From contig CP073216.1 in the NCBI GenBank assembly GCA_020342235.1, forward strand, positions 1,240,001-1,304,000: DNA of 64,000 nucleotides, in the 5' to 3' direction. The number at the start of each line of letters is the position of its first letter. The stretch's first letter is position 1. The DNA is from Saccharomycopsis phalli. Taxonomy: Eukaryota; Ascomycota; Saccharomycetes; Ascoideales; Saccharomycopsidaceae. Positions 1 through 64,000 of this stretch are shown in pieces. The notes beneath the pieces are model-generated. The model was not told where the DNA came from. It saw nothing but the letters and a program-made list of their open reading frames with translations, and did not search any database. The position numbers and the translations under genes were made by a program.

Positions 1-1
1 G

Positions 2-1408
2 TTTGAGGCAAGCATTCCCCAGGTCAATGAGGAGCTCGAGCTCTTCAAGGAGTTGGAATTGGACAAGCAGGAGCCTGTGGGCGACTCGCTCCAGCAGCTC
101 GAGACCCGGCTCAACAATCCGTTGCCCTGGGATATTACCAAGGCAAAGCTCCGGGACAGCCGCGATGCCGGCGAATTGGCCCGCTACAAAGCACGCATCG
201 CCCAGAAACTACGGCTCATTGAGGTGAAAAAGGACCTCAGTGCCAATGAGATTCTTGAGCTTGACGAGAAAATCGCAAAACTCCACAAAATCAGAGACGC
301 AGTGTTCCAGAAAGTCGCCAAGCTCGAAAAGGACCAGATTCTCCTCGAAGATTGTATCGAAATCGCAAACCATCTGTTGGACCACGTGCTGGACTCGTCC
401 TCGGAAGATTACGCGTTGATCGACTCCGACGACGAGCCACTCATGTCCAAAAGCGTCTACACCAACCTTAAGGACCGCCCCGCCCGCAGGAAAATCAAAT
501 CCACCCTCCAAACTTTCTACTCCCCAGGCTCCAACATTGGCTCCTTCCAAGCCCACTCTGACACGGTCACGTGTCTCGACTTTGACTATCCGTTCGGAAC
601 CCTGGTCACTGCATCACGTGACTGCACAGTACGGGTCTGGGACGTTGGCAATAAGACGTCACAAGCTGTGTTGGAGGGGCACAGTTTGCCGGTGCAATGC
701 ATCCAGATGGAAGATAGTTTTGTTGTCACAGGCAGCGATGACACTACTTTGAAGCTCTGGGACTTGTCCTCCGAGTCGCAGGACTGTCTCCACACATTTG
801 AGAGCCACGTAGGTCACGTGACAGCACTCCATTTTGACGACTGGAAGCTCGTTTCTGGGTCCTCCGACAGAACTATCAGACAATGGGACATGGCTTCTGG
901 CCAGTGTATCCAGACATTGGACGTGCTTTGGGTCACGAATCACGAGTCCCGGCCCGTTGACCCAAAGGTGCCATTCATGGGCGCAATCCAGTGTTTTTCC
1001 GTGGCCCTAGCGTCGGGAACCGCCGACGGCGTCGTCCGGCTCTGGGATCTTCGTTCCAGCGAGGTCACCAGAACACTTACTGGCCACACTGGCGCGGTCA
1101 CGTGTCTCCAGTTTGACAGCCAGTGTCTCGTCACGGGGTCGTTGGACTCAAGCATCAAGATCTGGGATCTTCGTATGGGCAAGATTGTTGAGAATTTGGC
1201 GTGTTCCAGCGGCATCGAGAGTCTCCAGTTTGACAGCAAGAACATTGTGTTTTCCAGCGGCCAGAAGCACGTGAGCGTGTACGACCGGGCTTCAAAGGAG
1301 ACTAAAGTGTTGGAGAACCAAGGCAGTGTTGTCAAGTGTGTAAAGTACAAGGAGGGGTATATTGTGGACGGTCTAGCGTCGGGGGAGATTGAGACTTGGG
1401 CGATATAA
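2..1408 (+). CDS. MDV1: MDV1/CAF4-like WD40 adaptor of mitochondrial fission (5' end outside window)
   Basis: The reading frame is open from base 2 to a TAA ending at 1408, giving 468 C-terminal residues; the start lies off the window. An N-terminal stretch rich in charged and leucine residues (about residues 75-130 of the visible part) looks like a coiled coil. It is followed by a seven-bladed WD40 propeller with clear blade ends such as CTVRVWDV, TTLKLWDL, RTIRQWDM, GVVRLWDL and SSIKIWDL, then two weaker blades up to the C-terminus. The coiled coil plus the entry AHSDTVTCLDFDYPFGTL is typical of fungal Mdv1/Caf4, which bridges Fis1 on the mitochondrial outer membrane to the dynamin Dnm1. 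The N-terminal Fis1-binding helices are not visible, so Mdv1 and Caf4 cannot be told apart; a species with one copy would use it for both roles. No intron is needed in the visible part. Confidence 0.88.
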   Translation, partial: FEASIPQVNEELELFKELELDKQEPVGDSLQQLETRLNNPLPWDITKAKLRDSRDAGELARYKARIAQKLRLIEVKKDLSANEILELDEKIAKLHKIRDAVFQKVAKLEKDQILLEDCIEIANHLLDHVLDSSSEDYALIDSDDEPLMSKSVYTNLKDRPARRKIKSTLQTFYSPGSNIGSFQAHSDTVTCLDFDYPFGTLVTASRDCTVRVWDVGNKTSQAVLEGHSLPVQCIQMEDSFVVTGSDDTTLKLWDLSSESQDCLHTFESHVGHVTALHFDDWKLVSGSSDRTIRQWDMASGQCIQTLDVLWVTNHESRPVDPKVPFMGAIQCFSVALASGTADGVVRLWDLRSSEVTRTLTGHTGAVTCLQFDSQCLVTGSLDSSIKIWDLRMGKIVENLACSSGIESLQFDSKNIVFSSGQKHVSVYDRASKETKVLENQGSVVKCVKYKEGYIVDGLASGEIETWAI

Positions 1409-1916
1409 ATTGGATGGTCTGTGCAGATGCCATGACTGAATTGCATAGAGGAGATGTAAGTAGATGTCAGATTGTAAGTAGATGAATATCATTGTAAGTA
1501 GATAGTAGGACATGTAAGTAGAAAATAGTATAAGTAGCTCGTGTGCAGTAGCTCATACAACTAATTTAAATAATCCCTTTGTCGGTTTAAATTCACAGCT
1601 ATACATCAAGTGCTGGACTCTCATCACAATACATCCACAATCTTTCAACTAGCAATCTCCCGGCTAATCAAGCCTTGCAATTACCATTGTATCTTACATC
1701 TTCCTGCCACGTCCATTCCCCACACTTTTAGCACTATTCCAACGTTTCATCTGTTGCACAGTTTCTTGCGCCTACAACCGTCCTTTGTCGTGGACAACAA
1801 AATACAAATCTCCAGAGCCTAGAATAGCTACATCCTTGTATAAACATATTATAATCCTCTTGTATTAATATTTAAATGTTAGCCGCTTCACAGTAGCAAA
1901 ATCAGTTTATTCTCAT
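1409..1916. other. Intergenic, 3' flank of MDV1
   Basis: About 500 bases without a gene. From about 1450 to 1530 a short imperfect direct repeat built on GTAAGTAGAT occurs four or five times. The rest is A+T-rich and shows no convincing ORF, tRNA or element. Confidence 0.5.
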
Positions 1917-2175
1917 GTAAATTCTACACATTAGTGTTGGATGGGTAGATTTTTAAACCAAGGGTGGCAGGTCATAGGAGCAAAACTCCACAGATCATTC
2001 TGTGCCACCTCCCTTTAACACTTGAAGATCAAGTCAAAGTTCATTCCATTATAAGGTTTTCTCAGCCCAAAAATTAGCGGTGCTGTCCTTTGTTTTTACA
2101 CGATGAAACATCAATCTCACCCTCTGAGGGAGCCTAGTATAGCTATAGAAGTAACTAAACATACTAAATTAAGTT
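1917..2175 (+). mobile_element. LINE family 1, 3' untranslated tail
   Basis: This stretch matches, with many substitutions, the 3' end of the LINE copies at 7440-8297 and (inverted) 62082-62830. It starts near TTCTACACATTAGTG and ends with the family terminal motif, a form of GGGAGCCTAGTATAGCTATA, followed by an eroded A+T-rich tail. No coding sequence remains, so this is an old 5'-truncated insertion. Confidence 0.7.
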
Positions 2176-2179
2176 AAAC

Positions 2180-2330
2180 TCACATTTCACAAGCTCTGGT
2201 GGAAACCTTTTTATTACTGTCACAGTGTTTTCTTTCGACGACTACATAGCCGTCCTTAGTCTCGGACGGCAAAGTATAAATCTCCTCTGGGAACCTAGTA
2301 TAGCAATAGCCTTATATTATTATTATTATC
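2180..2330 (+). mobile_element. LINE family 2, 3' tail
   Basis: A second LINE tail in the same orientation as the one just before it. It contains the family-2 segment around CGACGACTACATAGC and ends with the terminal motif CCTAGTATAGCAATAG and a TTAT/ATT microsatellite. Other copies lie at 6452-6860 and 58543-58833 on the minus strand. It is 5'-truncated and non-coding. Confidence 0.65.
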
Positions 2331-2359
2331 ATATTTACATGTTTCAGAAAACACAGAAA

Positions 2360-2700
2360 TGCTTTCCTTAATCATAATATTTATTTTGTATTTAGCTACA
2401 ATGTCTCCGGCATTACAGTTGTTTGACAAATATATTTCACCCAGGAACATCAGGCACCATTGCTGAAAACCTAAAATTCTCGAATAGTCGCCTAGGATTA
2501 AACTTCAATTTGAGCAGTTGTATTGTTGATACACAGTTCTTGTAGTGCTTGTAAAACCCTGGTCGCTTGCCACCAAGTTTCATCAATGCTTGAGAATTCA
2601 ACCTTCCAAGAGCACTGGGTTGCTTTCCTTCAATGGTAATGCTGCCTCTGGATGATTAGTGAAGATGTTTGTCAAATAGCCATAATCCCAGAGTCATGTA
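2360..2700 (-). mobile_element. LINE family 3 relic: ORF2 C-terminal remnant and tail, plus an inverted tail piece
   Basis: On the minus strand, 2640 to 2360 carries an eroded ORF2 C-terminal region (CCAGTGCTCTTGGAAGG), then the family-3 tail with TAGCTAAATACAAAATAAA. From about 2640 to 2700 a second piece of the same tail lies in plus orientation, so two insertions abut in opposite directions. The tail is the one shared with the SINE at 15581-16046. Confidence 0.65.
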
Positions 2701-3209
2701 TGATGATTCAGGTGGGCTCTCCAGTAGTATTTCTACCAAATCCTGACATGGATCATGATCACATTAAGTCGAAAAGACCGAATGTCAACCGCAAATCTAC
2801 AAAGTTGGTTTCCCATAACGTGTGCCTCCAGATTGTGGCCATTTATAACCGATCTAGCACCACATTGACAGCAAATGACCCAATGTTTGATCCAGCTATA
2901 CCAGTTCCAGAGTCATTATATTTTCCAGGACGGGCTACAAGTTGGAAGAAATGGGCAGACAAAATTCCGTTGAAATGTTGTGGAAGCATTGAGGATTTGC
3001 TAAATTATTTGCCCTGTAGCCCTCTTGACATAAAGGGAAATTCCATGAAGTACAATCTGCCCCCAACGAAGAGACTTGGAGGTTATACCTTTGGCAGGGA
3101 TTTTCCAAGGGTATGTATATTTGATGGAATTGTCTGGAATGTTATAGCTAATACAAACAAGTGCCAGTGTAATTCAAGCGAGTATTCAAGTGAATTCAAG
3201 TACTCGTAG
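2652..3209 (+). CDS. Orphan ORF of 185 codons, unknown, possibly retroelement-derived
   Basis: An uninterrupted frame from an ATG at 2652 to a stop at 3209. I do not recognise the product. It is soluble-looking, with no signal peptide or membrane segment, and has some tryptophan and cysteine residues in the middle (ATSWKKWADKIPLK, about residues 96-109). Its first 16 or so codons lie in sequence that matches a LINE family-3 tail, so the ATG is probably borrowed from an inserted element. A short frame with gag-like spacing follows to about 3500. It may be a decayed retroelement piece rather than a host gene. Confidence 0.25.
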   Translation: MISEDVCQIAIIPESCMMIQVGSPVVFLPNPDMDHDHIKSKRPNVNRKSTKLVSHNVCLQIVAIYNRSSTTLTANDPMFDPAIPVPESLYFPGRATSWKKWADKIPLKCCGSIEDLLNYLPCSPLDIKGNSMKYNLPPTKRLGGYTFGRDFPRVCIFDGIVWNVIANTNKCQCNSSEYSSEFKYS

Positions 3210-4011
3210 AACGTCCAAAATTCACAACCTGCCCGTTGAATGTATTTTGTTTGGAACGATACAAGTATGCCCGTTGGCTTATTAAGATACAGTGGTATAT
3301 GCAATACCGGCTACTTTGGCGATTGATGGTTTACTGGAGCTTGATATTTCACAATGAATATCCGTCAATGTTCAAACTAGCATGTTCTAATGAATGGATA
3401 GTTGGCCACAGTCTGGCGACAATAGCTAGAGAAATAAATACAATATTGCAAAATCCAATTAACCAGAAACGGGCTTCAAGCAGTAGATTTCCACGACTTT
3501 GAATGACCTGAAATGCAAAAGTGCTTTGTATGATTTGGAGTCTGGGTTTGCGGTTATACCAGAGGGTAGTGGGTATAATTCGACTATGCTTTGGATGATC
3601 TAAATACCATGAACGGATTAAACTGCTGAACTGGAGTTGAATGGTTGGACGGTATTTGAGTGACTTTCGCCATGTGTTTTGAGGTATTCCGATCTATTTC
3701 GATATACCTGGGATGATGTACCTGAGATGATGTACCTGAGATGATGTACCATGGGATGAAATACCTGAGATGGTAATATAATACCATGAGATGATAATAT
3801 CGTACCATATGATACTAATATCATACCATATGATGCCTCAGATGTCATATTCAGGTCAATATAATATTATTAGATGCCTCAGGTGTCAATATTATAATAT
3901 GAATATTATCAGATGACATTCAGATGCTATATTCATATATCATATCGTTCATATGATATTATTCATGTCATATTATTCATGTGATTCAGATGTTCAAATC
4001 ATGAAATGTTA
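3210..4011. other. Intergenic, simple direct repeats
   Basis: No gene is recognised. Between about 3700 and 3850 the motif GATGATGTACC recurs with drift, and palindromic ATATGATATTA-type words fill 3790-3960. This grades into the 9-bp minisatellite that follows. Confidence 0.45.
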
Positions 4012-4357
4012 TTCAAGTCATATGATGTTATTCATATGTTATTCATATGTTATTCATGTTATTCATGTTATTCATGTTATTCATGTTATTCATGTTATTC
4101 ATGTTATTCATGTTATTCATGTTATTCATGTTATTCATATGTTATTCATGTTATTCATGTTATTCATGTTATTCATGTTATTCATGTTATTCATGTTATT
4201 CATGATATTCATGTTATTCATATGTTATTCATGTTATTCATGTTATTCATGTTATTCATGTTATTCATGTTATTCATGATATTCATGATATTCATGTTGT
4301 TCATGTTATTCATGTTATTCATGTTATTCATGTTATTCATGATATTCATGTTGTTCT
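4012..4357. repeat. 9-bp minisatellite (TTATTCATG)n upstream of CCT7
   Basis: Roughly 35-40 copies of TTATTCATG with a few variants (GATATTCAT, GTTGTTCAT, TTATTCATA). Because 9 is a multiple of 3, all frames stay open on the plus strand and give artificial VIH, CYS and MLF repeat peptides. The array ends about 110 bp before the CCT7 start codon, so it lies in or next to that gene's promoter. Confidence 0.95.
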
Positions 4358-4468
4358 GTTGTGTTGTTATTCATAAGATATTATCCATGTCGTTTTGTGT
4401 CGCTGTGCTGGTCACGCGATTCACGTGACCAGCTCTATATTTGCAAATATTTCATCATCCAACCACAC

Positions 4469-6136
4469 ATGAACTTTGGAACACAGACCCCCACGGTGGT
4501 CGTTTTGAAAGAAGGAACCGACACCTCGCAAGGCCGCGGCCAGATCATTTCCAACATCAATGCGTGTGTTGCCATCCAGCAGACTCTTAGCGCCACGTTG
4601 GGTCCATTAGGCCTGGACATTTTGATTGTGGGCTCCGACGGCAAGACCACGATTTCGAATGATGGGGCAACGATCTTGAAGTTGCTTGACATTGTGCACC
4701 CAGCGGCGAAGATCTTGGTGGACATTTCACGGGCACAAGATGCGGAAGTCGGTGACGGGACCACGTCGGTGACGATTCTCGCGGGCGAGTTCCTCAAGGA
4801 GTCGCGGAGCTTCATTGAGGAGGGGATCAGCGCGCATGTGATTACCAAGGGGTTTAGCCGGGCACTTGGATTGGCAGTTGCGCGGATCCGGGAGTTGGCG
4901 GTGGAAGTGGAACGGCCAAGTGAGGCGGGCGGCGATTTGAAGTTCCGGGAGTTGTTGGAGAATTGTGCCAAGACAGCAATGAGCAGCAAGTTGATTACGC
5001 AAAACTCCAAGTTTTTCACCGAGATGGTTGTGCGTGCAGTGTTGTCGCTTGACCAGGACGACTTGGACGAGAAGCTCATTGGCATCAAGAAGATTCCTGG
5101 GGGCTCGATCACGGACTCGGAGTACATTGACGGGGTGGCGTTCAAGAAGACGTTTGCGTACGCCGGGTTTGAGCAGCAGCCAAAGAAGTTCAGCCAGCCA
5201 AAGATCCTCTGTCTCAACATTGAGTTGGAGCTCAAGGCGGAAAAGGACAATGCCGAGGTTCGGGTCGAGAAGGTGCAGGACTATCAGGAGATTGTCGACG
5301 CCGAGTGGCAGATTATCTTGAAGAAGCTTGAGCAGTGCGAGCGCACGGGAGCCAACATTATTCTCTCAAAGTTGCCGATTGGCGACTTGGCCACGCAGTA
5401 TTTTGCCGACCGCAACATCTTCTGTGCTGGAAGAGTGTCCAGCGAGGATATGGAGCGCACTTTGAAGGCCGTTGGAGGTGCAGTTCAATCGACCACCACC
5501 GACATTTTGCCCGAGCACTTGGGCACGTGTGCGCAGTTTGAGGAGGTCCAGATTGGAAACGAGCGGTACAACTTATTCAAAGGGTGTCCCGAGGCCAAGA
5601 CGTGTACTTTGGTGTTGCGAGGAGGCGCGGAACAGATTATCGAGGAGGTGGAGCGGTCGTTGCACGATGCAATTATGATTGTGAAGCGGTCGATCCAGAA
5701 CAACATGGTGGTGGCTGGAGGCGGGGCCATTGAGATGGAGTTGTCACGGTACCTTCGCGAATACTCGCAAACGATTGCCGGTAAGCAGCAGTTGATCATT
5801 GGGGCATTTGCCAAGGCGTTGGAGGTGATTCCACGGCAATTGTGTGAAAATGCCGGGTTTGATGCCACCGACTTGTTGAACAAGCTCCGGCAATCGCATG
5901 CGCGCGGTGAGACTTGGTGTGGCGTTGATTTCGCCACTGAATCGATTGGCAACAACTTGGAGTCGTTTGTCTGGGAGCCGGCTTTGGTGAAGATTAATGC
6001 CTTGAGCAGTGCCGTCGAGGCCGCCAACTTGGTTTTGTCTGTCGACGAGACCATCACCACGGGCGAACGACAGCCGGCAAATGCCAGCATGGCGCAACAG
6101 GTGATGCAGCAGCGAGGCCGTGGTGTCCCTGCGTAG
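4469..6136 (+). CDS. CCT7: CCT7, eta subunit of the TRiC/CCT chaperonin
   Basis: 555 residues, the usual length. TRiC/CCT is the cytosolic double-ring ATP-driven folding machine for actin, tubulin and WD40 proteins; each ring contains one eta subunit. The start at 4469 gives [18 protein letters not shown], which matches the fungal Cct7 N-terminus; the frame is open further upstream only through the minisatellite. Group II chaperonin motifs are intact: [14 protein letters not shown] and [10 protein letters not shown] (nucleotide binding, about residues 60-100) and [12 protein letters not shown] (about 415-427). The equatorial closing segment [20 protein letters not shown] and the Arg/Gly-rich tail RGRGVPA also fit eta. 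No intron. A CACGTG lies at 4422-4427, between the minisatellite and the start codon. Confidence 0.98.
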
Positions 6137-6297
6137 TGGTGGATGAATTGGTAATATGTAATCAATGAAACTTGGTTAGAGTTAGTGAGATGTAGAGGGT
6201 GATTTTGTTGTATCAATGAGTTATGTGTGGTAGTTGGTGTTATTGAGTCAAGTGGTTGTAATTGGTTCATTCCACTGAATTTCCAATTGGTTTACTA
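6137..6297. other. 3' flank of CCT7
   Basis: Short A+T-rich flank without recognisable features; it probably holds the CCT7 polyadenylation signals. Confidence 0.4.
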
Positions 6298-6430
6298 TGC
6301 CGTAGTTTATAATTCCATCTGAATTAGACAGTATCATGATGAACTATAAATTACATAATTATTTGCTGCTCCTTTAGGATCTGGATAACCGGATTGGACT
6401 CTGCTAGATATAATGTCTAGCTAATCTGTT
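6298..6430 (-). mobile_element. LTR fragment, family A (fossil)
   Basis: Matches the 3' part of the complete solo LTR at 43526-43870, in opposite orientation. The diagnostic segment GGATAACCGGATTGGACT is present, and the LTR edge TG lies at 6298. It is a diverged partial copy of an LTR-retrotransposon end; no internal region is seen nearby. Confidence 0.7.
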
Positions 6431-6451
6431 TAATTGGGTTCCATTGAGTTT

Positions 6452-6860
6452 TTTTAATAATATTTATTCAACGCTATAGCTATACTAGGCTCCCAGTGGA
6501 GACTTATACTTTCTCACCAAGACTGATGGTGCTGCTATGTAGTCGTCAAAAAAACTCCCTGTCAGATTACTTTCAACTAGAGCTTGTGAATATATAAAGT
6601 AATGGCATTAAATAACAATGTGCTTTTCCTATGTCGTAGGTGCCTTGAGTCCCCAGCGTAGTTCCAGTCCAACGTGCTGTAGCAAAAAGAAACCAGTCCA
6701 GCACAGACTAGAACCCTACATTTTAAGCTTTGCTATATCTGAAAAGACACAGGCTCCATTAGTATTGGCAATTCCTTTATACCTGTTCTTGACCTTTCGA
6801 GCCCAAGAGTACTGGCAAGATAAGTCGTGGATGGCTCAGCATCCTCGCTCTGTTGAATAA
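6452..6860 (-). mobile_element. LINE family 2 relic
   Basis: Reading on the minus strand, this runs from a decayed ORF2 region (about 6860-6600) to the family-2 tail and an ATT-type end at about 6452. The part at 6690-6790 matches 59140-59240, where the same LINE is split by an LTR. The terminal motif GCTATAGCTATACTAGGCTC is present at 6473-6492. There are many stops; it is old. Confidence 0.65.
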
Positions 6861-6959
6861 TGGTTAGCCTCGTGTTGAATAAAGTCTTTTTTATGTGAAA
6901 CAAAGCTTGGCCGCTACGCAGTTGACTGATTCCAATACCAATCAATTTACTATCATATG

Positions 6960-7236
6960 AGATTCACTCCCTCAATCAACATGATCTCCGCTACCCAGAG
7001 CTCTTGGAAGCTCAAATTCTCTAACGCATTGATGATACTAGATTCCACTGGAATACACAACATGAAAAGTGTTTGCCAATCAGTCCATAAACTTGTATAG
7101 TTTTACCAGAACGTGTGGAACCAGATTCTCCAGCAATGGTGCCTGATGTTGCTGGGTAAAGAAATATCTGTCAAATAACCGTAATGCCAGAGATAATATA
7201 GCCAAATACAAAAATAAATATTATTAATATTACATG
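6960..7236 (+). mobile_element. LINE family 3 relic, ORF2 C-terminal end and tail
   Basis: The words CCCAGAGCTCTTGGAAGC and GCATTGATGA match the ORF2 end at 58480-58345 (minus strand). They are followed by the tail TAATGCCAGAGATAATATAG and AAATACAAAAATAAATATTA at 7181-7222. It is 5'-truncated and interrupted by stops. The segment near 7070-7110 recurs at 50385-50425. Confidence 0.65.
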
Positions 7237-7439
7237 ACGGTTGGCTTTGGCGTTGAATAGTCTCTGTCTTGTCCGCTGAGTAGCCAAGAGTGATTGAAAG
7301 TGAATTCACTACATTAAATTGCCAACACCCAGAAACCATTTTAAAGTATACCATGTATATAAATTCCACATTTCCAATGTAAATGCATCCCAATCCATCT
7401 ACTTCTAAAACGAGTTGCATAGAAAAGTCTGAGATGGTT

Positions 7440-8297
7440 CACTAATCTGAAAAACCCTACAAGCATCTACAAGCAAATATTACTTAGAGTCGCAAACCAG
7501 GACGCCTACTCCTACCCTCTCATATGAGTGTCCTAAAAGTCTTGACATGCGCACACCGTACCAAAGATTAAAGAAAGCTGCATCAAATATAGACCATGTA
7601 AAAGTGTTACCCAAGCCCAATCAGAATTGCTGGATAGCCATATTTTGACCCTACAAGGACAAAAATGGGTCCTTAATACTAAACAAACACAAATATGACC
7701 AAGAAATGGCAAAAGTTGGACACTATGAGATTACTCTAGCCCACTATAGAACTCTATGCGAAACGGATTCACCAGTTACAACAGGCAAAGATAGACTCCT
7801 ACTAGCTGAGGCATTGGTCCAAAGAAAATTGTAGCCTCGTCAACTTCCAAGTGAAAGGCTTGGTATCGAGCTCTAGTAAGTAGTTTAATCTGGACTGCAA
7901 TCCAAAGTGCCGTAGGTGCGACAATCCCTCCATATTTCATGGCTCATCATGCTTAAGTTTAGTGGTATTCACTCAGGCAATAGACAAAGACCTCACAACT
8001 AGAGAGCAGATTCGCCGCCTCTTTACCGACTCAATCAGCTCATTCCCTTTTAAAATTCTACACATTAGTGCTAGTTGGGTAGATTTTACTCAAAGGGCGG
8101 CAGGTCATAGGAGCAAGACTCCACGACCCCTTCTGAGCCATTTCTTTAACATTTGAAGATCAAGTCAAAAGTTTATCTCATTGTAAGGTTTTCTCTCGAC
8201 TCAAAATCAGCGGCGCCGTCCTTTGTTTTGCACGGTGAAACATCAATCTCGGGGGAGCCTAGTATAGCTATAGAAGTAAATAAACATTATTATTATA
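7440..8297 (+). mobile_element. LINE family 1, older copy with decayed ORF2 C-terminus
   Basis: Collinear with the recent copy at 62082-62830 (inverted) over the whole of that copy, and it extends further 5'. Translated pieces match the ORF2 C-terminal region: HYRTL, RLLLAEAL, then the CCHC-like segment CNPKCRRCDNPSIFH and REQIRRLFTDS. Several in-frame stops and frame changes break the reading frame, so it is dead. It ends with GGGAGCCTAGTATAGCTATA at 8251-8270, then AAGTAAATAAACATTATTATT. It lies just beyond the 3' end of the DRN1-like gene. Confidence 0.85.
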
Positions 8298-8530
8298 TAA
8301 ATTCTCACAATATTTTCATACGACTTTTCATACGACTTCCCAGTACTATTCACAATTCTTTTACACCAATTCATAGACTTGACTCCACATTACTTCTCAT
8401 ACTGCTTCTCATACGACCTTATACTACTTTTCATACTACTTTTCCCTAATTCTCCCTACTCCTCCACTTTTCACTACTTCTCCACTTCTCCATTTCTCCA
8501 TTTCTCCATTTCTCCACTTCTCCACTTCTC

Positions 8531-9833
8531 CTACTCCCCATACATCTCCCTCAATTGCGCCACCTCTTCTTCCTCCTCCTGCTCCAGCTGAAGACACTTG
8601 TTCCACATCACCCGATCCTTCAACCCAAGAAAATTCGCCATCACCTTCCGAGGAAACTGAAAGTCAACGTACTTGGATCCATCCAACTTGCTCACCAAAA
8701 TAATCGTTTGGGGGTTCATCTTGTCAAGAAACGACAACTCTATCGCCATGTAGTCCTTGGCACTCTTTTTATACCCCGCCAACTCCAGGGCTTTCACTGG
8801 CACAAAGTCCAACTTGCAATTGCCCGGCCGCTTGTTGTGCCGAGTGACATTGAGCTTCAATGCTTGCTGGAACCGTTTGCCAGACGCATTCAACGGAATC
8901 GGCAACACCTGGCGGTGAAAGTGCACGGATTTCAGAGTAACGACCTCAAAACTACAGTAGCCGTAGTTGAGCGTGAGGAAAAAGTCTGCCAAGCTGGATT
9001 GCACCGTGTTTATTTCGGAAACCGTTGCTTCATCGGCATATACCGTGTGGCTGATGGGCACAATGAGAACGTGTCCGGAGATGCCCTGAGGCATTTTAAG
9101 AGGTAGCGGGCCTTTTGCAATGGTCATGTAGGTTGACTTTTTTATAGAGACGATCATGTGGGTGTTGACGTTGTTGGATAAGCAAAAGAAGCACGGGCTT
9201 TTGGGCATGTTATTTTGCACTGGACTTTTCTCTAGACTTCTTTTCTGGTCTCTTTCTTGATCTCTTTTCTGGTCTCTTTCCTGGTCTCTCTCCAACAAAT
9301 TCTCCGTCAAATTCAAATCCCCAAACTCCGTCTTGTTCGCCTCCACTACAAACGCATAGTACCACTTCTCCTTACCCAAGCTTATAAACCGACTCACCCT
9401 GCCCGATTGCCATTTAAACGGACGTGTCTCGTAGAACCGACCCCGCGAAAAGATATACTGCGGCTCAGTGGCCTTAATAATCTCCTCCACGACATCACCG
9501 TCGCTGGTCTTTTCAAAGCTACTTGGCCACTGGTGGACGAAAAGAATGTCCAATTTCCCGGTGAAACAGGTCTTGAGCTCGGGCGAATCGCCGTTTATAT
9601 ACCCATACGTAAGCTCTTGTACCTCTCCTGTGCCAAAACCCGTGTCCACCACGGTAGTTGGGCATTGGTACTCCACATCGTTCTGCTTACTGGTTAGTAT
9701 AAACAGTTGGTCCAACGGGCCGATTTTCTTGTTTATTTTGTGTATTTTCTCCAAGAGAGAGTTGTCTAGACAGACGAGTCTTTGTTAGTAGGGATGGTTG
9801 AAGTGGTACGTACAATTTGTATTTGACGGGCAT
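8531..9833 (-). CDS. DRN1: DRN1/CWF19L1-like protein (CwfJ domains), two exons
   Basis: Exons 9814-9833 and 8531-9779 on the minus strand give 422 residues. The family (yeast Drn1, fission yeast Cwf19, human CWF19L1) acts with lariat debranching enzyme Dbr1 and late spliceosomes in intron turnover. The N-terminus MPVKYKLLVCLD is recovered only when a 34-nt intron is removed, and it matches the metallophosphatase-like start of the family. A charged repeat (ERDQ/KRDQ, about residues 175-200) forms a linker. The C-terminal half holds the zinc-binding SPCFFCLSN, the HIT-like GHVLIVPISH and HFHRQVLPIP of CwfJ domain 1, then CwfJ domain 2 near the end (FPRKVMANFLGL). The exon 1 ATG is at 9831-9833. 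Confidence 0.85.
9780..9813 (-). other. 34-nt intron of the DRN1-like gene
   Basis: On the minus strand the intron starts GTACGT, has a perfect TACTAAC branch site, and ends AAAG, four bases after the branch box. Removing it joins ATGCCC...AAATT to ACTCGTCTG in phase and restores the conserved N-terminus. It is among the shortest introns one would expect in a yeast. Confidence 0.8.
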
Positions 9834-9844
9834 GAAGAAAATTC

Positions 9845-10030
9845 AGTTGAGATGTGATGAGAATATGATGATATGATGATGATGATAAGATGATAATATG
9901 ATGATGCTACGATGATAATATGGTGATAATAATATGGTGATGATAATATGGTGATAATAATATGATGATAAATTGATAATAAATTGATAATAATAATATG
10001 ATAATAATCGATGATAAATTGACAATAGGT
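9845..10030. repeat. GATAATATG-type microsatellite
   Basis: An imperfect run of GATGATAATATG/GATAATAAT units directly upstream of the DRN1-like start codon, so the promoter is largely simple sequence. Between 10030 and 10300 no further feature is seen. Confidence 0.8.
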
Positions 10031-10300
10031 GATATTCAATCGGCCGAGTAATTCCAAGTCAATGCCACAGTTGAATGTCATTTCACGTCTCATTCAGCAG
10101 AGTTTCAACTATAAACACCACTCAATCATGATTAACCACCTTGAGTCATGAGCCTTTTAGATGGCTCTTCCGTCCTTTTCTTACAGAGTAGTTGTCCATG
10201 ACATTTCATTGGCGTGAAAATTATATTTACATGTAAGCTCAATCATTTGCCAGTCATCTCAATCATCATCTCACTCATTCAATTGCGTATCAATTGCATA

Positions 10301-12247
10301 TCAATTGTTATCCACACCATCACCATCCAATCTCCCACAAGATACTATTGTAGGCCGCCCATGGGCACATATATACCGAAACCTACACCTAGCCAAACCC
10401 AGGAGAACCCCTCGACATTGCCCCACATCCAATTCATCACCAAACTTAATTGCCTGCCGACAAGCGTTGCTGTTAATCAACTTTACTAGCGCATTGGGAA
10501 GCAATGCCACCACGTTCCACCACTGGTCAAATTGCACATTCTTGTTCTTCCTGTACTCCAACAAGTCACTACAATACTCCACCACCATCTGCTGGATAAA
10601 TTCCCTCGACTTGCCTTGCAAAATCCGCGGAATTGCCGTGACCGTCGAATCTTGCAACCGGACCCCCCAGGCACTTAGATTCGCCCGGAACTGGCCAACA
10701 AGCTGCTGCTCATAATCTTCCAAGTCAATAACCATGTCCAGCGACACCAAGTCGTCCAATGAGGCAATGTACTCCTTGTACATTTTCTCTACAAGAATAC
10801 GCTCGTGAGCAGCATGCTGGTCCACGACAAACAAAAAGTCGTTCGACTTGACAAGAATAAACTTGTCAAAGAACTGGGAAATGACCTTGAAGTCTGTGAA
10901 TGAAAACTGCGGGACTTGGGGATGGAAGTGGCTCGAGACGATTTCCAACTTGCACTCAGATGGAGGTAGCGACTTGGACGGGTTTCGTGTTGATTTCCAC
11001 TGGGAAATGACGTTTTCCACTAGAAACTTGACGTCGTCTTCCTGGATTTCCGGGCCTCTAATTACTAGTATATACAGCATGCCTGCCCATGTAAAGTTTT
11101 CTAGTTTACCATTCACCAACACTAGTCGCTTTCCAGCACCCCGTTTCATGACCCCCACCAATTTATACCCCTTGTATACTCCCGATGTATTTTGGTATCC
11201 GACAAGGGGAGTGCCGTAAACTGCGAGATATATAGCTGGGATGTCGGTGTCGGTGGATTTACAATTGACAATGGTTGAGGTGGGGTCGGGCATTTGGATA
11301 CGCAAGTTGACTCTATTTAGTAGCAATTTTTCAAACATGGAGTTTTTGATTTGGTTGATGATTTTTAGTTTGTTTGTCTGGAGCAAGATTTGTTTTCGAA
11401 CCGGGAGGTGTTTGAATAAGTGGGAGACTGAGATGGAGATGGATGGGTTTTGGGTGGGAATATCAAGGTGTGAGGTGCCATGTGGGGTGTTGCCATGTGA
11501 GGAATCGATATGATTTGGTTCATGTAGTCTATTTACTCCAGTTGGTCTATCTAGTCCACTTTGTCCATTTGAATCATTTAGTCTTGGATTATTTAGTTCA
11601 CTTGGATCAGTTGAATCATTTGTTTCATTTGGATCATTTGTTTCATTTGGTCCATTTAGTCCTTCATCTAGCCCATTTTGTCTAATTGGATCATTTTGTC
11701 TTGGATTATTTAGCTCATTTGATCTTGAATCATTTGGTCTTGAATCATTTGGTCTTGGATCATTTGGTCCTTCGTTTCGTCCCTCATTTCGTCTTTCACT
11801 TTGGCCATTTTCATTTTGCTCATCTTGTCCATTTTCATTTTTCTCATCTTGTCCATTTTCATTTTGCTCATCTTGTCCATTTTCATTTTGCTCATATTGC
11901 CCATTTTTTGCATCCCATTTATACTCCCTCTGACCCCCCTTTAGTACCACCCCATGACCTCCACTGTAAATCTCCACATCCAGCACATTTATAATATTCC
12001 ATAGACTCTCTCCCGCTTTGTTAGTCCCCGAATAGCTTCTTTTTCCCACTACGTGCATGTCCTCACGGGATATTCCCGGACCATTGTCACACACTGTGAC
12101 ATTCCAAGCAGAGTCTAGTTGACAATGAATATTTTGCGCACCGGCATCAATACTATTTTGCACAAGACGCGAGACGATTTGCACCACAGTGGGGATTTCG
12201 ACGTGAGAGACTAGGCTGTTTTCCAGGTGGCGAGCGAGTTTTATCAT
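10301..12247 (-). CDS. MLH3: MLH3, MutL-gamma subunit
   Basis: 648 residues. Mlh3 pairs with Mlh1 as an endonuclease in meiotic crossing-over and minor mismatch repair. The C-terminal endonuclease is intact: DQHAAHERILVE (DQHA-x2-E-x4-E, from residue 476), NACRQAIKFGDEL (about 594) and CAHGRP (627-632); this set distinguishes Mlh3 from Pms1. The N-terminal GHKL ATPase has NSIDAG (31-36) and DNGPGI (54-59). The loop normally carrying GFRGEAL is shortened to AGESL (78-82), and a low-complexity tract of about 150 residues (roughly 115-265, ENGQ, NDSRP and NDPNE repeats) interrupts the domain before LFKHLPVRKQIL. The start MIKLARHLENSL fits the family. Its ATG (12245-12247) overlaps the PRP31 ATG on the other strand, so the promoter must lie inside PRP31. 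Confidence 0.92.
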   Translation of the reverse strand: MIKLARHLENSLVSHVEIPTVVQIVSRLVQNSIDAGAQNIHCQLDSAWNVTVCDNGPGISREDMHVVGKRSYSGTNKAGESLWNIINVLDVEIYSGGHGVVLKGGQREYKWDAKNGQYEQNENGQDEQNENGQDEKNENGQDEQNENGQSERRNEGRNEGPNDPRPNDSRPNDSRSNELNNPRQNDPIRQNGLDEGLNGPNETNDPNETNDSTDPSELNNPRLNDSNGQSGLDRPTGVNRLHEPNHIDSSHGNTPHGTSHLDIPTQNPSISISVSHLFKHLPVRKQILLQTNKLKIINQIKNSMFEKLLLNRVNLRIQMPDPTSTIVNCKSTDTDIPAIYLAVYGTPLVGYQNTSGVYKGYKLVGVMKRGAGKRLVLVNGKLENFTWAGMLYILVIRGPEIQEDDVKFLVENVISQWKSTRNPSKSLPPSECKLEIVSSHFHPQVPQFSFTDFKVISQFFDKFILVKSNDFLFVVDQHAAHERILVEKMYKEYIASLDDLVSLDMVIDLEDYEQQLVGQFRANLSAWGVRLQDSTVTAIPRILQGKSREFIQQMVVEYCSDLLEYRKNKNVQFDQWWNVVALLPNALVKLINSNACRQAIKFGDELDVGQCRGVLLGLARCRFRYICAHGRPTIVSCGRLDGDGVDNN

Positions 12248-13676
12248 GGATTATATAAATGAGTTGGAGAATGACTTTGGGAGTGAAAATGAGGGGACGA
12301 ATCTGGAGAGTGAGGTGAGGGACGATGTATGGAATGATGAAAATAACCAGGAGAAAGAGAAGGAGAAAGAGAAGGAGAAGGAGAAGGAGAAGGAGAAGGA
12401 GAAGGAGAAGGAGAAGGAGAAGGAGAAGGAGAAGGAGAAGGAGAAGGAGAAGGAGAAGGAGAAGGAGAAGGATAATGAAAAAGAGAAGGATAATGAAAAA
12501 GAGAATGCCAATGAAAAAGAGAATGCCAATGAAAAAGAGAATGCCAATGAAAAAGAGAATGCCAATGGAGAGAATGGAAAAGAAAAATACCTGGCCAACG
12601 AAATTGCCTCCTTAATCAACTCCATTGGACCCCACTCAGCCATCAACCAGACCACCATCCACACCCTACTATCCCTCCAAACGTCCCTTGTCCACTGGCT
12701 CCAGCCTCCACACAATCTTCTAGGCACGTCCATCAGCTATACCAACGCCATCAACCAGCAGATTACGTTTCTATCCGACTTCATCAAGATCCACTACGCG
12801 CCCCGCTTCAACGAATTGTCGTCCATCATCTCCGACAGCCTCGAGTACGCGAAAATCGTGTTGCTCTTGCACAACAACTTGTCGCACATCAGCCGCGTCG
12901 ACTTTGTCTCCAAGGAAAAAAAATTGCTCCTCAGCATGGCCGTCTTGGAAGTAAACACCCCAGAGCTTCCCCAGGACAAATTGGATGCCGTGGTGCGTGC
13001 ATGTCGCCAGTTGGTGGACCTACGAGCCGTGCGCGACAATGTGCTCGAGACCGTCTCAAAACAGCTCTGGACGTTGGCCCCAAACCTCACCCATATCGTT
13101 GGGCCGCAATGTGCCATGAATATCCTCAACCACGTGGGTGGATTGGACAAGTTGGTTGCGACTCCCAGCTGCAACTTGACTGGTGCATTGTCCGAGTGTC
13201 CTCTTGTGAGAAATGTGCCTCTGGAGTACCACAAGCAGGCTCTGCGGATCGTCGCGGGGAAATTGGTGCTAGCTGCTCGCGTAGACTTTTCGAAATCGAG
13301 TCCCGAGGGCCGGTATGGGCTTGAGGCGGTGAAGCATGTGCAGCAGAAGATTGACAAGTTGATGGATCCGCCGGAGAAAGTGGCGGTGCGTGCGCTTCCA
13401 AAGCCCGAGGACAGTGTTTCCAAGAAGCGGGGCGGCCGGAAGTACCGGAAGTTTAAGCAGAAGTACGAGTTGACGGAGTTGCAAAAGGCGCAGAACCGGG
13501 TGGTGTTTGGCAAGAAGGAGGAGACGGTGGTGAGTGCGTTTGGTGAGGAGATTGGGTTGGGGTTGGCTGGGCGGAATTCGGTGGATACTGGGCGGATTCG
13601 GAAGATACAGCTGGCGGGAGGTGGGAGTGGGTTGAGTAAGAGTATGCAGAAGCGATTGGAGGGGGATGGAAGATGA
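12246..13676 (+). CDS. PRP31: PRP31, U4/U6.U5 tri-snRNP splicing factor
   Basis: 476 residues. Prp31 binds the U4 snRNA-15.5K complex and holds the tri-snRNP together in the nucleus. An acidic N-terminus leads into a pure Glu-Lys repeat coded by GAGAAG hexamers (about residues 37-77), then EKENAN repeats to about 112. The helical NOSIC region follows, then the Nop domain (PNLTHIVGPQCAMNILNHVG, from about residue 278, and CNLTGAL). The Prp31-specific C-terminus is clear: KKRGGRKYRKFKQKYEL (about 392) and RVVFGKKEE. The start codon overlaps that of MLH3 on the opposite strand by two bases. The family's N-terminus is poorly conserved, so a downstream start cannot be excluded, but no other ATG occurs before the repeat tract. 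Confidence 0.95.
   Translation: MDYINELENDFGSENEGTNLESEVRDDVWNDENNQEKEKEKEKEKEKEKEKEKEKEKEKEKEKEKEKEKEKEKEKDNEKEKDNEKENANEKENANEKENANEKENANGENGKEKYLANEIASLINSIGPHSAINQTTIHTLLSLQTSLVHWLQPPHNLLGTSISYTNAINQQITFLSDFIKIHYAPRFNELSSIISDSLEYAKIVLLLHNNLSHISRVDFVSKEKKLLLSMAVLEVNTPELPQDKLDAVVRACRQLVDLRAVRDNVLETVSKQLWTLAPNLTHIVGPQCAMNILNHVGGLDKLVATPSCNLTGALSECPLVRNVPLEYHKQALRIVAGKLVLAARVDFSKSSPEGRYGLEAVKHVQQKIDKLMDPPEKVAVRALPKPEDSVSKKRGGRKYRKFKQKYELTELQKAQNRVVFGKKEETVVSAFGEEIGLGLAGRNSVDTGRIRKIQLAGGGSGLSKSMQKRLEGDGR
12351..12474. repeat. GAGAAG hexanucleotide tract inside PRP31
   Basis: About 20 near-perfect tandem GAGAAG/GAGAAA units code for a Glu-Lys run. The period is a multiple of three, so changes in copy number would keep the frame. 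The opposite strand reads as a poly Ser-Phe ORF, which is an artefact. Confidence 0.95.
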
Positions 13677-15057
13677 GAATGGGATGTAATATGAATACTA
13701 ATATGGGATGTAAATACGAGATACAAGATATAAATACGAGATACAAGATGAAGATGGGGAGATGAGAGGGTACTTGGAAATTGATGTTGAAATATAGACC
13801 ATGATATCCATGGATAAAGACTGAATATTGCACAACTATTTAAAGACTGGCTACACAAGAGACTGTAATAGGGTTGCCTAGTATTTGTTACTTCCTATAT
13901 GGCTCAAAGGAAATGCAGTCTCTCGCAACTCGTCCTTTGGACCATCTTTTGCTCTTTTTTCAACTTGTTTCTGCTCAATCTCCTGTACAAGAGAACGACT
14001 CTCCTTTTCCAATAGTCAGACTTTTTAAATAGTCGAGCGAATATTCAGCGATTTCACCACTCGTATCCTAGTATTGCATTGTATTATTTTATCAAGATTA
14101 CAGCTACCTTGCTCCAGAGAGGTGTAGATTGTCACTAAATTTGAGCTGAACCCCCGACGATTCGTATCCAAGTTACCATTACAGAGACTGTAGAATTTAA
14201 ATTGATTGACTAGACCATTGTGACAAAGGTTTAATCAGCCAGAATGGAAGAGTAAATCTTTGTATTAGTGACGGAGAACATGGCGAATAGTTAACTGTGA
14301 TGTGAACATGATGGTGAACTATAATAATATCTATTTTGTATTGTTGATACATAGTTCTTGTAGTGGTTTTGTAAATGCCTGGTCGCTCGTCACCAAGTAT
14401 GTTGCGTGCTCCATGAGTGGAATCTAGCGTTAGGACTGTTGTAACTTCTGTATAACAGTGTCCTCATTGAGTCGGACCTGGAGCTGTCACTTTTGGCATA
14501 TCCTAAATGAATTGGAATTGCTTCTGTCAATTTAAGCCGCTTGAATAATTTGATACAGATCAGTTATTGGTTTGACCACCTATTAGGAAGGAGAATATTA
14601 AATGTAAACGTCCCAATAACCTCGACCATGCGCCTTGACTATTTGAAACATACAACTTCCTTGTCAAGCTAGCTTTTCCAAATACACACATAATATTAAT
14701 TAATTAACTATGCGAATTAGTCTAAAGGCACGGAGATATCACGGATGCTATAAGATATCATTTTGGAAACCTCTGGGTAGCACCTGAGACATGCCTAATT
14801 TGTATACCTATATTGGCTTGGTAGCTTGACCTGAGTGAGACAAATAGGCATGGAAATCAGTTGGAAATCAACACTATACGTACTTTTATTGAAAAAAATA
14901 TTATCCAACCACATTTAGAGTGAGTAGTTTTGGTAAATTACCATGAGGACGTATCGTAAGCTACCACCACGAACCACTGGGACCTTGAAGCCAATATTAT
15001 TTAGTTTGTGGTATAAAAATGATGGGATTTCCAGAAAATAGCATCAAATATTTACCA
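13677..15057. other. Intergenic with LTR-like and LINE tail fragments
   Basis: About 13910-14100 resembles three stretches at 31.0-31.75 kb (shared wording around AAATAGTCGAGCGAATATT), so it is a copy of the same dispersed, LTR-like repeat. About 14320-14420 is a minus-strand piece of LINE family 3 (match to 2535-2575). No gene is seen in the remainder; 14700-15000 is the promoter side of the secreted-protein gene. Confidence 0.5.
15010..15017 (+). promoter_or_regulatory. TATA box of the first small secreted-protein gene
   Basis: GTGGTATAAAA occurs 45-50 bp before the ATG at 15058. The paralogous gene at 16892-17221 has the same GTGGTATAAAA in its promoter, about 55 bp before its ATG, so the promoter was probably duplicated with the gene. 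Confidence 0.6.
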
Positions 15058-15441
15058 ATGCAATTCCAAACTCTCTTTACTGTCGCTTCTATTGCTTTGA
15101 CTGCTGCTGCTGCACCAGTTGACCAAACTTCTCCTGCACCAAGTGGCCAAACTACTACTACACCAATTGACCAAGCTACTACTTTGACTACTTCATTAAT
15201 CCAATCTGCTACTCTGTCTGGGCTGGATATGACTACCACTGCTTCGTCTATTAACCCACAACACACTCATGTCCACAACCACAAAAAAAAGCGACTTGGA
15301 TGGAAGAAGTATTTGCCATGCTATTGTCGTTTCGGTTTCCATAAATTTCCTGGGATTGGTGGCCCTCATATTCCTGTCCCACGGAACCATTCACTGTTGC
15401 ATTCTCACCTACGTCAAATTAACGGGACCACTTTAATTTAG
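15058..15441 (+). CDS. Small secreted protein, paralogue of the gene at 16892-17221
   Basis: 127 residues from MQFQTLFTVASIALTAAA; an ATG 39 bases upstream is in frame but would bury the signal peptide. The signal peptide (about 1-20) ends near AAAAPVD. It is followed by a Thr/Ser/Pro/Gln-rich spacer (about 20-70), a basic HNHKKKR (about 76-82) that could be a Kex2-type processing site, and a tail beginning LGWKKYLPCYCRFGF with GIGGPHIPV. The paralogue shares the signal peptide, the KK-Ser/Tyr-LP motif and a GGP motif. I know no family with this layout. A processed peptide (pheromone-like, toxin-like or cell-wall-related) is possible, but nothing in the sequence decides. Confidence 0.65.
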   Translation: MQFQTLFTVASIALTAAAAPVDQTSPAPSGQTTTTPIDQATTLTTSLIQSATLSGLDMTTTASSINPQHTHVHNHKKKRLGWKKYLPCYCRFGFHKFPGIGGPHIPVPRNHSLLHSHLRQINGTTLI

Positions 15442-15580
15442 TGAAGGTAGAATTGGCAAAAGTATCAGTGGGTAACAGTGTTGTGTCAGGCATAATTCAC
15501 AAATTACAGCCATGGTATGAACATCATATTCTCATTTTAATTAATACTCAATGCTGCTGGACGGCATGTATATACGAATA

Positions 15581-16046
15581 ATGGGGCAGGAGGTTTGGCC
15601 GAATGGAAAACACCTCATGCCTTATGGAGGGCGCATCATGAGGTAGTTACCGGGTTCGAGCCCCACCAAACCGCCCCAATACTCAAGAAAGTCTCCAGAA
15701 AGAGCACACTACGCCTCAGAAGGGCAATACAAGGAAGTCTCGCAAACGAGCAATGAACGACCCCGACGAGTCGTGCGCCCATCGTCACGAGATTCAGCGG
15801 CCGGATAGCGCCGGCATTTAGCCGAAGGATGGCCAGGCTTCTCGCATAACCAATAGCCAGTCACGTTAAACCACTAACAACACTGCTCCCATTGAAGTTT
15901 TTCAGCCCATATAACCGTTTAGGGTTATAAAGGGTTTTCTTCAATAGAATGCTGCCTCAGGATGTTCCTGAGTGAAAATATATCTGTCGAATCACCGTGT
16001 TTCCGGAGACAATATATAGCTAAATACAGAACTAAATATACTTACT
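15581..16046 (+). mobile_element. tRNA-derived SINE with LINE family-3 tail and 12-bp target-site duplication
   Basis: A 466-bp element flanked by perfect direct repeats TATATACGAATA (15569-15580 and 16047-16058). The head is tRNA-like, with a Pol III A box TGGCCGAATGG (15596-15606) and B box GGTTCGAGCCC (15653-15663) 46 bp apart, and possible acceptor-stem pairing of GGTTTG with CAAACC. A body without known similarity (about 15670-15875) follows. The last 165 bp or so (from ACTGCTCCCATTGAAG) match the 3' end of LINE family 3, for example 58345-58175 on the minus strand, up to TAGCTAAATACAG. This is the classic design of a SINE mobilised by the LINE whose tail it shares. A T5 run at 15898-15902 could partly stop Pol III. 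The head cannot be a working tRNA gene because its arms do not fold properly. Confidence 0.85.
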
Positions 16047-16079
16047 TATATACGAATAGATTTATAATACACATACAAG

Positions 16080-16245
16080 ACTTGTGTACATGTAAGATGG
16101 ACCGATGTAGCACAGACAAATTTAACTGGTTGACGGATCTCGAATTTACAGGCTACTTTAAGTTGATGGTAGTTTTTGGCAAAAATATTAGTGTGCAACA
16201 GTGTTGTATTGGTTACAGTTCACTAGTTGGAGCTGTAATATATGT
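16080..16245 (+). pseudogene. Decayed duplicate of the 3' end of the secreted-protein locus
   Basis: The segment GGTAGTTTTTGGCAAAAATA and AACAGTGTTGT (about 16167-16210) aligns with the region around the stop codon and 3' flank of the first secreted-protein gene (about 15405-15490). It looks like the remains of a further local copy, now without a reading frame. The SINE inserted between the two. Confidence 0.4.
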
Positions 16246-16284
16246 AAAATAATATATAAAAATTTGCTCCTCGACTTAGTGGAC

Positions 16285-16400
16285 TTTCTGTAATAATAAT
16301 AATAATAATGATATTCATTTTTGTATTTAGCTATATTGTTTCCGGCATTACGGTTATTCAATGAATATGTCCGAGGTGAATGAGCGGAGTAAATGGTAAT
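16285..16400 (-). mobile_element. LINE family 3 tail
   Basis: On the minus strand it ends in an ATT microsatellite at about 16290-16308. The tail words AGCTAAATACAAAAATGAAT and a form of CCGGAAACAATATAG precede it. Non-coding and 5'-truncated. From 16400 to 16890 no feature is seen. Confidence 0.65.
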
Positions 16401-16891
16401 AAAATTGCAGAGATTTAGTTTAAGGTAAACTAGAAGTGATTTTACAACTACTATAGTTTGCAAATTAATCTACACATCATTTGAATGTCGAAGCCTAAAT
16501 CCTCGTCTGTAGAGTGTGACATCGTTACAAAGTTATGCTCAGATATTTAGTTAATTATAGATGAGTTTTGTTCCTTTGTAATTGAATAATCGGAACGGTA
16601 GTGATGATTGAATTGATATTCTTTCATACTTTTAACTACAGAAATAGAACCCCTTTATAGGATAGATATTACCTTATAAGAGCGTATTGTCATGAGTTTC
16701 ACATTACGTCACAACTGTACATTGTGCCTATTGTACCGTTCCGTGAGTACATTCCAACGTAGAATAGCTTCTCCGTTATAGGTGTCTTACTTGTGGTGTT
16801 TAGCCTCGACAGACTTTCTACATATCATTTGAAATTCCGTCTATTTGAGTTAATATGTAATACTAGCCAGCAGTATTAAATCTTTATCAAC

Positions 16892-17221
16892 TTAGTTACC
16901 TTGTGTGACTTGAGGGCCTGCTGAGGTTTGCGTAGATTGGGAGGCATGAGGATTCCAGGTAGCCATGACACTTTCAAGTGACAGGAAGAATGCTTCATTT
17001 TCAGGATTAAAAATAACAGGGCCTGGGCCGCCATATATTTGACCAAGATGGGGTAAGCTTTTTTTTAATTTCTTCTGTTGGACATCTTCGGCATCACCGG
17101 AATTATCAATCCCATTTGATGTTTGGTCATTGGAAATTGGCAAAGTAGAAGGTTCGTCTATTGGAGCAGCAATCACAGCTAAAGCAATTGAAGAAATGGT
17201 AAAGAGAGTTTGGAATTGCAT
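16892..17221 (-). CDS. Small secreted protein, paralogue of the gene at 15058-15441
   Basis: 109 residues, starting MQFQTLFTISSIALAVIAAP, nearly identical in the signal peptide to the convergent paralogue. After a short Ser/Thr/Asp-rich spacer comes the basic QQKKLKK (about 61-67), then SLPHLGQIYGGPGPVIF, which shares the KK-Ser/Tyr-LP and GGP motifs. The rest (NPENEAFFLSLESVM and a Thr/Ser/Gln-rich end) has no counterpart in the paralogue. There is no cysteine in the mature part, unlike the paralogue's Cys-x-Cys. TATAAAAG lies about 55 bp upstream on the minus strand. Function unknown; likely exported. Confidence 0.65.
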   Translation of the reverse strand: MQFQTLFTISSIALAVIAAPIDEPSTLPISNDQTSNGIDNSGDAEDVQQKKLKKSLPHLGQIYGGPGPVIFNPENEAFFLSLESVMATWNPHASQSTQTSAGPQVTQGN

Positions 17222-18786
17222 TTTGTGTTTGTTTTGTAGTTTTAATGATGATAATTCATAAAATAAAGTCTGCTTTTATACCACGACCATCTGGAATTTT
17301 TGTCTCTCAATCAGTTGAATTATCTCTGGTAACTCAAGCTTACAATGAGGTACCGACGAGATATTATTTAATCAGGAAATTACCATAAAAAAACAATACT
17401 CACTCCAACAGCACTACGACCAAGCAAATCTTTAACATGACTCGTTACCAAATATCTGCCATGACAAATGTCTCACATTGGAGTACCATTTGGAAAATGT
17501 GTGTGTATGTCTGAGAGATTTGTTTGATGTCGCAAAATGCCGTGAAATTGATCTTGGAATGACAAATTGCAACAAGGTGATTTAAGATGGTTGTAATATT
17601 TATAAAGTAGTACATGGCTGTATAATATGAGGCGGTGGGTTGGAAATGTAAGACGTGTGCGACTTGTTGCTGAGATGTTACCAAGACGTGGAACGTTTAG
17701 TTGTGAATTTGTAGTAATATGAAACCAGGGCTGTACGTTAAAGATGGACAGGTGATGTTTTTGGACTATACTAGGTGCCGAAAGGATCGCTTGTCTAAAG
17801 GACGAGTAGCGTGTCTACCTGATTGTACTGGTATTTGGATACACGGTGGTTGGATACACGGTATTTGGATTACACAGGCAATTGTATTACACAGCCGTTG
17901 TATGCCAAGTGAATTGTATCTTGATGCCAAGGAAATTGCCTGAGGCAAGTCTGATGGATGGTGGTTGCTCAAGCTATTTGGAAATAAAGACCGAAATGCC
18001 AATGATGTGGACAGTACCATTGTACATGTTCTCCATACAGTACATACTAATATTTATTTTGTATTTAGCTATATTGTCTCTGGCATGCGATTATTTGAAG
18101 ATATTTTCACTCAGGAACATCAGGCAGCATTGCTAAAAACCTAAAATCTCGAATAGTTGATTGGGGATAAACTTTAATGAACTTGTGGTTTGATGTGGTG
18201 GCTGTAAATGACTATAAATATGGATCACTTTACCGTATAGAGGAGACAACTTTCCTGAGCAATTTAGCTAGACATTATATCTAGCAGAGTCCAATCCGGT
18301 TATCCAGATCCTCAAGGAACAAAGCAAATAATTGCGTAGTTTATATTTTATCATACTACTATGTCTAATCAGACCGAAATATAAACTACAACAATATTTG
18401 AATATCATTAGTTGGGAAATCCTGGGCGTATTGGTGAAACCACTTGACTTTTGGATAGCTGTGTAGGATTGACATTGAACAGTGTTGATGTATGGTACTG
18501 AGGTATAACCTGGAGACTTGTATTTCTGAATAGGCATTGTTGATTGGGTTGGTATGGATATGTGATATGGATAATAATAATAATATTTATTCAAGGCTAT
18601 AGCTATACTGGGCTTCTAGAGGAGATTTTGGCTAGATATTTAGAGGTGGCTTTCCACCCCTACGTAATTGGGATACGTGATACGTGATATGGGATATGAG
18701 ATATGGGATCATGAACGTGAACGTAATCACAATCATGATCATTATACAGTTGAATAAATTCACACAATTAAATACATTCAGCTAGA
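17222..18786. other. Intergenic with LINE and LTR fragments
   Basis: 18040-18200 (-) is a LINE family-3 tail with its upstream part; 18262-18393 (+) is the 3' part of an LTR of family A, with CCAATCCGGTTATCC; 18568-18650 (-) is a short LINE family-2 tail with ATT repeats. The rest (17290-18030, 18400-18560) shows no gene; a GGATACACGGT duplication occurs at 17838-17862. Confidence 0.55.
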
Positions 18787-18895
18787 CAACACGGTTAACA
18801 GTTGCCAACACAGTTAACACAGTTTACAGTCAACACAGTTTACAGTCAACACAGTTTACAGTCAACACAGTTTACAGTCAACACAGTTTACAGTT
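18787..18895. repeat. 16-bp minisatellite (CACAGTTTACAGTCAA)n
   Basis: Five or so direct copies, the first ones degenerate, in the 3' flank of GPA1 just beyond the stop codon. Probably within its 3' UTR or terminator. Confidence 0.9.
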
Positions 18896-18924
18896 GTACA
18901 ATTCATTGATTTGACCACTCATCC

Positions 18925-20193
18925 CTACATCATCCCCGTGGCCCGGAGACTGTCCTGGATAAACAAATCCGTCACTGCGGCCAACACAAACTCCATGGAG
19001 TTTGTATCCGTGGCACACGTGCGGTGCGAGTAGATCTGCTTCTTGGTCTTGTCGAGCTTGCGGAACACCGACTCAATGTACAGAATGCCATCCTCGTAGT
19101 TTCCGGCACGGCCCGAGTACTCGGGAAGATACGTGCGGATGCTGCTGGACTGGATCTTCTCCTTGAAGGTGTCGGTCTTGTTGAGAAACAAGATAAACGG
19201 GGTGTTGTAGAACCACTTGGAGTTGACGAGCGACTGGAAGAGCGACATGGACTCATGCAACCGGTTCACCTTGGCGTCCTCAAAGAGCACCTGGTCGTAC
19301 TCTGAGACCGCCAACACAAACAAGATCGCAGTCACGTCCTCAAAGCTCCGGAGCCATTTCCGCCGCTCGGAACGCTGTCCACCAGCATCCACAATCTTAA
19401 ACTGCTGGCCCTGGATCTCAAAGCACGTTTCCGTGACCCCAGTGGTCTTGATTCGTGCCTTGAGCACGTCCTCGTCCGAAGCAAGGTACTCTTCCGCCGC
19501 GATCCGGTGCACCTCGCCAAAGAAGTACGCGGCATTGGACTCGAGTTGGAACTCGTTACGCACGGCAAAGCTCTGCTGGATGCCTGGGTCGAGCCACAAT
19601 GCGCTGATGGCGTCGGCGGCCTGGGCCCGGGAGATCGCGGTCTGGGCCAGAGCTCCGGGCGGCGTCTTGCCGAGGAACCCGGTGATGTCGAGCGACTCCG
19701 GCGGCGCGGCTGGGCCGGGGCCCTCGAGCACTAGCCCTTCGGCCGCACCGGTGCTGGTCTGCGCCCGAAGGTACTCCAGACTCGCCGAGTACTTGTCGAC
19801 GTACTCCGCCCCAAGGCCCGCGTACTCGGAGCTGTCGAGCAACTGCTTCTGGTACTGGAGAAGCACGTCACGGGCCGCCTGGAGCCGCCCGGAGCCGCGG
19901 TCGCAGGCCAACGCGATCCGCCGCCGGCGCGCCTCGATGATCAACTTGGCCATGCAGTTGACGGTGTCGATCCAGATGATCTGGCTGTACTTGCGCTTCT
20001 CCTCAAGGGCAAACCCATGCTGGTGGAGGATCTTCAACTGTTTGAGCACAGTCGACTTGCCGCTTTCTCCAGTTCCCAAGAGGAGGATCTTGTTTTGCTT
20101 TTTCGTCCGCTGGGTTTGGGCTAGGGCTTCGCTGATGTACTTGTCGGTGAGGAGTGCTTGGGAGAGGTTTGGGGTGCTTGTAGTGCAGCCCAT
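18925..20193 (-). CDS. GPA1: GPA1, G-protein alpha subunit of pheromone signalling
   Basis: 422 residues. MGCTTST carries the myristoylated Gly2 and palmitoylated Cys3 for plasma-membrane attachment. GTP-binding motifs are complete: P-loop GTGESGKS (40-47), switch I ARIKTTGVTE, switch II DAGGQRSERRKW, NKTD and TCATDT. The C-terminus LRATGMM corresponds to the receptor-contacting tail. The segment between P-loop and switch I is longer than in animal Gi, as in yeast Gpa1, with a low-complexity piece (EGPGPAAPPESL); DAISALWLDPGIQ follows. Phrases such as SEYDQVLFEDAKVNRLHESM, NSKWFYNTPFILFLNKTD and TDLFIQDSLRATG make it Gpa1 rather than Gpa2. No intron. No TGAAACA pheromone element was noticed in the 200 bp upstream. 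Confidence 0.96.
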   Translation of the reverse strand: MGCTTSTPNLSQALLTDKYISEALAQTQRTKKQNKILLLGTGESGKSTVLKQLKILHQHGFALEEKRKYSQIIWIDTVNCMAKLIIEARRRRIALACDRGSGRLQAARDVLLQYQKQLLDSSEYAGLGAEYVDKYSASLEYLRAQTSTGAAEGLVLEGPGPAAPPESLDITGFLGKTPPGALAQTAISRAQAADAISALWLDPGIQQSFAVRNEFQLESNAAYFFGEVHRIAAEEYLASDEDVLKARIKTTGVTETCFEIQGQQFKIVDAGGQRSERRKWLRSFEDVTAILFVLAVSEYDQVLFEDAKVNRLHESMSLFQSLVNSKWFYNTPFILFLNKTDTFKEKIQSSSIRTYLPEYSGRAGNYEDGILYIESVFRKLDKTKKQIYSHRTCATDTNSMEFVLAAVTDLFIQDSLRATGMM

Positions 20194-20224
20194 GTGGATA
20201 GGTGGGAGCTGAAGATGGGGGATG

Positions 20225-20690
20225 ATGTATTGGATAATATGTATTGATATAATATCAAGGAATGTTGATATAATATCAAGACAATATCAAGGAATGTTGA
20301 TATAATATTAGGGAATGCTGATATAATATCAAGGCAATATTAAGGAATACTGATATAATATCAAGGAATTGGGAATATTAAGGATGGTCGTGTAATATAT
20401 ATTGGTGAAATGAGGCACCGGCGATCTTAGAATAGCGATTTGCACTAATGTGGATGTAGAGTGGATGTAGAGTGGTATAGTGTAATATAATGGCCGCTTG
20501 TTATATAGTATGGATGTGTATGTAGATGTATGGGTAGGATAGGTATATGGGTATAAGGTCTTGGTAGATGAATGTATGGTACTGTAGATGTATCATGTAG
20601 TATTATATAGGTGCATGGAATATGCTATTGAATATACTATTGAATATGCTATTGAATATACTATTGAATATACTATTGAATATACTATCA
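20225..20690. repeat. Two A+T-rich minisatellites upstream of GPA1
   Basis: 20225-20400: about six imperfect copies built on TTGATATAATATCAAGGAAT, itself containing the palindrome TGATATAATATCA. 20618-20690: TATTGAATATAC units, about six copies. Between them lies A+T-rich spacer with GTGGATGTAGA repeats. No gene. Confidence 0.8.
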
Positions 20691-21214
20691 TTAATGTATT
20701 ATAGATGCATTTACGTATACTATTGTCCAATTCTATCATCGTCATCTTCTTCACAGCAATGCTGCCTCAGGACAACACTCCATTTCAACTCGCCATTCTC
20801 CAATCAAATTCCAGTCTGACTGATTCGTAAATGACACCAACCCATTGCCTCAACAATATCTCATGAAATCACATACATTGTCCATTGACACAACTATTGC
20901 CATATTACATGTATCCATTGGCAGATGGTTCGTCATGCCATGGCAGAATCAAACTCTCCAGCTCAACCTGCTCAATTACAAGCTATTCCCATGACCAATC
21001 AATTCTCACTCCAACCCTAAACACCCAAAGGATCAACTCTCACCAAGACCTTGTTACGCCAAAGCTAACCCTCATGCAATGACAGGACCCTGTACCAACG
21101 CTCACGATTTACTGTCCCACCCTTGAAACCAAAGCAGACTCAGGTACCTCCAAAAATCTCTTTAAAACAAGGTAGCTGTACTATATTGTACTTATTATAC
21201 TTGCTGTACTCATT

Positions 21215-21405
21215 CTACTATTCTATAATAACATTCATTTTTGCATTTAGCTATATATCTTCAGATACACCAATACTCTCAGGAAAATCCCGAGGCAGCA
21301 TCGTTAAAGAAATCCTTGCCCCTCATTTGGCTGGCCTAGACAAAATCCCATTGCTCTTTATATCACTTGTACAAAAACTGGCCGGAGGTTTCGTCTGTTA
21401 ATATC
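21215..21405 (-). mobile_element. LINE family 3 tail
   Basis: Contains, on the minus strand, the tail words down to AGCTAAATGCAAAAATGAAT, and GCTGCCTCGGGAT as in other copies. It is diverged. From 20690 to 21214 no feature is seen except a GCAATGCTGCCTCAGGA scrap at 20757-20773. Confidence 0.55.
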
Positions 21406-21539
21406 CTGATAACTGTAAAAGGAAATCGTTTCACTTTATAGACAAGAGGTTCCTAATGATTGTCACTTGATCATTCCAAGGAAACAACAAAGCATATAGT
21501 ACTGTATTTACTCACCAATGTCTGGATACAACTCTAATC

Positions 21540-23320
21540 AATCCTGTCAAAATCTTCGGCAAGGTCATTCTTGCATGGTCAATACGTTGACCTTTGGCGG
21601 AAATTTATCGTAATTCTCAGTGGGCGGGAATTCCAGTACAGTCACATTGTAATATCGCGGATTCTAAACTCCTCTCGTACTCCTATGATCATTTCCATAA
21701 ACTGGTCCGTTGCATCCTTTTCTATTGTAATAGCAGTACCTCGAGTATTCATCATTAACATAGCTATCTAAATCTTGTGGGATTTACAATCTCAAAAGGT
21801 CCAATTGTGTCACAGTGTAGTCTGTATAGTGGTAATTGTGTCGCAATTCTTGAACTCCTGTGCCACTTGAGTATCATTACACATGGCGCAAATTTGGCAT
21901 TGAGCTTTTTTGGGCCTTCTTTCATGATGTAGCTTTGCATTCATTTGGTACAATCTTTTGATTAAACTATCATAGCCCATGTGATTGATAATCAAGTCAA
22001 AATAAAACCGTTTGTTCAACGAAATGAGGAATAGTTTAGTGGTTCTTAATCAGTGCGGATAGATTCATATTTATGGTTTTGTCTTAAAATTGTACAATGT
22101 TCTCAATACGCCTCGTCCTACTGTGCATAATGGAGTTGATTTAGTGCTCATATCGAGTTTGTCAATCCCATCTTGTCAATTTCTTGAATTTTGTAGAAAT
22201 GCATCATTTTCATCAAAAATAACATATTACCGTCTTCAGTTTGGTCAAGAACGAGTAGATTATGGTGGACGTTGTTGAAGATTAAGACAACAGGCACGTA
22301 CTTAAACTTTGGAATAGATATATCCTGGTTCTGGCTAGTTGCTGGTTCTTCACCAGGGGTGAATGAATTCAACTGTCGGAGTACTGTTGGAATACTTTGT
22401 CGGACTACTTTGTAGAATGCTTTATGGTGTACTATTGCTAAACCCTCGCGTATTAAAACTTCTTTACATCAAATTACCATTCCCCCTAAACAATTACAAT
22501 ATCCTTTGATTATTCAACATCTTCATTCCCTCTTGATAAAACCGACTCGGGCTTGATTTCTCATCTCACATTGCTAATCATACAAGGATTTTTGCATCAA
22601 TGTCAGGTCACAATTTGGCTTGATGAATAATCTCCCTCGAGTCCAATTTGTCCCTCTAGCAAGCATCTCCAGAACAACTGTACCATAAATTTGACGATCA
22701 TTTCCACTTTGAATTACCTTGCAAATAATCCTTGTATATTCCAATGGTTTCGATTTATCCAATGTCTGAGTTATTCTTGGATATTCCATGTTGAAATTTG
22801 AATTCATATACGCTTTGGTGCAATTACCCTTGGCTGCCAAATCTCCACTCATAATTTCATACAACTCTGTATATCTGCAAAATTCATACTTCATATCCCA
22901 TTGTTTCGTCTGGTTCTTGATATACATCTACAAGTGTCATTTTCTTTTCAAAATCATCTCATCAATAATTTCATGATTGATACTTTTCCACAATATACCT
23001 CTTGCCTCTGTATTTGCATTCTCCCACCTTTTCAGGTCTTTCCAAGTAGTTCTTGATTGCGTTGACTCTACCTGTGTTAATTTCTCAATTGCCCTTTTCC
23101 ATTTGTTTCTGTTTTGAAATGTTAATTCTGATAATTCTTTTATTTTTCCTGGAATTCCTTATGACGTCAAGTGCATCATTTATAACGTTTTGATTTCATC
23201 TCTTTCACATGGTTCAATCGGACTGGTTGTTGCCCATTCACCATAACTGCTCCGTTTTTTGCATTGATTAATTTTACCATTAATTCGTTGTGTCGTTTTT
23301 GTTTACTTTGTAAATTCGTT
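21540..23320 (-). mobile_element. Ty1/copia-like retrotransposon relic (fossil)
   Basis: On the minus strand, scattered pieces read in the order expected for a copia element: gag-like (about 23200-22580, with tryptophan-spaced helices such as RTTWKDLKRWENANTEARG), then an unassigned part (22372-22148), then an integrase zinc-finger-like piece (22019-21810, LYQMNAKLHHERRP and CQICAMC). It is broken, with at least half a dozen interruptions, and has no recognised reverse transcriptase. It is old; LTR ends were not identified with confidence. Confidence 0.5.
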
Positions 23321-23699
23321 AATAAGTTGATTGGTTTCGGTAGTTCAAGAATCAAATGTACTGGAGTTTCGGTACATGGTCAAGTTTGTCAGGTTATACG
23401 TCCCAAGGTTAATGTAAACGACTATGTCGGAGCTATTTATACAGAGGACAGATGTATGATGAAGTAGATACGAGACCTGACGTTATGTTGCACAATCTGT
23501 TCTGAGTCCAACGGAGTAACCACAACAAGCCATTTCTCTCGTGGTTGTACTGAATGGATTGTATTTGAATATTGCAGTAGATTATATTGTAGTGGGTGAG
23601 AGAGAGGAATGATCAGATTAAGGAGGTTTATTGTTTTATTTTTCCGAGTTGTAGATGTGAAGATACATCTGATCTGGTGTATGTATCCAGGTATAGTGG

Positions 23700-23832
23700 G
23701 GTAGTCTTGTATAGTATAGTCTTGTATAGTATAGTCTTGTATAGTATAGTCTTGTATAGTATAGTCTTGTATAGTATAGTCTTGTATAGTATAGTCTTGT
23801 ATAGTATAGTCTTGTATAGTATAGTCTTGTAT
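23700..23832. repeat. 15-bp minisatellite (TAGTATAGTCTTGTA)n
   Basis: Nine nearly perfect tandem copies. The period keeps frames open on both strands, which produces artificial repeat peptides. A related array lies 300 bp downstream. Confidence 0.95.
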
Positions 23833-24122
23833 ACCAGTTATAGTTGATGATATTTGCAAAACATTCACTTCTGCCCAATTCTTTAATTCTTTATTCTCCT
23901 TGACTTGTAATTCCATCTTTCCAGTACATGTACTCGTCCTCCATATGCACATTTGTCATATTGGAAGAGCACCGATAGACTTGGCTCTATCAATGTTGAT
24001 TATTTAAGTTTGTTTTGAATATCCGAGTGGATATTAGTCTATCACAGAGTCCTAGATATTATATTACATTGTGTGGCTGTAGTCTTGGATATTTGTAGTC
24101 TTGGATATCATATATGGTCTTG

Positions 24123-24245
24123 AATAATATTGTACAATATTGTATAGTCTTGTCTTGTATAGTCTTGTCTTGTATAGTCTTGTCTTGTATAGTCTTGTCT
24201 TGTATAGTCTTGTCTTGTATAGTCTTGTTGTCTTGTATTCTTGTC
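24123..24245. repeat. 15-bp minisatellite (TAGTCTTGTCTTGTA)n
   Basis: About six tandem copies of a 15-mer that differs from the 23700 array mainly by TATAG versus TCTTG, so the two arrays share an origin. It ends about 300 bp before the RIB2 start. Confidence 0.9.
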
Positions 24246-24540
24246 TTGTACTGTATATTGTCAATGGTATGCTACACAATCCATCACATCCATGGTCCTG
24301 GTCTATGATAAATTTTACCACCATGAAAAATTCATACAGCACCATCCAATAATGTAGAATACATAATCCCACCCATGATTTATTCGTAATTATATAATTT
24401 TTCTTTATATTTCCTCTCATATTGTACTTTTCTCCTACATTATTTCATCCTACATTATTTCATACATCTTCTCACGCACTTATTCACACACTTGTTCACA
24501 CTTCACACTTTACTTCTTCACTTCTTCACTTCACTGTACC

Positions 24541-26502
24541 ATGAGACCCGCAAAAAAACCACGGCTCACGCCCAAAGTCGACGCCAACGGGTTCAAAATC
24601 AAACCACGAAACACCGACGACCACGTCGACGTGACATATTTCATCAACGGCCCGCTCAGAAAGTTGCACCCATACTACTACACCTACAAGACATATTGCA
24701 AGCAACGATGGCAAGGAATGGAGCTTCTTGCCATGTTTGCGTCAGAATTCAGAGACAAGCCGTTGCTGTTCTACCGGACAACCATTGAAAAAGGTTTGGT
24801 GTCAGTCAACGGTAATGTGGCCCCGATAAATTACATTCTCAAGGACGGGGACTTAATCACCCACACCGCCCACAAACACGAGCCGCCAGTGACTTGTGCG
24901 AGCCCAGAGATTGTCTATAGCAATGCCAACGTGCTTGTGGTTAACAAGCCCGGCGGAATGCCGGTCCATCCCACGGGAAGGTACAAATTCAACACGGTGG
25001 TGAACGTCATCCAGCACGAGCACGGAATCAAGAGTCATCCGTGCAACAGGCTCGACAGACTCACCTCGGGGCTCATGTTCTTGGCAAAGACTGCTGCCGG
25101 CTCGCAGCTCATGTTTGACCAGCTCAAGAATCGGGTGTTGGAAAAGACCTATGTGGCTCGCACCAAGGGCAACTTTCCCAGTGGAGTTCGGGTGGTGGAC
25201 TTGCCATTGGAGACATACGACCCGAGAGTGACTTTGAACCGAGTGTGTGACTCTGGGAAGCACGCTACGACGCGGTTCCGGAAGATTGGCTACGATTCGG
25301 GCTCGGATACGAGTCTTGTGGAGTGTGTTCCGTTGACGGGGCGCACTCATCAGATTCGGGTGCATCTCCAGTACTTGGGGTATCCGATTGCGAATGATCC
25401 TATATATGCGAATGTGCGGATCTGGGGGGAGCAGTTGGGGAAGGGCAATTGTGGGGATTACGATGTGGTGGTGGAGCGATTGAAGAAGATGGGGAAGGAG
25501 TTTCCTTCTTCGAGTTGGTATTACCAGAGGGAGGGGAGTGAGGGAGAGAATAAGAATATGAAGAGTCTGGAGAATATAAAGGAGAATATAAAGAGTCTGG
25601 AGAATATAAAGAGTCTGGAGAATATAAAGAGTCTGGAGAATATAAAGAGTCTGGAGAATATAAAGAGTCTGGAGAATATAAATGAGACTATGAAGGAGAG
25701 TCTGGAAAATATAAATGAGACTATAAAGGAGATTCCGGAGATTCTGGAGATTCTGGAGAGCCTGGAGAGCCTGGAGAGCCTGAATATAAACATGCTCAAG
25801 GCAGAAATCCCAACCTCCCCTACTTCCCCCACTGGTGAAGTCCTCAACGGAAAAAAGTGCCCAGAATGCCAAACAGAACTCCACAACGACCCAAACCCCC
25901 ACGACCTCGCCATCTGGTTGCACGCCTACAAATACCAGACCAAAGACTACGACACACTAGAATCCACAGAAATCACACCTGAATTCGACAAATGGAGCTT
26001 CAAGGCGCCTCTTCCCAACTGGGCCACCCACCACCATCGCAAATACATGCAAATCGCCATTGACCAAGCGAAAAAATGCGTGCCCATGGCCTCAGCTTAC
26101 TGCGTAGGTGCAGTCTTGGTCGATACCGACACTGACACAGTTTTAAGCACAGGATACACCCGCGAATGTCCCGGAAACACCCACGCCGAACAGAATGCGC
26201 TTGCAAAGTACTTCCAGACCCACTCGGAGTTGCCTAGTGGCACTGTCATCTACACCACTATGGAGCCTTGTAGCCAGCGATTGAGCGGGAATTTGCCTTG
26301 TGCCGATCGTATAATCGCAGCGACGGGGATTGTGGCTTGTTTTGTTGGTGTCCTGGAGCCAAAGACGTTTGTCCAGGACAATGTGGGGTACAAGAAGTTG
26401 GTCCGGCTGGGAATCGAGACGTTTCACATTGGTGGGTATGAGGATGAGATTTTGCAAATTGCCACGCGAGGACATGTGAAGCTGGATGAATTGAAAGGGT
26501 AA
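24541..26502 (+). CDS. RIB2: RIB2, bifunctional pseudouridine synthase / DRAP deaminase
   Basis: 653 residues. The N-terminal RluA-type domain (about 50-290) would modify cytosolic tRNA U32. It has the catalytic Asp in CNRLDRLTSGLMFLAKT (about 170-186) and the binding segment GRTHQIRVHLQYLGYPIAND. The C-terminal cytidine-deaminase-fold domain (about 490-645) deaminates the pyrimidine intermediate of riboflavin synthesis. Its zinc site is HAEQNAL (about 547) and EPCSQRLSGNLPCADRI (about 575). A repetitive linker joins them: SLENIK units coded by an 18-bp repeat (25560-25720), then acidic and Leu-rich repeats (to about 25790). The protein is longer than the S. cerevisiae enzyme, and the linker probably accounts for this. 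The start MRPAKKPRLTPKVD is the first ATG in frame. No intron. Confidence 0.96.
   Translation: MRPAKKPRLTPKVDANGFKIKPRNTDDHVDVTYFINGPLRKLHPYYYTYKTYCKQRWQGMELLAMFASEFRDKPLLFYRTTIEKGLVSVNGNVAPINYILKDGDLITHTAHKHEPPVTCASPEIVYSNANVLVVNKPGGMPVHPTGRYKFNTVVNVIQHEHGIKSHPCNRLDRLTSGLMFLAKTAAGSQLMFDQLKNRVLEKTYVARTKGNFPSGVRVVDLPLETYDPRVTLNRVCDSGKHATTRFRKIGYDSGSDTSLVECVPLTGRTHQIRVHLQYLGYPIANDPIYANVRIWGEQLGKGNCGDYDVVVERLKKMGKEFPSSSWYYQREGSEGENKNMKSLENIKENIKSLENIKSLENIKSLENIKSLENIKSLENINETMKESLENINETIKEIPEILEILESLESLESLNINMLKAEIPTSPTSPTGEVLNGKKCPECQTELHNDPNPHDLAIWLHAYKYQTKDYDTLESTEITPEFDKWSFKAPLPNWATHHHRKYMQIAIDQAKKCVPMASAYCVGAVLVDTDTDTVLSTGYTRECPGNTHAEQNALAKYFQTHSELPSGTVIYTTMEPCSQRLSGNLPCADRIIAATGIVACFVGVLEPKTFVQDNVGYKKLVRLGIETFHIGGYEDEILQIATRGHVKLDELKG
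25560..25790. repeat. 18-bp coding minisatellite in RIB2
   Basis: Tandem AATATAAAGAGTCTGGAG units, six or so exact, then variants (GAGAGCCTGGAGAGCCTG). It codes the SLENIK linker between the two enzyme domains; the period is in frame. Confidence 0.95.
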
Positions 26503-27524
26503 TGAGGTTAGACTAGCTTTTAACTCAACTCGCAACACAATTCACAATTCACTCAATTCACATAACTCACCCAAATCAACTTCTTACCTCCTCTCCAACG
26601 TCATTCCAAGTCAATCTTGGATACATGACAAATCTCTTGACACATTGAAAAAGACATTTGTCTTGCTGATGCAAATCGACACTGCCATTTACCTCCACTC
26701 ACCAAAACGAGCAACCTTCTAATAAAATACAGTGTAAATTGGCTTCACCCTTACAACCGATTTTTTAAATCAAAAACTATCCATCCCATGACAAAACCAT
26801 GACTAGAATATTAGCTCATGTCAAGAAGCTGCATTGAGATGTTGTCAGTATATAGCTATACCGGACTAAGTTATACACGTAATTTGTACCCTCTTGAACA
26901 TGTAATTAGTACTAAACTCGTTTAGTCTTGTCCACCATTTTTTCAGCAAGTTGTATCGACCGTTGTCGTGGTTCAGCCATATCAAGTGCATCCATATATA
27001 GGTATTCTACTTTATGGTTCCATATACAAATATATCCATAGCATAAGCTCCTCGTCATATTACAGGTGTCTATGTATGATATTAGTTGTGGACGTAAAAG
27101 CGCATGTCTTTATCAGAGTTGTTTACTACTCAAATTGGTCACAATACTAAATATAAACTATAAACGCTAGATTATTTATTTTCTTCCTTTGGGATTGAAT
27201 AATTGATGAGCTTTGCAAGTTGATAGCCAACTAAAGTATTCTGAATACAGATGTAGCGGAAATTTACACACTTTGAAGAGTATCCTCTCTGGTTGTGAAT
27301 GACATTCTTTGTGCTACCAATCACATAATCCGGATATTTTGAGTAGTCAGATCTCTAGGTGAACTCGTCGCAAGTAGGATCATAATCAGAGAGTACAGCA
27401 TGGCTCAAGAGGTGAACTAGTCAAACTGATTCAAGAGCTTCTAGTCAAACTGGTTCAAAAGCACGCTTCCATGTCAACCAACTTGTAACAAACTTCGAGA
27501 TAGCTCGTCATGAATGAAAGATGG
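26503..27524. other. Intergenic, no gene recognised
   Basis: A+T-rich. A short match to LTR wording (GGGATTGAATAA at about 27191) suggests another degraded LTR near 27130-27250; nothing else is supportable. Confidence 0.35.
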
Positions 27525-27640
27525 TGACGTAGTTTATAGATCTCTTGGTAACATAGTATCACTGTAAACTATAAACTACGTAATAGCTTGTTTGTTAGGA
27601 TTTGGATAACCGGATTGGACTGATACAAACACCTAGTTGA
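27525..27640 (-). mobile_element. LTR fragment, family A (fossil)
   Basis: Diverged partial LTR in minus orientation, with the edge TG at 27525 and GGATAACCGGATTGGACT at 27604-27621. Compare 6298-6430 and 43526-43870. Confidence 0.65.
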
Positions 27641-27765
27641 ATTGTTTTAAAAGTGTCTCACTACAAGGTTTCCCTTGGTCCAAACTTAATCTCCAACTTT
27701 ATGCCTAAGAAATTGCGTATTATTGTCTTGATTTACGAGACCTCGTCGTGTAATTTTCACACCCT

Positions 27766-28439
27766 TCAGGCTAGCTTAGCTACTCTGCAGTTTTTGATGG
27801 TATGGTAGCCATATTTTCCACATCCTTGGCAAAGTTTGACTTTCTTCTCTTTCTTGTACGTTTTCTTTTTTGGGAATTTTCCCTTGGTTTTCCTGTTTCT
27901 AGAGACTGGGCATATTTTACTGGTAACTTTTGGCATTGCGGTCTTTCTGAGTCTCATGTGATGATGGACAAATTGAATCCTGTCTAATAATGGGCATTGA
28001 TTACTAACTTACTACCATCGGCAATATTGCTCCACCCACGGAAACTGTGTTCTATCCAGCAAACATAACTATAAAAGGCTTGCTTATGTCTCAACTCCAT
28101 GGCTATCAGTATGGCTTTTATCAGTTTCGCAATGATTTGTCTAAATACTAGTGCGTCATCTACTTATTTTACTGCCCGACGGACTGTTTCATTCTGTTCA
28201 AGAATATTACGAACATGGCATGCATCCATGGTAGTCAATACATTTTCCTTCCAAGCTTTGAATATTCTTCTGTCTCCCCTATCACTACACTCGGTTAATG
28301 AGTTGATCCATGATTGTTGTCGTTGTATTAATACAGCATCCATGTGTTCTGGATTCACTGATGATTCTTGTCGGTTAGTTAAATCAGTACTCAGACTTTG
28401 CGTCATGGCCAAGTTTATTGGTATAACCTGATTGGGCAT
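27766..28439 (-). mobile_element. Ty1/copia-like gag relic (fossil)
   Basis: Two minus-strand pieces: an upstream helical gag-like part (28439-28164) and a lysine-rich part with a zinc-knuckle-like end (27957-27766, LCQGCGKYGYHTIKNC). The order fits a copia gag. It is broken, with several interruptions; no pol was recognised. Old. Confidence 0.5.
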
Positions 28440-30046
28440 ATATGACTATCAACTCTTGTATTGTTCCTTGGAAATGTACAACAGAATAAGGTAACTAGAT
28501 AATAGTGAACGTAATCTAGGAGATTAATGTTACAACCGAAATTCACCTTCTTATAGAAAACACTCCATCTTCAATGAAATCATACCGGCCATCTGCGCTG
28601 ATACGAGCATGATCCACAGCTATGGTCTTTTCCTACAAATGGTTACTTCGTTGAAGATTTACATACTGCCATGGTTAGAGTAGTACTATCTAATCTCAGC
28701 AACATGAAGTATCTTTCAAGATAATTATTCAGAAGAAACTGCGTGGAATTGGCAAAATGAGACAAATAACTTTCGTGGTTGCTGGATATGCAGGTCGGCG
28801 TCGGCAACATATTACCATCCACCAACAGTCATTTGATTATTAAATCGTCGTTCTATTCCAAAGAAGGAAACGAATAATTGAGTAGCTTATAGTTTACAAT
28901 AATACATCTAATCAGAGTAGATCTATAAACTAAGACGTGAACTCTGTGTTTTGTTTCTTTGCAATCAATGATGCATACTCCAGAGTCTTTAAATCAGGTC
29001 TTTAAATCAGGTCTTTAAATCAGGTCTTTCAATTGATAGATGTCCCTGGCTTTCTACACGGAACATTCTCTACACATTCTGAGTGTACTCTTCATAATAA
29101 TCCAACATCTGCAGATCATACTATACAGCAAAACTGTCGTAATCAGCTAACCTCTGCAGAGCAGTTTAGCTTCTTTGAAAACCTATACTTACGGCGGCAA
29201 TGTTCCAAGTGCTTTAAATTCGCATGTCCAAATCTTTGATGTAAAATGAGAGCATCACTCACAACATGCATATATGTATAGGGGACCAGACTTGTAAGTA
29301 CAAGCATACAATTACCACTTTAATAGCCCGATACAGGTTCGTATATGTCAATTAAGGTTCCAAACCAGCAAAATGATCATCCATACCTTGATTAAGATCC
29401 TCCGCGGCAATAATCGTAATTTCATGAGCAAGTTTGTTCTTTAGGATATAGTAGACTTTAATTTCTACCAAATGGACAATTGATTTTCCTGGACCAATGG
29501 GTTCCTCAATAGTGTTTGATAGTGGTCGGCAGCTAATTCTATCCTTTATATCTTCAATAATAACCGCATGGTAGTAATTGAGATTGCGGCTGTTGTATCA
29601 TAAATTCCCAATTCAAAGTCGCAGGTGGGGAGCCTAGTATAGCTATAGAAGTAAATAAACATATTATTATTATTATTATGAGTCGCAAGTGTCTCATCAT
29701 ATTCTGAAAATAATAAAATACTTGAGAATAATTTGGATGTCGACTCTACTAGAAATGACAAAAAGTATAGTATAACTGAAGCTACTATGTAGACTCGAAA
29801 CTTTAATCAATTGAGACGGAGTTTTTTTCGACAGAATTAGATATCCCAAGTAGATTGCAGATATCCTAAGTAGACAGTAAATCAGATATACTAAGTAGAT
29901 TTCACATATACTACGTAATATCAAACATTCCAAGTATACCAGTCATCCCAACTATATCAAACATCCAAATGCTATAACCCACACCATCCTACAGCCTCAA
30001 TTAATCTAGCTACATTGTGACAATTATACATTACTCATATTACCGC
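28440..30046. other. Intergenic with small LTR and LINE pieces
   Basis: 28860-28934 (+) is an LTR family-A 3' fragment. 28994-29032 has three tandem copies of GGTCTTTAAATCA. 29630-29685 (+) is a bare LINE family-1 end (GGGAGCCTAGTATAGCTATA plus ATT repeats). 29840-29940 has repeats around CTAAGTAGA. No gene. Confidence 0.5.
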
Positions 30047-30733
30047 TTAAATAAAAGTCTCGTAAGCAGCTGGAGCCAAAGTAACTGGCTTGTTGCCCTT
30101 GGTGGAAACAATATGAGCAGTTCTTGGTTGTTCTGGTTGTCTCTTCAATTGGATCGAAGTGCCGTTCTTCTTGGCCTCCAACTTCTTGGCAGCATTCTCC
30201 TTGACTCTGTTCAAGAACTCTTGTCTGCACTTGGAGTGCTTGATGTGCTCGACTCTCAAGTTCACTCTCTTCTCAATGTATCTGTTACCAACAACCTTGT
30301 TGATGATAACACCAACAGAAGACTTGGTGACGTTGTAGATGATACCAGTCTTTCCGTGGTAGTATTTGTGTGGCATACCCTTTTGGATAGAACCGTTGGC
30401 CTTGATGTCGACAATGTCACCAACCTTGTAGACCTTCAAGTAGGTCGACAATGGAATGGTACCATTCTTCTTGTAATCACGTTGGAACATGTAACGTGTT
30501 CTCGATCTCAAACCATGACTGACGTTAGTACTGTGCAAATTTTATGATGCTGTAATGATACTTGGAAGTATGGGACTGGCACTTGTATCACCATCTTCTT
30601 GGTGACTCTAGTTCCATGTAGGGCGCCTTGTCAACACTCAATTTCTCATTCAAATATTCTTTTCCATTCCTACAATGCCCTTCTATCGCTCTTGTATCAT
30701 CTAATCCCCAAATGTAACATACCTTTTACCCAT
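30047..30733 (-). CDS. RPL21: RPL21, large-subunit ribosomal protein eL21, two exons
   Basis: Exons 30723-30733 (ATGGGTAAAAG) and 30047-30518 join in phase to give 160 residues beginning MGKSHGLRSRTRYMFQRD, the length and sequence of fungal eL21. The core STYLKVYKVGDIVDIKANGS and VNLRVEHIKHSKCRQEF is essentially invariant, and the end LAPAAYETFI is typical. The ribosomal protein sits near the central protuberance of the 60S subunit. The frame without splicing would start inside the intron and lose MGKS. Upstream on the minus strand are two CACGTG boxes (30831-30836, 30883-30888) and ACACCC (30842-30847), the sort of Cbf1- and Rap1-like sites used by yeast ribosomal-protein genes. Confidence 0.97.
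30519..30722 (-). other. 204-nt intron of RPL21
   Basis: GTATGT donor at 30722-30717, perfect TACTAAC branch site, and acceptor GTCAG only five bases after it. The intron follows an 11-nt first exon, as in other yeast RPL21 genes. Confidence 0.95.
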
Positions 30734-30949
30734 TTTTAATTACTTGATAGTTTGATGGAATTATTTTTAATTTTCACAACCTTTGGTACGTGGTGTAAAG
30801 ATGTCTGAAAAGTCCGGTCTGGAAAACTATCACGTGTAAAAACACCCAATTTGCCAGTCACATGTGATGCCCTATAGAAATGCACGTGTGTCACATAACT
30901 CAACATGGTTTCATGTCAAGACTACACTACACCACTGTAATAACAAGAA

Positions 30950-31750
30950 ATATCTCCTTTGGTCGTTCGTCTGACTTTACGTTGTCTACCTTTTTTATCA
31001 ATCTCCTTTTCTACTTTTCTCACCTCTTTATGGAATAGTCTTGTTGACTTGCCTTTATCATGAGTCCGAGTCTTTAAATAAATGGTCAAGACTTTTCTGA
31101 ATAGTCAAGTGAATATTTTTTAGTTATTTCACCAACTTTCATCTTAATTGCTATACTACTACTAGATGGTTACTAGCTAGATAATATCTATAACAAAAAG
31201 ATGCTCTGTCCCTTCGTTACGCTACTTCCTTATTTCCTTACAATATCATATCTTTGTACAATTTCGTTATTTCTTAATATTCCCTCATCTTTGTACCAAT
31301 TGTGTCTCTTTATTAATTGTCTCTTTATCCATTATGCGCCTTTATTCATTATGCACCTTTATTCATTATGCACCTTTATCTATCAAGGCCATTTTAAGTA
31401 TAAATAGTCAGCAAATATATTCAGTCATTTCGCCAACTGTACCCAGTTACTATACAGTAGATACTAGTTACTAGTTATATACTAAATAATATACTATTAT
31501 ACACAGATGATTGCTTACCCTGGAAAGACCGTGGCTGAATAATTCCTACACTCAAATCAAACTTCATTCACTGTAAGTAGGGCTTCTAGGTCACCATACT
31601 TCAACGGCATCAATCTCCCGTCCTGAGCTATAGTGCTCTAATAAAAAAATGTCTAAATTTTTCAAATACAACCAGAATCTTTAAATATTCAAGCAAATTT
31701 ATTTTAGCTATTTTACAACATGTATCTCAGATACCACATTTAAGCACATA
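30950..31750 (+). repeat. Three successive copies of a dispersed LTR-like repeat
   Basis: About 31060-31190, 31385-31490 and 31670-31740 share the words CTTTAAATA, AGTCAAGTGAATATT and TAGTTATTTCACCAACT with drift; a fourth copy is at 13910-14100. The order TATA-like, then CAxGCGAATAT, then an ACTAGATGGTTACTAG end resembles LTRs, but edges are unclear. Confidence 0.4.
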
Positions 31751-31847
31751 CGTATAGTCATTTAGGAATAGTACATATCATGTTAATCGGCTAATTTGAA
31801 ATTACAAGTCCCTAAACTGTTTTAATTATTTAAATATAAATTATAAA

Positions 31848-32070
31848 GATCTTAATAATAATTTAAATTTTTAAAAGTTAAAACGTCTTATTAATAATTT
31901 ATATTTTTAAAAGTTCAAAGGACTTGTATTATTTTTATTTTCAAAAGTTAAAAGACCTCAGTAATATTTTATAACTTTAAAAATCATAAACTTCTTAGTG
32001 ATACTTTATATTCTTTAAATGAAACGTCTTGGTAATAATTTATATTTTTAATTAAAAAGGTCCTATTCCT
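31848..32070. repeat. A+T-rich tandem repeat, unit about 36 bp, about six copies
   Basis: Degenerate units built on ACGTCTTAGTAATAATTTA followed by TATTTTTAAAAGTTAAA. Extremely A+T-rich. It lies directly beyond the 3' end of the ValRS-like gene. It could be a replication-origin-like or matrix-like stretch; nothing in it identifies a function. Confidence 0.75.
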
Positions 32071-32280
32071 CTTTAAAAATCGCCTTGGCTTCACGATCTA
32101 CATACAGTATAATTACGTATTTTCATCTTATACTAAAGAACAACTAATATTTGTCAGAATTTCACAAACCAAATTATTACAACTCCAATTAATCAGATGC
32201 CTCACAGTGACCAGACATATTTTTAAATACCAATTCTCCAATAATACCACCAGAACACCGTTCTGGATCGTAAAACCTCG

Positions 32281-34905
32281 TCACTCTATCGTTGCCAACT
32301 TTTCAATCATATCGGTTAAATTCTCAATTTCCAGCAGATACTTATCCAACTGGTTTTGGTGCTTAATCTTCAACTGGGCCGAAACAGTAGCAGTGTAGTT
32401 TCCCACCAATTTTTCAACCCCCAGCTTCTGGGTCTCTATTTTAGACAACTTGCCCAAAAGCTTTTCTTTCTCGGCAGCAACATTTATTTTACCCTTTAGT
32501 AACAAATGAATGGTGCAGTCATCTTGTGGAATCGCGATATAGTCCGAGCTTCGAAATTCATCCACCACACTAACTTCTGCTAGTTTCTTTTGTAAAATTA
32601 GCAACGTCAGCTTGCTGGAATCTAGAAATTCTCTCAAATCTGGTTCCTCCGCACCGATAACCACAACTGCTTGATTAATTCCATATCGCTGAATCTCTTG
32701 CCCGATTGACTTTGAAATGCAAAGAATTCGTTCAAACTTGAAGTGGCTTGCCCTTAAACTCTTTGTCAAACTCAATTCTGGAAATTTCTCTGTCAAAATC
32801 ATGGAGTCGTGTCCCAAATGGTGCCACAATTCTTCAGTCAAGAATGGAATCACAGGATGGAATAGTTTGAGTAGGATTTCCGTGACAGAATACGCAGTTG
32901 TGAGGTCATAATTCTTTGCAACTTGAAAATATGTCTCAAAAGACGACCAGATGCTTATAAATAGCTGGGCAATGTTAAGATTCCGATCTTTAAATGACTT
33001 GGTTACCTGGAAAACTGTCTCTGAAACATGGTACATTATCCAGGAATCAGCAACATCAAGGGAATTGCAATTCTTTTCAACAGAGGAAGATGATTCTCTT
33101 GTCAATATCACATCTCGAACTAGCTTGTACATTTTACTCAACACTTTCATATCCGCTTCAATGTCAGCCAATTTTCCCAAGACAAATGAGCTTTCTTGCT
33201 TCAATAAATGAAACCGTAACGAGTCCGCGCCTAGCTCGCTAAATCCCTTGGGGAACTTCTTCTTGAAGGATTCAAACAACTTTTCGTCACCAAACTGTTT
33301 CAAATTGTCCCGCACGAGGTCCAATGTGTAACCCTGGGTAAGAAACAAACTGTCATAGTGATTCCCCAAGGACTTGGACAACCTTCTATTTTTGAAATCC
33401 TCGATATTTACAAGAGTTATAATCTCATGGAAGGGAGTATCATGATACAATAGGACGTTCAACACAAAACTCACAACCACCACATGTACATCTTTGGCAG
33501 AACATACTAGAATATTGTGCTTGGACTTGTTGGAAATGAGAAAGTTTACGTCGCAAAACATCGCCGATAAGCTATCAGGGTCCTGTATACTGTTTGCATC
33601 AGCCTTGGTGCTCCAGCTACTAGTCTCATTGATATTGGATCCCGCCAAATGGTAAATTGACGGCTGAACCCGATTTTCCACAATGTTATGATCGGATATC
33701 CGAATGTCCTCCTTGTCCAAGACTCTGTCCACTTCACACAAGAAACTTTCTTTAAACACGTGGTTATCAAACACAATCGCGTCAAAGCACTTGTGCAACT
33801 CTTGTCTAAAAGACTCGGTTGCCATTGACCGTGTCTGGATCCACCAATGACTATGTAACCGTTTTTCAATAATCTCACCAGTGACTTTTGACACTTGTAC
33901 TCGCATTGGGTTATCTTGCAACCCTACATACAAGTCCCGTTGCTTCAAATCCAGGATAATCGCACCGCGAGAATCCATCTTCTTCATACCCTGCCACTTT
34001 CCACATCGTTCGTTGAGCGTCCCGTCAGGATTGAAAATCTGTATAAACTCCAACCCATGCTTCAAGCTGATGTTGTAGTCCTTGAGATTGTTCGAAGGTG
34101 CCAAACGAAGTGCCCCCGTTCCAAACTCAAGGTCTACAAACTCGTCATCCTCAATAATAGGCATCAAACGGCCCGTCAATGGATGTTCCACATGCATACC
34201 TTTAAGATGAGAATACCGCTTATCCAACGGATGTATGGCGACTGCAACATCAGCAAACATAGTTTCGGGCCGTGTGGTTGCAATGATCAATTTTTCGCCC
34301 GTCTCCTTGATCTTATACACGATTTCGTGTAATACCCCAAACTCAATTTGCGAGCTGTAGCCAGGGACATCAACCTGGGTTTGTCCTTTGATATTGCTGT
34401 ACTTTATCTCCGAGTCTGGGACGGCTTTGGTTTCAAAATACGACCAGTTTATCATCGATGCTTGTCTCTTGATCCAGCCCTGTTGGAACAAATTCAAAAA
34501 GAGCAGGTCGGCATTACTGTCGGATTCTTGGTCCCTACAAATCCCCAACTCTTTGAATTGCTCACAAACATGCTTGATGACATGACAATTGTCCTTACAC
34601 CCGACTTTATTGAGCATTATTGGTACAGAAACCGTCTTCTGTTGCAAGACTTCAAACCGGGCTACTGCATCTGAAAAGACCAATTGGAACATATTTCCAA
34701 GATGATTGACACGACGGAGATGCCCAGGAACACTTTGAATCGCAATATCTCCATTTCTACGGTATATTTGTCCTGCTTCCCATGCATTGTACCATTCAGA
34801 TTGAACGCTCTTTGGATTGTAGAATTTCGCTAAATCGCCCATGACTTTCGGCTTGAAATGTTCAGTGGGATGAGATGGGTCATTTAATTCATTCAGACTA
34901 GTCAT
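32281..34905 (-). CDS. Valyl-tRNA-synthetase-like protein with degenerate catalytic motifs
   Basis: 874 residues without internal stops, from MTSLNELNDPSH; no ATG is nearer the upstream end of the frame than two at residues -34 and -26, which add non-conserved sequence. The order of ValRS domains is kept: N-terminal Rossmann half, editing domain (IIATTRPETMFADVAVAIHP, 207-226), second half, anticodon helices (FHPVIPFLTEELWHHL) and C-terminal coiled-coil arm. The active site is not kept. The HIGH region is VPGHLRRVNHLGN (59-71), without the usual PPPNVTG; DWCISRQ reads DIRISDH (400-406); DTWFSS reads SAMFCD; KMSKS reads RLSKS (508-512). In the editing site, TPAHDxND reads APSNNLKD (269-276). 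A working VAS1 must lie elsewhere. It is more A+T-rich in codon use than its neighbours. Either a neofunctionalised paralogue or a slow-decaying one; the long open frame favours constraint. Confidence 0.85.
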   Translation of the reverse strand: MTSLNELNDPSHPTEHFKPKVMGDLAKFYNPKSVQSEWYNAWEAGQIYRRNGDIAIQSVPGHLRRVNHLGNMFQLVFSDAVARFEVLQQKTVSVPIMLNKVGCKDNCHVIKHVCEQFKELGICRDQESDSNADLLFLNLFQQGWIKRQASMINWSYFETKAVPDSEIKYSNIKGQTQVDVPGYSSQIEFGVLHEIVYKIKETGEKLIIATTRPETMFADVAVAIHPLDKRYSHLKGMHVEHPLTGRLMPIIEDDEFVDLEFGTGALRLAPSNNLKDYNISLKHGLEFIQIFNPDGTLNERCGKWQGMKKMDSRGAIILDLKQRDLYVGLQDNPMRVQVSKVTGEIIEKRLHSHWWIQTRSMATESFRQELHKCFDAIVFDNHVFKESFLCEVDRVLDKEDIRISDHNIVENRVQPSIYHLAGSNINETSSWSTKADANSIQDPDSLSAMFCDVNFLISNKSKHNILVCSAKDVHVVVVSFVLNVLLYHDTPFHEIITLVNIEDFKNRRLSKSLGNHYDSLFLTQGYTLDLVRDNLKQFGDEKLFESFKKKFPKGFSELGADSLRFHLLKQESSFVLGKLADIEADMKVLSKMYKLVRDVILTRESSSSVEKNCNSLDVADSWIMYHVSETVFQVTKSFKDRNLNIAQLFISIWSSFETYFQVAKNYDLTTAYSVTEILLKLFHPVIPFLTEELWHHLGHDSMILTEKFPELSLTKSLRASHFKFERILCISKSIGQEIQRYGINQAVVVIGAEEPDLREFLDSSKLTLLILQKKLAEVSVVDEFRSSDYIAIPQDDCTIHLLLKGKINVAAEKEKLLGKLSKIETQKLGVEKLVGNYTATVSAQLKIKHQNQLDKYLLEIENLTDMIEKLATIE

Positions 34906-35112
34906 GTCACCAGCGAAATTACCAATTGGCAACAGACTATACCTTGAATTGAGTATAAAAGATATTATGGTACCCGGGCACATAACCAAATATTGGGACC
35001 AAGGCATTAATTTGGCCCAACTCAAGGGTGGATGATTTAATATAACTGGGAGGTTTTCGGTAATATTGTGAGTGCAAAAATGTGAAGGCTTTTTGTATTT
35101 TAAGGAACACAA

Positions 35113-36096
35113 ACGTGTTTTTATGGTTCAATATGCCAAAAGGCAGTCATTATGGCGAGACCCCTTGACTAGAATGTTATATAAATGGAATTACAGTCTC
35201 CTAAATATTTAGTTTAGAATTCAGAATGGATATTAAGGTATCTATTAGAACATTGTACTATGGTGATAGTAGCTGATAGTTCTGTGTTCCACACCTATGA
35301 TAATATTTATTTAATATTAAAGGTCATATTTACGAATTGAGTTTTCCTTGTAATTAAATATATTCCAAGGTTTTTTGTTAGTCCATCATGGGATTTTATG
35401 ATATCCAATGGATGAGATCAGTCTTTATCTGAGGCTATATGGTTTATCAATATCAACATACATGGCACGTGATATATAAACCCGTACATACACGTATATG
35501 TTTGGATGTATTATCAAATGCTAAAAGCACTACATTTATCACGTGAAAACACGTGGAGATCACCTGATATCACATGTGCAAATACTGCTCATGGTGCTTA
35601 CGAGTAACGATCAAAGGCAGCTGTGCACAAGAATCAGAGTTATTCGGACAAAAAGTGTCCGTAAAAAGATTTATGGCAAGCTTTAATCAAGGGTATAACC
35701 CTGCTCCTGAGCATAATCCTACTCCTGAGAGAATATAAATAGCAAGGGAAATAGCTAATGAATCAACTTAGAGATACATTCTGAGACAACTGTACACTTT
35801 ATATCAAGTAGTTTATAATACTCTATATTGTTACAACATCACCAGGCGTTTATCGTTTCATTTGGTAACGTCACAAGGTTATACAAACGTATCTTTGTTT
35901 CATAAGAAGTGTAATTGCTGAACGATAATTGTGTGTATGTCATAATGGAATTCCCACCTTTTATACAAGGTCGGTTGCATTGATATATACAATCAGGCAT
36001 CGTCCACACACTAGTGTATAGACAATGCTTGTGCCACTATTGATCAGTCATGTTTAGTATCTACGGATTCAGTCGGTAAACCACTGAACCACGACA
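35113..36096 (-). mobile_element. LTR-rich stretch; LTR family B copy at its right end (fossil)
   Basis: The minus-strand LTR edge TGTCGTGGTTCAG is at 36096, and its sequence (ACTGAATCCGTAGATACTAA, then a TATAAAAGG near 35960) recurs at 42710-42887. The inner edge was not fixed. Around 35640-35845 a further LTR-like end (GTAGTTTATAATACTC) is seen. No coding part. Confidence 0.45.
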
Positions 36097-36370
36097 ATTA
36101 TATCATGAACAGCTAACCAGAAGACTATTTACCAAGGAGGAGGTTCTTGGAAACTTTTAGATCATGTCACTGGACCATGGACCGGCTCCTAATTAACAAC
36201 AATGGTTTACAAACAAAGCTTTAATCAACTCTTTTTTATATTCCAATGCTACATAAAGCTCAGACATCATGGTTCATTCAGAGGCAAAGTCTACTTGAGG
36301 ACTTTATCCTATCCATTTTTGTCTTTATTTGGTCACTCTTCCCAGCATGTTTTGCAAACTATTCAATTAA

Positions 36371-37117
36371 TCACAATATCCAGCTATCAGTATTTTCTCT
36401 ACCAATACGTCTATACTTAGGATGCGTCTGTAGTTTTCTTTGGCGAATCCTCTTTTTGATCCGCCTCTCATGACGACCTTGTAATCGAGTGCCGTCATAG
36501 AGATTCCCCAGACAATGTCGCTTCTGCTCGTCTCTTCCTTCATCATATTCCAATATCCTTCTTTCATCGTCAAGTCTGGTTGCTATCGCGATAGCTTCAT
36601 AATAAGTCGACGGTTTCTCTCTGAGGACTAAAATCTCGAGTTTAGCGTCAAGAGATAAAATGTAATGTTCCATAATCCACGCTGAGTTGAACACATCTCG
36701 GGGATAAAGCAACACCGCAAGATATTGGAAATGATCGTTAAACTCTCGAAAAGAATGCGGGTACCCTTTGTACTCAATCATTTTGAATTCTCTACGGATT
36801 TCTTGTTCATAGTAAGGGCCAATGAATCGGGCCTCGAATTTTTTCCAAAACGCTTCATACGAGTAGTTTGATTTATTATTCTCCTGGTACATACTGAACC
36901 ATTTTTTCGCTTTTCCACGCATGCGCTTCCCAATGGTCTTAATTTTCATTTCCTCGGTCCAAGCCGAATAAACTCCTCTTTCACAAGCCATAATAAAGTT
37001 AATGGCTTGTTCGGGCAGACCCGTACCGCTGAAGGTGGATATCTTACTAGAAAATTCTGGCACATTGGGACAATCATGACCGATGTTGTCTGCATTTTGG
37101 ATGCGATGAAACAACAT
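36371..37117 (-). mobile_element. Gag-like ORF, LTR-retrotransposon fossil (gypsy-type Gag)
   Basis: An open frame of 248 codons with an ATG start. The central helical part (WTEEMKIKTIGKRMRGKAKKW, shown in part) is laid out like the capsid of Ty3/gypsy Gag proteins, with a basic C-terminus. No protease, reverse transcriptase or integrase was found on either side, so the element is incomplete; the gag piece itself looks unbroken. A likely LTR edge lies at about 37126. Confidence 0.55.
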
Positions 37118-37396
37118 GGTATATCTTGTCGTTGAGTGGCCTTGTAATGAAATATACCAAATTAGTTGGCTATCGGTTATGACACTTGTGATATTTAATC
37201 AACAGTATAAAGTCTGTTAAATACAGGTACAAGTTGCAGTAAATCACTGAGTCCAAGTCCTCTTTGACGTATTTACATGTAACAATTGGATATCGTATTC
37301 ACTTTGCACGTGATAATCATGTGACGTGTGTGGTCAGGTGCACCCAAGATGCGTATACTGAATATCAATTCAGTTGTTCAGTTATCCATCAGTTTG

Positions 37397-37530
37397 TGTT
37401 GTAGTTTAAGGATTTATTATGATTAGAATAGTATTACTGTAAAATATAAACTACGTATCATTTGTTTTGTTTTTTTTGGAATTTGGATAACCGGATTGGG
37501 TTGTGCTAGATAAGATATTGTTAAGGTTGA
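37397..37530 (-). mobile_element. LTR fragment, family A (fossil)
   Basis: Edge TG at 37397, then ATATAAACTACGTA and GGATAACCGGATTGGG. Partial and diverged. It is followed at once by the complete family-C LTR. Confidence 0.65.
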
Positions 37531-37564
37531 AAACCACAAGTAAATCACCTATAACGGAGATTTA

Positions 37565-37864
37565 TGTCGTGATTACCAGCTGATCACTAGCTGATCACAA
37601 AGTAGTACATAAGTTGTTTACACTGGTAGATCAAATACAAGGGATTCGCTATGTCTGTACAGAGAGTATTTACTCTCTGAACAGCATACGCTGATCACTG
37701 AAACGACTATAAAAGGCTAGGTAGAAAACTACCGAGGACATCTATCGTTTTAAGGACCTTTGGTTTAGATTAAATCATTCAATCTTAAAGGAACAACAAA
37801 ATATATAGAGTTTATATTAGTGCTTCATAGTCATTAAGTACCCCTACTTATATAAACTTTGACA
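37565..37864 (+). mobile_element. Complete solo LTR, family C, 300 bp (fossil)
   Basis: Begins TGTCGTGATTACC and ends AACTTTGACA. The flanks GATTTA before and after form a 5-6 bp target-site duplication. A TATA-like ACTATAAAAGGCTAGG lies in the middle. It matches 58834-59133 along its whole length. A solo LTR left by recombination; looks whole as an LTR. Confidence 0.88.
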
Positions 37865-38077
37865 GATTTATTCTCCATAACGGAGATCTGTTCTCCATAA
37901 CGAAGATAGTCCTATTGGGAATCTCATAAATTAAGGAGATGGACAGCGGGATCATACATTAAGGAGATCACCGGTACAGACATCTAAAGTTAAGGATAAC
38001 TGAATGCATCTTAGAGAATAATATAAATAGGACAGAAAATAGCTAGAATAGCAACAAGAAGATGAATTATCTATAAC

Positions 38078-38255
38078 AGTAGATATGGATGCCCTAGGTA
38101 GTTTGCTACCTAGCCTTATAAAGTCGTTCCAGTGGTCATCATATGTTGTTACGAAGAGTATTCACTCCTTGGGTCGTCATAGCACGTCTAATGTATATGA
38201 TGCACCAGTGAACACTACTTATGTATTGCTATGTGATCATCTGGTGATCACGACA
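38078..38255 (-). mobile_element. LTR fragment, family C (fossil)
   Basis: Minus-strand copy of the first half of family C, from TGTCGTGATCACC at 38255 through CTTTATAAGGCTAGG and AGCAAACTACCTAGG; the second half is missing. It lies 214 bp from the complete plus-strand copy, giving an inverted pair. Confidence 0.7.
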
Positions 38256-39056
38256 CTTATGATGCGTCCAATGGTCTAGGGAATGTGTTGGGTAAATATC
38301 TAATCGTAGGAGCTCGAGTCTGGGATTGGCACAGCATGCAGTTGTAACGTAATGTGAAACTCATTACCATAGGAACATATGAGGGATATCTCTCCTATAA
38401 GGGGAGGTATTGCTGTAGTTAAGAAGAGCAAGAGAAAATTAATTCAATCATCACTACCGTTGCGATTATTCAATTACAAGGGAACAAAACTCGTATATGA
38501 TTAAGTAAATATCTGAGCACAAGTTTGTAACAATGACACACTGTCTAGACAATTAAATAGAAATTGGCAGTTTTGTTGTAAGCAATATCGACTGTAAGTA
38601 ATGCCACTCCTCTGACAAGGTCATTATCTAGAAATCAAATCGTGTTCAACACTGATTAGAAGATCCGCTATTTTTCCGACAAATGAATCAGCATCACTGT
38701 TCCCAACTCCATCTTGAATGCTTAACTTATTCTCCAATGACGAACTAACTCAGTGAGCAGCCGTAGATAAACCATGATCAATTGCCAATTACTCACAACA
38801 GTCTTACAGACTCACAGCTCCTCTGAAACTTCACGTAACACCATGTCTGCAAATGACGTACCTAGAGAAGTTCATCAACTATTTCCCAGTAAAAATCTTG
38901 TTACATGGAATGAATTCCAGCCCCTTAAACAGTCAGCCACGACCAAAATCAAACCACCATCTTCGTAAAAACCCGAAACAAAATCCATTGAGAGGTCATG
39001 AACCAGAGACCTTTGAGGCTGGACAAGTCCATGGTTGGTTAATAGCACGTCAGATA
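38256..39056. other. Intergenic, no gene recognised
   Basis: A+T-rich with possible further LTR debris (words similar to 16560-16700 around CACATTACGT and CTATAAGGGG near 38340-38410). Nothing coding is supportable. Confidence 0.35.
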
Positions 39057-39872
39057 TCAAAGCAAAGTAGACGGCAGACGAGTCTCTTCATCCTGGACCA
39101 TTAAAATCCTAATGCTTGCATTTAGCGGACCATTTTGCCTGTCCACTGGATCATTACTCACACTAGTCGTTGTAGGACGTTTGCAACAGCCTGAGGATGT
39201 GTGTTTTGCCTTGTAACAAAAGGAACACCGTGTGGTAGTAGTCGAGGGCTGTTTATTATCCACCCTTGGCCTCTTTGCCTTTCTTTCAAATCGAGAATTT
39301 TTTCTCCGCTTACCGACTACCTTGTTGACATGTATTGGAGTCGGTTGTACCCCCAATTTGACAGCAAGACGTGCTGCTTCCATCCAAGTTTTGGGATTTT
39401 GCCGTCTAATGTCTCTCATATAATGGGGCGGAATTCCCAAGATAAAGTGATTGATGAGAGCTTTCTCTGAATAATACCCATCCGGCATCTCGGAAACATT
39501 CTGTTCATACTCATTGATATACTGTTGGATGGTGTTGCCTTTCATTCTGCATTGATACAACCGAGTGAAAACGTCCCATTCATAATCATGGTGTAAGAAT
39601 CTATATTTCAACTCTTTGAAGTATACTTCCAACGAGTCGTCTTGTCTACATACCTCATAAAGAATTCGATGCCAACTTGCAGCATTTCCTCTCAAACGCA
39701 TACCAATCTCTAACAACTGTCTATCAATGGGTAGTTTATAACGATCGAGAGCACATCGAACCATCCAAATAAAATGTAAAAGGTCTGACAGTGAGTCTCC
39801 GTCTTGAAATATGGGAACTTCGCTCAACAAGTGCCCAATACGAGAGTGATCATCTTTTGCTTCCTTGGACAT
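39057..39872 (-). mobile_element. Gag-like ORF with zinc knuckle, LTR-retrotransposon fossil
   Basis: An open frame of 271 codons with an ATG. The capsid-like part (IGMRLRGNAASWHRILYEV) is followed by a basic segment and one CCHC knuckle CSFCYKAKHTSSGC. It resembles gypsy-type Gag. The gag frame looks unbroken, but no pol part follows, so the element is incomplete. It differs in sequence from the other gag pieces here, so it is a separate family. Confidence 0.6.
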
Positions 39873-40827
39873 ATTAAGTTTTGGAAATCTTGCGGCTATA
39901 TCAACTGTAATATTCTAGTTTTGATACGGTAAACACTCTAAACGTGATCACTGTGAGGGTAAAGTTTGATATTTTAGATTCAAGAGGGTAAGGGTTACCA
40001 CTTTATGCTACTAATACAGTTTATTCCGAGGAAACAAGCTTACGAGATGATAAGTAAAGGTATGGCTCAATGGGATTCTATTTATAACTCTTCCTCAATG
40101 GGATAATTCTTCCTCAGTGAAATTGTAATTACCTCAAGTATTCTAAGCGGCATTATGCTTCTGCAAGTATCACACTGTGCCCACATCAAGTGCGACATGA
40201 TCATACCGCGATGATCACGTGTTGCATACCGAAGGGAAGGTACCAACAATTGCCCGTTACACATGTTGTCACGTGATACGTCCTCCTTCCCTGGTTATTG
40301 TATTACCATTCCGACTCAGATCATGACACGTAGTTATTTTTCATCTCCAATTGACGTGACATCTGTAGAAATAGAATAGACCAGTTATTTGTTATTTAAT
40401 GCATCACCTTGAGTTTTCCCAATCTAAAACTTTTCCTGTTATACCTGAATCTGTCAATCTCGCAATTAGCAAGGACAGGCCATTAGATCCTTAGATACAT
40501 GTCATGGACTGTAGTTGAGATTTTGCGTGATCCAGGCCCGGCCCCTTTTTGATTGCATATTTCACGCGTTCTCAACATTTACATTGACTCTGTCAAATAC
40601 CATGAAAAGTGAGACAATGTACTCATATTTCCTGATTTGTAGATTCATAAACAAAAAAGGACTCTTGGCGACCACTCCCATCAATACTCATTGGTTTTCC
40701 TTCCTATATGTGTCTTAGACTGGCATATCAACTTGTAGAGCGATGCGTCAGAGTCCTGACAGTGGTATTCTAATTACTCAGCATTCCGCGGTTTATATAT
40801 TAAAAGAATGTCCTACTGCTATTCATC
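39873..40827. other. Intergenic; probable LTR debris, then promoter of the reductase gene
   Basis: 39900-40320 holds LTR-like words (TATTTATAACTC, GATCACGTG). 40330-40790 shows no gene. TATATATTAAAA at 40794-40805 is the probable TATA element of the reductase gene, 33 bp before its ATG. Confidence 0.4.
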
Positions 40828-41820
40828 ATGACTACCGTTATTCTTACTGGTGCCTCTGGGTACGTTGCTCAGAGCATAGTCAAGTACTTGGTTGCAGCCG
40901 ACTATAAAGTGATTGGAACTGTGCGAAAAGCCGAACAAGGTGAAGCTCTTGCTAAAAATGCCGGCAAAAACTTTCAGTACGCTATTATTGAGAATATAAA
41001 CGAGCCTCATGCCTTTGACAAGGTCTTGTCGGAGCATCCTGAAGCTACTGTCTTCATTCACACTGCGTGCCCTACCAATTTCGAGAGTAAAGATCCAACA
41101 AATGACATGGTTGTTCCAGCAGTGAATGGCGTGAAGTACTCATTTGGAGCAATAAAGCGATTGGCACCTCAAGTCAAACGAGTGGTGTTGACGTCTTCTA
41201 TTGCTGCGCATTTCACGGCCACCAAACAAAACGACGCTTCATTTGAGTTCAACGAAGAGTCTTGGAGTCCAGCTACCATGGAGCAAGCAAACATAAGTGG
41301 GTACTATGGATACTTTGTCTCCAAGAAGTTTTCTGAGTTGGCTGCCTGGGACTTTATGAAGCTGGAAAAGCCAAACTTTGAGCTTACCACCGTGGCCCCG
41401 GCATTTACTTGTGGACCACAGGCTTATGATTCAGAGGTGAAGCCATCTCTTAGAACCAGTAGTCAGTATGTCAATGCCATTCTTCAAAGCAAACCAGGTG
41501 ACAAGCTTCTTGGGTTTGCTGGGTCATTTATTGACGTGAGAGATGTGGCCAAGGCGCACTTGGCGGCATTTGAAAGTCCCAAGACTGCTGGGAGGCGGCT
41601 TTTGTTGGTTGCTGGAATATTTAGACTCCAGAATGCCATTGATATTATTCTTGAGCTGTACCCACAGCTCAAAGGGAAGATATCTGAAGGAGAGCGTACT
41701 GAAGACGTTCCATTGGCTACGTGCAATACTGAAAAGACCAAGGAGATTCTTGGGTTTTCATATGTTCCATTGAAGAAGAGTATTACAGATGCTGTTGACC
41801 AGATTTTGGCCAATTCTTGA
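40828..41820 (+). CDS. GRE2-like NADPH-dependent aldehyde/ketone reductase
   Basis: 330 residues, an extended short-chain dehydrogenase of the dihydroflavonol-reductase/Gre2 type. Such enzymes reduce methylglyoxal, isovaleraldehyde and other carbonyls in the cytosol with NADPH. Visible motifs are the Rossmann TGASGYVAQ (7-15), a basic residue pair after the second strand (TVRKAEQG), TSSIAAH (catalytic Ser region, about 126-132) and the catalytic YFVSK (Tyr about 162, Lys about 166), followed by the Gre2-like FSELAAWDFM. The segment FIDVRDVAKAHLAAFE is typical of the family. Length is as expected. S. cerevisiae has several paralogues (GRE2, YDR541C, YGL039W, ARI1), so the exact orthologue is not assigned. 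The TATA box lies 33 bp upstream of the ATG. Confidence 0.92.
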   Translation: MTTVILTGASGYVAQSIVKYLVAADYKVIGTVRKAEQGEALAKNAGKNFQYAIIENINEPHAFDKVLSEHPEATVFIHTACPTNFESKDPTNDMVVPAVNGVKYSFGAIKRLAPQVKRVVLTSSIAAHFTATKQNDASFEFNEESWSPATMEQANISGYYGYFVSKKFSELAAWDFMKLEKPNFELTTVAPAFTCGPQAYDSEVKPSLRTSSQYVNAILQSKPGDKLLGFAGSFIDVRDVAKAHLAAFESPKTAGRRLLLVAGIFRLQNAIDIILELYPQLKGKISEGERTEDVPLATCNTEKTKEILGFSYVPLKKSITDAVDQILANS

Positions 41821-42059
41821 ATCTGCCAGCGACGAGAAATGAAGCTGAATGGTATGTGTATATGGATCAAGTAGATGGATCAATGTGGATGTGGATCACT
41901 GTAGATATGAACCAAGTAGATATGGTTCTGTAGATATGCGTATTAAGGCCATATTTACCTTAATTCTTTCTGTTACAAGACTGAAATCCTACAATCACCA
42001 TGAGATATTTACTCAATCATTCCCTAGTCAGTTTGACATCCTAGGAACTATAGGAACGC
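41821..42059. other. 3' flank of the reductase gene
   Basis: Direct repeats around ATGGATCA / TGTAGATATG; no gene. Confidence 0.4.
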
Positions 42060-42355
42060 ACACAAAATCAGCACCAGGCCGATTAAAGTGCACCGAGACA
42101 GAACCAAGATCCTCCTCACGGAAGCGTTGCAGACCCCAAGCAATCCTCAGTTTGGCATCACAACTACGCAGTGGAAAGAGCCTCACAGACGGATTCCACT
42201 CATGGCATACACAATTCGCTTGGAAAAGTGTTTACCGACCAAAATTCAGTCCATAAACTCATTGAGTTCTACCAGAACGTGCTGGAATATGATTCCTCCA
42301 ACACATGATCAATATATAGCTAATTACAAAAATAAATATTATTGTTATTATTAAA
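42060..42355 (+). mobile_element. LINE relic, ORF2 C-terminal remnant and family-3 type tail
   Basis: Translated pieces such as KILLTEALQTP match KLLLTEALAGP of the recent LINE at 62 kb. The sequence then continues into CATACACAATTCGC, CAGTCCATAAACT and TATAGCTAATTACAAAAATA with an ATT end. It is broken by stops and frame changes. Confidence 0.65.
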
Positions 42356-43034
42356 TGTCAGTACTTAATAGTAATCATGTCAGAGGAATGTACAATTATG
42401 CAAGGAAGGTTGATCAACTAGACAATATAAAAGAAACTCAGAACCATAGAGGTCATTTCTGGTTTGGAAGATTGATAAACTAGAGAATATAAAACAATCT
42501 TAGGACCATAGAAATCATCTCAGAGATCTAGCATTCAAATACTCAGGTCATTCTCTTAAAGATGTCTTGTTACAACCATACCAGTTTTTGGATTTCCCTT
42601 TTGCCGAATCATCAATTGAAATCTAGTCAATCAAGTTTCCCAGAGATTGTACTTGATAGATTAAATAAATTTCATAATTGCTTTGCTTGAGATTGAATAG
42701 CCAATGTGTGTAATGTATAATCAAATGATCGTCCATGTTCTAGTGGAATTCCCCTCATAAAATGCCAGCTGTTTTAGTGCATATTGTCTGACAATGGCTC
42801 ATGTTGTACTTGGACATTATCTGAACCACATTGATCAGTTGTGTTTAATATCTACGGATTCAGCCTATAATAGGTTGAACCATGACAAATAGAATTCTTT
42901 AAAATATCTATTATACTTTGAATGACCAAAGCAATGCCTCACATTTTTTCCAACGCGGTACCATATATCTTAGCAGTAAATTGGGCATCCTTTAAAGTCC
43001 GTGGTGAGGTTCCAATGGTATACAAATATACCGT
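42356..43034. other. Intergenic with LTR family B fragment
   Basis: 42360-42530 holds two imperfect copies of an 85-bp unit (AGACAATATAAAAGAAACTC versus AGAGAATATAAAACAATCTT). 42710-42887 is a minus-oriented LTR family-B copy, matching 35930-36096 around ATCTACGGATTCAG. No gene. Confidence 0.5.
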
Positions 43035-43466
43035 TTAATCTAAACCCTGCAAATAATTAATTAGTGTTTGATCCGCATCAAAAGTAGTCAAGTTGGCTAC
43101 TATGTCATCAAACTGCAGATTATATTCTTCAACCAGCCCAGTTTGTTGAAGATTGGCAAGTTGTCTCTTCAACTGATACTGATAGTCTCGAGGAAGAAAA
43201 TGATTCTTGAAATGAGTAATCATATCAGCTAACGAAACATCCTCTTCATTAGGGTCACACGATTCGGAAAACTCCTTGAACCAAGCTTGTGCTTTATATC
43301 CTTTGAGCTTACTACCAACCACGCGGAGTTTCTTCTGTCTAGTATCGTGGATTTCTGGAAGTATATACTCACATTTATTTGCCCATTCGAGGATCAGGCT
43401 GAATTCATTAGATCCATCATACAAAGGAATGCAATTGTACAATCTCTTGTTTCGTTGTTGGGACAT
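43035..43466 (-). mobile_element. Gag-like ORF, LTR-retrotransposon fossil
   Basis: An open frame of 143 codons from ATG at 43466. Capsid-like: KLRVVGSKLKGYKAQAWFKE and FKNHFLPRDYQYQLKRQL. Shorter than the other gag pieces, with no knuckle or pol; incomplete. A complete solo LTR of family A has inserted just upstream. Confidence 0.55.
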
Positions 43467-43525
43467 TGTGCTTTGTAATTTAATGGAGCTGTCAAATGTT
43501 ATATTCCTCGAAATGGGTTCGTTTC

Positions 43526-43870
43526 TGTCGTGGTTAACAACCACTGCAGAACAATTTCACCTGTACGACGTCGGTGTCGGTAAGAACATTACCGACTCCC
43601 GGTGTTGATAAGACTGAATACTCCAATTCCAGTTGTATTGGAATTGATATTATTGGAAGATAATATTCTGATAAGAGATGGAGAAAGTCTATATAAGGAG
43701 GGGTTCTCTTCTTATAGAACACACAATTCAACTGAACAGTTCAGCTAGATACTATATCTAGCAAAGCCCAATCCGGTTATCCAAATCCTAAAGGAACAAA
43801 ACAAATAATTAAGTAGTTTATAGTTCACATAATACTATGTCTATTTCAGGCGATACTATTAACTACGACA
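43526..43870 (+). mobile_element. Complete solo LTR, family A, 345 bp (fossil)
   Basis: Starts TGTCGTGGTTAAC and ends AACTACGACA, with GTTTC on both sides as a 5-bp target-site duplication. It contains TATATAAGGAGGGG and the family's CCAATCCGGTTATCC segment. It looks whole as an LTR, has no internal region attached, and lies next to the unrelated gag fossil. The best reference for the partial copies at 6.3, 18.3, 27.5, 28.9, 37.4 and 58.1 kb. Confidence 0.9.
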
Positions 43871-46150
43871 GTTTCCAATGTATTTGAACTATAACTTGTA
43901 CTTTTGATTATTGTTCCAGTCCTTGTGTTCCAATATAAAATATGATTTTCAATAAAAGATTTTATATACTTGACAAAGTCCTACAATAGAAGTGGAAAAG
44001 CTCTATCCTAAACCATCCCTTGACAGGGACTAAACTACCCGGCTATAAATAAGGTTTACCCTCTTTTCCATACAAACTTTAATTACTGTGAAGATTGACA
44101 GACGTTGATTTCACAATTTGACACAAATATAGGATACCCGTACTAGTTTTTTAGAAATTGTGCTAGTCTAGCAATTGTGATTTCAACCCGTTGTACTTTA
44201 GTTTGTCCTGTAACCACCCTTTCGAATAGAGCTGACTTCAATAGCTCTCAGTTCTTTTCTAGTGGAAGATTGTGCGATTTTACTTTTCTAGTATAAATGG
44301 CTGAGCGAATATGTTGCAATTATTTATCTACACGTATTTTGGTTAATATATTACAATGGGTATGGCTAAGTGATTTCGTACAAATCACGTGTGTATTAAG
44401 GTACCAAGGAAAAGGTACCGAGAATTGGCATTTCTCTTGGACATTTCTCTCCACTAGACCTAATCGTCCTCTACCAATGCACAGTTTCCAACTTCCAACT
44501 GTGGCAAATCTCCAAAAAATTCTTTTTTATATTCAACTAATTCATGTATACACAATCATAACTGAGCTGTCCTTTCTTCATACCTACCATTACTCTTTCT
44601 TGCAACTCTAGATCTAACTCAAGCTAGTCCATTTGGGCTCTTGTAATGCTGCACAAGATTTTTGTTTATTTTATCCACCCGTTTTGACCATTTGTCTCTG
44701 GTGGCTGATATCCAGAATTCATGCACGGTACTATCTGCAACGCTGTTTTGACATGTTGTTTTAACGTTTTGACATTTTTGACATTGTTCCCAAGACTGTG
44801 ATTTCCATTTGTCACGGTAAGATGCCAATACCCTACTCAAATATAACGTCACAGGCAACACTTTTGTCAATCAGCTTCCATTCATTGACTTTCTCAGTCA
44901 GTTTGACTTCAACTTGTGGATTTCAATATGCGATTCATCATTCTCGGTACGAGTAGTATCGTCAAGTCTTTATACTCCACATGAATACTCTTGGTTCTGT
45001 TTTTCCATTCAATTGATGCTGGTGTTCTGTACTTGCGGGCAAAATTCCTTGTATTTCGACTAGCCCATTGTTCGGAAACTCTCCTTTCAATTTCCATTCG
45101 ACACTCCATTCGACCTCCTGTTCATTATTCATCGTCAACTCCCGTTCATTGTCCATTGTCAACTCCCATTCATTGTTCTTTACTCTCCATTTCAAATTAC
45201 CTTTGTTCCGTTCTACTTAATCACTTGATAATTAATCGCCTAATCAACCTGCCCGCTCAACCTACTCCTCTTGCTCACATTGAACAGAGTCCAAATCCTG
45301 GTGTCACTATGACTCCAATCGTTCAATATTCTTTCTTTTGAAATTTCCTATACAGCTGGTCAACACAATATAGCAGCTTCAGATCCAAGTGGACCACCTG
45401 ATAATAACGTAGACAGGATCTCTGTTTCCGATGAATCAACGGATTAATTGCCCCGAAATCTTTGTCAGCCGTCTTAGGAGACTGTAAATAGTCCTGGTCA
45501 AGAAAGTATATACAAGATTCCACTTGGAATTTTCCGAGGAATTGAAAATGCACTCATCGTCTTGAGTTGTCATTTGCATCACTGTTCCTTTCTAATTTGC
45601 TCTTGCTATTTGTACGGCCGATTTATCACCTTGTTTAATCTCCACGACTCTTGATAATAACACCGAGCAATTGTACTTGGTAGATAATAGTATATTCATT
45701 TTCACTATTAATCCTTCTCATTGATAATACATTCCGTCTTCTCATTGGATCTATTTCGTCTTCTCATAAATAATCTGCTTCATCTCTTCTTATTAAATCT
45801 GCTAATCATGTCATCAAATCTATCCATCTTGTTATCAATCTGTCCATCTTGTCATCGAATCTACTCAATTGCCTAACCATAATTTGCTTCCTGGTTTGTA
45901 CAATCTAAGCCTTGAGTGTTTTTCATGAAAACAAGCCCCATAGTCTACCCTTGATCTTCCATCCGTCATGGAGAATGTAAATGTATACAGAACAATCAAC
46001 ACCTGGTTCTCGTTTGAGGGATTAAACTAGTCTGTCAATCCTAAACAATTGCAAACCAAAAAGGTTTTGCATCTGGATTTCCAATCTGCGTTTATGCATT
46101 TGGTCCATTTCATTTAATATTCTTACAGCTTTCTTAGAACCAAATTGTTT
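43871..46150. other. Intergenic; probable retroelement debris
   Basis: 44600-45200 (-) contains short pieces with the tryptophan spacing of a copia gag (VNEWKLIDKSV, RDKWSKRVDKI), too broken to assign firmly. 45118-45180 has a repeat of CAACTCCCRTTCATTG. 45780-45870 repeats TCATC/CTTGTCATC words. No host gene is seen. Confidence 0.35.
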
Positions 46151-46852
46151 CTAGTGCTTTCTACTGCAATTGTAACGTGACACGCTCCGTTTGTAGCCGT
46201 TGCCTCTTTTCCTTTTTGAACCCCCAGAGAATCGTTTTTGGGCCGATTTCCGTTTCTTGCCTGATCGATAAACTGAAAGGTGCTCAAAACGGCTTGCAAT
46301 GGTCATTGCTTCTTGCCAAGTCGAGGGTGCTTTAAGATGAGTTTTGATCTGAATTTCACGCTGCAAACCCCCGAGATATTGATAAAGTGCAGTTTCTGGT
46401 GAGTAGTATCCCGGAAGTTTTATCATATACTGTCTAAACTGATTAGAATAGTCTGCGACCGAACCTACTTGGCGATGATGCATAAAGTCCATTCGTAACG
46501 TGAATTGGTAATCTGGTGGTGGAATTGGCGGTTCCAGGTTGTATGAAGGTGGAGTGACAAACATGGCGGTAAATTCTTTCCAATATTCCAGTGGTGAAGG
46601 TGGTGAATCTAAATTGAGTGAACTTAACCAGAGCCAATGCCACGTGAGAGCAAATCCCAGTAATCGAGTGGCGATGTATATGAATTGTCTTGACTCTGGA
46701 ACTTTCAGTGACAAAAGGAAAGATTTCATTGAACGGATAAAGGTTTGCACCTGTATATTTCCGGCATCTCCATTGTAGTAAGCAACTGGGATGTCGGGAA
46801 TATGTAATGGGTCTGTGATGTTGGACGGTTGCTGAGTGATTTGGTGGTTCAT
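46151..46852 (-). mobile_element. Gag-like ORF, LTR-retrotransposon fossil, next to APC5
   Basis: An open frame of 233 codons from an ATG at 46852 (the frame is also open upstream through a minisatellite). Gag features: TFIRSMKSFLLSLKVP, YIATRLLGFALTWHW, MDFMHHRQVGSVADYSNQF, YQYLGGLQREIQIK and a Lys/Arg-rich end. It resembles gypsy-type Gag. The gag frame looks unbroken; no pol or LTR is recognised, so the element is incomplete. Confidence 0.6.
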
Positions 46853-46857
46853 AGAAG

Positions 46858-47180
46858 GATGAGGTAGAGTGAATTGGTAGAGTGAATTGGTAGAGTAAAT
46901 TGGTAGAGTAAATTGGTAGTAAATTGGTAGAGTAAATTGGTAGAGTAAATTGGTAGTAAATTGGTAGAGTAAATTGGTAGTAAATTGGTAGAGTAAATTG
47001 GTAGTAAATTGGTAGTAAATTGGTAGAGTAAATTGGTAGAGTAAATTGGTAGTAAATTGGTAGAGTAAATTGGTAGTAAATTGGTAGAGTAAATTGGTAG
47101 TAAATTGGTAGTAAATTGGTAGAGTAAATTGGTAGTAAATTGGTAGAGTAAATTGGTAGTAAATTGGTAGAGTAAATTGG
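46858..47180. repeat. Minisatellite of TAAATTGGTAG / AGTAAATTGGTAG units
   Basis: About 28 copies of a core AAATTGGTAG in a two-type mix (with and without AGAG), which builds a higher-order pattern. It lies between the gag fossil and the APC5 promoter, and reads open on the minus strand. Confidence 0.93.
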
Positions 47181-47239
47181 ATAGATGAGTAGTGGATAAT
47201 GTGGTTATGTTGAATCACAAAAAGGGTGACATATGTTAC

Positions 47240-47398
47240 CGGGTAACACAACATGTCAAAAATGACCGGGTACCCCAATGTGTTTGCCCGGGTAATAATA
47301 TATTGTCCGGGTAGCAAATATCATGACCGGGTAATATTGAATACAATCCCGGAAAACACAATGATATATCCGGGTAACATTTCGTACCACCCGGGTAA
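47240..47398 (+). promoter_or_regulatory. Array of Reb1-like sites (CGGGTAA) upstream of APC5
   Basis: CGGGTAA occurs exactly at 47240, 47289, 47328, 47371 and 47392. One-mismatch forms are at 47267 (CGGGTAC) and 47308 (CGGGTAG), and a weaker CGGAAAA at 47350. Spacing is 19-22 bp, except 27 at the first. CGGGTAA is the core recognised by the general regulatory factor Reb1 in yeasts, which clears nucleosomes and blocks read-through. The last copy is 39 bp before the APC5 start codon. Binding here is inference. Confidence 0.7.
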
Positions 47399-47436
47399 CA
47401 CCACAACACATAATCCCAGTCAAGATCCAACATGCC

Positions 47437-49428
47437 ATGCAACAAACACTCCTTCTTCCGGTGCTCGCGCCATATAAAATCGCGCTCATCTCGCTCATTG
47501 CCACCTACTGCTCGGGACTTGTGCCTGTGTCGATTGAGCCGCGCTACGTGGCGTACTTGGTGCGGATAATCGAGGCACATCCGCTGGCAGACGACCTTCC
47601 TGTGGATGTGGACCTTGATTTGGCGACGATTCTTGACGGGGCGTTGCCGAAGGGCGAGGAGGCTGTGCGGAGTGCGGTGGAACGGTCGTTCTATGCGATT
47701 TCCGACATGGACAGTCTCCACCAGTTTATTAATAAGCTGTCGGCGATGGTGGTGGGAAGTGGTGAGGAGGCGCGGGAGACGCTATCTGCGGTTCCAGGAG
47801 GCGCTGGGCGGCGGAAGTTGCTCTTGAAGACGAGTTTTCTAGGCCAGTTTGTGAGCAGCTGTGTACAGGACCACTCTGTGCTTGAGTTTGAAGAGGCGAG
47901 CCAGTTGTGGAGAGGGTTTGCCTGGTACCAGGGCCGGCAACCAAGCAAAGGGTTACCCGGATGTGACGAACACGTGACTGTGATTTCTGGAGGAGACGTT
48001 TCACGTGCGCTCACCAAGCAGCTCCGGCTTGTGGAGCAAGGGAGCGCGCCCGTACCGGTGGCGCTTGCGGACACGGTGGCGCAGATCCACGCGCAGCGCG
48101 CCACTGCGTTTCCGGAATGGCACTACTTTGAGTTCCGCGCCCACATGAAATCACGTGACTACGAGCAGGCGCGGCGCAGCTTGCACCAGTGCTTTGACTA
48201 CATGATGTCTGCCGGGCAGGGTAACTACTACGAGAGCGCGCTCGTGAGTGTGGCGGTGTTGAACGCCGAGTTCGGCAATAGCGGCAAAGCCCTTGAGGCG
48301 GTGCAGGAGGCAATCGTGGTGGCGCGTGAGCATCACGACCACCATCGGCTCGCTTACCTCTTGGCTTGGTTGTTTGCCTTCCTCCGCGACCGCCCGAGCC
48401 TCCAGCACGAGTTTTTCGCGTCCAACCAGCAGCTCCTCGAGTTTTTGAAACGCCGCCGGGACTGCGACGCCGCCGCCCGGGCGTACGCCCTGGAGACCGC
48501 CCAGCTCCTTGACTCCGGGGCCGCGCTCGGGCGGGTTCTCGACGCGGCCGGCAAGGCGGAGTACCTTGCCCTCGGGGAGGACTTTGACCGCCCGGGGTTT
48601 GCGCTTGCGGCCCAGCTCCGGGCGGCGGCGTGGGCGCGTTCCGGGCTTGTGGGCGTCGCCCGCATGTACGCCGCGGTCGCCGCCGACGCCGCCCGGGGCC
48701 TTGCGCAGCGCGGCGAGTGTGTCGCCCGGGACGGGTGGCTCATGTACCATCAGGGCCAGGTATCAGAGGCACTAGCGCTCTTGGACTCGGTGCCAGAGGG
48801 GAAAATACCCGCGCAGGTGCTCCGTGTGCGGCAGGCCATCAACCAGAACCGACTTAGCGACGCACGGGTGTTGTTTGACTCGCTGTTTCTGGGATATGCG
48901 TGCGCGAGCTTGGACTTGCGCCATGAGATCATTTCCACGGACATCCAGCTCCTCTTGCGGTCAGGCAACGGCTCGGCAGCAGCCGCGCTTGCGCTCTCGC
49001 AAATCAAGGCGCTTGAACTCGCGGGATACAACTGTTTCTGGCACGTATCGTACACCCTCTTGTACGTGCTGGTGTTCGGGCGGGCAGGCGCCCCGGCACG
49101 TGTCCTCGGGCCGCTCCGCCGGGCGCTTGCCGCCTGTGAGCGCGCCGCAATGGGCGGGTTGCTCTGCCGCGGGGTGTTGCAGTTGGCAGAGCTTCTTATT
49201 GCCCTAGGGAATATCGACAAGGCGGCGCAATTGGCGCGCGAGTACGTGCCGCTGGTGTATCGGTTTGGTGACGTGTCGTTGGTCGCCGACTGGCACTTTG
49301 TCATGGGTCGGCTTGAGGTGGTTCAGGAGAGGTCTGGTGCGCGGTGGTTTGCTGTGGCGAAGCGGGAATATAAGAGGATGAATGATGAGTATATGGTGGG
49401 GGTTTTGGAGGAGTTTCGGGGTGAGTAG
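47437..49428 (+). CDS. APC5: APC5, anaphase-promoting complex subunit 5
   Basis: 663 residues of helical TPR-like repeats. Apc5 is a scaffold subunit in the APC/C platform that joins Apc1/Apc4 to the TPR lobe, acting in the nucleus at mitosis. The diagnostic Apc5 block is HYFEFRAHMKSRDYEQARRS followed by LHQCFDYMMS (about 229-258), then ALVSVAVLNAEFGNSGKALE and AVQEAI with HHRLAYLLAWL (about 268-312). The N-terminus MQQTLLLPVLAPYKIALISL also fits. The start is the first in-frame ATG; another ATG five bases earlier is out of frame. The gene is strikingly G+C-rich (third positions mostly G or C, Ala/Arg-rich from about residue 330 to 430), in contrast to the A+T-rich fossils on its left. No intron. 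Confidence 0.9.
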   Translation: MQQTLLLPVLAPYKIALISLIATYCSGLVPVSIEPRYVAYLVRIIEAHPLADDLPVDVDLDLATILDGALPKGEEAVRSAVERSFYAISDMDSLHQFINKLSAMVVGSGEEARETLSAVPGGAGRRKLLLKTSFLGQFVSSCVQDHSVLEFEEASQLWRGFAWYQGRQPSKGLPGCDEHVTVISGGDVSRALTKQLRLVEQGSAPVPVALADTVAQIHAQRATAFPEWHYFEFRAHMKSRDYEQARRSLHQCFDYMMSAGQGNYYESALVSVAVLNAEFGNSGKALEAVQEAIVVAREHHDHHRLAYLLAWLFAFLRDRPSLQHEFFASNQQLLEFLKRRRDCDAAARAYALETAQLLDSGAALGRVLDAAGKAEYLALGEDFDRPGFALAAQLRAAAWARSGLVGVARMYAAVAADAARGLAQRGECVARDGWLMYHQGQVSEALALLDSVPEGKIPAQVLRVRQAINQNRLSDARVLFDSLFLGYACASLDLRHEIISTDIQLLLRSGNGSAAAALALSQIKALELAGYNCFWHVSYTLLYVLVFGRAGAPARVLGPLRRALAACERAAMGGLLCRGVLQLAELLIALGNIDKAAQLAREYVPLVYRFGDVSLVADWHFVMGRLEVVQERSGARWFAVAKREYKRMNDEYMVGVLEEFRGE

Positions 49429-50150
49429 GGAATAATGAGAAGGAGTGTTATAGGTGGAATGTTGCAAGTCAGAGTGTATTTATCATGAAAGAGATTATAG
49501 CTGGAATGTTGCAGTGCAGGATGTATTTATGGAAATGTATTTACCATGTCGTAATGATTCAAGTTTAGATGTCTTTGGTCTTGATCTTTGACCTTTGTAT
49601 TGCATTGTCTTTGTATGTCTTGGTCTGGTCTACAATTCATCGGTCGTAGTTATATTCAGGCTGCCTCAGACGCAGTATTATAATATTATAAACTACTTAA
49701 TCATTGGAGAATACCTCAGTCTAATCAATGCCCTAGGCCATGATATTTTTCTGGCATTGACATTGCTTGAACAAACTGTGATGCTGTGGTTAACCTCGAC
49801 ATCATGCATTCTCATGAGTTGATCTGAATCAGTAGACAATCCAAGATTGAATATGTAAATCTCTGAATATCAGATGCCACTAAATGGGAAATTGCTCTAC
49901 TTGACCAATTGCTTCACTTGACCAATTGCTTCACTTGACCAATTATATGTTTCAAATGAAAGATAATACCATGGTCAAGTTCATGCCAGATTAGTGCATT
50001 TCTACAAATATTGTGCATTACACTATGCTGGCTAATTGATGGACTTTGCAATTTCTACAGATTTGTAAAAGAGTTGTTTCTGGAGCTGCTCTAATCCATT
50101 GGTTCTCACATGCTTCTTGTCCACGCACCATTTTTACTTTGTTCCGGCAA
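49429..50150. other. 3' flank of APC5 and intergenic
   Basis: A+T-rich. 49899-49945 has three copies of TTGACCAATTGCTTCAC. No gene. Confidence 0.4.
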
Positions 50151-50235
50151 TTGTTCTAGTCGTCAATTGTTCTAGTCGTCAATTGCTCTAGTCGTCAATT
50201 GCTCTAGTCGTCAATTGTTCTAGTAGTCAATTGTG
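50151..50235. repeat. 15-bp direct repeat (GTCAATTGTTCTAGT)n
   Basis: Five copies of a 15-bp unit, with CTCTAGT and GTCAATTG variants. Confidence 0.8.
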
Positions 50236-50356
50236 CTTCTTCCTGAACCCACCATTTAAAGGCAACTGCTAATTCCAATAGTCTTTGTTCTCTCTAAAAG
50301 ATTTCATTTCGTTACAAGTATAAATACTCACGCATTGCTGAAATACTAGGTTCCTC

Positions 50357-50585
50357 ATGGCATACGCAATACGTGCAAAGTGTGGCCAATCAGTCCATAA
50401 ACTTGTATAGTTTCACCAGAGCTCTTTGCTCAAAATAAAGTTCAATTCTATTCACTGTTTGAGAGCTGCTGTTGGTCTTTAGCACTGCTGCCTCAGGATG
50501 TGAGTGAAAATATACCAGCCAAATAACCATGTATCCAGAGACAAATGTAGATGAATAGAAGAGGAAATATTATTATAAATACCTC
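50357..50585 (+). mobile_element. LINE family 3 relic
   Basis: CATGGCATACGCAATACG and CAGTCCATAAACTTGTATAG match 7080-7100 and 42200-42260. The tail with GCTGCCTCAGGATG and an eroded ATT end follows. Old and non-coding. 50590-51190 shows LTR-like words only (GGGATTGAATAACC at 50719-50732) and a GTTAATTGATCCCCACTAT triplet at 51134-51190. Confidence 0.6.
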
Positions 50586-51189
50586 ACAAGAAGAATGCAC
50601 TCTTGAAAATAGAAGTAGTCTGCTCACTTGACATATTCTACGTTGGTCTGAATGAGTAGATCCTCGTGCTGTACAAGAGGGCAAGTTTAGATTAATTCTA
50701 TAAACTAAACAACTGTCTTGTTTCTTGGGATTGAATAACCAAATGGATGCAACGAGTGATGAATTGTCCAATGGTATAGTGGAACACGATCTTAGAAAAA
50801 CGGATACAAAGGAGCCTGTCAGTTATCTTACGCTATACTGACATGACAGCTGGCTTACGTTGGCATCCAAGTGTCAGTCTGGGTGACTGGGTAGGTAGTT
50901 CTAGATGAGACTCTGTAGCCTCCTGAATCAATATTTTAAGTCCTTGAAGTAGTAGAAAGGTATTTACTCCAAAGAGCTTCTCGACTCCACTTAGTGGTGT
51001 AGTTTTTTGTTTAGACGGTAAAGTATAAATCTCTCGAGGAGCCTGTGTGGCTCTAGACGTAAAGACGTGGTTATTGACATAGTTGTAGATTGTTCAACTA
51101 TCCAGTATAGTTGTGTTGATTGCTCCCCACTATGTTAATTGATCCCCACTATGTTAATTGATCCCCACTATGTTAATTGATCCACCACT

Positions 51190-51526
51190 ATGTTAATTGT
51201 AAACTCCACACCAATTAAACTCCATTGTCAATTCGTTGTCAATTCATTGTCCATTTTCCATTCACTGTCCATTTTCCATTCACTGTCCATTCCATCTTCC
51301 AACTCATGCTGCTCACCAAACACATTCCACCGCCCATCAGCACAGAAATTCCAACCAAACGTCAATCTCAAATTCCGTTCAACATTTATCACACACAGCA
51401 AATAGTTTAACATGCACAGCAAATACTCACAACATGCACATCCAATGGTGAAACACAGCCTCGATCTACATACGCTAAACCCAATACAGCCACTAGTGGT
51501 AACATTAAATATATTCTAAATCAATA
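51190..51526. other. 3' flank of the permease gene
   Basis: Short repeats of CATTCACTGTCCATTTTC (51250-51290). No gene. Confidence 0.4.
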
Positions 51527-53092
51527 CTAATACATGTAATTAAAGCCAGGCGACTTATCGCCCAAAATAATCTTGGATCGTTCCGAAAGCCCCTCAAACG
51601 CCTTTTTGTATTCCGAGGTCCGCTTGCGACGATTCAACCGCACAAGATAGTAGGTGTAAACTAGCACGAGAATAATCCCAATCCCCGTCAAGACAATCCC
51701 CAAGACAATCCCCGGCTCGAAATGGTTGCCAGGACCCACCGAGGCCCAGTAACTGATCAATCCGCCAATGGTGGAGCAACTGATTTGCAAAGCCAAGCCG
51801 ATACTTTTACGAAGATGGCCGCACAAGTTCAGCGAGGCCCAGCAAAGCATGATCGGAAGAGCAGTGTAGCCACCGGAAAACAAGAGGTACGACGAGGCGT
51901 ACTTGACCTTGTCGTGGAACATGAAGTTAAAGTTTGTAGAGATTGCAATTCCCGAGATGAGCACTAGAACTACGTTTGCCACGACAAACGGCATTCTCAT
52001 TTTGAACTTGTCCAGGAGGAACGACACGATATTGGACCATACGAACGCGGCGACCCACGGCAAGATTGCCAATTTTTGGTCGGAGATTTGCTCGTAGCCA
52101 ATCAAGAAGAAGAGAAGCGGACTGATCAAAGTGATTCCAAACACCACAAACGAAATGCAGAAGCAAATCACCGCGGGAAGCCAGACGAGCGGGTCCAAGC
52201 ACACCAAGAGGCACTCCTTGATGGAGAAGGTCAAGTTGTAGCCCGATTTCCCGCTGAACACCTCTAATTTCTTAATGATGAAGTAGGCCTCGTCGTCATT
52301 GAGGAAGCGGGCGCCTTCAGGGAAGTCTGGGAACGTAAAAAAGATGACGAAGGAAGAGGTCATGGTGATGGACCCGCAAATGATGAGCAACCATCTCCAG
52401 GTTTCGAGGCCCGATTTTCCGTTCAAATGGGCCGTACACGCGTAGGAAATCAACGCGCCAACAAGCCCTCCAATACACGAAGCCGAGTAGATGAGCGTGA
52501 AGCGACGTCCGGACTCGAGTTTGCTGTAGAAGTGGGCCAAGATGTAGTATGAGGCAGTCTCAGAACCGGCTTGAAAAAGCCCGTGCAAGACCTGGAGGAA
52601 GCAGAAGACGCCAAAGGTCTTTGCATAGGCGGCCGATAGTCCGATGGCCCCGTATATTAGCACGGAAATTGCGATCCAAAAGTGGGCACGGATGCGTTTG
52701 ATGAGAAAGTTGGAGACGACCTGGCAGAGGCAGTAGGGCACGAAAAACGAGGCCAATGCACCTGAGTATTCAACCTGGGAGATCAGGAACGACTGGGTGA
52801 CCCCTGTTACGAGAAGCAAGCCGAAGGCGGCTTTATTGAGAAACGAAACAAACGTCACGAGCATCAATGCCGGAACTAAAAGAAAGTCGATTTTGCGCAT
52901 CAAGACGGTCTCGTCCAACTCATACTGGTCAGCCATCTCCTTGATCTGTAACTGCTTCAGCTCCTCCGACAAATAATCCATGTCCATGCCGTCGGAAACA
53001 TTTGGGTATATTGGCATGGCCAGAAGCTCCACAGTGTGGCTCTTGGAATCCTTGTTGCCCTCGATCAACGAATCAGACATGTGCGATATCAT
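51527..53092 (-). CDS. MFS permease, anion:cation symporter (Dal5/Tna1) family, copy 1
   Basis: 521 residues with 12 predicted membrane segments at the plasma membrane. The family imports organic anions such as allantoate, nicotinate, biotin or pantothenate with protons; the substrate cannot be read from sequence. After a hydrophilic N-terminus (about 70 residues) come KIDFLLVPALMLVTFVSFLN (first membrane segment), RAHFWIAISVLIYGAIGLSA, GLFQAGSETASYYILAHFYS, GRRFTLIYSASCIGG and, after the central loop start, FTFPDFPEGARFLNDDEA, all typical of this family. The C-terminus ends ILGDKSPGFNYMY. A close paralogue lies at 60022-61563. TATATAAA sits only about 22 bp upstream of the ATG. A CACGTG is at 53185-53190. 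No intron. Confidence 0.9.
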   Translation of the reverse strand: MISHMSDSLIEGNKDSKSHTVELLAMPIYPNVSDGMDMDYLSEELKQLQIKEMADQYELDETVLMRKIDFLLVPALMLVTFVSFLNKAAFGLLLVTGVTQSFLISQVEYSGALASFFVPYCLCQVVSNFLIKRIRAHFWIAISVLIYGAIGLSAAYAKTFGVFCFLQVLHGLFQAGSETASYYILAHFYSKLESGRRFTLIYSASCIGGLVGALISYACTAHLNGKSGLETWRWLLIICGSITMTSSFVIFFTFPDFPEGARFLNDDEAYFIIKKLEVFSGKSGYNLTFSIKECLLVCLDPLVWLPAVICFCISFVVFGITLISPLLFFLIGYEQISDQKLAILPWVAAFVWSNIVSFLLDKFKMRMPFVVANVVLVLISGIAISTNFNFMFHDKVKYASSYLLFSGGYTALPIMLCWASLNLCGHLRKSIGLALQISCSTIGGLISYWASVGPGNHFEPGIVLGIVLTGIGIILVLVYTYYLVRLNRRKRTSEYKKAFEGLSERSKIILGDKSPGFNYMY

Positions 53093-56000
53093 CTAGGGAA
53101 CCCAACCCCCGGCATTTATATAAATATATGAATCTGGATCCTCTGATCTAGCCGATTGCACTAGAGTAGACATATGCTCGTTGCCACGTGATCAACGGTA
53201 TCTTGGCGAGTTTAGATTGAGTGATTAGGACCAATGCGGCTAGACCAGGTAGGGGCATGCAGGTGGGGTAAAGCTCCAGCCAAGATTTATTGGCGAATAC
53301 GCCTCATCAGTGAGCTGAAGCTTTGATCTAATGGCAAGGTTGAGTTGTTTGTGGTTTAAAGTTGGTTGTTCCAAGTGAATTGCTAGTCGTAGTGTGCTGT
53401 CTGAGAGTGGGCAGTACTAGTGTGTAGATCTGACAAGAGACATTTCTTTTTACAAAAGAGCCCTAAACGTGACGCGGCCTCGCATAATAGCAGTGGATGA
53501 ACATGGGTCTTGGGTATTTGCAAGTGTTTCATGGTATTTGTGGGTGTTTCATGGTATTTGTGAGTGTTGCATGGGTATTTGTGATACTCGTAGTATTTAT
53601 GGGTACTTATTGGTATCAATATCAACATCAGTTGTATCTCATTTCGTTTATATCATCTCGTGTTCATCAGATTATCTTCACACATGCACCAAGCTTCACT
53701 AGTACAATCCACATAATCCTACATACTTCAGCAATGTGTCTTAAATCACTCGGTAAAGCGCAGATCGTTGATCTACATCGTTTCTAGTCACTCTCCCAGA
53801 TTTCCTGAACCAAACCTAATGATTCACACACCAAACCTAATGATTAGTGGAACCAGACCTAACGATTAATGGAAATCCACACCAAATATTAGCATGACCC
53901 ATTCCAAATAATCAATAACCAAACTAACGAAAAATGATCCTTCAATAAACCAACAGCCCACACTACTTGAATCCCCATCTTCTTATTCCGATTATGTAAT
54001 GGCTGACTAACGATACAAGGGACTCGCAATCTGGCGGCGAAGTTATGCGCGCCCATGTGCGCATTTTGCATGGGTGGTTACCACCTCCAGCGAAAATCAG
54101 TCTATAAAGAAGCTACCTGCCAAAAGCTAGAAAAATCCCGACTATAATCTTTAATGGACTCTAATTTGGAAGTAAATGCACAGGTATTATGTAGGTATAT
54201 TTTTTTTCAAAGTGCCAACGTAAATGAAGCATGGTAATTACAATATCAATGCACGGAGTGGTGTGTGATTTCTGAGATGCTAACTTCTAAGATTATGATG
54301 CTTTGTTAATGAATTTTTACCAACGGCAATTTTTTAATGGATTTTCGTAACAGCACTTTCTTAATGTATTTCTCTATGGCATTTTCTCTGACGTTGATTT
54401 CCATAATAATCACATAGAACCTGATATCTTCATTTACATTGGAATATCTCTCATCTCTCATACTACACTCATCATCATCGTCGTATCAAAATATAGTTTC
54501 CAGTTTACGGCTGTACCACACATTTAGATCTTGGCCGTATTCCATCGTTGAATCTTATTACAAACTTAAAAACGGCACTCACGCAGCACCCATAAAGCTT
54601 AGTCCTGACTGGTTGTTCCCCATTGAAAATTTACCCTTTGGAACTGCACTTCTCATATGTTCCATAGTTTAGACCGATTTAATGCGCGATCAAGCATGCG
54701 TTAGTACTCGGGATTATTATTGGGCCAGACTTGGCTGCTAGCCGGAAAATTCAGATTTAACAAGAGCAAAGACGTTTTTATTGGATAAATTAGTCAGCCT
54801 GGAAATTCATGTGGCGCGAATATTCAATGCCAATGAATACTGGCAGGTGTAATAATTGCATTTCATCTCAACTAGCTAAGCCTCCTAAATCAGGCCCACT
54901 TTCTAATATTCCAGGGCTAATTTTAGTGTCGACCCATACTAATACAGTTCCCCACATAGAGTAGCAAGAGAGCGACGCTTTTTCACAATAGCAAGGGCTT
55001 TGATATGTTAGATATGTGGGGATTGACGTTGGTTTAGATATGTGAGCTCATTGTTTAGACATGTGGGATTTTGTTTAGACATGTGGGATTAACGCCTCCA
55101 AAGATGACTCGTGCGTTGTGCCTCTAGTTTCCCATGATCACCAACTCAAGAGCAGACAGAATCATCAACTTGGAATAACAAACAGGATCACCGACTCAAT
55201 AGCAGATGGTTTATTTGACCCCGGTGTAAATAGTGAGCCATAAGCCAAGCTTCAGAAAACTAAACCACTCATGAGGTCGACAGTTGTGTGACCCAAGTCT
55301 TGCTGAGATTTACTAGTCACTTTGATGAAATGAAATTCATTGTAAGTGCATCTTGGGAAATTTGCCTATAGGCCAAATAAATCCTTTTTTAAATAGTATA
55401 CCATGATGTGAGACCCACGGCTGGAATCTCAAGCTAAACAACGTCTTTTTACAACGGTTACAATTCATTTATACCAGCACTGTCCTTTGACAAGATCAAT
55501 TACACGGAGCCTATATAGCCATTTTCATGATTATTGCCAATTACAGGAAATCGGGATGTGCAAAATCAAGCTTTTTTTCCACCAACACTCTTAAAATTAC
55601 AAATCGCTAGAGGCAATTAAGGACTTGCTTCTCAAAGAGCTACGTAGCAAAACAGCGGTTTTCTTGAGAGAGCAATGATATATTTCGCTATATAGCCGGT
55701 AGGGAATTCCCAAAACAGAAAAGTTGTGCTTTGGGCATTTGCCCTTTGTTTCTGAGATGACATACCTCCAATTGTGGACAAGTGGTGGAATGATGGATAA
55801 ATGTGGGTAAGTGGTGAATATAGAGTCTTGTAGGAGTGTAATCATCGGTTTCTTGTAGGAGTGTAATCATCGGTTTCTTGTAGAAGTGTAATCATTGATT
55901 TCTTGTTTTATTTAATCTCGGGACCTACGATTTGTGTCTGAGTATAGAAAGACCCGGCTAATGATCCTCATTGGTTCGCTTAAATGTCTGGGTTAAAATC

Positions 56001-57590
56001 TCCATGCGGCTGAGCTATAATATTTAGTGCGAGTATGCAAGATCTTGGGCAAGCCAATGACAAACATCACAACGATCGGATACACAATCCTTGTAGCGTC
56101 TGGACCTCTAAATGAGCTACTGAATCAAAGTGTAACGGTTGCTGATATTGCAACGATTTTTACATGTGCAATTCACTTGTCCAGATCAGCTGGACTATTG
56201 AAAAAACAGTACAAATTGGAGCAAGTTGATAATATTTTATTGACCTATATATTGTCTTCAAGGCACAGGTTGATGATATTACTTTTATTCACCTATACTT
56301 TGTCTTTGAGGTACAGGTTGATACATAGCCCGGTGGAATTAAACGACCATCAGCCGATGGAAGATTTTCCAAAGAACCTGGAAATTTGCCAGGTATCCAG
56401 GGTCAACTATAAAATGCACAGTTGATTTATACGATGCTTAGTTTATAATTTGCCAAAGATTGACATGATACAAGACTGTCAGATGAAACCTCGTCACATT
56501 ATGTGGAATGCCCCTGTCGATCCTTGGTACACTGTATAGCGATCCAGCAGATCACAGGGATCGACTTGGAAGTTTTCCAGGAGAATTTAATTTAGTATTT
56601 ATCATATACAGGCTCTTGAACCATGATCATCCTGTGACATCACCATGTCTCATCAGCATGGCTTGTAAAATCTTACTCCGTGTAATAGTACGATTCAAAC
56701 CGAGCCCTAGTCGGCTAAACGAGCATTTAGTGGGTAAAACGTATTGCACAGGATCAAAAATTTATTCAGGTCAAAGGTAAGCCGTGTACGACGATTATAG
56801 ACTACGAACATTGATCATATAATCAGCAACAGCATAAGCATACCTCATCAAGTCAATACTGTAATCAGTCTTGGACACGGCTACTTAACATTTTAATTAC
56901 TGCAATGAAGGGATAGGACACTTTGGATTTTTTCTAATATTTATGGGTAGCTGTATTGTCTCTGGAAGGACAATAATTTCAAATCATTTCCTGGAAATTT
57001 GTGGTATGCTCTCGAGGTAGTTAGGTTGGAATGAGCATTGCTAATGGTAGTATCAAAATTGAGCCCAGGATGACACTCATTTGATCCATTGTCAGAATTT
57101 AAATATGTAGAGGTGCTGAATGATTGTAAACTGTTATTACAACTCTATATATTCTGTTCCTTTGGAAGTGAATGCTTGATTATAATCCAGAGGTCCTTTG
57201 ATCGATATATGTCTCAGGCGGTCTTCTACCTGGTCTTGAATAGTCGTTCCACTGGACATTCCTTTTCGTTGTAATGTGTAATCACCCTTGTATCAATGAG
57301 ATAAGCCCTATTTTACCTGATACTCCAGTGGACACTACTTGTATACTTGCCTCACTACTCAGAATATCAAGTGATTCCGAAATGGATCTTGGTGGTCTTA
57401 AAGAAGGCATTTATTCCATTTATGTGAGTTGGATTGCACATGCTTTACATAATTATTTTGCAGCCTGTGATCTTTGGTTGAATGGTGGATATCTATGTTT
57501 AGCTGTCTTTTTCATCTAGGTAATTTTTACTTTTACCTTGACTTGAGCTTAGAAATGTTTCTAGCCGTGTGACACGGTTCGATGTAGCAA
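53093..57590. other. Long intergenic region, mostly relics
   Basis: 53515-53610 has GGTATTTGTGGGTGTTTCAT repeats; 55010-55090 repeats TTTAGACATGTGGGATT; 55835-55905 has three 25-bp copies around CGGTTTCTTGTAGGAGTG; 56930-57000 (-) is a LINE family-3 tail scrap; 57090-57270 and 57320-57345 hold LTR-like words (TCCAGTGGACACTACTTGT). Small ORFs near 55600, 56030 and 57280 lack recognisable features. I see no host gene, RNA gene or intact element. Confidence 0.4.
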
Positions 57591-57599
57591 GTATAGCTA

Positions 57600-57710
57600 T
57601 TATAGTGAGCCCGGCCCGAGGATCCGCCCAAAGGGAAGTTTCTGCAGCGGAGAAGCCGCTCGTTTTAGGGTCCCTCCCCGAAACGGGCGGCTTTGAGTGC
57701 CTAAGCATAC
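57600..57710. other. G+C-rich island with a strong hairpin
   Basis: An abrupt G+C-rich block in A+T-rich DNA. AGCCGC (57654-57659) with CGTTTTAGGG pairs with CCCCGAAACG and GCGGCT (57687-57692), making a stem of about 15 pairs. A second run, AGCCCGGCCCGAGGATCCGC, lies just before it. It resembles the G+C clusters of yeast mitochondrial DNA, so a nuclear mitochondrial insertion or an unknown small element is possible. Confidence 0.45.
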
Positions 57711-58094
57711 AATATGTTTCAGCCAGCAAATCAAGTGTATGACGTAAAGAAACAAGACCGTATGTTAAAAATTCTGAGCAATAGAAGCTATTTTAAGTTC
57801 AAACAAGGCCTGTAAAGATATGGGATAATTGGTTGAATGAAAGTACAATGCCTTGGCGAGGTAGTAACTGGGATACGAGCTGATGAAAATGCAAAATATA
57901 TTTGCACAGCTATTTTAAAAACGTTTGACTATTTCAAGAAAGTCTGACTACTTATATTGGAAACTCGTTCACTGGAAAATGGACATGGACTTGGCTAGTC
58001 ATTACCTTTGAAGGTTGAACCAGAATGGAGTCGAATGAAAATCAACTTGTATCACAGTCTAGATTATATTACAAAGTTTCAGAATATCAGATTA

Positions 58095-58172
58095 TGTCGT
58101 GGTTAACAACCACTGCAGAACAAGTTCACTAGTGCAACATCGGTGTCGGTAAGGATATTACCGACTCCCGGT
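58095..58172 (+). mobile_element. LTR fragment, family A, 5' part (fossil)
   Basis: TGTCGTGGTTAACAACCACT onward matches the first 78 bp or so of the complete LTR at 43526, then stops where a LINE tail begins. Confidence 0.75.
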
Positions 58173-58174
58173 TT

Positions 58175-58490
58175 TATAATAATAATAATAATAATATTTA
58201 TTTTTGTATTTAGCTATATATTGTCTCCGGCAATACGGTTATTCGACAGATATATTTTCACTCAGGAACATCCTGAGGCAGCATTGCTGTTGAAGAAAAC
58301 CCTTTGTCAACCCTCATTTGGTTGCTTGGGATTAAAAACTTCAATGGGGGCAGTTATATTGTTGGTGCTTGGTGCCTGTATGGAATCTAATATGTCATCA
58401 ATGCGCGATAGAATTCTAGCTTCTAAGAGCTCTGGGCATCGTAGGTCATGTATGATGGAGGGGGAGTGAATCCCGAAGAAATTTCTTGAA
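58175..58490 (-). mobile_element. LINE family 3, best-preserved 3' end in the window
   Basis: On the minus strand the ORF2 C-terminus reads HSPSIIHDLRCPELLEARIL and RIDDILDS, with a His/Cys pattern like the family-1 LINE. The tail ACTGCCCCCATTGAAG to TAGCTAAATACAAAAATAAA and a run of ATT follow. This tail is the reference for the SINE at 15581. It inserted into or next to the LTR-A fragment. Confidence 0.8.
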
Positions 58491-58542
58491 AGTTGATTTG
58501 ACTATTTACTCAAAAAAAGACGGGGGAGAAAATTTAGATGCT

Positions 58543-58543
58543 G

Positions 58544-58574
<31 letters not shown>

Positions 58575-59240
58575 TTATTTAAGGCTATAGCTATACTAGG
58601 CTCCCAGAAGAGATTGATACTTTGCTGTCTACGACTAAGGAGGGTATTGCTATGTAGTCGTCGAAAGAAAATTCTGCAACAGAGATAAAATTTCGACTAG
58701 AGCTCGTAAATATACAAGGTATGAGCATTGAAAGGGCAATGGGTTTTTCGCCTAGATTTTTGGAGGTGACTTGAGCCATTCCCCAGGGTACTGGCACGAT
58801 TGTCCTGCTAACGAGTTGTAGCCAAAAGGAAAATGTCGTGATCACCAAATGTACCGATATTACAAGACAGCATTGCATGGGTGGTGCTCACTTGTGTATC
58901 AGGGACAACGGACATACTGTGGTGATACAAGGGTGAATACTCTGTGTAGCAACATAGGATGACCACTGGAACGACTATATAAGGCTAGGTAGCAAACTAC
59001 CTAGGACATCGATCGTTTTAAGGACCTTTGGTTTAGATTCAATCATTCAATCTTAAAAGGAACAACAAAATATATAGAGTTTATATTAGTACTTCATAGT
59101 CATTAATTACCCCTACTACTATAAACTTTGACAGGAAAACACCAGTTCAGCACAGATAAGTAGAATATTATAAGATTTTTAAGCTTTGCCTTATCTGAGA
59201 AATAGACGCGAGCTTGAGTAGCATTGGTAATTCATTCATG
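58543..59240 (-). mobile_element. LINE family 2 relic split by a solo LTR
   Basis: Minus-strand LINE with ATT tail at 58543-58580, the terminal motif form GAGCCTAGTATAGCTATAGC, and decayed ORF2 sequence up to 58833. It resumes at 59134-59240, where words match 6690-6790 (TTAAGCTTTGCC, TTGGTAATTC). The family-C LTR lies exactly in the gap. Confidence 0.75.
58834..59133 (+). mobile_element. Complete solo LTR, family C, 300 bp, inside a LINE (fossil)
   Basis: Starts TGTCGTGATCACC, ends AACTTTGACA; GGAAAA on both sides is the target-site duplication. It is the same length as the copy at 37565-37864 and very similar to it. It is younger than the LINE it interrupts. Confidence 0.9.
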
Positions 59241-59269
59241 TATCTGTGCTTTGGCTCCAAAGCCATTTA

Positions 59270-59395
59270 GATGGTGATTTAAAATGGAAATACTTTAAGT
59301 TGCAACTGATGTACTTTAAATTGCAACTTGAATCCTTTAAATTGCAACTTGAATCCTTTGAATTGCAACTTGAATCCTTTAAATTGCTTGTCGTT
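59270..59395. repeat. 21-bp minisatellite (TTTAAATTGCAACTTGAATCC)n
   Basis: About five copies, the first ones variant. From 59400 to 60021 no gene is seen; this is the 3' flank of the permease gene. Confidence 0.85.
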
Positions 59396-60021
59396 TCTCG
59401 AATAGACTCCCATGTTTCCAATTCACAGGTATAAGCCCAAATGTCTTGAGGCTAATTTGCCAAATCTCATTTTTTAAATATATCCTTCTCACTGGGTTCC
59501 ATTTCTAAGCATTGGAAGTGATTTTGCATCTTCAATCTACCATTGTTAGACTGTCAGATTGTGAAATCGTCTTGGAAACAGGTATCTGTAATAAATCAGT
59601 ATGTAAAAAGTTGCTCTGTATCAAGACAACTTTATTGATGTTTCTATTGTGATCTGCAAGTTGTTGAGCATTTGGAACCACCTTTGTTGAGCATCTACTA
59701 AACACGCAAGTACGTTTGCTACAGGAAAAACAATCCAATATCTTGTATTTTGGATAATAACTGAATTAACAAAGATGCGGCAAGTTGAATGTACTTGATG
59801 AATCAAAAAACATGCACCAGGAGAAGGTCTTGGTATAGAAATTATTCCAAAGGCAAACTGCCATGAGCAGTTTATGTGCCTTGGTATGCGAAACATTTGA
59901 ATGTGAATATAGTTGAGCCAATGGCTTGTAGAAAACAATGACAGAATGAGATACCAACGAGGTACCAATGGGATAGATAATTGGAAACCTTGGCTTAATC
60001 AACCACTATGAGATTCCACCA

Positions 60022-61563
60022 CTAATAAACATAGTTAAACTCTGGCGATTTATCACCAATGGCAATCTTGGCTCGCTCGGAAAGCCCCTCATAATGCTGC
60101 TTGTACTGGGCCGTCCGCTTCTGGCGGTTCAATCGAACCAAGTAGAAGAAATATACAATCAAAAGGACTACGGTCAAACTGGTAATGCCAAGCCCAACGT
60201 AAATGCCTAGCGTGAAATGATGCGAGTGTCCGACAAACGCCCAATAGCTCACGAGTCCGCCGATGCTGGAGAAGCTGATTTGCACTGCCAATCCGACGCT
60301 CTTTCGAAGATGGCCACACAAGTTCAACGACGCCCAGCAAAGCATGATTGGAAGCGCGCAGTAGCCGCCAGAAAAAACCAAGAACGACGAGGCGTACTTC
60401 ACATTGTCCTGGAAGTGCACTGTGGTTTCTGCGATTAGCATGATCCCGCCAACCAACACCAACAACACGTTTCCCACCACAAACGGCATGCGGATCTTGC
60501 ATCTGTCCAGGAAGTACGACCAGAAGTTTGACCAGCAGAATGCCACGACCCACGGCAAGATCGCGTGGCGCGGCTCCTGGACACCTTCAAACCCAAGAAG
60601 AATGTAGAAGAGCGGGCTGATTAGCGTGGCGCCAAAGACAAAGAAGGAGATGCAGAAACAGATGATCGCCGGGAGCCAGATGAGCGGGTCCAAGCAGACC
60701 TTGAGCGACTCGACGAGGGTGAAGTTCAAGTTGTAGCCGGACTTTTCGCTGAATAGTTCCAACTTCTTCACAATGTAGTAAGACTCGCCGTCGTTGAGAA
60801 ACAGCGCGCCCTCTGGGAAGTCCGGGAACGTAAAGAAGATGACCCCGGACGAGGCCATGGTTATTGCTCCACAGATGATGAGAAGCCACCGCCAGCTCTC
60901 GAGCCCGGACTTCCCGTCCAAATGGGCCTCGCAGCCGTACGACACCAACGTGTTGACGAGCCCTCCAATACATGATGCCGAGTAGATGAGGGTGAAGCGG
61001 CGCCCTGCCTCGAGTTTGCTGTAGTAGTGGGCCAAGATATAGTACGCTGCAGTCTCTGAGCCAGCTTGAAAGAACCCGTGCAACACCTGGCAGAGGCAAA
61101 ACACACCAAACGACTTGGCGTAGCCCGAGGCCAAGCCGACTGCGCCGTACAACAACACGGAGATTGCGATCCAGAAGTGGGCACGGACACGTTTGAGAAT
61201 GAAGTTGGACACCACTTGCAAGAGACAGTAGGGCACAAAAAACGAGGAGAGCGCGCCCGAGAACTGGAGCGGGGTGATTGCAAGCGACTTGTCAATGCCC
61301 AAGACGAGGATCATGCCAAACACGGTTTTGTTGAGGAACGACACAAACATCACGAGCATGAATGCCGGCACGAGGAACAAGTCGATCTTCAACATCAACC
61401 TCTTCTCGTCCAACTCGTGGACCTGTGCCATTTCCTTGACCCGCAACTGCTTCAGCTTGTCGGACAAGTACTCCGTGTCGAGCCGCTCGGTATCAGACGG
61501 ATACACCGGCATCACCTGGAGTTCTGTGTCATTGTACTTATCTCCAGCCAAAGAAGATGCCAT
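60022..61563 (-). CDS. MFS permease, anion:cation symporter (Dal5/Tna1) family, copy 2
   Basis: 513 residues from ATG at 61563 (MASSLAGDKYNDTELQVMPV). Closely related along the whole length to the product of 51527-53092: same N-terminal YLSDKLKQLRVKEMAQVHEL block, RAHFWIAISVLLYGAVGLAS, FQAGSETAAYYILAHYYSKL, GRRFTLIYSASCIGG, LPIMLCWASLNLCGHLRKS and C-terminal DKSPEFNYVY. Twelve membrane segments are expected. Differences cluster in segments that face the transport path (for example FGMILVLG versus FGLLLVTG), so substrates may differ. TATAAAAG lies 27 bp upstream of the ATG, the same tight spacing as in copy 1. Both are on the minus strand with about 7 kb of relics between them. Confidence 0.9.
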   Translation of the reverse strand: MASSLAGDKYNDTELQVMPVYPSDTERLDTEYLSDKLKQLRVKEMAQVHELDEKRLMLKIDLFLVPAFMLVMFVSFLNKTVFGMILVLGIDKSLAITPLQFSGALSSFFVPYCLLQVVSNFILKRVRAHFWIAISVLLYGAVGLASGYAKSFGVFCLCQVLHGFFQAGSETAAYYILAHYYSKLEAGRRFTLIYSASCIGGLVNTLVSYGCEAHLDGKSGLESWRWLLIICGAITMASSGVIFFTFPDFPEGALFLNDGESYYIVKKLELFSEKSGYNLNFTLVESLKVCLDPLIWLPAIICFCISFFVFGATLISPLFYILLGFEGVQEPRHAILPWVVAFCWSNFWSYFLDRCKIRMPFVVGNVLLVLVGGIMLIAETTVHFQDNVKYASSFLVFSGGYCALPIMLCWASLNLCGHLRKSVGLAVQISFSSIGGLVSYWAFVGHSHHFTLGIYVGLGITSLTVVLLIVYFFYLVRLNRQKRTAQYKQHYEGLSERAKIAIGDKSPEFNYVY

Positions 61564-62067
61564 TGGTATCAATTTTGCTTGCCATGCTGCCTTTTATAGG
61601 GGATTTGAGTTGGGCGCTAAGGCAAGATGTACCCTGCATGGGGCGGCAGCACAGGGCATACATCAAATTAGCGAGTTTGGTCTGCATGTAGACTGATTTG
61701 GCTAGGCCGGTCGGTTATTCTGAATGTTGATTGTGGATGATTGTGGATTGTGGATTGTGGATTGTGGATTGTGGATTGTGGATGATAGTGGATTATGGAT
61801 GATTGAGTAGATATTTCATAGCAAAATAAAATTCAAACGTAAAATGGAGCCGTGGAGCATTCATCAAGTCTGAATTGAAGCATGGAACAAATTTTTCAGT
61901 GAGCTGCAACATGCACTCATAATAAATTTCTCCACAGGACCAATTCAAGATACGAGTGTAGAACGTTGTCACATTGAAATGGTTTGATAGTGTGTAATTA
62001 CTAGTGGAGATGGTATTTCTACGGATTATCTTGGAGTATCAAGACGATTCGAGTCCAGTGGATGAAT
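61564..62067. other. Promoter side of permease copy 2, with a GATTGTGG repeat
   Basis: 61728-61795 contains GATTGTGGATT in six or so tandem copies. A GATTCGAGTCC at 62047-62057 looks like a Pol III B box but has no partner. No gene. Confidence 0.5.
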
Positions 62068-62081
62068 GAATTGGCTAATAT

Positions 62082-62830
62082 ATATTATAATAATAATAAT
62101 GTTTATTTACTTCTATAGCTATACTAGGCTCCCCCGGAGGGTGAGATTGATATTTCACCGTCTAAAAAACTAAGGACGGCGCCGCTAATTTTGGAGTCGA
62201 GAGAAAACCCTTTGAATGGGGATAAAAACTTTCGACTTGATCTTTAAGGAACTGTTGAAGAGAGATGACTCAGAAAGAGCTATGGAGTCTCGCCCCCCGG
62301 GGGGGACTACCTGCCCGGCCGCCCTTCTTGTGGTGCTGTAAAAAGAAAAAGGAATCTACCCATCCAGCACTAACGTGTAGAAACCTATAAGAGAATGAAT
62401 TGATTTTGCGTCAGTAAAGAGGCGGCGAATCTGCGCTCGGGTTGTGAGGCCTTCGCCGATTGTTTCCTGAGTTCTGAATATCTCTAAACATGGGCATGAT
62501 AGGTCATGGAATATTGTTGGGGAGGGATTGTCGCACCTAGGGCACTTCGGATCACACTCAGGATTGAATTGTTTCTTGATGGTACATGATACCAAACTTT
62601 TTCCACTTAGAAGTTGGCTTATCAGGCTCAAAATATTCTTTGGGCCAGCTAAGGCCTCGGTTAGTAGGAGTTTATCTTTAGCGGTGGTAACCACCGGTGA
62701 ATCCGTTCCGCGTAGAGTTCTATAGTGGGCTGGGAGAGTAATCTCGCCAGTGTCCACTAGTTTTTGCCATTCCTGGGTCATCTTTGTGTTTATTTGGTCT
62801 TTAAGGGCCCATTTCTTTCGTCCCTGCAGG
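62082..62830 (-). mobile_element. LINE family 1, recent 5'-truncated copy with 14-bp target-site duplication
   Basis: 749 bp flanked by GAATTGGCTAATAT at 62068-62081 and 62831-62844. On the minus strand the ORF2 frame is open from the truncated 5' end to the stop at 62356, so at least 150 C-terminal residues remain unbroken. They include KDKLLLTEALAGP, a CCHC-like CDPKCPRCDNPSPTIFHDL then SC, and TTRAQIRRLFTDAKS. The 3' UTR has G+C-rich runs (GGCCGGGCAGG, CCCCCCGGGGGG) and ends GGGAGCCTAGTATAGCTATA, AAGTAAATAAAC and ATT repeats. The intact frame and perfect duplication mark it as the youngest LINE here; a full-length source copy should exist elsewhere in the genome. Confidence 0.92.
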
Positions 62831-62844
62831 GAATTGGCTAATAT

Positions 62845-64000
62845 TAATGTGTATTGTGTAATATATTAATAGGCATCGCTAGATATATCAACATGTATTG
62901 CTAGATATATCAAAATGTATTGCTAGATATGCCAATCAATGCAAATATGCCTATTGATGCTAGAAACCTGTGGCTTTAAGTCAAGTCTAGCTGGAGATCT
63001 ACTGGTATTCAATCTGATGCAATGACGTGCACGCAGATACCTTGGATGTCTTGTTGCCATCAATTAATGGTATTTTTCAGTGTTATCCACGGGCTAATTC
63101 AGTAGCTGGATGTAGGTAAATTGGCATTGATTGGCAGGCTAGATCAAGTGTATGAGACATTACCGAATGGAGCTGAAGCTGGAGACAATGCCAAGCAATG
63201 AGCAGAGGATAAATCATAGTTTACTACGCATACTACAATCAACAATGTCTCAACACATGATCCAGTCTGTAACCATTTATTCATTTCCAAGTGTAGAATC
63301 GTGAATCTCAAAATCTCAAAATCTCAAAATCTCAAAATCTCAAAATCTCAAAATCTCAAAATCTCGTAAATCTCATAAATCTCAAAATCATATAAATCTA
63401 AAAATCATATAAATCTAAAAATCTCATAAAACTACAACACTTGAAACTGTCAATTCACATAGAACTTACCACACCAAGTCTGCCAAGACCCACTACCCAA
63501 GAACCTTAACTTGCATCCCGCAAGATAAAGTTCGTCGCCGGAATACAACACTCTTGAAAATTACATGGCTCCCATATACTATCATATCAATCTGTAAAAA
63601 CTCTTATCATAGCCGTTCATGGTGCAAGTACTAGCATGTATTCAACCGTTTGTATGTTATGCAGTGCTTGCAGCAGCCTTGAAGCGAGATTCGTTAATGG
63701 CGAACCCGTGGTTCCTCAAACGATTAGATAAGGTGCCGAATTATGCCATTTGTATCCGTCGGCTAAGCTATTGAGCTTTACTTCTGCTGTTGGTCTAGTT
63801 CAATACCAATTGGTGGCTAAAAAAAGTAAAGGTACGTTTCGTAAATCTTGTGAGTACTCGGCTTGAATTGGTGGAATAGAGTGGTGAAATACATTATAGA
63901 GAAAGCAAACATGATAGAGAAAGCAAACATGATAGAGAAAGCAAGAATGATAGCAAAATTACACTGCGTAATTCACATTGCAAAAACAGTCAATACCCAA
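62845..64000. other. Intergenic with short tandem repeats
   Basis: 62875-62935 has three copies of TATTGCTAGATATATCAA; 63300-63400 has an 8-bp repeat (CTCAAAAT)n of about seven copies, then ATAAATCTAAAAATC variants; 63890-63955 has three copies of an 18-bp unit GATAGAGAAAGCAAACAT. No gene or RNA gene is recognised. Confidence 0.6.

Follow-up and report, generated by a model that had tools for sequence, protein, structure and literature searches.

Pairs of a SINE and a LINE are familiar from animals and hardly described in budding yeasts. UnaSINE and UnaL2 of the eel have a common 3′ end and short terminal repeats, and their shared tail forms a stem-loop; the HAmo SINE of carp and its partner LINE likewise have common 3′ ends. 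In these stringent-type pairs, as in the yeast element described here, the 3′ end of the SINE comes from the partner LINE. Among budding yeasts, the LINEs of Candida albicans bear the name Zorro.

Papers identified by PMC number are cited here for the portions of their text that were available. A partner LINE is reported for the HAmo SINE of carp (PMC2873951). In filamentous ascomycetes, MgSINE, Foxy, SINE2-1_BG and AfuSINE2 are tRNA-derived SINEs; MgSINE is 472 bp long and has ca. 100 copies, Foxy has ca. 160 copies, and the target-site duplications of AfuSINE2 measure 4–14 bp (PMC5063351). Budding yeasts are known to harbor LINEs, namely Ylli in Yarrowia and those of Candida albicans, and there has been speculation on the spread of tDNA in Yarrowia; Ylli has poly(A) tracts, and the available text identifies no target-site duplications for it and describes no SINE family (PMC5014426).

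For SINEs in budding yeasts, two tallies were found. The genome paper of Saccharomycopsis phalluae, a yeast that comes from diseased mushrooms of the genus Phallus, lists 0.06% SINE and 3.91% LINE and names Repeat Masker as the method (PMC8468998), and five SINEs were counted in Brettanomyces bruxellensis (PMC6493715). In the available text, the first tally, for the same species as ours, is a percentage only and the second a count only, both without family, structure or partner. The chromosome paper of S. schoenii deals with LTR elements, and its main text as available does not contain the word SINE; the available portions of PMC6416283, PMC5499181 and PMC6508603 contain nothing on yeast SINEs. 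A search of the open-licence literature found no described SINE family in Saccharomycotina. As far as that search reaches, budding yeasts, though among the foremost genetic systems, are without a characterised SINE family.

Here we describe a SINE copy in a 64,000-nt stretch of S. phalluae DNA (contig 5, positions 1240001–1304000), referred to below as the window. In agreement with a budding-yeast host, the CCT7 protein encoded in this genome is 84% identical to that of its nearest named relative, S. crataegensis, and 91% identical to an unnamed protein. The element is a copy of a dispersed young SINE family and was inserted by retrotransposition. The family is apparently new but of a known type, in a lineage that lacks a characterised one as far as the literature search reaches. 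Compared by description alone, the SINEs of filamentous ascomycetes live in other hosts and have a tRNA-derived head, as the yeast SINE may; their LINE partner is unnamed in the available text of PMC5063351, whereas the yeast SINE shares its 3′ end with a resident LINE that we call LINE-A. A young SINE/LINE pair in a 14-Mb genome offers a small, countable system for the birth of SINEs, template choice by LINE enzymes, tail turnover and damage to the host, and it shows that SINEs are compatible with a compact yeast genome.

Structure of the SINE Copy

The SINE copy in the window has the following parts.

15569–15580, + strand: 5′ target-site duplication, 12 bp, TATATACGAATA, read from the sequence
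15581–15582, + strand: AT, two extra nucleotides separating the duplication from the element
15583–16046, + strand: SINE copy, 462-nt core (15583–16044) plus tail
15583–15680, + strand: tRNA-like head (tRNA comparison, folding)
15596–15606, + strand: A box of a putative Pol III promoter, TGGCCGAATGG (sequence only)
15653–15663, + strand: B box, GGTTCGAGCCC (likewise)
15681–15829, + strand: body, matched in the genome search only together with SINE copies
15830–16039, + strand: 3′ part from the LINE-A 3′UTR (sequence match)
15898–15902, + strand: run of five T's (T5) within the LINE-derived part that may act as a weak Pol III terminator
16039–16046, + strand: terminal repeat tail of the (A)CTTA type, its length varying from copy to copy
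16047–16058, + strand: 3′ target-site duplication, letter-for-letter equal to the 5′ copy TATATACGAATA

A preliminary description of this DNA had proposed a perfect 12-bp target-site duplication and a head with good A and B boxes, and both are present exactly at the positions listed. It had also placed the element at 15581–16046. The 3′ end holds; the true start is 15583, because the start common to the copies is GGGGCAGG and the preceding AT is extra. Other duplication-bearing copies have 0–2 extra nucleotides before the element, and three have an extra piece of head. The A box lies 13 nt after the element start, and the A-to-B distance is 57 nt, compared with 55 nt in the tRNA-Leu(UAA) locus L091. 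The element is non-coding, its longest ATG frame having 48 codons. The body had been described as unrelated; it has no Rfam match. Rfam scans of the whole 64-kb window and of the element returned nothing, and ARAGORN called no tRNA in either.

A Dispersed Family of Young Copies

The genome (14,148,124 bases, 8 contigs) was searched with the 466-nt element, giving at least 43 BLAST matches, since 40 of the 318 candidates from the first look were scored. Thirty-four of these are ∼100% identical, one is 97% identical and five are older copies at 76–95%; one older copy is split into two pieces, and two further pieces are LINE-like tail only. We count 35 young copies, of which 34 have a full head and one is 5′-truncated, and 5–6 old ones. 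Young copies occur on all 8 contigs; L070, with a head one nucleotide short, was counted as full, and L073 begins at nt 25. Pattern searches gave concordant numbers: the head pattern had 34 matches, all of them exact even at a tolerance of 3 mismatches (reversed control, 0), the SINE-type tail pattern had 34 exact matches and 3 with 1–2 mismatches, and the body pattern had 34 exact matches and 7 with 1–3 mismatches, one place (C7:1028034) being found by the body pattern alone. By our own arithmetic, ∼40 copies make up ∼0.13% of the genome.

The young copies are nearly identical to each other. Over the first 452 nt, 30 of the 35 showed no differences; L070 and L071 have 1 each, L072 has 2, and L073 has 0 over 438 nt, whereas L074 contains small indels and reaches 97% identity. 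Their tails are variable runs of ACTTA, CTTA or TCTTA units, followed by the duplication. A duplication of at least 10 bp (range, 10–18 bp) was found in 32 of the 35, as against 6 of 1190 mismatched 5′/3′ flank pairs. The length is mostly 11–14 bp and is 12 or 13 bp in 21 copies; the remaining copies are L003 (8 bp), L004 (7 bp) and L009 (a 5-bp match off the edge). Among the 561 pairs that can be formed from the 34 full copies, none has a common 20-mer in the 3′ flanks, and one has a common 20-mer in the 5′ flanks, both of its members carrying a repeated head piece. These distinct flanks indicate that no copy carries the flank of its source copy beyond the tail.

The preliminary description had pointed to a genome query as a check, with many copies that have the same edges and different flanks defining a family, and with a single copy, or flanks repeated along with the element, speaking instead for a tRNA pseudogene and a LINE joined by chance. 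For such a junction, with a truncated LINE and at one place, one could cite the head, which does not score as a tRNA in ARAGORN or Rfam, and the abundance of LINE-A-type tails (255 places at up to 3 mismatches, SINEs included). It is refuted by the 35 young copies, whose edges agree and whose flanks and duplications are their own, and we regard its probability as practically nil.

The near-zero divergence of the copies indicates a recent burst, and SINE activity at the present day is likely. Repeats can be homogenised, and near-identity might in principle mean that older insertions were made uniform by the assembly or by gene conversion. Against this, the cores are identical while tails, duplications and extra 5′ nucleotides vary by copy, and 2 of 30 insertion sites lie inside known gene families, the frames being otherwise open over the fetched flanks. 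We consider homogenisation very unlikely and retain a recent burst as the explanation.

Origin of the Head

The head (element nt 1–98) has a G+C content of 58%. Its predicted fold is a single closed stem and not a cloverleaf (−42.7 kcal/mol, z = −3.25, with 1 of 200 shuffles as good), and neither ARAGORN nor Rfam, at E values up to 1, called a tRNA in it. For comparison we assembled 37 tRNA loci, comprising 20 located through D-arm patterns, minus L104 and L105, in which ARAGORN found no tRNA, plus 19 fetched from the at least 64 Rfam tRNA matches in the genome (63 of 806 candidates scored); the host genome paper counts 232 tRNAs (PMC8468998, available text).

The best match to the head among the 37 loci was tRNA-Leu(UAA), with 18 of 20 nucleotides identical at element nt 5–24, in an alignment that takes in 2 nt of the tRNA 5′ flank (CAGGAGGTTTGGCCGAATGG versus CAGGAGGGTTGGCCGAGTGG). 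None of 500 mononucleotide shuffles scored as high against all 37 tRNAs; an earlier best score, obtained with the first 18 tRNAs, was equalled by 1 of 300 dinucleotide shuffles. On the B-box side, 14 of 14 nucleotides are identical to tRNA-Lys. The likeness to tRNA is confined to ∼20 nt at the A box and these 14 nt at the B box. The head probably derives from a long-arm tRNA, most likely tRNA-Leu, and would have been strongly altered since. The tRNA-like character given to it in the preliminary description is backed by the boxes and the tRNA-Leu(UAA) match and finds no counterpart in the fold or in the tRNA calls.

The T5 run at 15898–15902 could cause premature termination of Pol III transcripts. 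Where a T run can be seen by eye downstream of the tRNA genes of the comparison, it is T6 in 7 cases and T5 in 3.

LINE-A and the Shared 3′ End

Element nt 248–457 align with the LINE-A 3′UTR at 82% identity over 216 columns (E = 8e-54), which confirms an earlier claim that the tail matches a resident LINE. Identity climbs toward the 3′ end, with 13/16, 32/50, 39/50, 48/50 and 46/50 in successive blocks and 94/100 over the final 100 columns. The shared tail terminates all nine long LINE-A copies. The window itself contains LINE-A pieces, found by window match, at these positions.

42047–42353, + strand: LINE-A 3′ fragment, three pieces at 91–95%
58179–58384, − strand: LINE-A 3′ fragment, 98.5% identical to copy L061
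58381–58474: further LINE-A piece, 95.7%

LINE-A was read in copy L061 (C4:508700-515300), in which ORF1 has 487 codons and ORF2 has 1124. ORF2 contains RVT_1 (E 1e-29) and Exo_endo_phos_2 (7e-11) domains, and ORF1 gave no Pfam match. A genome search for RVT_1 returned 91 matches, nine of them in the LINE-A score class (107.2–107.5 bits), and ORF2 is open across 1124 codons in five of the nine long copies. Searched as a protein, ORF2 was at best 30% identical to other, mostly unnamed, proteins. The 5′ end of all nine copies is the same A-run followed by the ATG of ORF1 (L061:1335-1350, L079-L086). LINE-A and Ylli are both endonuclease/reverse-transcriptase LINEs of budding yeasts; unlike Ylli, LINE-A has (ATT)n ends and duplications of 12–15 bp in six of nine copies, the other three lacking a 10-bp duplication. 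In the six copies with a recognisable duplication, it ends at the A-run or within a few nucleotides of it, so that the LINE-A 5′UTR would consist only of a few A's, in varying number.

The count of 255 tail places given above was obtained with a 24-nt pattern of the shared tail. Set against nine copies with full RVT_1, it suggests that most of the some 200 other places are truncated or decayed LINE-A. Young SINEs are full length in 34 of 35 cases.

Since the 3′ part of the SINE is LINE 3′UTR, the element might be a non-autonomous LINE derivative, internally deleted or SIDER-like, with an incidental head and Pol II transcription. Three observations oppose this reading. The sole match of the LINE-A locus 5′ of nt 248 is a 12-nt word (E 0.37), LINE-A has almost no 5′UTR to give, and the A and B boxes stand at tRNA-Leu spacing, the A box coming 13 nt after the element start. 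A LINE derivative is thus improbable, to about the same degree as homogenised copies, and a tRNA-type SINE with an acquired LINE tail remains the preferred reading.

Another question is whether LINE-A is the chief mobilising partner. That the SINE was moved mainly by a different LINE, or by several, would fit its terminal repeat, which is unlike that of LINE-A, and the diverged tails akin to that of LINE-A that the genome contains. Of the LINE ends that were compared, only LINE-A and related tails matched. Fragments 3′ of six other RVT_1 loci contained no such tail (best E 0.035), in a comparison in which L108 and L112 gave no long frame and L107 is the only one of the six that is clearly another LINE end. 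We judge a different chief partner to be unlikely, though slightly less so than a LINE derivative, and favor LINE-A.

The shared tail of the eel pair forms a stem-loop, whereas no consensus structure was predicted for the yeast SINE and LINE-A, whose terminal repeats also differ. RNAalifold gave 0 consensus pairs over 14 aligned tails out of 19 distinct ones collected, and we accordingly make no claim to a conserved stem-loop signal in the shared tail. Folded alone, the SINE tail has a 7-bp hairpin.

Several further features of the LINEs were noted. L079 and L080 (C1:16 kb and C1:1.62 Mb) have the same 5′ flank but differ in the 3′ flank, a pattern suggestive of recombination among LINE copies. 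L107 (C4:439600-441800) belongs to another LINE, with a different 3′UTR and then (ATT)n; tails resembling that of L107 by eye occur in the window, e.g. at 8250–8296 and 62090–62136. LINE-A-type tails at C5:1449177-1449337 and C6:604557-604638 also lie ∼0.27 kb from the SINE copies L018 (opposite orientation) and L017 (same orientation), respectively.

Proposed Mechanism of Mobilisation

We consider it very probable that this is a young SINE family that is transcribed by Pol III from its own boxes, uses the LINE-A machinery in trans and inserts by target-primed copying. Pol III transcription, use of the LINE-A protein in trans and present activity are what we infer from the sequences. Transcription by Pol III from the A and B boxes is strongly suggested by the anatomy of the element. 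As the SINE RNA would end in a copy of the LINE-A 3′UTR, the LINE-A endonuclease/reverse transcriptase could take it up, and capture through the last ∼100 nt is suggested by the shared 3′ sequence together with the similar size of the duplications. The enzyme would then nick the target, and target-primed reverse transcription would begin in the terminal repeats and leave duplications of mostly 11–14 bp. Copying of this kind from the repeat tail is indicated by the variable tails, the duplications and the lack of source flanks.

Terminal Repeats and Repeated Heads

The terminal repeats of the two partners differ, being (ATT)n in young LINE-A and (A)CTTA in young SINEs. Among old SINE copies, L077 (79% identical) has an ATT-type tail, and L075, L076 and L078 have CTTA-type tails. 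Apparently, the SINE exchanged its terminal repeat for another in the course of the family's history.

In L019, L026 and L072, 25, 18 and 23 extra nucleotides, respectively, sit between the duplication and the element. In each of these 3 of 34 full copies, the extra sequence is a second beginning of the head, which ends at about nt 16–25. The repeated heads would be accounted for if the reverse transcriptase switched template to a short 5′ fragment of SINE RNA, and also if it jumped into the interior of a second SINE RNA. A more specific scenario combines these features. In an active pair, the LINE reverse transcriptase would take the RNA by its last ∼100 nt despite the replaced repeat and, on reaching the RNA 5′ end, would jump onto 16–25-nt 5′ fragments of SINE RNA, cut within the head in a manner reminiscent of 5′ tRNA fragments, to yield the repeated heads. 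We offer this scenario tentatively and rate its chances at well below even.

Insertion Sites and Neighborhood

Of 32 sites, 19 have T at position −2 and 31 have A or T at position +1. We propose no target motif, because bases of the tail and the duplication overlap, the boundary had been placed so as to make the duplication as long as possible, and by eye no common motif is seen at six LINE-A sites.

To view the sites as empty, flanks of 1.5 kb per side were joined for 30 of the 35 copies. A frame of at least 100 codons crosses the empty site in 8 of the 30, and one of at least 300 codons in 3 (L005, L008 and L028). The piece after the site of L005 matches cytochrome P450, and L028 has aspartyl protease matches on both sides of the site; for L008, one flank piece had no protein match. 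Thus, one of the 30 sites lies in a P450-like frame and one in an aspartic-protease-like frame. L004 lies close to a masked stretch and was left unclassified. Gene models cover 46.56% of the host genome (PMC8468998, available text), and the small number of the 30 sites that fall in frames, set against this figure, suggests that the surviving SINE insertions are mostly intergenic.

Two other features of the window were recorded. Ty3 capsid/gag matches occur in three frames within 11 kb, all on the − strand (36371–37117, 39057–39872 and 46151–47317). Two long frames on the − strand, 51527–53092 and 60022–61572, lie 8.5 kb apart and resemble one another, two blocks of 300 and 233 nt having 74% identity at the DNA level; by eye, they appear to be a pair of transporter genes.
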